Positions 1 through 25,574 of a stretch of 25,574 nt of DNA are shown here, piece after piece. The notes below the pieces were generated by a model. It saw nothing but the letters and a program-made list of their open reading frames with translations. It searched no databases and was not told the origin of the DNA. The DNA is from a virus. The position numbers and the translations under genes are program-made. Within the stretch, counting starts at the first letter, position 1. Each line of letters begins with the position of its first letter. The DNA lies in the IMG/VR virus record IMGVR_UViG_3300027708_000272, positions 1 to 25,574 of that record, one strand, 5' to 3'.

Positions 1-2
1 AC

Positions 3-1367
3 CAAGTCAAATACAACCGCATTGGAACCGGCGAATCAGGAGCCTATAGAGTGATCAAGCTCGGTAATATCCGTTCAATTACCAGAAACTTCTGGGAACC
101 GTTTGAATATTCCGTCAGCAAACAGGGTCACTTGCTTGCCCACATGGTCGATGACTCCGCCGTGCAGCGCAACGTGCTCAAAGGAATCAACGATGGCCTC
201 TTGCCCTATCACAACAATGATGCAGCTGCCGTCCATGACAGCCTCATCACTTATTTGGACAATCATAAGCGCGGCCTCCCTTCGGAGAATGGTATCGGGA
301 TCGGCCAGCGCAATGAGATCAACGCCCTGCTGACCTCCTTCTCCAAGAATCACCGATCAATTAACCCGCTAGCTCATGAGTTCGGACCGCAGGGGGTCAT
401 CCGACGCATTCGTATGGACCGCATCGAGGACATGAGCCGTGTGGTTGACCAGGACAAGGGATCACCCACCTACGGCCAGCCCAAAGCGGGGTTCCATTTC
501 GATTATTTCAAGGTCAACAACAACATGATGCCGGATGCCGGTGGTGGTGGTAAACCGTTGGGATCAATGTATGCTCCAGATGTGGGCCCAAAACCTGGAT
601 TTATTCCAAAACTCTCCGCCGTGGAAGCAATGTCACAATGGGGAAATTTTTCACGCCGCCCGACATTTCTTAAAGATCACAAAGTTTGGGTGATTTCCCA
701 ACTCCGTGACCTTTCCAATGCGCAGGGGTGGAATCATGGATGGAAAATCGATCCTGAGCACAAAGGACCCTATCCTTGGGTCTATTATTCAGACACGCCA
801 GCAGGGCAGATTTCATTTCATTCTTCAAAACCGGACACGATGGATCATCCCGAGCTTGATTCTGCAATGAAACAACTCGGGCAGGCCCGACAAAATTTCA
901 GAAACTCCATTCCTTCACAGGATTTTCCTGATCTTTCGATTTCACAATCGTTGCGAAATGCATTGGAGTCCAAAACGAATTTTTCCAAAGGCGGCACTGC
1001 GGACGCGGTTCGATCCAAATTGATGGAAGGAATTTCTATAGAGGATCTGGTTAATGAGGCCCACGGAAATAATTCTTCCATAAAATCATTACTATACAAA
1101 ATCAAGTCGGGTTGGGATGCCGTTCCCGAATTGGCAGCTGATCCTATTTCCCAAAAAATCCTTGAATATCATGAGGCGGCCAAATCAATGGACGATTCAA
1201 AAATTCAAGAAGCGGAGAAAAACCTTAGAAGGGTGCAAAATCCAATAACCAAGAAAATCTACGAAGGAGATTGGGATGGTGTCAGGGGGCAACAAGTAGT
1301 TCGGCTTGCTAAATTGCAGGAAATGTTCCCCGGTTGGCTTTCCCCTAAAGGAGGGCCACCGCAGTGA
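3..1367 (+). CDS. C-terminal part of a large phage protein, probably virion-associated/polyvalent (5' end outside window)
   Basis: The reading frame is open to the left edge, so the gene starts outside the window; the GTG at 51 is only an internal codon. The visible 455 codons have no signal peptide or membrane segment. A glycine-rich stretch lies near the middle, followed by a segment with WVYYSDTPAGQISFHSS, a G-Q-(I/V)-S-F-H pattern that I associate with very large phage proteins carried or injected with DNA; that link is from memory and unproven. The C-terminal third is helical and charged. Codon use becomes AT-richer after about 600, suggesting a mosaic gene. Its stop overlaps a GTG start at 1364. 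Position at the end of the late genes, if the genome is circular and wraps from the right edge, fits an ejection or virion protein. Confidence 0.7.
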   Translation, partial: QVKYNRIGTGESGAYRVIKLGNIRSITRNFWEPFEYSVSKQGHLLAHMVDDSAVQRNVLKGINDGLLPYHNNDAAAVHDSLITYLDNHKRGLPSENGIGIGQRNEINALLTSFSKNHRSINPLAHEFGPQGVIRRIRMDRIEDMSRVVDQDKGSPTYGQPKAGFHFDYFKVNNNMMPDAGGGGKPLGSMYAPDVGPKPGFIPKLSAVEAMSQWGNFSRRPTFLKDHKVWVISQLRDLSNAQGWNHGWKIDPEHKGPYPWVYYSDTPAGQISFHSSKPDTMDHPELDSAMKQLGQARQNFRNSIPSQDFPDLSISQSLRNALESKTNFSKGGTADAVRSKLMEGISIEDLVNEAHGNNSSIKSLLYKIKSGWDAVPELAADPISQKILEYHEAAKSMDDSKIQEAEKNLRRVQNPITKKIYEGDWDGVRGQQVVRLAKLQEMFPGWLSPKGGPPQ

Positions 1368-1546
1368 GCGCCGGGAATACTGCGGACTCAGGATCTGGCG
1401 CAAAGGCCTTTTCCCTTTATTACCAGCAACCCCTCGACGAATCTCGGGGCGTTGCAGTGAGGCTGGATCTGCAACGGTCTTTGGCAACTTGGCCAATGAA
1501 TGTGTCCCACTATTCGCGGTTATTGTCAATCGGAATTCTGACTTAA
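1364..1546 (+). CDS. Possible small protein, 60 aa, GTG start
   Basis: A 60-codon frame starts at GTG overlapping the preceding TGA (GTGA). AAAGGAGGGCC ends about 8 nt upstream, and this junction resembles the repeated GGAGGGCCGCATGA start cassette used further right, which is the main argument that it is translated. The product begins MSAGN and has no recognisable domain, membrane segment or charge pattern. It could equally be a fortuitous frame in the 218-nt gap before the phosphoesterase gene. Function unknown. Confidence 0.35.
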   Translation: MSAGNTADSGSGAKAFSLYYQQPLDESRGVAVRLDLQRSLATWPMNVSHYSRLLSIGILT

Positions 1547-1585
1547 CAGTCTAACAGCCTTAACCGCTAACAGCCTTTCCCACAC
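1544..1585 (+). repeat. TAACAG-type tandem leader repeats before the phosphoesterase
   Basis: TAACAGTC, TAACAGCCT, TAACCGC and TAACAGCC follow one another at about 8-nt spacing, and CTAACAGCCTT occurs exactly at 1551-1561 and 1568-1578. The gene that follows has no Shine-Dalgarno sequence. Similar TAA-rich A/C leaders precede the capsid gene and the gene at 22895. Confidence 0.5.
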
Positions 1586-2572
1586 ATGAAACGCCTTCCT
1601 TCATTCAAAGCGCTCAAAGCGGAATTGGCGGAAGCGTCTCAAGTTGCCGAGATCAGCAGGTTAAAGGATCAACTCAAGGCCTCTGAGTCCTCAAAGGCAA
1701 AGCTCGCCGCAACCCTCGACCGGCACCTCCACACTCCCAAGGCCCGTGCCATCATCCCATCAAAGCCTACCCGTCGAGGCAAGGATGACATTGTTCGCGT
1801 CATCATTCCGGACACTCATGGTGCCAAGGTAGATCAAAAAGCGCTCGAGGCCTGTCTCGGCGACATCAAGGCCCTCGATCCCAATGAAATCATCCTCCTG
1901 GGTGATCATGTCGACTGCGGGGGATTCCTCGCCCAGCACCATGTGATGGGATTTGTCGCTGAATCCTCCTACACCTATGAGGCTGACATTGCGGCCACCA
2001 ATGCCTTCCTCGATGCGCTACAGGCCGCCTCACCCCGTTCCAAAGTGGAATATATCGAAGGGAATCATGAGCGACGTATCGAGCAATGGGCCATCACCCA
2101 GACTCTCCGCAACTCCAAGGATGCCGAATATCTTCGCCGGGCCTTTGCCCCCGAGTTCTTGCTTCGGCTTAAAGAACGGGGCATTCCATACTATCGGCAA
2201 TCGGAATACTATGATGGTCTTTCACTTTCGGGGACGATCAAGAGGGGCAAGTGCTATTTCACCCACGGCTCATCAACTTCAAAGCAGGCGACGACGACGA
2301 TGCTCTCGTCCTTTGCCGGGAACATTGTCTTCGGTCACACTCATCGGGAGCAGTCTTCCTCGGCGCGCCCGGTGCATACCGGACAGATAAAGTCATGGAA
2401 TCCAGGATGTCTCTGCGAACTACAGCCCCTTTGGTGCCATACATTCCCAACATCCTGGACCCATGGATTCGCCATTCAATCCGTCGCTAAGAGTGGGGAA
2501 TTTCTTCACCTCAATATTCCCATCATCGGTGGGAAGTCCCTATTAGGACAATTGGCAGGGAAATTCCAATGA
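1586..2572 (+). CDS. Calcineurin-like metallophosphoesterase
   Basis: This 328-aa protein shows the complete motif series of the dimetal calcineurin-like phosphoesterase superfamily: D76-x-H78 (PDTHG), GDHVD at 106-110, GNHE at 159-162, an isolated H227 in YFTHGSS, and GHTH at 250-253. It should therefore bind two metal ions and hydrolyse phosphodiesters or phosphomonoesters; the substrate cannot be told from sequence. Residues 1-50 form a charged coiled coil that could mediate oligomerisation. The length is typical of phage-encoded stand-alone members. The ATG follows a TAACAG-repeat leader without a Shine-Dalgarno sequence. The stop overlaps the next start (ATGA), so the two genes are translationally coupled. 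Such enzymes are frequent in tailed phages, where roles in DNA or RNA processing or nucleotide signalling have been suggested but are mostly untested. Confidence 0.85.
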   Translation: MKRLPSFKALKAELAEASQVAEISRLKDQLKASESSKAKLAATLDRHLHTPKARAIIPSKPTRRGKDDIVRVIIPDTHGAKVDQKALEACLGDIKALDPNEIILLGDHVDCGGFLAQHHVMGFVAESSYTYEADIAATNAFLDALQAASPRSKVEYIEGNHERRIEQWAITQTLRNSKDAEYLRRAFAPEFLLRLKERGIPYYRQSEYYDGLSLSGTIKRGKCYFTHGSSTSKQATTTMLSSFAGNIVFGHTHREQSSSARPVHTGQIKSWNPGCLCELQPLWCHTFPTSWTHGFAIQSVAKSGEFLHLNIPIIGGKSLLGQLAGKFQ

Positions 2573-2811
2573 GCACCATTAAAACAATCGCCCCACCATC
2601 CGTGGAGAAAATTCGCACCTTAAGTTCTTCCGATGTTGTGCCGCCGGGATGGTTTAGCCGACACGATTTGGAAAAAGCGTGGAATATGCGAAGCGCTTAT
2701 ACTGCAAAATTGACACGGGATGCTGTAGAAACAGGAAAGGCGGAAATGAAAAAATTCAGAGTCCAAAGAGGAAGTTTTATGATGAAAGTGCCTCATTACA
2801 GGTTCAAATAA
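2569..2811 (+). CDS. Small winged-helix-like DNA-binding protein
   Basis: An 80-aa protein coupled to the phosphoesterase by an ATGA overlap. Residues 26-75 read as helix, tight turn and helix (FSRHDLEKAW then SAYTAKLTRDAVETGK), followed by a short strand-rich wing (FRVQRGSFMMKVPHYRF). This is the layout of a small winged helix-turn-helix domain, so a role in DNA binding is likely, but I do not recognise a named family. Its TAA ends exactly where the convergent integrase gene ends, with no spacer. A local regulator or a partner of the phosphoesterase are both possible. Confidence 0.75.
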   Translation: MSTIKTIAPPSVEKIRTLSSSDVVPPGWFSRHDLEKAWNMRSAYTAKLTRDAVETGKAEMKKFRVQRGSFMMKVPHYRFK

Positions 2812-4128
2812 TTACCGATTGAAAGCACGCAAGTCCTCAAGCGAGAGTCCGTCGCTCTCAAACTCCCTGACTCCGTAATACTTCTCGGTCGTGGTGACCG
2901 AACGATGGCCGAGGCCCTTCTGGGCGGCATAGACTCCGGATTTCTCGCTCATGGCGGATCCGAACTGTCGGCGTAACAGATAAGCCTTCTTGCGCTCTCC
3001 ATCAGCGCTGCGGTCGATGTAGCGGTCCATAAAAGCATTGATGCCACGATAACAAATCTCGTGTCTGGCGGTCTTGTGGCGGGCAGGAACAACGTATTCA
3101 TCATCGGGACTGCGGAATGCCTGTAATTTATGCCAAATTTCAACGGGAACTCGATGGGATACGGCCTTGGCCTCCTTGTAATTGCCCCGGACGGTGAATC
3201 GGGTGATGCCATGCTGCATCACAAAGTTCGGCCAGGTCGTCACGAAATCTTCCCAGCGGAGTCGGTAGACCATGTCGTTTCGCAGACCGAAACATGACAT
3301 GAGGATGTAGGCAACCCAAACTGGGGAGCGCTCGGAGTAAAGCTGCTCGGCACCAACTTCCAAATCGATGAACTCCTGAGCACTGAACGGAACAAATCCC
3401 GTTTTTTCATTGGTCTCAAACTCGTAAGAGCAGGATCGGAACATGGTCAGATCAGGTAGCTTTAAATTCTTGTAAGTGTCCATCCGAGATCTCTTAAACA
3501 CGGACCTGGCGTGGACGATCTGAGAAGAGATCGAATGATCTGGTCGACCGCTAGCGCGAGCGTTCTTCACAAAATCATCAATGAGCTCCTTGGTCAAAAT
3601 GTTGCTACGCAAGCCGGAAACATCCTGCCGACCGGTGGAATCCTTGATCAATCCCTGCAACTGCCCGATGTAATCCATGGCAGTGCGCTTTGCAATCTTG
3701 AGCGTCGGGATCGATGCCTCCCATGCCAGGACAATCTCCCCGATGGTGCAAAAATCATTCTTGGTTCGGAGCCGGTCGAGCTTGGAGGTGTCTCCAGTAG
3801 TCTGTGACTCCTCAAAGGTCTTGAGGAATATAATGGCTTTTGCAATGGCAACTTGTCGGATGTCGGTTTTAAGGGAATGCGTCACGACTTTGCCCTGGCG
3901 CTCAAAACGCAAATTGTAAAATGGACTTCCCTTGCGGGTGGTGAGTCGGTAGCTTCGACCGCCATGAATGAAGCCGTCCTTATCCTTGGTCACCTGAGCC
4001 TTTTCGGGCTGGGACTGCTGTTTCTCGGATTTTGCTACGACCTTTGCTACGGATTGCGTGTTCATGGAATGAGTTGTTTCTTTGCTACGGATTTTGCTAC
4101 GGATTTGCTTCGTTTTGATATGTTGCAA
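2812..4128 (-). CDS. int: Tyrosine recombinase (phage integrase)
   Basis: A 438-aa tyrosine recombinase that would catalyse site-specific integration and excision. Residues 47-110 resemble an arm-binding domain, about 125-225 the core-binding SAM-like domain, and 245-425 the catalytic domain. Catalytic candidates are R283 (GLRNDMVYRLRW), K318 or K321, R386 (LLRRQFGSAM), H408 (GLGHRS) and the nucleophile Y417 or Y418 (TEKYYG). The usual first histidine of the HxLR box is replaced by Y383. The start is uncertain: ATG at 4128 gives the longest product, but the first 33 codons are built from the attP repeat (hence RSKIRSKE and SVAKVVAK), and ATG at codon 22 (4065) is a credible alternative. The gene lies next to its presumed attP. 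Expression is probably leftward from within the repeat region; no clear promoter was seen. Confidence 0.95.
   Translation of the reverse strand: MQHIKTKQIRSKIRSKETTHSMNTQSVAKVVAKSEKQQSQPEKAQVTKDKDGFIHGGRSYRLTTRKGSPFYNLRFERQGKVVTHSLKTDIRQVAIAKAIIFLKTFEESQTTGDTSKLDRLRTKNDFCTIGEIVLAWEASIPTLKIAKRTAMDYIGQLQGLIKDSTGRQDVSGLRSNILTKELIDDFVKNARASGRPDHSISSQIVHARSVFKRSRMDTYKNLKLPDLTMFRSCSYEFETNEKTGFVPFSAQEFIDLEVGAEQLYSERSPVWVAYILMSCFGLRNDMVYRLRWEDFVTTWPNFVMQHGITRFTVRGNYKEAKAVSHRVPVEIWHKLQAFRSPDDEYVVPARHKTARHEICYRGINAFMDRYIDRSADGERKKAYLLRRQFGSAMSEKSGVYAAQKGLGHRSVTTTEKYYGVREFESDGLSLEDLRAFNR
4031..4112 (+). repeat. Left arm-type repeats of attP (TTTGCTACGG)
   Basis: Direct copies of TTTGCTACG(G/A) begin at 4031, 4043, 4081 and 4093, with a TTTGCTTCG variant at 4104; TTTGCTACGGATTTTGC at 4081-4097 recurs exactly at 4283-4299 on the other side of the tRNA fragment. 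Short, same-orientation repeats on both sides of a core next to an integrase gene are what arm-type integrase sites look like. They overlap the 5' coding end of the integrase gene. Confidence 0.65.
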
Positions 4129-4205
4129 GGATTGTCTAGGATTGCTTCGGGGTCAAGTGAATTTACAGAGAAGAATCAACTCATTGTAAGAAATTTCAGA
4201 GTCAC

Positions 4206-4244
4206 GCCGCTTTAGCTCAGTTGGTAGAGCATCTCATTCGTAAT
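4206..4244 (+). other. attP: attP core: 5' half of tRNA-Thr(CGU)
   Basis: These 39 nt give a normal tRNA acceptor 5' strand (4206-4212), a closed D arm (GCTC 4215-4218 with GAGC 4227-4230), the 5' anticodon strand TCTCA and the loop TTCGTAA with anticodon CGT at 4239-4241. Identity stops after T at tRNA position 39: the next bases CAAA cannot pair with the stem, and there is no T arm or 3' end. It is therefore a tRNA fragment, not a functional tRNA. Lying between repeats of the integrase type and 78 nt from the integrase start, it is best read as the integration core, with crossover at the anticodon stem-loop of a host tRNA-Thr gene. An imperfect copy of CTCATT-GTAA-AAATTT lies at 4179-4198. 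Confidence 0.75.
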
Positions 4245-4266
4245 CAAATTTCTCTCTCTGTAAAAT

Positions 4267-4941
4267 CTATTTTGCTTCGGTTTTTGCTACGGATTTTGCA
4301 ATTGGGTAGCCAAGTTGTTTTGCAACTTTATCTGCTAGGGATTTGGTTTTTTGAGTTTTGATTTCCAATTTCAAATGTTCGGCTTTGATTTTCTCAATGA
4401 TGTCAAATCCTCGGACCAGGTCATTGTATTCTTTTGTGGTAATCGCTACGTCGGTAACATCGATGTGGTTGTCGATGGCAAATTGGTCCCATGCTTTTGA
4501 ATCTTTGGAATGAGGCAAAAATTTGCTATCATCTGATTGATTCTTTATTGGGAATGGCCCCATGGATGCCAGCATGGCAAGGTCGTTGGCGTTTTGTTGC
4601 CTCACTTGAGCCCAAGCATCTCTGCAAGCTGCGGCTTGTGCTTCCATTCCGTAGGGATCTGGGTTGGCTGTGACTACTGGGATGACTTGTCCTCGAGGAG
4701 TTGATGCCAGGGATGCAGCGGTGATTGCGCCCAGGACGTTGCCTTGTTCGCCAATGACGTTGAAGCCGTTCCATGTGCGTTGTATGGTGGTGCTGGAGTT
4801 GTCGCCGGTGATTAAGGTATTCCCATTTGGCAAAGGGTTGACAATGTAACTGCCCCCCGGCTCGTTGACAACGTAGGCCGCGCCGGTGCAAGTCATGGCC
4901 CATAAGATTGCAAGAACTGCAAAGTATTGTGCGGTTTTCAT
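4267..4941 (-). CDS. Secreted/periplasmic protein of unknown function (probable moron)
   Basis: A 224-aa protein with a clear Sec signal peptide: lysine at position 3, a hydrophobic core (FAVLAILWAM), and a likely cleavage after TGA near residue 21. The cysteine at about 18 lacks a good lipobox, so a lipoprotein is less likely. Residues 22-90 are glycine/asparagine-rich and probably beta-structured; residues 165-224 are helical and lysine-rich. No domain was recognised. It is transcribed leftward between attP and the repressor-like gene, apart from the early and late operons. That is where lysogenic-conversion genes usually sit, so expression from the prophage is a reasonable inference. The last ten residues are encoded by the attP arm repeat. 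The leader lacks a Shine-Dalgarno sequence. Confidence 0.7.
   Translation of the reverse strand: MKTAQYFAVLAILWAMTCTGAAYVVNEPGGSYIVNPLPNGNTLITGDNSSTTIQRTWNGFNVIGEQGNVLGAITAASLASTPRGQVIPVVTANPDPYGMEAQAAACRDAWAQVRQQNANDLAMLASMGPFPIKNQSDDSKFLPHSKDSKAWDQFAIDNHIDVTDVAITTKEYNDLVRGFDIIEKIKAEHLKLEIKTQKTKSLADKVAKQLGYPIAKSVAKTEAK
4271..4299 (+). repeat. Right arm-type repeats of attP
   Basis: TTTGCTTCGG at 4271-4280 and TTTGCTACGGATTTTGC at 4283-4299, the latter an exact 17-bp copy of 4081-4097, in the same orientation. A further ATTGCTTCGG lies left of the core at 4141. These sites overlap the last codons of the leftward secreted-protein gene and produce its SVAKTEAK tail. Confidence 0.6.
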
Positions 4942-5020
4942 AGGATTTTAAGGTGAATTAGTTTGGAATCCAACAGATCGTGTGTATAACAATAGTGCGG
5001 TAGTTCGTTTCTCGTACAAT

Positions 5021-5311
5021 CTAAGCTGTTTGCTGAAGCGCTGGCGGAAGGTTAGTTACCCCCCCCCCATGTTGTTGAATATCAACAACTTGTGAAATAT
5101 CTGTAGGGCCTTTTAGGTAGCCGTGAAGGGGAGTGCGTTTGAATTCTTCTGAGCGCCTCCAAGCCGAGATCAAAGCCTCCCTCATCCAGGTGGATCGCGT
5201 GATGCGGTCCCGTTTGGCTAATTCGTCAATCCGGGCAACCAGATCCTTCTCAATGGAAAATCCAACCTGAGTCGAATCTTTCCCAAGAATGCGTTTCTTT
5301 GAATCTCTCAC
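5021..5311 (-). CDS. Ribbon-helix-helix transcriptional regulator, candidate lysogeny repressor
   Basis: A 96-aa protein with a ribbon-helix-helix domain at residues 13-55: a short strand (TQVGFSI), helix A (EKDLVARIDELAKRD), a turn with R-S-T, and helix B (WMREALISAWRR). Proteins of this fold (Arc, CopG, MetJ) dimerise and insert the strand into the major groove. The start is GTG at 5311; no in-frame ATG precedes it. A TAGAAT -10 with TTGAAA upstream would place the transcript start almost on the GTG, implying a leaderless message as for lambda CI; this is an inference. The C-terminal tail contains a run of ten G (coding strand) that gives GGGV, a possible slippage site. It diverges from a second RHH gene at 5439. 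Confidence 0.85.
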   Translation of the reverse strand: MRDSKKRILGKDSTQVGFSIEKDLVARIDELAKRDRITRSTWMREALISAWRRSEEFKRTPLHGYLKGPTDISQVVDIQQHGGGVTNLPPALQQTA

Positions 5312-5315
5312 GTTT

Positions 5316-5425
5316 CCATTCTAACACTTTTTAAAGGTTTTCAAAGTCTTTATTTCCCAGTCTGTAAAAATCTGTGAAAGATTTTGTTGCTATAACCTGT
5401 GAGAGTCTGTAAAAGGTTCCAAAGT
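5316..5425. promoter_or_regulatory. Divergent promoters and operator repeats between two RHH genes
   Basis: Leftward: TTGAAA (complement of 5339-5344), 15 bp, TAGAAT (complement of 5318-5323). Rightward: extended -10 TGCTATAAC at 5388-5396. Candidate operators: (T/C)CTGT(A/G)A starts at 5361, 5371, 5396 and 5406, two pairs each spaced by 10 bp, one helical turn, as expected for cooperative RHH dimers. AAAGGTTTTCAAAGT at 5333-5347 overlaps the leftward -35 and is nearly repeated as AAAGGTTCCAAAGT at 5412-5425. No binding is proven. Confidence 0.55.
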
Positions 5426-5438
5426 AATCAATCAACTT

Positions 5439-5618
5439 ATGGAATACAAAACCACCATAGCGGCCTCCGGAGTCTCACTGGATCTAGTTCAGTGGATCGA
5501 CGAGCAGGCAAAACTAAAGTGCACCAATCGGTCGACGATCATCCGCCAGATTCTTATGCAGCGTCTTGCAGAGGAGTCGCCATCCATGGCCAAACACCCA
5601 GCCCCGGAGGCTGCGTGA
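5439..5618 (+). CDS. Small ribbon-helix-helix regulator (Cro-like position)
   Basis: A 59-aa protein beginning MEYKTTIAASGVSLDLVQW. The strand KTTIAASGV is followed by helix A (LDLVQWIDEQAKLK), N-R-S-T at the turn and helix B (IIRQILMQRLAEE), an almost complete RHH protein with only a short tail. It is the first rightward gene, 127 bp from the divergent RHH gene, so the two look like an antagonistic pair controlling early rightward transcription, comparable in position to CI and Cro but of a different fold. The extended -10 at 5388-5396 precedes it. Its TGA overlaps the next GTG (GTGA). Function is inferred from fold and position. Confidence 0.8.
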   Translation: MEYKTTIAASGVSLDLVQWIDEQAKLKCTNRSTIIRQILMQRLAEESPSMAKHPAPEAA

Positions 5619-5785
5619 TCGCGCTTTTCTTTGGAATTCTCGGGGCATCAATCGGGATCTTCCGCCGGGAGGTTGCTGAGGTGTTTTCCATGGTGGCCAT
5701 TGAAGTGATGCGTCGCAATCGTTGCTCGCTAGATCGCTTTCTCTCAGCTCGTAGCCGCTCAAGTTATCGGGCCTCTCTTCGCTAA
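5615..5785 (+). CDS. Small protein with hydrophobic N-terminus
   Basis: A 56-aa frame starting at GTG that overlaps the stop of the RHH gene, with GGAGG at 5606-5610 just upstream (slightly close). The first 16 residues (IALFFGILGASIGIF) are hydrophobic enough for one membrane segment; the rest is arginine- and serine-rich. It ends one base before the next ATG (TAATATG). The tight packing supports it as a real gene of the early operon. No family recognised. Confidence 0.5.
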   Translation: MIALFFGILGASIGIFRREVAEVFSMVAIEVMRRNRCSLDRFLSARSRSSYRASLR

Positions 5786-5786
5786 T

Positions 5787-6029
5787 ATGAATCCTGAGAT
5801 TCTTGAGCTTGAAATCAAGAGAGGTCGCGATCGTCTGACTCTCCGGAAGGTTATGCCTGGTGAGTTGTTGCAGGCGGTCCACGGCGCCGCTTCTTTTTTT
5901 TATGAGGTGGCTATTAACGGGGCGGTGAGGTCGTTCACAAATGATCCAGAAGTTGCACAGGCGGTATGGCGTGGGTGTCATCGGTGGTTGCTCACGGGTC
6001 GCTCGGCAACTGCGGAGGTGCTTCCATGA
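5787..6029 (+). CDS. Hypothetical early protein, 80 aa
   Basis: An 80-aa soluble protein beginning MNPEILELEIKRGRDRL, a charged helix, followed by a more mixed region. No motif or family was recognised. It starts one base after the preceding TAA and its TGA overlaps the next ATG, so it is embedded in the overlapping early operon. The coding strand shows normal codon use for the region. Confidence 0.65.
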   Translation: MNPEILELEIKRGRDRLTLRKVMPGELLQAVHGAASFFYEVAINGAVRSFTNDPEVAQAVWRGCHRWLLTGRSATAEVLP

Positions 6030-6139
6030 TTAAGCTGCGTCGATTCTGGTCATGGTACAAACTTGTGACTGGCTGTTCCTACGATGTTGATCGTATTAGG
6101 CGTGCACGGTTGCTTCTTAACGGGGGATCGATTCATTAG
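6026..6139 (+). CDS. Very small basic protein, 37 aa
   Basis: A 37-codon frame beginning MIKLRRFWSWYKLV and ending GGSIH, with six arginines. GGAGG at 6013-6017 lies 8 nt before the ATG, which overlaps the preceding TGA (ATGA); the stop is 2 nt before the next ATG. The good ribosome binding site and exact fit between neighbours support translation. No family recognised. Confidence 0.55.
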   Translation: MIKLRRFWSWYKLVTGCSYDVDRIRRARLLLNGGSIH

Positions 6140-6141
6140 TT

Positions 6142-6339
6142 ATGAAGAGCGCCAATGCCAAGCAGGGTGAGCGTTATTTGAGGACACGAGAGGTGGCGTC
6201 CTTGCTATCGATCCACCCAAACACGGTGCGTCTCTGGGTGCAAGATGGGCAATTTGGAGAGGTGCTTCGTCTTTCTCCTAAGGAGCATCGGATTGCTGAG
6301 AGTTCGCTCAATCAGTTCATTAAAGCCCGGCTAGCATGA
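6142..6339 (+). CDS. MerR/excisionase-type helix-turn-helix protein (candidate Xis)
   Basis: A 65-aa protein with a HTH_17-type (MerR/excisionase) domain: YLRTREVASLLSIHPNTVRL forms the first two helices and turn, WVQDGQFGEVLRLSPKEHRI the wing, and SSLNQFI the last helix, the canonical layout of residues 12-60. Proteins of this size and fold in temperate phages are recombination directionality factors or small regulators. With an integrase and attP 2 kb away, excisionase is the leading guess, but a transcriptional regulator is equally compatible. The gene overlaps the next one by ATGA. Confidence 0.8.
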   Translation: MKSANAKQGERYLRTREVASLLSIHPNTVRLWVQDGQFGEVLRLSPKEHRIAESSLNQFIKARLA

Positions 6340-6416
6340 ATCACGATCTCATCGAGGCGTCACTCGGCGCGGCCCTTTTCTTTTTTTTATACGCCTGTTG
6401 GAGGGCAAGAATGTGA
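6336..6416 (+). CDS. 26-aa single-span membrane peptide
   Basis: An ATG overlapping the preceding stop (ATGA) opens a 26-codon frame, MNHDLIEASLGAALFFFLYA followed by CWRARM, whose stop overlaps the next GTG. Residues 8-21 are strongly hydrophobic and the C-terminus is basic, so one inner-membrane span is likely. Overlaps on both sides suggest translation, but part of its role may be to relay ribosomes to the next start. Confidence 0.45.
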   Translation: MNHDLIEASLGAALFFFLYACWRARM

Positions 6417-7165
6417 AGAGTCTTCTGGAAAATTCACAGCTGCTTACTGCCTCAACTCCGATGTTGTTTACGTCCGAGGAGATGCAGCAGGAGTTCATTG
6501 GGGATCCGGCTGCTCAAGGTCATTATTCCGCGGAACGGTTATTTTCCTCAAGGCCTGAGATCTATAGGGAGATCGTTGACCAACTTGCCCAGGGATGCAG
6601 TCGTCGGAGCATTAAGTTTCGATGCAAGGTTCACCACTACACGATCGACGCCGTTGAAGAACGTGAGTCGTCTACTATAGACACGCTTAAGAAAGCGTTC
6701 TCACGAAAGTGTTACCAAGGTGGAAACCGGATCCTCGAATCCTTACTGGATGATGTTGACCAGAATAGATTGAAACCTGAGGCAAAGGCCTTTGCCCTCA
6801 CCACGCTTGTAAACACCGGCCAACTCCTCTCCGGTGGGGCCACGGCTAGGGTGGAGAAAATTGAGAAGGTCAGTATCGATCTGCAGCTTCGTGAGGCCTT
6901 GGATGATCTTCCCCTCATCGATGCCGAGATCGTTGAGATCGATCCCCAAATCAATTTGGCGCCGGGAAATGAATCTGCATTGTCGCTGCCTGATTTGGGG
7001 TCATCTCATGAGCAATCAGATGTTTCAGAGGCATCCTACTCTGTTGAGTCGTCGATTGCTTCGGGTTCTGCTTCGGGTTTGACCGACCCACTGCCAACTG
7101 AAGAGGGGGGGAGGGGGTTGGATCCGACACTGACCTCCGAAAACGGCGACTCATTAGTCTCCTAG
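6413..7165 (+). CDS. HTH protein resembling small terminase-like/DNA-binding phage proteins
   Basis: GTG at 6413 is chosen because GGAGGG (6400-6405) lies 7 nt upstream; a TTG 15 nt earlier has no such site. The 250-aa product has a helix-turn-helix-like segment (QLAQGCSRRSIKFRCKVHHY, about 57-76), a long helix, and QLLSGGATARVEK at 137-149. This closely recalls a conserved Q-L-L-(S/T)-G-x-A-T-x-R-V-E stretch I know from phage HTH proteins annotated as terminase small subunits. The C-terminal 70 residues are acidic, serine-rich and probably disordered. If it is TerS it is unusually far (7.3 kb) from TerL; an early regulatory or replication role is the alternative. The 3' end contains a G7-A-G5 run. 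Confidence 0.6.
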   Translation: MKSLLENSQLLTASTPMLFTSEEMQQEFIGDPAAQGHYSAERLFSSRPEIYREIVDQLAQGCSRRSIKFRCKVHHYTIDAVEERESSTIDTLKKAFSRKCYQGGNRILESLLDDVDQNRLKPEAKAFALTTLVNTGQLLSGGATARVEKIEKVSIDLQLREALDDLPLIDAEIVEIDPQINLAPGNESALSLPDLGSSHEQSDVSEASYSVESSIASGSASGLTDPLPTEEGGRGLDPTLTSENGDSLVS

Positions 7166-7233
7166 AAATTTTATGGGAATGCCTTCCTCCATTTCGCCTC
7201 AACTCGGGCAAACAATTCAACGGTTAATAATTT

Positions 7234-7331
7234 TATCCGTGCTTTCTCGGATAGGAGCCGGGGGGCTCCTTCATGCACCGCTCGATCCGGTGAAAACCGA
7301 GGCGATCGATGACAGCCGGGAATAGACCGGC
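7234..7331 (+). ncRNA. Consecutive hairpins before the replication operon (terminator or leader RNA)
   Basis: Four inverted repeats follow one another: TATCCG (7234-7239) with CGGATA (7248-7253); AGGAGCC (7253-7259) with GGCTCCT (7264-7270) closing a GGGG loop; CACCG (7276-7280) with CGGTG (7288-7292); and GCCGG (7315-7319) with CCGGC (7327-7331). The loop CGATC at 7283-7287 could also pair with GATCG at 7304-7308. None is followed by a real T-tract, so this may be a structured leader or antitermination-type RNA rather than a plain terminator. The rest of the 180-nt gap is featureless. Confidence 0.4.
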
Positions 7332-7345
7332 ACCATTTTCAATTC

Positions 7346-7894
7346 ATGAAACAAAAAAACAGCGCAAAAAAAGAAAGGGGCGACATGGTCGCACCCAAAA
7401 AAGAAACCCCCGATCCCAAGGTCATCCTGGTCGATTCCGGATTGCACTCAGTAGTACCGAGTGAATCTCACTTACCGATTCGGGAAAAAAAGAGCCCGGC
7501 AAGCGGTGATGATCCTGTAGTGAGTTATTATGAGGCCAAAGTCTCTGAGATATTAGGACTCCCCATTGAAGACCTGATTTGGCTCAGGAAAGGCCTCCTC
7601 GAGCTGGGTCATGGGTTCCACCGTAATGATGGCGGAGTACAGATCACTGGAGCAGGCCTTCGTGAGATTGAGGAGGCCCTGTCGGAGAACAAGACCCTGA
7701 TCTGCGTGAAGTCGAACCTTCCCAACCCTCAGCTCGTCCTGGCACGGCATCCTGGTAACGACCAGATTGTCAGATGCCGGGTGGCTGACAGCAGTCCTTG
7801 GTGCAAGGGAATGATTATGACCGACTGCACGGCTGCAGCCGGGGCGTTCCTTTATGTCTGCATGACCCGTCCAAAGTTCAAGGGGAGGATCTGA
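7346..7894 (+). CDS. Conserved-looking early phage protein, unknown function
   Basis: A 182-aa protein. Residues 1-60 are lysine-rich and low in complexity; residues 62-115 (SEILGLPIEDLIWLRKGLLE and onward to EIEEAL) form a helical region that could be a winged helix. The last 65 residues are strand-rich and end with a compact R-P-K-F-K-G-R-I tail. I have seen similar C-terminal barrels in early-region proteins next to replication genes, but no function is established. The start ATG has no Shine-Dalgarno. The stop overlaps the replication initiator start (TGATG), with GGGGAGG placed inside this gene for it. Confidence 0.65.
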   Translation: MKQKNSAKKERGDMVAPKKETPDPKVILVDSGLHSVVPSESHLPIREKKSPASGDDPVVSYYEAKVSEILGLPIEDLIWLRKGLLELGHGFHRNDGGVQITGAGLREIEEALSENKTLICVKSNLPNPQLVLARHPGNDQIVRCRVADSSPWCKGMIMTDCTAAAGAFLYVCMTRPKFKGRI

Positions 7895-8832
7895 TGCACT
7901 TCTACAGATTCTTCATCAACGATTACATGGTGGCCACCCGTCACCTCACCAACGAGGAGGACCTATGCTACCGGAGATTGCTGGACCTCTATTATACCGA
8001 GGAGACCCCGCTGGCAAATGATAAGCAAATGCTTTCACGAAAGATACAAGTGGAAGCAAATGTCATCGAGGCGATCCTTTCGGAATACTTTGATCTCACT
8101 CCTGAGGGATGGATTAACGATCGAGCACTCGCTGAGATCACCGCATATCGCGGAATGTGCGAGAAAAGAAGCGGTGCGGGCAAATCTGGTGGGAGAGCAA
8201 AAGCCAAGCAAAAGAAAGCAAGAGCCAAGCACTTGCCAAGCACTTGCCAAGCAATTGCACCGATATCAGTAATCAATAATCAGCAATCACAAGATACCCC
8301 TATAGTCCCCAATGGGGACGTTGAGATCGAAGTTGAAGGCATCGATAATGAATCCAGCCAAGTCTACTCGTCGGATTTCTTAGCCTTCTGGGAGGCATTT
8401 CCAGAAAAAAAAGAAAAGGGCCGCGCTTGGAAAACATGGAAAGGGCTTAAACACCGCCCCCTGGTCAATGAGTTGATTGAGTCGATCCATCTGCAATCCA
8501 TCGACCGCGCCCAGGCCAAGTCGAAGAATGAGTTTTATCCCGAGTGGAAGAATCCCGCCACATGGTTGAATGGCACCTGCTGGGAGGACGGCCTTAAATA
8601 CGCCGCAAAAAAAGAAAGCGGCTCGGCGGCCAGTTGTCCTCCCGGATGGCGGGAGATTTTAATCGACTTGTATCCGGAGAATTTTCCCGAGGGAATCCGG
8701 ACGGCCAATTTCCCGAATGGGTTTCATCTTTTGCCAGCGTCCCTACAGCAGGAGATCAGGGAACAGGCATCGCTCATTGCCGAGATCCGGTCAGACATTC
8801 ACCGGGGATCAAGCCAGCAGGAGGCCGCATGA
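7894..8832 (+). CDS. DUF1376 replication protein (initiator-like)
   Basis: ATG 7894 is chosen because GGGGAGG (7881-7887) precedes it; the open frame upstream lacks support. The 312-aa product begins with a DUF1376/YdaU-type domain (residues 1-85: FYRFFINDYMVATRHLT, EEDLCYRRLLDLYY, GWINDRAL). A basic, low-complexity linker follows (90-120). Residues 160-232 then match the C-terminal module common in phage replication initiators (DFLAFWEAFP, RAWKTWKGL, PATWLNGTCWEDG). Such proteins bind the phage origin and help load the helicase encoded nearby; here DnaB lies 0.7 kb downstream. The linker DNA carries four GCCAAGCA iterons, so the gene probably contains its own origin, as lambda O does. Overlap with the next gene is ATGA. 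Confidence 0.85.
   Translation: MHFYRFFINDYMVATRHLTNEEDLCYRRLLDLYYTEETPLANDKQMLSRKIQVEANVIEAILSEYFDLTPEGWINDRALAEITAYRGMCEKRSGAGKSGGRAKAKQKKARAKHLPSTCQAIAPISVINNQQSQDTPIVPNGDVEIEVEGIDNESSQVYSSDFLAFWEAFPEKKEKGRAWKTWKGLKHRPLVNELIESIHLQSIDRAQAKSKNEFYPEWKNPATWLNGTCWEDGLKYAAKKESGSAASCPPGWREILIDLYPENFPEGIRTANFPNGFHLLPASLQQEIREQASLIAEIRSDIHRGSSQQEAA
8203..8290. other. ori: Candidate phage replication origin (iterons plus AT-rich segment)
   Basis: GCCAAGCA occurs at 8203-8210, 8224-8231, 8235-8242 and 8246-8253; the last three are spaced exactly 11 bp (about one helical turn). They are followed by an AT-rich stretch (8263-8290) with three AATCA copies, a possible unwinding element. Location inside the initiator gene, in its low-complexity linker, parallels the lambdoid origin. 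No experimental support. Confidence 0.55.
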
Positions 8833-9032
8833 TTTCCGCAACACGTTATCGTCGTGGGGAGCTTTCTTCCTGTGAGACAAAGCGGTTTTGGCAATACCAG
8901 TCTAGCGGTGCCGAGAGGTGGGTGCCTGTAGAGCGTTATGAGTCCCTACGCCACCATTCCGATCTGACATCCCAGGTTGCAGCCGCTGCTCGCGATTGGA
9001 ATCAATCCCGCCGGGAAAGGAGGGCCGCATGA
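8829..9032 (+). CDS. Hypothetical early protein, 67 aa
   Basis: ATG 8829 overlaps the initiator stop (ATGA) and is preceded by CAGGAGGCCGC, a strong Shine-Dalgarno. The 67-aa product begins MISATRYRRGELSSC, is rich in arginine, tryptophan and tyrosine, and ends RRERRAA. The terminal RRAA is encoded by the GGAGGGCCGC cassette that serves the next gene. No family recognised. Part of the chained replication operon. Confidence 0.7.
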   Translation: MISATRYRRGELSSCETKRFWQYQSSGAERWVPVERYESLRHHSDLTSQVAAAARDWNQSRRERRAA

Positions 9033-9292
9033 TTTCTTTAAACATTTTTCAACGCAAACCAAGAATCACCGCTCTTTGCTTAGGTTTGGGTCGTACCCGG
9101 GAAGATTTAAAAAAACAACTAAAGTGCTTACATCGCAACATTGAGGAATTGGTTTCTTTCTATCCCGATGGGACATTCACAAACGGAAAACCGAATGGGG
9201 TTTTAGATTCTTTCAAGACAATTTATTGTGCTGATTGTTTGGCGTTTTATAAAACTCGTTTGAAGCCTCGCAAAGAGAGGAGGGCCGCATGA
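9029..9292 (+). CDS. Hypothetical early protein, 87 aa
   Basis: ATG 9029 overlaps the previous stop and follows AAAGGAGGGCCGC. The 87-aa product begins MISLNIFQRKP, has a basic helix (REDLKKQLKCLHRNIEELV) and a C-x-x-C pair (YCADCLAFY); it ends KERRAA, again from the start cassette of the next gene. Two cysteines alone do not make a zinc finger. Codon use is AT-richer than the neighbours, suggesting later acquisition. Function unknown. Confidence 0.7.
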   Translation: MISLNIFQRKPRITALCLGLGRTREDLKKQLKCLHRNIEELVSFYPDGTFTNGKPNGVLDSFKTIYCADCLAFYKTRLKPRKERRAA

Positions 9293-9492
9293 GGGTTCAG
9301 ATTTTTAACAACTGGATCCGAGCCGAGGATGCCCAACCCGAGCGCGGGATCTTTGTCCTGGCCTGGGATGGCGAGGAGCATTTCCTAGCATTCTATGACC
9401 GGGGTTGGGTGAATGCCCACCTTGAGGAGGAGATTGATTCGGTGATCACCCATTGGTGTGAGCTGCCGGAGCCATCGGAGGAGCAACTATGA
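9289..9492 (+). CDS. DUF551-like small protein
   Basis: A 67-aa protein with the pattern of DUF551: a tryptophan near the start (NNWIRAEDAQPERG), the strand IFVLAWDGEEHFLAFYD, and the typical ending VITHWCELPEP. DUF551 proteins are common in early phage operons; their function is unknown. The start ATG follows GAGGAGGGCCGC and overlaps the upstream stop, and its own stop overlaps the DnaB start. Confidence 0.75.
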   Translation: MRVQIFNNWIRAEDAQPERGIFVLAWDGEEHFLAFYDRGWVNAHLEEEIDSVITHWCELPEPSEEQL

Positions 9493-10868
9493 GCACGCTC
9501 GACCAACTTCCCCCATCCTCCCCAGATCACGAGCGTCGGGTGCTCAGCGCCATGATGCAGGATCCCGCAAACTGCGTGCCCGCGGTCATGGAGTCGGTTG
9601 GACCGGAGGCTTTCCGGGGCGGGGGTCACCGCACGATCGCCTCGGCCATCATTGGCCGTTTTCAAAATCGCCAAGGATGCGATCTGATCTCGATCTCCCA
9701 GGAGTTGCGCGACCGCAATCTTTTGGATGCCGCCGGTGGCATTGTCAACTTGACCGAAGTGGCCGTTGCGGCCCCCACGGTCATGAATCTCAAGGAGGAT
9801 CTCGATGAGGTCCGCCGCAAAGCGATCTTGATGGCACTCTGGCAGACAGCCCACTCCACGCTCGATGCCGCCCGCAAGGCCGCCGATGAGGGGAATCCGG
9901 ACGCCATGCTGGATGACATTGAGCAGGCTTTTTACGGACTGCGTCAGACCTTCCAGAGGCAGGATGAAATGCTCAAGCCTGCCAAGACTTTTATCTCGGA
10001 TGCCATCGACCAGTTTGAGGCCGCTTTTAAGGTGCGCGGCACCGGGGTGCAGGGGATCCCGAGCGGGTTTGTGGACATTGACCGGATGTGCAATGGGTTT
10101 AAAGGGGGTCAGTTGATCGTCCTTGCGGCCCGTCCTTCAATGGGCAAGAGCGCTTTGGCGATGAATATCCTACAGGCTGCCGCCGAGAAGGGCCACGGAT
10201 CGGCTTTGTTTAGCTTGGAGATGAGCGGACTAGAAATGGCCCAGCGCATGATCTGCGCATCAGCAGATGTCTCGCTTCAGCGGGTTCGGGATGGCTTTCT
10301 GGCCAAGACCGATTTTCCTCGGATCGCAAGCGCCGGGGATCGGGTGTCGCGTCAGAATATCTGGATCGACGAGACTCCGTCGCTTTCGCTTTATGCCCTA
10401 AGGGCACGAGCCCGGCGTCTCAAGATGCAGCATGGCATCGGTTTGATCGTGATTGATTACCTTCAACTCATGCGTTGCCCGAGCAAGCGGGGTGATGCGA
10501 ACCGGGCGCTCGAGATCGCCGACATCACCGGGGGGCTCAAGCAGTTGGCCAAGGAGCTAGACCTTCCGATCATTGCCCTGGCACAGTTGAACCGCGAGGC
10601 CGAGAGGCGAGGGGAGCCGAAGCTCTCCGACCTGCGGGAGTCTGGATCCATCGAACAGGATGCCGACATCGTGCTACTGCTCCACCGAAACAAGGAGGAT
10701 CCAAGCGAACCAAGCAAGCTCTATGTGGCCAAGCAGCGCAATGGTCCCGTTGGTCCGATCGACCTGATGTTTGATGGGGAAAAGACCCGGTTCAAGGATT
10801 GCACCGACAAGGCTTACAGCAATGACGAAGGCCATCGGCAGGGCAACTACAAAAAGAAGGCCGCTTAA
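9489..10868 (+). CDS. dnaB: Replicative DNA helicase, DnaB family
   Basis: A 459-aa hexameric 5'-3' helicase of the DnaB type, driving the phage fork. Residues 8-160 are the N-terminal helical collar domain (DHERRVLSAMM, FRGGGHRTIASAI); residues 185-435 are the RecA-like motor. Walker A is ARPSMGKSA at 214-222, the catalytic glutamate is in FSLEM at 241-245, and Walker B is LIVIDYLQL at 319-327. Further motifs are DLRESGSIEQDAD at 381-393 and KQRNGPVG at 415-422. The length is normal and no inserted intein is present. The start ATG overlaps the DUF551 stop. Because a DUF1376 initiator is encoded upstream, the phage probably supplies both origin recognition and helicase. Confidence 0.97.
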   Translation: MSTLDQLPPSSPDHERRVLSAMMQDPANCVPAVMESVGPEAFRGGGHRTIASAIIGRFQNRQGCDLISISQELRDRNLLDAAGGIVNLTEVAVAAPTVMNLKEDLDEVRRKAILMALWQTAHSTLDAARKAADEGNPDAMLDDIEQAFYGLRQTFQRQDEMLKPAKTFISDAIDQFEAAFKVRGTGVQGIPSGFVDIDRMCNGFKGGQLIVLAARPSMGKSALAMNILQAAAEKGHGSALFSLEMSGLEMAQRMICASADVSLQRVRDGFLAKTDFPRIASAGDRVSRQNIWIDETPSLSLYALRARARRLKMQHGIGLIVIDYLQLMRCPSKRGDANRALEIADITGGLKQLAKELDLPIIALAQLNREAERRGEPKLSDLRESGSIEQDADIVLLLHRNKEDPSEPSKLYVAKQRNGPVGPIDLMFDGEKTRFKDCTDKAYSNDEGHRQGNYKKKAA

Positions 10869-10891
10869 AACAGCGCGTCACATTTTTACCC

Positions 10892-11146
10892 ATGACCGAC
10901 CAACCGGCAACTCCAAATCCGAAGTTCCGCATCAGCAGCGTCCTGATCGGAGCTCCTTACATCATCCGACAACCGGATAACCTGCTTATTCCCGTCTCCG
11001 ATTGCCGGGTGATCGTTGAAAACGGAGGGATCTATCAGCGCCCCTTGTTAACTTTTGGGCTCAGCAAGGAACGGGTTATCCAGGCATGGGATACCGAGCA
11101 CGAAAAATTCCACAAGATCAACCCCTATCAAGATCCACTCCAATGA
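10892..11146 (+). CDS. Hypothetical early protein, 84 aa
   Basis: An 84-aa protein beginning MTDQPATPNPKFRISSVLIG, mostly beta-like in its first half with a helical end (ERVIQAWDTEHEKFHK). No family recognised. The ATG sits after an A/C-rich leader (TTTTTACCC) with no Shine-Dalgarno, 23 nt after dnaB, and the stop overlaps an ATG at 11143. Confidence 0.65.
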   Translation: MTDQPATPNPKFRISSVLIGAPYIIRQPDNLLIPVSDCRVIVENGGIYQRPLLTFGLSKERVIQAWDTEHEKFHKINPYQDPLQ

Positions 11147-11238
11147 CACCCATTCCCATGACACCCATACCCCCGGAAATCCAGAATCCCTTTAAGCTCA
11201 TGACATCAACCTTGAATGTTTTATCTCATCGTTCATGA
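11143..11238 (+). CDS. 31-aa relay ORF
   Basis: This frame begins at an ATG overlapping one stop and ends on a TGA overlapping the next ATG, so it exactly bridges the 88-nt gap between two genes. The peptide starts MTPIPMTPIPP, an internal duplication of ATGACACCCAT(T/A)CCC, and has no recognisable fold. It may exist to carry ribosomes across, rather than for its product. Confidence 0.35.
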   Translation: MTPIPMTPIPPEIQNPFKLMTSTLNVLSHRS

Positions 11239-11432
11239 AGGCCTCCCACCCCCGAAAGAACGGAAAGACCATCCGGCTGGAAATCAGTGAAGAGGGAGGG
11301 GAGATCAGTGCACGGGAAGCCGAGACTATGAGGATCCGGTGCGAGGCCTTCCTTCACAAAAGGGACCCGTTCTGGCGCGATCCAGGCACATTTTGTTTTG
11401 GAACAATTGGATCAAGGAGGAAGGCTGCATGA
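11235..11432 (+). CDS. Hypothetical early protein, 65 aa
   Basis: A 65-aa basic protein beginning MKASHPRKNGKTIRLEISEE, with a helix EISAREAETMRIRCEAFL and the ending RRKAA produced by the AGGAGGAAGGCTGC ribosome binding site of the next gene. It overlaps both neighbours by ATGA. No family recognised. Confidence 0.6.
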   Translation: MKASHPRKNGKTIRLEISEEGGEISAREAETMRIRCEAFLHKRDPFWRDPGTFCFGTIGSRRKAA

Positions 11433-11923
11433 CGCCCGTCGAATCCCCAGCTCGGTCTTTGGCGATCTCACTTTTGGAGTTGGCCGTGGAAGACTACGTC
11501 ATCCTGCGCGAGATCGGGGCCGTCACCGGCACCGTGATCGATGTTTCCAGATGGCGCTACGAGGTCAACAAGCGTTGGCGCTACTCACCGAACGGTTATG
11601 ACCGAGTCGTCATGGTGCAGGAGTTGATTGAGTTCCTTATGGGGGATCATTTTGAAATGCTTTGCGATTTTGTTTCCACCGAGGAGGAGAAATGGCAGGC
11701 ATGGCAGTTCCGCCAGCGCCTAGGACTTGTGCCTGGAGCGACTAGGTTACTCGGAAGCGGTGACCTCTGGTGGATCGTGACTCCGGATTCGTGGGCTGAA
11801 CGCCGGAAAAATTCCGTCGACGGAAGCCGGTTGGCCGTCATGCCGATTTTTAATAAGGAAGCGACCGAAATTAACACGATTGCCAAGGGCCATCATGATG
11901 AAACTGAAAGAAATGCCGCTTAG
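11429..11923 (+). CDS. Hypothetical early protein, 164 aa
   Basis: ATG 11429 is chosen because it overlaps the previous stop and is preceded by AAGGAGGAAGGCTGC; the longer open frame upstream runs through the preceding gene. The 164-aa product has a helical N-terminus (SLAISLLELAVEDYVIL), a tryptophan-rich middle (RWRYEVNKRWRY) and a central helix (MVQELIEFLMGDHFEML). It is soluble and ends ERNAA, reminiscent of the other AA endings in this operon. Function unknown. Confidence 0.65.
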   Translation: MTPVESPARSLAISLLELAVEDYVILREIGAVTGTVIDVSRWRYEVNKRWRYSPNGYDRVVMVQELIEFLMGDHFEMLCDFVSTEEEKWQAWQFRQRLGLVPGATRLLGSGDLWWIVTPDSWAERRKNSVDGSRLAVMPIFNKEATEINTIAKGHHDETERNAA

Positions 11924-12305
11924 TTCACTGCTGCGAGAAGAGTACCGGGGAGAATGTGTCGACCAGGATGCCACCTCGAAAAAACTTGTTGATGAATTGC
12001 CAACACGACCCCATGAAAGCACCCACTCGGTGCTGACAGAAGCGCTGGAAGCCACTTCTGGGGATCGAAGGCGCGATTATGACCACGCCTTACCGAATCA
12101 CCAGCGCATTGCTCTGTATTGGAATGCACACTTACGCGCCATCGGAGTCCTTGGCAAGAATGCCGAGATCAGTCCGGCGGATGTTGCCATGATGATGATT
12201 TTACTCAAGGTGGCCCGGCAAGCCAAGACGCCCAAGAGGGACAACCTGGTCGACATTGCGGGTTATGCCCGGTGCGTTGCCCAGATCGAGGAGATGGAAC
12301 CCTGA
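11895..12305 (+). CDS. DUF6378-type phage protein
   Basis: The 136-aa product from ATG 11895 (a second ATG follows immediately) contains LTEALEATSGDRRRDYDHAL, ALYWNAHLRAIG, ISPADVAMMMILLKVARQAK and RDNLVDIAGYARCV. This series is typical of a conserved phage family I know as DUF6378, found next to nucleotide- and replication-related genes. The fold is all-helical, with conserved D, H and E residues that recall MazG-like nucleotide pyrophosphohydrolases, but the catalytic ExxE signature is not evident, so I do not assign an activity. It overlaps the 3' end of the preceding gene by 29 nt. A TTG 15 nt upstream is a less likely start. Confidence 0.8.
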   Translation: MMKLKEMPLSSLLREEYRGECVDQDATSKKLVDELPTRPHESTHSVLTEALEATSGDRRRDYDHALPNHQRIALYWNAHLRAIGVLGKNAEISPADVAMMMILLKVARQAKTPKRDNLVDIAGYARCVAQIEEMEP

Positions 12306-12349
12306 CCGTTGTGATTTTTTCACGTCAGCAAACCCCAACACCCATACCC

Positions 12350-12544
12350 ATGACACCAGAAGAGCAACGCCAGTACCAACTTGGAGGGGAGATGATGCGC
12401 GAGCGCCTCATTGCCCTTATCCATCATTATTACACCTCGCTCAAGACCTTCCATGGCCCTGAGGACGATCGGTGCGCCCTCCTGCGCAATATCCGAGATG
12501 ACATCCGTGCCGATCAGGAAAAGGAATTCAACGCACAATCTTAA
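12350..12544 (+). CDS. Hypothetical small helical protein, 64 aa
   Basis: A 64-aa, fully helical charged protein (GGEMMRERLIALIHHYYTSL, LLRNIRDDIRADQEKEF). The ATG is preceded by CACCCATACCC, with no Shine-Dalgarno; the same CCCATACCC/ATGACACC context occurs at 11143-11172. Stop TAA is followed directly by the next ATG. No family recognised. Confidence 0.65.
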   Translation: MTPEEQRQYQLGGEMMRERLIALIHHYYTSLKTFHGPEDDRCALLRNIRDDIRADQEKEFNAQS

Positions 12545-12841
12545 ATGAGCGACTTAAAATTAAAAGCAGCGTATGAAGCCGCCGAAGCCAAGCGCCGCAA
12601 GGTAGCGATCACCGGAGACAAGGAGACCCTGCCCATGGATTTTGGAGAGTTTGCAGGGTTTGATGTCATCGATAACCCTGGCAGCTACGCCGAAGACCCG
12701 ATCTGGAAACGCTACTGGAAGACGGAAGGGATCCGAGCAGTGAATCCCGACGGATCGATCATCACGGATGCCATGGAGCGCTTCCGTCAAGCCTTTGAGC
12801 TCGGTTACTTGGCTTGCAGAAAACTGGAAAAATCAAAATGA
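12545..12841 (+). CDS. Hypothetical early protein, 98 aa
   Basis: A 98-aa protein beginning MSDLKLKAAYEAAEAKRRKV, mixed alpha/beta with an aromatic middle (PIWKRYWKTEGI) and a C-terminal helix (AMERFRQAFELGYLACRKLE). It starts immediately after the preceding TAA (TAAATG) and its stop overlaps the next ATG. No named family recognised. Confidence 0.65.
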   Translation: MSDLKLKAAYEAAEAKRRKVAITGDKETLPMDFGEFAGFDVIDNPGSYAEDPIWKRYWKTEGIRAVNPDGSIITDAMERFRQAFELGYLACRKLEKSK

Positions 12842-13176
12842 GCGCCGGGAAGGGATCTGCTCCCCGCATCAACATCCGCAAAACGATCCGATTGCGGGAC
12901 CGCAAGATGGGCCGCGAAGCGGCGGTCGGCATGGCCCACTACGGGGCGATACCGCTGATTGAGCTGGATCCGCGCCAAGGTCAGAAGGAGCGCCTTGGGA
13001 CCTTACTCCATGAGCTCCTGCACATCGTCTTCCCGGATCTTGATGAGGATCAAACCATTCTCTGCGAGCAACGCATTGCCTCCGTTCTCTGGAACGACCG
13101 ATGGCGTCGGATTGAGGCCGATCTCTCTCAACCCCAAGAACAGCAAATCAAACCCAAAACCCAAAAAACAAAATGA
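12838..13176 (+). CDS. Putative zinc metallopeptidase-like phage protein (HELLH)
   Basis: ATG 12838 overlaps the previous stop. The 112-aa product contains LLHELLHIVFPDL with HELLH at residues 58-62, the zincin HExxH pattern, followed by an acidic DEDQTILCEQ helix that supplies possible third-ligand glutamates (E70 or E77). Short proteins of this kind occur in many phage early operons and are annotated as putative metallopeptidases; activity is rarely shown and the fold could serve structural metal binding. The basic N-terminus (RKTIRLRDRK) precedes a short conserved-looking strand before the motif. It overlaps the next start by ATGA. Confidence 0.7.
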   Translation: MSAGKGSAPRINIRKTIRLRDRKMGREAAVGMAHYGAIPLIELDPRQGQKERLGTLLHELLHIVFPDLDEDQTILCEQRIASVLWNDRWRRIEADLSQPQEQQIKPKTQKTK

Positions 13177-13472
13177 CACCAACCGAACAACCCAACGAAT
13201 CTTTCAAAGGATCTTTTGTGCTTTTTAAGAATGAAAAGAAAGAAGGGGATCATCCCCGCAAGCCGGTCTATTCCGGATCCATCGAGCTGCCCGACGGGAC
13301 AAAATACGATCTGGCAGGCTGGATTAACGAAGGAAAGGTCGGATCCAAGATCGAAGGTCAGAAATATATCAAAGGAGAGGTCAATCTGCCCTGGGTGCCT
13401 CAAGCCAAGATTATTGCCCAAAATCCAATTAAAAATGATGACCTGCACCAAGGGGATGAAATCCCGTTTTAA
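13173..13472 (+). CDS. DUF736-like/SSB-tailed small protein, possible single-stranded-DNA-binding protein
   Basis: A 99-aa protein. Residues 11-75 (GSFVLFKNEKKEG, YSGSIELPDGTKYDLAGWI, GSKIEGQKYIKGEV) resemble the small beta-barrel DUF736 pattern, in which strands are joined by G and W positions. The extreme C-terminus is DDLHQGDEIPF, close to the DDDIPF tip by which bacterial SSB recruits partner proteins. No other SSB is encoded among the replication genes here, so a phage SSB or an SSB mimic is an attractive inference. The fold assignment is tentative. It overlaps neighbours by ATGA (5') and TAATG (3'). Confidence 0.55.
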   Translation: MTPTEQPNESFKGSFVLFKNEKKEGDHPRKPVYSGSIELPDGTKYDLAGWINEGKVGSKIEGQKYIKGEVNLPWVPQAKIIAQNPIKNDDLHQGDEIPF

Positions 13473-13645
13473 TGATGGACGACACGCTTAACCCAAACGT
13501 GGCCCATGCAACCGGTTCCGAAACGCATTCGGTTCGCATCACCATACCAGAAACAGATGAACCAGAATCCGCTTGGGAAAAACTCTGGGACAAGGTCGAT
13601 GACCTGATCGACCGCGCCCGGATCAAAAAGGAAAAATCACAATGA
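13472..13645 (+). CDS. Small acidic protein, 57 aa
   Basis: An ATG overlapping the TAA of the previous gene (TAATG) opens a 57-codon frame: MMDDTLNPNVAHATG, an acidic strand region, then a helix (SAWEKLWDKVDDLIDRAR) and a basic tail. Its stop overlaps the next ATG. No family recognised. The exact fit between two ATG overlaps supports translation. Confidence 0.6.
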   Translation: MMDDTLNPNVAHATGSETHSVRITIPETDEPESAWEKLWDKVDDLIDRARIKKEKSQ

Positions 13646-13923
13646 GCGATACGCCACGCACTGACGCTAAATATAAAGATCACGAATGGGATATAATGGA
13701 TCACATTCCATTAGAGTTTTGCTCGTCAGCTTGAGTTAGAACTCAAAGCATCTCTTGAAAACCAACTCAAATTACAAGCCGAGGTCGCAAGGCTCCATGA
13801 GCGACGCGAAAAGTCCTTTTTGAGCTAGAGAAAGTGCCATTCCAAAACCCAAAACTGACCGCTTTCACGGCCCATCGTTTAGCCGACAGGTATCGTGAAC
13901 AACTCAACCAACTAACCAAATGA
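13642..13923 (+). pseudogene. Frameshifted paralogue of the 14123 gene (MSDTPRT family)
   Basis: Reading begins MSDTPRTDAKYK, like MSDTPRTAAEVK of the gene at 14123. At GAGTTTTGCT (13714-13723) the frame is lost and would stop at once (13733-13735); the paralogue has GAATTTGCT with three T. Dropping one T gives EFARQLELELKASLENQ, matching the paralogue. A second shift at TTTTT (13817-13821) returns to the original frame, continues FELEKVPFQNPKL and ends at a TGA overlapping the next ATG. Two compensating indels in T-runs leave start and stop in the same frame. Either the gene is decayed, the assembly has homopolymer errors, or the sites are slippery. The intact family consists of small coiled-coil early phage proteins of unknown function. 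Confidence 0.7.
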
Positions 13924-14126
13924 ACCCTGACACTTTTAACAAAGCATTGGATGCTTGCGTTGAATACCGACGATTGTTGGATGAAAAAACCAACGAGGTT
14001 GCAAGGCTCAGGGAGCAATTAACCAGAGTGCTCCTAATAGCTGAAACCTTTAGGTTCTACACAAGAGACTCCGAATGGAGGGACATGAAAAACGAGCTTG
14101 ATAAAATCAAGGCTGAAATCAAATGA
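13920..14126 (+). CDS. Small coiled-coil protein, 68 aa
   Basis: A 68-aa protein beginning MNPDTFNKALDACVEYRRLL with a heptad-rich helix through EKTNEVARLREQLTRVL and a second charged helix ending KIKAEIK. It overlaps both neighbours by ATGA. Codon use is AT-richer than in the replication genes and matches the paralogous genes on either side. No function recognised. Confidence 0.65.
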   Translation: MNPDTFNKALDACVEYRRLLDEKTNEVARLREQLTRVLLIAETFRFYTRDSEWRDMKNELDKIKAEIK

Positions 14127-14476
14127 GCGACACGCCACGAACAGCTGCAGAAGTGAAATATACATTCAGCAGAGAATCGCTGGATATTGATGAGGACGGA
14201 ACTCTTATAGGTTGCGAATTTGCTCGTCAGCTTGAGAGGGAACTCAACGCCTCTCTTGAAAACCAAGTGAAATCAATGGAGAGGCTTGTTGAACAACAAG
14301 ATTTCACATTAAAGGCCGCTACATTGTTATCAAAAGCCGTGTTGCAACGAGACCGAGCGATTGAGATTGCGGATAAAATGGAACAAAGCATCGACACTAT
14401 GTTTTATGCAGGAGGCAGGGTGAAGTTGCCGATTTTTAAGAAGTTTGCGGTGCTCAAAGCTGAAATTTCCCAATGA
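14123..14476 (+). CDS. MSDTPRT-family coiled-coil protein, 117 aa
   Basis: The intact paralogue of the frameshifted gene at 13642. The start MSDTPRTAAEVKY and the block CEFARQLERELNASLENQ are characteristic of a family of small early phage proteins (D-T-P-R-T-D start, A-R-x-L-E-x-E-L coiled coil) found just before terminase genes. Residues 35-90 are predicted coiled coil; the end is basic. No biochemical role is known. Its stop overlaps the terminase start (ATGA), linking the early operon to packaging genes. Confidence 0.7.
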   Translation: MSDTPRTAAEVKYTFSRESLDIDEDGTLIGCEFARQLERELNASLENQVKSMERLVEQQDFTLKAATLLSKAVLQRDRAIEIADKMEQSIDTMFYAGGRVKLPIFKKFAVLKAEISQ

Positions 14477-16161
14477 TTCAGACCCCGCATCCCGTACATG
14501 CTTTGGTGGAGTTGATTGGCCGCCGCAAGGATGGCACCATTGCCGCCAGGGTCGGGGATCGGGAGCGGATCTTTACCAAGGATCAGCTAAGTGACTACAT
14601 CACCCGGCGTGAAGAGGGGATACGCCTGGAGAAGATCGACCCATTGCGATACGGAGTCGAGCCGGTCAGTTGGACGCGGGCAGATAAGGAACGCGCCCGG
14701 CTGCGGGAGAAGATCCCCGTGGGCGTGATCGAGGAGTGGAATCTGGGAGGCAACCGAGCGGGCAAAAGTGAGCGTGCGGCCAAGCGGATTGTCGAGCTGA
14801 TGCTTGGTAAAGAAAGTTCCAAGGTCTGGTGCCTCCAATCGACCGAGGCCTCTTCCATTGAGAACCAACAAGGCTTGGTCTACAAATACCTTCCCCCCGA
14901 ATACAAGACCGACTCGGGCAAATTGCGTCAAGGCACCACGACCCGGATCAACTATTCGGTGGCCGGTGGATTTACGGAGAACAAACTCGTCCTTCCCAAT
15001 GGATCGATGTGCGTTTTTAAATTTTACAGCATGGATGTCAAAAGCGTCGAGGGAGCCGAGCTGGACTGTGCCTGGGCAGATGAATTGATCACCCCCGACT
15101 GGTTGGAAGCTCTCCGCTACCGGCTTTTGACCCGAAACGGCATCCTCCATGTGACCTTTACGCCGGTGGCCGGTTACACCCCGACCGTGGCTTCCGTGCT
15201 CAATGGGGCGGTGACCACCGAGAGCACTCCGGCGGAGCTCCTGCCCAAAACGAGTGGTGACGGATTTGAAATGGTGCCGTTAATTCAGCAACCCATCAAC
15301 CGGAATGCCGGGATCGTCTATTTCCACACGATTGACAATCCTTACGGAAATTACCCCTCTCTAAAAGTCATCTTAGAAAACAAAAATCGGGAGACCATCC
15401 TGTGCCGGGCCTATGGGGTGGCCACCAAAAGCCGAGTCAGTAGGTTTCCGAGATTCCGCAACGATGTCCATGTCGTCACTGCCGACAAGATCCCGACTCA
15501 AGGCAGCAACTTTCAGATCGTCGACCCCTGTTCTGGTCGGAATTGGTTTGCCATTTGGGTCCGGGTAGATGTTCGCGGTCGCCTCTTTGTCTACCGGGAA
15601 TGGCCGCCTGTGGATCGCTATATCACTGGCGTAGGAGTGGTGGGACCGTGGGCAACCCCCAGCGCCAACAAGTCGGATGGAGACCCCGGAGAAGCGCAAA
15701 AGTCGTTTGGTTGGGGGCTAAACGAATACAAGGAAGAGTTTGATCGTGTGGAGAAGGAGGCCGGAGAGGTCGTGATTGAGCGCTACATGGACTCACGTTA
15801 TGCGGCCTCGGCCACTTTGCAGAAGTCGGGCATCACAACCCTGCTTGAGGAGTGTGACGACATTGGTCTCCACTTTCTGCCTGCCTCCGGCGAGAACATC
15901 GAGGAAGGGATCGATTTGATCAATAATCTGCTTAGTTATGACATCGACAAAGAGGTGAGTAGCACCAATGAGCCGCGACTCTTTATCTCCAGTGACTGCA
16001 TCAACATGATTTATGCCCTGCAGGAATGGACCGGTGCCGATGGCCGAAAAGGGGCGCTCAAGGATGTGATCGATGTCCTTCGTTATGCAGTCTTGGCCGA
16101 TCTGCAATACCTAGAAGGAGACATTTTAAGGCCACAATCTCATCCGAGCGGGTGTTATTGA
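14473..16161 (+). CDS. terL: Terminase large subunit
   Basis: A 562-aa packaging motor that cuts concatemeric DNA and pumps it into the prohead. Walker A is GGNRAGKS at 92-99, Walker B with the catalytic carboxylate is ELDCAWADE at 196-204, and the coupling motif is HVTFTP at 226-231. The RNase H-like nuclease domain follows, with acidic candidates D351 (IVDPCSGRNW), D440 (RYMDSRYAAS) and D531 or D534 (DVIDVLRYA). The length is typical. An extra 80-residue N-terminal region (LVELIGRRKDGTIAARVGDR) precedes the ATPase. The gene overlaps the early operon by ATGA and is followed by a 92-nt leader before the portal gene. No obvious small terminase gene lies next to it. Confidence 0.95.
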   Translation: MIQTPHPVHALVELIGRRKDGTIAARVGDRERIFTKDQLSDYITRREEGIRLEKIDPLRYGVEPVSWTRADKERARLREKIPVGVIEEWNLGGNRAGKSERAAKRIVELMLGKESSKVWCLQSTEASSIENQQGLVYKYLPPEYKTDSGKLRQGTTTRINYSVAGGFTENKLVLPNGSMCVFKFYSMDVKSVEGAELDCAWADELITPDWLEALRYRLLTRNGILHVTFTPVAGYTPTVASVLNGAVTTESTPAELLPKTSGDGFEMVPLIQQPINRNAGIVYFHTIDNPYGNYPSLKVILENKNRETILCRAYGVATKSRVSRFPRFRNDVHVVTADKIPTQGSNFQIVDPCSGRNWFAIWVRVDVRGRLFVYREWPPVDRYITGVGVVGPWATPSANKSDGDPGEAQKSFGWGLNEYKEEFDRVEKEAGEVVIERYMDSRYAASATLQKSGITTLLEECDDIGLHFLPASGENIEEGIDLINNLLSYDIDKEVSSTNEPRLFISSDCINMIYALQEWTGADGRKGALKDVIDVLRYAVLADLQYLEGDILRPQSHPSGCY

Positions 16162-16210
16162 AGCCTATAACCGAAATAAAGGTCGCAACGTAAAGGAAGG
16201 GATAAAGATT

Positions 16211-16250
16211 CCCCCCTTAAGCTCGGACTGATCGGCAACTATTCTGCCGA
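16211..16250 (+). promoter_or_regulatory. Shared 15-bp box and hairpin before the portal gene
   Basis: CCCCCTTAAGCTCGG (16212-16226) is repeated exactly at 19126-19140 in front of the scaffold gene. Here it is followed by the hairpin TCGGCA (16232-16237) / TGCCGA (16245-16250), three bases before the portal ATG, which has no Shine-Dalgarno. A late promoter, processing site or translational control element are all possible. Confidence 0.5.
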
Positions 16251-16253
16251 CCT

Positions 16254-18449
16254 ATGTCACTTGTCAACGACGGGACCGGGTCAAAACTGGAACGAATAGG
16301 AGCCTTGGATGCCGGGGGAGACCTCGGTGAGAATCTAGCCGTCTTGAGCGCCGAGTTGATCCAGTCGACCCGCGATGCGTTTTGGTACTACAACAGGAGC
16401 GAAACTGCTTATTCGACCCGGTTGAACCTTTGGAACGGCCAAAGCGCCGACGGACGCAAGCATGGGGCCGACCTCAATGCCCAGCCCTTCCCGTGGGAAG
16501 GTGCGTCTGACATGAGGCCACGGGTCATTGATGCCGCAATCAACGAACAGGTGATGCTCATGATGCAGGCCTTCACCAAGGCCAACCCTCAAGCCGTAGC
16601 CATGGACTCGGACGACATGGAGTATGCCGAAAAAGTTTCCACGCTGCTCAAATATGTCCTTTGGAACCAGATGCGACCCCAGATCCGCCGCGAGCTTCAG
16701 CTTGCAGCCAACTGGCGCCAGACCTACGGATCAAGCGTGACGGCGATCATGTGGGATCAGCAGTTGCGCCGCACCGTGCAGGATGTGACCCTTGACGGGC
16801 TTGCCACCATGCTTGCCGCGACCGACGACCCGCAAAAGCTGGCCATGGTCAAGCAACAGGTCATGGAGCAAGTCATGGATCCCCTCCGTGAGGAAGAGAA
16901 CCTCCGCGTGCTCATGGGGATGTCACCCATCCTTAAGAAAGGACCCGCCCGCGCCTGTTTGAAAGAATTGCGCGAAACCGGAAAGACCGAAATTCCCGTA
17001 CCCGAAGTCTTTGCGGCCATGCCCCGTTGGAGCGCTTTGCTTCCGATGGTCGATGTCTTTTTTCCGGCAATCACCGACGACATTCAGCGTGCCCCCTGGG
17101 TCGCCCATCGGGAGCGCCTAACCGAAAGCGAACTCCGAGACCGCATCAATACGCATGGTTATGACTCAGACTGGGTCGAGGCTGCGGTCAAGAGAAAGGG
17201 ATTTGTGGTCGATACCTTGACCTCAAACCTTTTGCTCCTCTCCGAATCTCGTCGCAATTTCTGGGGCATCCTTGACTACGAACGGCGAGACCTAATAGAA
17301 ATCTTTCACTTTCACAGAAAATCGGTCGATGATGACGGCATTCCAAATGTTTGGAACACGGTCCTCTGTTTGGGCGTGCGTGACATGGTCGGCCTCGATG
17401 AGGCCCTTCCCTATGAACATGGCCAATACCCTTATGTGGTGCACCAGCGGGAACAGATTGCCCGCACGATCCTTGAATCCCGGGGCATCCCAACCATTGC
17501 CGATACCTGGGAACATGAAATCAAAGTCCAGCGCGATGCCCGCACCGACAGAACAAGTATTTCCGTCCTCCCGCCGATCCTTGTCCCCGCGTCTCGTGGC
17601 GCCATGAACCTCACCTTCGGCCCCGGCACCAAGTGGCCGAGCCGGAGGGGCGAGGAGATCTCCTGGATGAACATCCCGCCGGGGGACGGATCCTCCATCG
17701 AGATCGAAAAGGCCTCGCAGACCACCCTCGACCAATACTTGGGACGCATGACCGGCAATTGCCCGCCACAGCTTGCCCAACTTCACCAGCAAGATCTGGT
17801 CGACGGCTGGCTGCTTGAAATGAGACAGGTCGTCGGTCAGACGCTTCAACTCTGTCAGCAATACATGGCCGAGGATCATGTGGTGAGGATCGTCGGAGAG
17901 CTTCAGCGGCCTTGGAATGCCGGAAGGAGCGAAGTACAGGGCATGTTCGATATCTCCCTTGAGTTCGATATCCGGGATCTCAATCATGAGCTTCTGAAAG
18001 AAAAGTTCGGCCTGCTTCAAGCCGTTTTGGCCAATGACCGATTCGGTCGCGTCGATTACAGCAAGTTCACTGAGATCATGTTCCGCTCCATCGATCCGTG
18101 CATGGCAAGTGCTGTCCTGCAGCCGATGGATCAGGCCACCCAGAGTCAGGTGGCCAATGAGCAATCCGCCCTTACCCAAATGGTTGCCGGGATCGAACCA
18201 CCGATGCAACCGCAGCCTGGCATGAATTATCAACTTCGACTCCAGACCCTTCAGCAGTCCATCCAGATGAACCCCGAGTTGCAACAGATGATTGCGGCTC
18301 GCCCGGTACTTTCCAAAATGGTGGAGAATCGGATCAAATTCCTCAGCTTTCAGATCCAGCAACAAGGCAATGCCCAGATTGGCCGGGTCGGTACCCAACC
18401 GGTGCTGCAGGCAGGTCAAGGCCAGCAATCCCAGCAACCCCAGCAGTAA
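16254..18449 (+). CDS. Portal protein, podovirus-like, 731 aa
   Basis: This protein should form the dodecameric portal through which DNA enters and leaves. Assignment rests on position between terL and scaffold/capsid, length near the roughly 700-aa portals of P22- and Sf6-like podoviruses, and portal-like segments near the N-terminus (AFWYYNRSETAYSTRLNLW, QPFPWEGASDMRPRVIDAAI) with later ELQLAANWRQTYGSSV and HEIKVQRDARTDR. The last 90 residues are glutamine- and methionine-rich (MQPQPGMNY, QQSQQPQQ), probably a disordered or barrel-helix tail inside the capsid. Portal identity is very likely although no catalytic motif can be checked. The start follows a hairpin rather than a ribosome binding site. 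Confidence 0.9.
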   Translation: MSLVNDGTGSKLERIGALDAGGDLGENLAVLSAELIQSTRDAFWYYNRSETAYSTRLNLWNGQSADGRKHGADLNAQPFPWEGASDMRPRVIDAAINEQVMLMMQAFTKANPQAVAMDSDDMEYAEKVSTLLKYVLWNQMRPQIRRELQLAANWRQTYGSSVTAIMWDQQLRRTVQDVTLDGLATMLAATDDPQKLAMVKQQVMEQVMDPLREEENLRVLMGMSPILKKGPARACLKELRETGKTEIPVPEVFAAMPRWSALLPMVDVFFPAITDDIQRAPWVAHRERLTESELRDRINTHGYDSDWVEAAVKRKGFVVDTLTSNLLLLSESRRNFWGILDYERRDLIEIFHFHRKSVDDDGIPNVWNTVLCLGVRDMVGLDEALPYEHGQYPYVVHQREQIARTILESRGIPTIADTWEHEIKVQRDARTDRTSISVLPPILVPASRGAMNLTFGPGTKWPSRRGEEISWMNIPPGDGSSIEIEKASQTTLDQYLGRMTGNCPPQLAQLHQQDLVDGWLLEMRQVVGQTLQLCQQYMAEDHVVRIVGELQRPWNAGRSEVQGMFDISLEFDIRDLNHELLKEKFGLLQAVLANDRFGRVDYSKFTEIMFRSIDPCMASAVLQPMDQATQSQVANEQSALTQMVAGIEPPMQPQPGMNYQLRLQTLQQSIQMNPELQQMIAARPVLSKMVENRIKFLSFQIQQQGNAQIGRVGTQPVLQAGQGQQSQQPQQ

Positions 18450-18516
18450 GGAATAATGAATTATGAAGAAACTTTTTTGTATCTTTTCGTCCCTCATGTT
18501 TCATCGTTCATCCTTC

Positions 18517-18552
18517 TTTCAACCAAAGGTTGAAATCCTCCGCGCCACGCGG
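18517..18552 (+). promoter_or_regulatory. Two tight hairpins directly before ATG 18553
   Basis: TTTCAACC (18517-18524) pairs perfectly with GGTTGAAA (18528-18535) across AAA, and CCGCG (18540-18544) with CGCGG (18548-18552) across CCA. The second hairpin touches the ATG. The preceding leader (18450-18516) is pyrimidine-rich. Confidence 0.5.
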
Positions 18553-18786
18553 ATGGATGACGCCCAGCTCCTTGCTGCGCTTTCAGTCGACAGCGATCAC
18601 CCCGTCCTTCAAGCAATGCTGGAGGTGATTGACCGGGCAAGGACGGAGGCACGGAGTGAGGCCAAGGCTATTATCAAGAGCGATAGGGAAACCATCTTTG
18701 CCCTAGGCAGCGAACATGGCCTCGACCGCCTCGAAGAATACCTGCTCAACCTCCGCGCCGAAGCCATGAGGCAACGTCAGGGTTAA
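18553..18786 (+). CDS. Small helical protein between portal and scaffold, 77 aa
   Basis: A soluble 77-aa helical protein (MDDAQLLAALSVDSDHPVLQ, ARTEARSEAKAIIKSDRETI, LEEYLLNLRAEAMRQRQ). An upstream in-frame ATG at 18463 would add 30 residues that look signal-like, but those codons are the pyrimidine-rich leader with two perfect hairpins, so the ATG at 18553 is preferred. Position just after the portal suggests a small head-assembly factor; similar short proteins follow portals in several podoviruses. No family is certain. Confidence 0.65.
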   Translation: MDDAQLLAALSVDSDHPVLQAMLEVIDRARTEARSEAKAIIKSDRETIFALGSEHGLDRLEEYLLNLRAEAMRQRQG

Positions 18787-18847
18787 CTTTAAACAACTTA
18801 TGCCAATGACCTTCTCCGCGATCGAAAGATTGCGTGACGGGCTTGGT

Positions 18848-19077
18848 AAGGCTAACCCGCTAGCCTTGGACCAGGTGACGATCTGGGGCGGGAAAATTTG
18901 CTAGTTCAAGTTTCTCCAAAGCGGGCCTCATGCTCCGTGAGAACTGTCTAGCCGTCAGGTGCAATGAGGGCTGTCTGCGAATGTGGGCAGAGCGACCTGA
19001 TCACCTGACTCCATTTTAGGAAGGGCGGTGCGATAGCGAGGCGCTGTGCATGGCGAACGTGTAGCCCGTCCCTTCCT
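18848..19077 (+). ncRNA. Candidate structured RNA with at least eight nested helices
   Basis: In the 468-nt gap 18787-19254, perfect or G-U-tolerant helices follow without break. They are AAGGCTA/TAGCCTT (18848-18854 with 18861-18867); CCAGGT/ATCTGG (18871-18876, 18881-18886); GCTAG/CTAGC (18900-18904, 18948-18952); GTCAGGTG/CACCTGAC (18954-18961, 19002-19009) enclosing CTGTCTGC/GTGGGCAG (18971-18978, 18983-18990); and GGAAGGG/CCCTTCC (19019-19025, 19070-19076) enclosing ATAGCG/CGCTGT (19033-19038, 19042-19047) and GCATG/CGTGT (19048-19052, 19058-19062). No long frame crosses the region in either direction. I do not recognise RNase P, tmRNA, a group I or II intron or a riboswitch. Location between portal and scaffold invites comparison with packaging RNA of phi29, but resemblance is positional only. 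Confidence 0.6.
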
Positions 19078-19090
19078 TCATTTTTCATCG

Positions 19091-19243
19091 GAGGTCTCTG
19101 ACCTCGGATCTTTGATCTCAAAAATCCCCCTTAAGCTCGGCACCCGCGGCTCGTACTTTCCGCGTCATGCGACCTTCCTGCGTTCCGGTCATCTCCGCAT
19201 TAAGCGGGGAAAATGAAGCGCTGATTCTGGCGTCCTGAGCGCC
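19091..19243 (+). promoter_or_regulatory. Scaffold leader: hairpins and the shared CCCCCTTAAGCTCGG box
   Basis: The leader has GAGGTC/GACCTC (19091-19096, 19100-19105), the box CCCCCTTAAGCTCGG at 19126-19140 identical to the portal leader, CGCGG/CCGCG (19145-19149, 19160-19164), TCTCCGC/GCGGGGA (19192-19198, 19204-19210) and GGCG/CGCC (19229-19232, 19240-19243), 11 nt before the scaffold ATG. No Shine-Dalgarno is present. It continues the structured region to its left and may belong to the same transcript. Confidence 0.5.
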
Positions 19244-19254
19244 GTACAAACCTC

Positions 19255-20310
19255 ATGAGCGAAAGCACCAAAGCAGTATCAGACCCACTGGAGTCCGCCT
19301 ACAGCGACATCCTGGATCACCTCCCGCCCGAAGTAGCCGAGGCACTAGGCCAAAGTAAAGGCCAAGGCGCATCAGCCAAGGCATCCAAAGCCGAAACCCC
19401 AGCTGCCGAAAACGAAGAGGATGATGCGGAAGAAATTGAAGAGACTCCCGAAGAAAAGACAGAGCAGACGGAGCAGACAGAGCAGTCAGACGAGGAAGAT
19501 TCCGAAGATCCCGAGGATCTCGAAGATCCCGAGAGCAAAGATGAAACGGAGGACAAGTCCACTAGGAAGCTAGAAAAGCGCATCGACAAGCTGACCCGCC
19601 GACGTAAGGAGGCAGAGACGCTAGCCGAATCGCTGAAAACGGAGAACGAGCAACTCAAAGCCGACATTGAAAAGCGGAGCGTGATCAAACTGGAGGCAAC
19701 TCCGGAGGATCCGCTTGCCGACCTCGATGACGCCGGAGAATTGGAAGCCAAGGTTTCTGCGGCCAAGAAGGTACGCGCCTGGGCACTACAGAATCCGGAC
19801 GGAGCCACGGTGACTAATGCCGATGGATCCGAGCGCTATGTGGATCGCGCTGAAATGGCAAAGTTCATTGCCCAGACCGACGCGCTTCTCTCCGACCATG
19901 CACCATCCCGCCGCGAGTATCTCCGCGAACGCGAAGCCATCCTCCCCGAGGCCAAGGCGACCTATCCGGCGCTTTTCAAAGCCGGAAGTCAGGAACATCA
20001 GGTGATGGTGGATACCCTGAGACGGGTTCCCTCGCTTAAACGTCTGCCCGGCTACGAGCTCGTCATCGGTGACGCGCTGGCCGGGATGAAGCTCCGCCAA
20101 GCCTCCGCTCAGTCCAAGTCCGATACTGCAAAGGCAGCCACCGCAAAGCAATCAAGCGCCAAAATGGGTGCCAGGGCCATTGCCCCGGCGATCCCCAAGG
20201 CATCGGCCAGCAGGCCGCCCGCCGCAAGCACGCGAGAAAAATCCAATGAGCGCGATCGAGTCCTCTCGTCCGGGCGCATGGATGACCTTGCCGCGTATTT
20301 CGGCGGGTAG
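19255..20310 (+). CDS. Capsid scaffolding protein
   Basis: A 351-aa protein immediately upstream of the capsid gene. Residues 55-105 are extremely acidic and repetitive (three TEQ triplets from a 9-nt repeat near 19459-19488, then SEDPEDLEDPES). Residues 103-140 form a coiled coil (KLEKRIDKLTRRRKEAETL), and the C-terminus is alanine-rich and basic (GARAIAPAIPKASASRPP). An acidic/coiled-coil body with a basic C-terminal helix is the usual composition of internal scaffolds that guide capsid assembly. No protease motif is visible, so it is not a protease-scaffold fusion. Position and composition carry the call; sequence family membership cannot be checked here. Confidence 0.85.
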   Translation: MSESTKAVSDPLESAYSDILDHLPPEVAEALGQSKGQGASAKASKAETPAAENEEDDAEEIEETPEEKTEQTEQTEQSDEEDSEDPEDLEDPESKDETEDKSTRKLEKRIDKLTRRRKEAETLAESLKTENEQLKADIEKRSVIKLEATPEDPLADLDDAGELEAKVSAAKKVRAWALQNPDGATVTNADGSERYVDRAEMAKFIAQTDALLSDHAPSRREYLREREAILPEAKATYPALFKAGSQEHQVMVDTLRRVPSLKRLPGYELVIGDALAGMKLRQASAQSKSDTAKAATAKQSSAKMGARAIAPAIPKASASRPPAASTREKSNERDRVLSSGRMDDLAAYFGG

Positions 20311-20361
20311 ACCCACCTGACCTTCAACCAACCGACCTAACCAAAATCACCCAATACATTC

Positions 20362-20375
20362 GGGTCAAATGACCC
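20362..20375 (+). promoter_or_regulatory. Hairpin before the capsid start
   Basis: GGGTC AAAT GACCC forms a 5-bp hairpin 9 nt before the capsid ATG. The whole 74-nt leader is C/A-rich (CCAACCGACCTAACC) and has no Shine-Dalgarno although the capsid must be made in the greatest amount. Confidence 0.4.
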
Positions 20376-20384
20376 ACCAAAACA

Positions 20385-21410
20385 ATGGCAGCAACAAGTT
20401 ACATCAACAGCATCGGAAAGAGGGAGGACCTCTCCGACATCATCGCGGTCGTCGACGCTAAAGAAACCGTCCTGACGTCCAGCATCAAGAAAGGAAGCAA
20501 AAAGCCCTCCAACGCTTATGTCGAGTGGCTCGTGGATTCTTATCCCTCGACATCGACTTCCGGCACCGTCGACGGCACTGAGGTCAGCTACAGCAGCGCA
20601 GCCGACTTTGCTTCGACCCGCTACCGCATCGGCACCTATATCCAGCAGTTCCGCCGTATCCCCGGTGTCAGCCGTTTGGAGGAAGTTATCGCTACCGTTG
20701 CCGGTATCAACAACCCTGATCCTCAGGGTGTGGCCGGTGCCACGGAGTTCGCCCGCGCAAAGGCCAAGGCAACCGTCATGGTCAAGCGCGACATCGAATC
20801 GACCTTCCTCTCCGCCAACGGAGCGGCAGCCGATGACGGAAGCACTCAGGCCTACAACACCCGTGGTCTCGGCAAGTGGCTTAGCTCAACGGCTGATTCG
20901 GTTGCCCTGGGTCAGTCCAATGTCTTGCTTAGCAGTTCGCAGATCTACTCGGGCACGCTTGCAGCCTTTACCGAAGACGGTCTTCGTGGAGTGCTTCAGC
21001 AGCGCTGGAGTGTGACGGGACGCGGCGGTGACCTCCTCGGTATCATGGGAAGTGACCTCAAGAACTCCATTTCGGATTTCTCCCGTTACCTTCCTGCCAA
21101 GACCATCAGCAGCAGCACGGCAAGCCCCGTCCGCTATTACAACGCCAACATCGCCGACAAGACGATCTCCACATCCGTGGACATCTACAGCGGTGACTTT
21201 GGTAACATCGAGCTGCACTTGTCCGCATTTGTGCCCAACACAAAGACCGGTTACATCATCGATCCGGAGTTTGTTGAAATGAGGACCCACACGGCTCCCA
21301 ACTTCACCGAGCTGCCTGACCTTGGTGCTGGTCGCCGTGGAATCGTGGAGGCGATCGTCGCCCTGGTTCCCACCAACCCACAGGCTCACGCCAAGATCTC
21401 GGCTTCCTAA
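20385..21410 (+). CDS. Major capsid protein, SU10/DUF5309-like
   Basis: A 341-aa protein with the features of the SU10-type (DUF5309) HK97-fold capsid proteins. These are an N-terminal GKREDLSDIIAVVDAKETVL motif followed by S-S-I-K-K-G, the segment AYVEWLVDSYPS, the arm-like NTKTGYIIDPEFVEMRTH near 285-302, and the ending RRGIVEAIVALVPTNPQAH. The length is normal for an uncleaved or lightly cleaved shell protein. It lies between the scaffold and a strong hairpin terminator at 21428-21462. The codon bias is the most GC-optimised in the window, as expected for a highly expressed gene. Confidence 0.92.
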   Translation: MAATSYINSIGKREDLSDIIAVVDAKETVLTSSIKKGSKKPSNAYVEWLVDSYPSTSTSGTVDGTEVSYSSAADFASTRYRIGTYIQQFRRIPGVSRLEEVIATVAGINNPDPQGVAGATEFARAKAKATVMVKRDIESTFLSANGAAADDGSTQAYNTRGLGKWLSSTADSVALGQSNVLLSSSQIYSGTLAAFTEDGLRGVLQQRWSVTGRGGDLLGIMGSDLKNSISDFSRYLPAKTISSSTASPVRYYNANIADKTISTSVDIYSGDFGNIELHLSAFVPNTKTGYIIDPEFVEMRTHTAPNFTELPDLGAGRRGIVEAIVALVPTNPQAHAKISAS

Positions 21411-21427
21411 GTCCGGATCGTGATATT

Positions 21428-21462
21428 GAGCGTCCGTCCCGCACATTCGGGGGCGGGCGCTC
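21428..21462 (+). terminator. Strong hairpin after the capsid gene
   Basis: GAGCGTCCGTCCC (21428-21440) pairs with GGGGCGGGCGCTC (21450-21462) over 13 bp including G-U pairs, with a 9-nt loop, 18 nt after the capsid stop. No T-run follows (CCTTCACG), so it may attenuate transcription or protect the 3' end of capsid mRNA rather than terminate fully. Confidence 0.6.
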
Positions 21463-21490
21463 CCTTCACGAGCTAGAAAATGAACCATAG

Positions 21491-21973
21491 ATGAACGAGC
21501 AACTTGTAGCACCGATCGAGGCCTCTTCTGCGGTCCTGAATGAATTCCGCAAAGGATTCAAAGCCCATGCCGTTCATGCGGCCATCCGCCAGGAGAAGAT
21601 CAACGCTTATTCCGCACGGATTGAGAACTCTTCCAAGCTCATGGATGGGATCGGTCAACTCAAATACCGTATTGATGCCGACCTCCATGCCCACATGAAG
21701 CAAGTCTTTGGTCCCGATTGTTGGAAGGATCCAGCTTTTACGGATGCTCTGGAGCGGGATGGGGTCATCGTACGGGTCAAGGGGATGAGCGACACAATCA
21801 TGAGCTTTGCGAAGCAAAGCGGTGACGATAATCGATTGTCGAAGGTCGAGAGCCAGAAGACCGAAGCTGAAGCCATTATTGCCAATCACACCTTTCCTGA
21901 GGAGGAGCTTCCGGAACCCTCCACCGAGGGAGTGGTCGATGGCACCGAAAGCACCGATCAGGTGGTCTCATGA
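21491..21973 (+). CDS. Hypothetical structural-region protein, 160 aa
   Basis: A 160-aa, mostly helical soluble protein (EASSAVLNEFRKGFKAHAVH, QEKINAYSARIENSS, DLHAHMKQVFGPDCW) with an acidic C-terminal 40 residues. It follows the capsid and precedes the adaptor, where head-completion or minor head proteins are usual. No family recognised. The stop overlaps an ATG that opens a 15-codon relay frame. Confidence 0.7.
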   Translation: MNEQLVAPIEASSAVLNEFRKGFKAHAVHAAIRQEKINAYSARIENSSKLMDGIGQLKYRIDADLHAHMKQVFGPDCWKDPAFTDALERDGVIVRVKGMSDTIMSFAKQSGDDNRLSKVESQKTEAEAIIANHTFPEEELPEPSTEGVVDGTESTDQVVS

Positions 21974-22017
21974 TTCATTCCTCTCGCCTTTCTCCTTCAG
22001 CCTTTTACCTTTCCTGA
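21970..22017 (+). CDS. 15-aa relay ORF in pyrimidine-rich leader
   Basis: ATG overlapping the preceding stop (ATGA) opens a 15-codon frame (MIHSSRLSPSAFYLS) whose TGA overlaps the adaptor ATG (TGATG). The sequence is almost pure pyrimidine and has no Shine-Dalgarno. It probably serves translational coupling, if it is translated at all. Confidence 0.3.
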   Translation: MIHSSRLSPSAFYLS

Positions 22018-22811
22018 TGCGTACCGTCACCTTTAAGAGCGTCATCGATGGAGCCCTGGCACGCATGGGCCTGGATCCATCCATCACGCCAGCCTCCAAC
22101 ACGCTTGCGGCTTTTACCGAATATGCCAATAGCGCCCTCCGAGCTGCGCAGGAAATGTATCCATGGCCCGATTTTGTCAGGTACGAAAACCGGCAATTCT
22201 ATGCCAATTGGAGTGGATCGACCTCGTACAATACGGGCGACCTTGTCCTTGGAAGTGATGGGAATTATTATCAAGCGGTTGCCGCATCCGTGGGGACTGA
22301 TCCGACCACTGATTCCAATGATACTTCTTGGCAGCTGGCCAGTTCGGCAACTTTCACCAATGGCAGCGGCATCCTCTTTGCAATCAGTTTGGATCAGGTA
22401 CTTAACGGCACCACTCAAACCCCGATCGGTGAGGTCATTGGGGTGTGGAAGAGCGATCCGCGCACCAACCGCTATGCCACCCCGGTCAACTGGATGCTGA
22501 CCAATGACGGAGTCGTCGTTGGGGAAAACGGATTATCAGTCACTTCAATTCCCTCCACGGTTTGGGTGGCCTTTTGCCTGAGGCCGACAGTCTACACGAC
22601 CGGCAGCTACTCAAACAATGATACCACCTTCCCCTACATCCTGGCTGAAGCCGTAAAGTATGCCATCTGTGCCGAGGCTCAGCGCGAGGATGGTCAGTTT
22701 GAAAAAGCATCGGCTCATGATGCCAATGCCCTCCAGTGTCTCAACATCGAGTGGGACAAGTTGGAGATGAAGCAGGGTCAGCAGGGCCGTTTTGGATCCA
22801 TGGTGCGGTAA
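22017..22811 (+). CDS. Head-tail adaptor-like protein with carbohydrate-binding-type insert
   Basis: ATG 22017 is chosen because it overlaps the relay stop. The 264-aa product starts with TFKSVIDGALARMGLDPSIT and AFTEYANSALRAAQEMYPWP, a four-helix N-terminus typical of podovirus adaptor (gp4-like) proteins that plug onto the portal. It ends with AEAVKYAICAEAQREDGQFE and a long helix, again adaptor-like. Residues 62-108 (ANWSGSTSYNTGDLVLGSDG, YYQAVAAS, DTSWQLA) instead resemble a CBM5/12 chitin-binding-type module with its aromatic residues, inserted between the helices. The insert may decorate the connector or bind a glycan. The adaptor call depends on position and the helix pattern. Confidence 0.7.
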   Translation: MRTVTFKSVIDGALARMGLDPSITPASNTLAAFTEYANSALRAAQEMYPWPDFVRYENRQFYANWSGSTSYNTGDLVLGSDGNYYQAVAASVGTDPTTDSNDTSWQLASSATFTNGSGILFAISLDQVLNGTTQTPIGEVIGVWKSDPRTNRYATPVNWMLTNDGVVVGENGLSVTSIPSTVWVAFCLRPTVYTTGSYSNNDTTFPYILAEAVKYAICAEAQREDGQFEKASAHDANALQCLNIEWDKLEMKQGQQGRFGSMVR

Positions 22812-22894
22812 TCCGCCTAAAGCACTAAAAATCACCTTAAGCGTTAACCACTAAAAACCTATCTTCTCACGCGAGAGCCTCACCCGAAAAACCC

Positions 22895-23197
22895 ATGCAA
22901 CCAAACATTCAAATCAAAGGAACCAGTGTTCCAATGACCATTGCGTCCTCAACTACAATAACAACCGGGGGAACGGCCCAGGCGGTCTTTGCGGCAACCC
23001 GCAGGCATTATCTTTTGTTTCAGAATACCAGCTCGGGCACGATGATGCTCACCATCGACGGATCCACCCCAAGCGCAACCAATGGAATGGCGTTGACCCA
23101 GAATGCTGGTTACGAAGCCACTGCGGCTGTCTCTTCAAGCGCAATTCAAGTCTGGTGCTCAACGACCGGAGCCACCTTCTACGCCATCCAAGGTTAA
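22895..23197 (+). CDS. Small beta-rich structural protein, 100 aa
   Basis: A 100-aa, threonine/serine/alanine-rich protein dominated by short strands (TTITTGGTAQAVFAATRRHY, LLFQNTSSGTMMLTIDG, IQVWCSTTGATFYAIQG). The R-R-H-Y-L-L-F-Q-N stretch is found in many small phage virion proteins with a beta-sandwich fold placed before fibre genes. A minor head, decoration or tail-tip protein is likely. The 83-nt leader (22812-22894) is A/C-rich with TAA-containing repeats (TTAAGCGTTAACCACTAA) and lacks a Shine-Dalgarno. Confidence 0.65.
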   Translation: MQPNIQIKGTSVPMTIASSTTITTGGTAQAVFAATRRHYLLFQNTSSGTMMLTIDGSTPSATNGMALTQNAGYEATAAVSSSAIQVWCSTTGATFYAIQG

Positions 23198-23201
23198 TTT
23201 T

Positions 23202-25331
23202 ATGGGATTATTTAATTCCGCTTCCGGTGGAGGACTTGGCATTGCCGATTCAGATTTGCAAGGTTACTTGGATCGCGCTGGAGGTCAGTCGAAGTTCACG
23301 CCAACCGAGATTAATGCTCTTGCTTTGTTGGTAAGGGATTTGAAAGATACGGGTCTTTGGAGAAAGCTGATTGCTTTTTATCCATTTGCGGGGCGATCGG
23401 CATTCCCCGCCGCTCAAAATCTTATTTCTTCGGCCTACCCGTTGACTTTTAATGGGTCATGGCAATTTGCCTCTTGGGGGGCAAGAAATGCTGGAAGGGG
23501 AGCTTATGCTGATACTGGATTTTATCCAGTCACAGGGTTTCTTATGACGCAAGCTGGTCAAAATGGCATTCCAGCTTCACCAAATGTTAGCTTTCGGTCT
23601 GGAAGTTTTGGTTGCCATCTCCTGCAAAATTACGCTTCCGCACAAGTAACCCCTCAGGAATTTTATCAAAACCCAACAGGTGTTTATGGGTATTGCACAA
23701 ACGGTTCTTCAACGGTCACTTGTTCAGCTTTACCTTGGGCATTAACGGCGGGATCATCAGTTACGGGTTCGGGAATCCCTTATGGAACAACGGTCTCTGC
23801 GGCTTCTTCTGGGGCAACTTCAATCACTTTGTCAACCCCTTACACGGGGGTTACTGGTTATCAAAATTTAACCATTCAATCGGCGGCTGTTGGAGCTTCT
23901 ACAAGCGTGGGACTTCAAGCAAACAATCCCTCTGGAACCGTCGTTGCAAATTTTCCGGCATATTCCGGTTATGGGACGGGCACTTGCACCAATGCGGAGG
24001 GAACCTTTATTTGTTCTTTTAAAAATTCTGCTTGGACAGATTCCACGGCAATTACAAACCCCGATATTGACTCAATTATTTGGCAAGGAACTCCTTCTGG
24101 AATCACATCAGTTTATTCCAAGTTGAATCAGAATGTGGGATATGCCTCTGGGAATAATTTCTACACCTTTTCTGGTTCTATTTTGATCGGTGGTCAGTAT
24201 TACCCAACTGCGGGAACCGTCACTTACAATGGGGTGGTTTACCCAATTCAAGCAACCACTCAGAATATTATTGATACATCCTATTCTCAAAATTTCAGCA
24301 CTACGGACAAACCATTTAATTGCGCTTTTCTTGGATATGGATTGTCCCAAAACGATGCGGCGTCGTTAAACACGATAATGTTTAGCTTTCAAACCAATCG
24401 TGCTGTGAATTTCTCTTCTCGAATTATCGTAACTCAAGGCGATAGTATCATGTCTGCCTTTTTAAGCCGTTATTCGAATAATGGGCTTCCGGGCATTGGA
24501 TTTGGTGCTGTTGGGGAATTATTATTTAACAAGCCATTCAGCGAATTAACACCTAGCAATTTGTTGACTTATGCAATTGGTGGGACTCAAACCACTTCCA
24601 TGTTGACGTACTACCCATACACCGCGGGGAATGTTCAATTAACGGCAACTTGCACAAATGGTTCTGCAACAATAAACGTGAGTGCGTTACCAACCGCGCT
24701 TTATGCAAAGACTATTGTAACGGATGGTTCTGGATACTCTTCAACGGTTGCAACAACGGTTTATTCGGGAGCGACATCAGTAACATTGTCAACTGTTTAC
24801 ACTGGAACCACGGGTAGCAAAACTCTTACTTTTACATCTCCGGGATATGGTGCTGGAAATACATTTATTGTATGGGCCGGAACAAACAATCTGGGACAAC
24901 AATTGGTTTATAATGGATCGCAAACTACGGCAAATTCCACCGCTGACACAGCTTATTCAAACCTTCAAAACATTTGGGCCTTAGCCCGTAGGGATGGGTA
25001 TTGGACAGTGGCTTTTACGGTTTTGAAACGCAGTGACTTTCCCGCAGGCACCACTCAAGACAACGCAAGGATAAGACTCAATAACAATATCAAAGCCTCG
25101 GTTGGAACTTATGTGGATCAAGTGATTGATGTGGAAAGTGTCTTTTCTTACGCGGACGTAACCTCAACATCGTCTTTTACGCCTCCTCTTATGGCGTTTG
25201 ACAATGGGGCAACGATTTCTGGTGCGCCGCAAGTTTATAATAATGGGTCATTGGCAACTGGTTCTTATGTTCACCCGACCACGGTGGGTCAACAAAAAAT
25301 CTGGGCGTATGTGGCGCAGTATTTGAAGTAA
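23202..25331 (+). CDS. Tail fibre/spike with SGNH-hydrolase domain and duplicated beta-module
   Basis: The 709-aa product from ATG 23202 (4 nt after the previous stop) begins with an anchoring segment (MGLFNSASGGGLGIADSDLQ, GYLDRAGG). Residues 163-227 are a threonine-rich beta-module (CTNGSSTVTCSALP, TSITLSTPYTG). A SGNH/GDSL hydrolase domain then follows, with TQGDSIM (S415), IGGTQT (G460), WAGTNN (N562) and YVHPT (H691). A second beta-module at 481-545 (CTNGSATINVSALP, TSVTLSTVYTG) sits inside the SGNH domain between blocks II and III. The acid normally three residues before the histidine is a serine (S688). SGNH domains in phage fibres usually de-acetylate host surface polysaccharide, so receptor binding and modification are likely. 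The gene is clearly AT-richer than the capsid genes. Confidence 0.85.
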   Translation: MGLFNSASGGGLGIADSDLQGYLDRAGGQSKFTPTEINALALLVRDLKDTGLWRKLIAFYPFAGRSAFPAAQNLISSAYPLTFNGSWQFASWGARNAGRGAYADTGFYPVTGFLMTQAGQNGIPASPNVSFRSGSFGCHLLQNYASAQVTPQEFYQNPTGVYGYCTNGSSTVTCSALPWALTAGSSVTGSGIPYGTTVSAASSGATSITLSTPYTGVTGYQNLTIQSAAVGASTSVGLQANNPSGTVVANFPAYSGYGTGTCTNAEGTFICSFKNSAWTDSTAITNPDIDSIIWQGTPSGITSVYSKLNQNVGYASGNNFYTFSGSILIGGQYYPTAGTVTYNGVVYPIQATTQNIIDTSYSQNFSTTDKPFNCAFLGYGLSQNDAASLNTIMFSFQTNRAVNFSSRIIVTQGDSIMSAFLSRYSNNGLPGIGFGAVGELLFNKPFSELTPSNLLTYAIGGTQTTSMLTYYPYTAGNVQLTATCTNGSATINVSALPTALYAKTIVTDGSGYSSTVATTVYSGATSVTLSTVYTGTTGSKTLTFTSPGYGAGNTFIVWAGTNNLGQQLVYNGSQTTANSTADTAYSNLQNIWALARRDGYWTVAFTVLKRSDFPAGTTQDNARIRLNNNIKASVGTYVDQVIDVESVFSYADVTSTSSFTPPLMAFDNGATISGAPQVYNNGSLATGSYVHPTTVGQQKIWAYVAQYLK
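23688..23882 (+). repeat. Beta-module copy 1 in the fibre
   Basis: Encodes residues 163-227, starting YGYCTNGSSTVTCSALP. Shares C-T-N-G-S-x-T, S-A-L-P, S-G-A-T-S-(I/V)-T-L-S-T and Y-T-G-x-T-G with the copy at 24642-24836. Confidence 0.75.
24642..24836 (+). repeat. Beta-module copy 2, inside the SGNH domain
   Basis: Encodes residues 481-545, starting TATCTNGSATINVSALP. It separates the IGGTQT block from the WAGTNN block of the hydrolase, so the domain was inserted without destroying the flanking motifs. Confidence 0.75.
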
Positions 25332-25335
25332 CCCC

Positions 25336-25574
25336 ATGACCTCCGAGGCCCGGCAAAACCTCTTGGATAGCGCGGCCAAGTTCGGAACGATCATCACCCC
25401 GATCGGGGTTATCCTGATCCTGCTTCTGCAGACCCAATTTGTCGGAAGAAAGGAGTTCCAAGACACTTCGGAACGTCTGGATTCCCGTGTGCAAAAGATG
25501 GAGATCGCCCTGGTGCAACTCGTGGAACAGAACAAGGTCAACGACCGTCAAGACCTTCAAATTGTGGATCATGA
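25336..25574 (+). CDS. Membrane-anchored coiled-coil protein, lysis-like, truncated at window end
   Basis: 79 codons are visible and the frame is still open. The protein starts MTSEARQNLLDSAAKFG, has one membrane span (IITPIGVILILLLQTQFV, about residues 19-36), then a long charged coiled coil (DTSERLDSRVQKMEIALVQL). One span followed by a coiled coil, right after the fibre gene, is the layout of small phage lysis accessory proteins (XhlA-like, or i-spanin-like) and of some holin-region proteins. No enzyme motif is seen. It starts 5 nt after the fibre stop, without a clear Shine-Dalgarno. Confidence 0.6.
   Translation, partial: MTSEARQNLLDSAAKFGTIITPIGVILILLLQTQFVGRKEFQDTSERLDSRVQKMEIALVQLVEQNKVNDRQDLQIVDH

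Follow-up and report, generated by a model that had tools for sequence, protein, structure and literature searches.

The window, that is, the whole stretch of 25,574 nucleotides of viral DNA analyzed here (IMG/VR record IMGVR_UViG_3300027708_000272), contains a gap of 468 nucleotides (18787-19254) in which no convincing ORF and no tRNA were found. As such, the gap is gene-free, as had been claimed in the original prediction of an undescribed structured RNA between portal and scaffold genes. The gap does lie upstream of the scaffold gene; the portal gene (16254-18449), however, is not its immediate neighbor, with a 107-residue ORF being found in between. The genes that border the gap are:

18463-18786, + strand: ORF of 107 amino acids, family not assigned; left border of the RNA locus
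19255-20310, + strand: scaffold gene (PHROG 8865, head scaffolding protein, E 2.4e-5)

Searches of PHROG and Pfam with the 107-residue product yielded no match; the gene is kept in relatives at 62-100%. BLAST searches of phages and plasmids with the gap, and likewise with related cassettes, also returned no match.

The helices listed in the original prediction are present, including the pairing of GTCAGGTG and CACCTGAC (18954-18961 with 19002-19009), the inner 8-bp G-U-tolerant hairpin (18971-18978 with 18983-18990) and the GGAAGGG/CCCTTCC stem (19019-19025 with 19070-19076) with its inner hairpins. Relative to shuffled sequences, the folding energy of the gap was modestly low on the + strand (z -2.42) and unremarkable on the - strand (z -1.04), while two of the modules described below gave lower values when folded alone (module C, z -3.1; module D, z -2.8). 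Because folding energy alone is insufficient to settle structure, relatives of the locus were relied upon. Searches started from the 107-residue ORF, the portal and the capsid protein recovered some 15 IMG/VR contigs sharing the same gene order, here given handles beginning with L; no portal relatives were detected among the genome contigs searched.

Comparison of these contigs revealed the position of the gap to be fixed and its content to be variable, with lengths of 142 nt (L018 and L022), 152 nt (L006), about 195-205 nt (L004, L007, L008 and L009), 360 nt (L005), 383 nt (L003), 468 nt (the window), about 620 nt (L013) and 700 nt (L010). The 5' portion, or cassette (about 18811-19090), is absent from L006, L018 and L022. 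In L003, which encodes a portal 99% identical to that of the window, a different 5' cassette is found, and nothing but the 3' leader and module D is common to the two. In the distant phage C75C1, with portal and terminase proteins 29-32% identical to those considered here, only 55 nt separate the equivalent genes. Given this variable content and the short gap in C75C1, the cassette is an exchangeable insertion rather than a constant component of the head operon. Judged from these comparisons, the gap thus comprises several separable structured RNA modules and not the single structured RNA originally proposed, with the 5' cassette corresponding to a chain of such modules that are exchanged between phages. 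In L010, L013, L028 and L071, the cassettes are flanked by short repeats (for instance, CTGAAGGCTGAAGG or GAACTCAGGAA) that may be exchange sites. Elsewhere, a frameshift divides the terminase gene of the near-identical contig L001 (826-2510).

The final 88 nt before the scaffold start codon, termed module A, were present in all 13 phages aligned and are predicted to fold as follows:

19167-19254, + strand: module A, scaffold leader
19171-19174 with 19187-19190, + strand: hairpin 1
19193-19198 with 19204-19209, + strand: hairpin 2
19180-19185 with 19216-19221, + strand: pseudoknot, loop of hairpin 1 (GCRYTT) with AAGYGC
19229-19232 with 19240-19243, + strand: hairpin 3
19167-19238, + strand: candidate upstream ORF of 23 codons with its end in the hairpin 3 loop, uninterrupted in every relative read

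When pairing was counted on a MAFFT alignment of the 13 sequences (12 distinct), 96.2% of cells were paired and four pairs showed two-sided changes. The number of cells with such changes (11) exceeded that seen upon shuffling (3.2; 0 of 500 shuffles), as did the covariation score (0.235 vs. 0.131), whereas sliding the partners by 1-3 columns reduced pairing to 32-48%. The pseudoknot considered alone was 98.6% paired, with G-U, A-U and G-C variants being seen. The covariation among homologues that had been named as a check of the original prediction was, accordingly, found in module A, as it was in module C (below). The possibility that module A instead reflects a small protein was considered and rejected; the place of the upstream ORF is conserved, but AAGYGCTGA falls in one frame in some relatives and in a second frame in others. 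As AAGYGCTGA is conserved across this frame change, the constraint would act on the RNA, and constraint at the nucleotide level offers the better explanation for its conservation. Since module A directly precedes the start codon, translational control of the scaffold gene is the natural inference; while the structure is revealed by comparison, the role would thus be one that we infer. In phage P22, scaffold synthesis is controlled after transcription, and module A could act in a manner similar to scaffolding autoregulation in that phage, if it is indeed regulatory.

Upstream of module A, the cassette of the window contains four further modules, all on the same strand. Three of these are:

18817-18892, + strand: module B, common to the window, L013, L028 and L037
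18817-18834, 18848-18867 and 18871-18886, + strand: GAAA-loop hairpin, hairpin 1 and hairpin 2 (GACG loop) of module B
18856-18860 (CCCGC) with 18888-18892 (GCGGG), + strand: pseudoknot of module B
18912-18943, + strand: module F, hairpin TTCTC[CAAAGCGGGCCTCATGCTCCGT]GAGAA
19019-19076, + strand: module D, GGAAGGG/CCCTTCC stem with a TGCA-loop hairpin (19042-19055), then TTCATTTTT

Across the four phages carrying module B, two-sided changes were seen in three of the four columns of hairpin 1 and two of the six columns of hairpin 2, with the pseudoknot strands being invariant. The interior of module F is shared at 93% with L071, an unrelated contig in which TCTAC/GTAGA takes the place of the outer stem. 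Module D is nearly identical in L003 and appears in a longer version in L013, L028 and L037, with two of the five columns of the TGCA hairpin changing on both sides. With two to five sequences for each, the predicted structures of modules B, F and D are more weakly supported than those of modules A and C.

The fourth module, module C, comprises:

18954-19013, + strand: module C (30 distinct elements, invariant core)
18954-18961 with 19002-19009, + strand: P1, 8-bp stem
18962-18967 (C-AAU-GA) and 18998-19000 (UGA), + strand: kink-turn
18968-18969 with 18996-18997, + strand: P2, 2-bp GG/CC stem
18971-18978 with 18983-18990, + strand: P3, 8-bp hairpin
18991-18995, + strand: AGCGA bulge
19010-19013, + strand: TCCA, directly after P1

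A first pattern describing the core recovered 11 IMG/VR contigs, seven of them new and of different gene content. A second pattern, in which the hairpin sequence was left free and TCCA was required within 6-12 nt, recovered 37 stretches, all but a few of which were accepted by a covariance model built solely from the first set. In this manner, some 25 phage contigs were found to carry module C. Common to the 30 distinct elements is the core CAWUGAGGG ... AGCGACCUGA, while P1 (usually 8-11 bp) and P3 are of almost arbitrary sequence; L088 deviates slightly beside the kink-turn, and L081 and the element at L074-3820 present a shorter perfect P1. Two-sided changes were seen in all eight P1 pairs and in six of the seven P3 pairs. 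In the alignment fitted to the model, 87 cells showed such changes, as compared to 21.8 upon shuffling (0 of 500 shuffles), and the same was seen when the first nine elements were aligned with MAFFT without fitting to the model. P1 pairing served as a control: the 18 members tested presented 8-11 bp, pattern matches that had been rejected presented 1-5 bp, and at random positions at least 8 bp were found in 0.24% of cases. Pattern matches in L077, L095, L079, L098, L083 and L087 were rejected as they lacked the P1 stem. The invariant portion includes a 3-nt bulge and tandem G-A pairs, with CAWU-GA and UGA being invariant or nearly so in the 30 sequences. We take this strand pattern, C-AWU-GA-GG / CC-U-GA, to be that of a kink-turn. 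Box C/D RNAs and U4 snRNA likewise present a kink-turn with a 3-nt bulge and tandem G-A pairs in the same strand pattern; the kink-turn is, however, a structural motif and not a family, and the likeness to module C is one of sequence pattern.

Chance folding in a decayed gene, or a coding region overlooked by the gene caller, would be in keeping with the modest folding z-scores and with module C being open in one frame in L047-type contigs. Such an explanation is nonetheless hardly credible, given the strong covariation. Moreover, coding across module C was rejected, as the length of the core (35 and 37 nt) and that of P3 vary out of frame.

A scan of a bacterial genome collection covering 84,980 species with the narrow module C pattern gave no match; as only this narrow pattern was used, the result points weakly to the absence of module C from cellular genomes. 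In L045, two module C copies (8871-8949 and 9151-9212) face each other on opposite strands in about 1.9 kb of gene-poor DNA, with one P3 being wholly different. Tandem elements are seen in L071 (2417-2502 and 2711-2780) and L074 (3684-3758 and 3820-3905), and between the two L071 copies lies another structured unit that contains module F.

Examination of the surroundings of module C revealed several elements to lie among tRNA genes. One element occupies the entire interval from tRNA-Met to tRNA-Trp in L076, another abuts tRNA-Met in L072, and a third, in the 205-kb contig L090, follows tRNA-Leu in a stretch containing 15 tRNAs. The location of the gap in the head operon is the sole point in favor of a packaging RNA analogous to the phi29 pRNA, one of the roles originally envisaged. 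This reading now seems extremely improbable, as close relatives with the same, intact head genes lack the cassette (gaps of 142-152 nt), as only 55 nt are found in C75C1, and as module C occurs in tRNA arrays far from packaging genes. The positions of module C bear equally on the idea that the entire gap acts in cis as a single long leader of the scaffold gene, with the variable 5' part adding only spacing or stability. All modules are indeed on the same strand upstream of that gene, where module A is conserved, and module C also precedes the scaffold gene in L082, L010 and L013. Still, other contigs present module C upstream of terL, on the strand opposite the head genes or in tRNA arrays, and three relatives do without the cassette, rendering a single long leader rather improbable.

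In 25 of 29 module C elements, including that of the window, (N)CCA directly follows P1, such that P1 resembles an acceptor stem with its (N)CCA end, although this frequency is biased by the requirement, in the second scan, for TCCA near the core. Among lineages recovered independently of that requirement, CCA is present in the window, L013, the L047 group, L071-2417 and L074-3820, and missing from L010, L046 and L045-9151. U-runs are frequent after the CCA. Sigma70-like promoters lie immediately before P1 in four contigs, with the start of transcription being placed at P1 in L089, L081 and L086. In the fourth, L046, the -10 box (TATAAT) adjoins P1, so that the start would fall inside P1; no promoter was seen before module C in the window. 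No full tRNA (RF00005, with T, D and anticodon arms above cut-off) was detected in the window or at module C elements, nor did ARAGORN detect a tmRNA, i.e., a tRNA-like domain with a T arm and a coding tag.

Other tRNA-like units were also noted. At the site of the gap in L005 (4295-4366), a sub-threshold tRNA match was obtained (25.6 bits vs. a cut-off of 29), and in L096, module C is followed by a similar unit at about 440-512. Both include a T arm and an acceptor stem, lack the GG of the D-loop, have an odd anticodon loop and share TCTAACGCAAAAGAAC. A further unit, read by eye in L003 and L010, consists of a TTCCCG/CGGGAA stem and CCA. Finally, L096 (about 280-355) and L086 (about 3170-3240) share an RNA-like unit starting with CCTCCTACTCTCAATTAAAGCG, which in L096 contains a CTCTCAA/TTGAGAG stem.

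A search of the window with the Rfam 15 models, at both gathering and relaxed thresholds, returned no relevant match (GOLLD, ROOL, OLE, phi29 pRNA and others); weak matches, such as MIR840 and HgcE, were attributed to chance. The assertion that the RNA belongs to no known class thus stands. In the contigs carrying module C, Rfam matches corresponded only to true tRNAs, none at module C. No description of a module C-type RNA was found in the literature searched, subscription papers and preprints aside; within these bounds, the family appears to be new.

By location, the nearest known kinds are T4 RNA C and RNA D, GOLLD and ROOL. GOLLD and ROOL are also structured RNAs encoded by phages, often near tRNA islands, but measure hundreds of nucleotides as compared to about 60-85 for module C, and matched neither at the gathering threshold nor, in the window, at E values up to 5. 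T4 RNA C and RNA D (species 1 and 2) are similarly small, stable RNAs other than tRNAs that lie next to a phage tRNA cluster, yet no module C match was found in the T4 tRNA region or genome; an unfiltered search of that region with covariance model R2 gave a best E value of 2.1, at unrelated places. As compared to a tRNA, module C shares an acceptor-like stem of usually at least 8 bp, the (N)CCA tail and the position in tRNA arrays, but lacks D, anticodon and T arms and is recognized by neither ARAGORN nor the Rfam tRNA model.

In GOLLD, the 3' part is conserved and the 5' part less so, and tRNAs may be carried (PMC12286853). By analogy, modules B, F, C and D could be domains of one composite non-coding RNA of 200-500 nt in the style of GOLLD or ROOL, an arrangement to which the recurrence of the C-D order and of the CCA-NTTTAG linker in the window, L013 and L045 would also point. 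In other contigs, however, module C is found by itself, either preceded by its own promoter or next to tRNAs, and L028 and L037 contain B and D-like parts without C. Together with the lack of an Rfam match, this makes a composite RNA unlikely.

Instead, the gap is probably a hotspot at which small phage RNA genes are inserted, coupled to a cis-acting leader, with module C being tRNA-like and acting in trans and module A controlling the scaffold gene. A trans-acting RNA and a leader, both suggested at the outset, are accordingly each plausible and seemingly both present, in the 5' cassette and in module A, respectively. As far as sequence comparison goes, module C defines a compact RNA family with a predicted acceptor-like stem, kink-turn, variable hairpin and CCA end, found also inside tRNA arrays. 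Transcribed alone or within the chain, module C RNA would be trimmed at P1 and CCA by host tRNA-maturation enzymes and would then act in trans as a stable tRNA mimic, while the pseudoknot leader of module A would set translation of the scaffold gene. The single likeliest role for module C, offered tentatively, is that of a decoy or competitor for tRNA-acting enzymes during infection, such as tRNA-cleaving defenses; a ribosome-related role and participation in larger RNA assemblies are also conceivable. More broadly, it is conceivable, if somewhat short of probable, that several phage lineages encode a hitherto undescribed family of tRNA mimics, with a kink-turn and a free hairpin in place of the tRNA body, which are made by the tRNA-maturation pathway, act in trans, for example as decoys for tRNA-targeting defenses, and move between phages alongside other novel tRNA-like RNAs.

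Module A would provide an additional testable RNA element for the control of scaffold synthesis. The module C family, in turn, offers biochemistry a 60-nt object that Rfam does not contain, that combines an invariant core with freely covarying stems and that recurs in tRNA arrays and head operons. As such, it bears on the old question of the role of the stable non-tRNA RNAs, like T4 RNA C and RNA D, GOLLD and ROOL, that lie beside phage tRNA genes.
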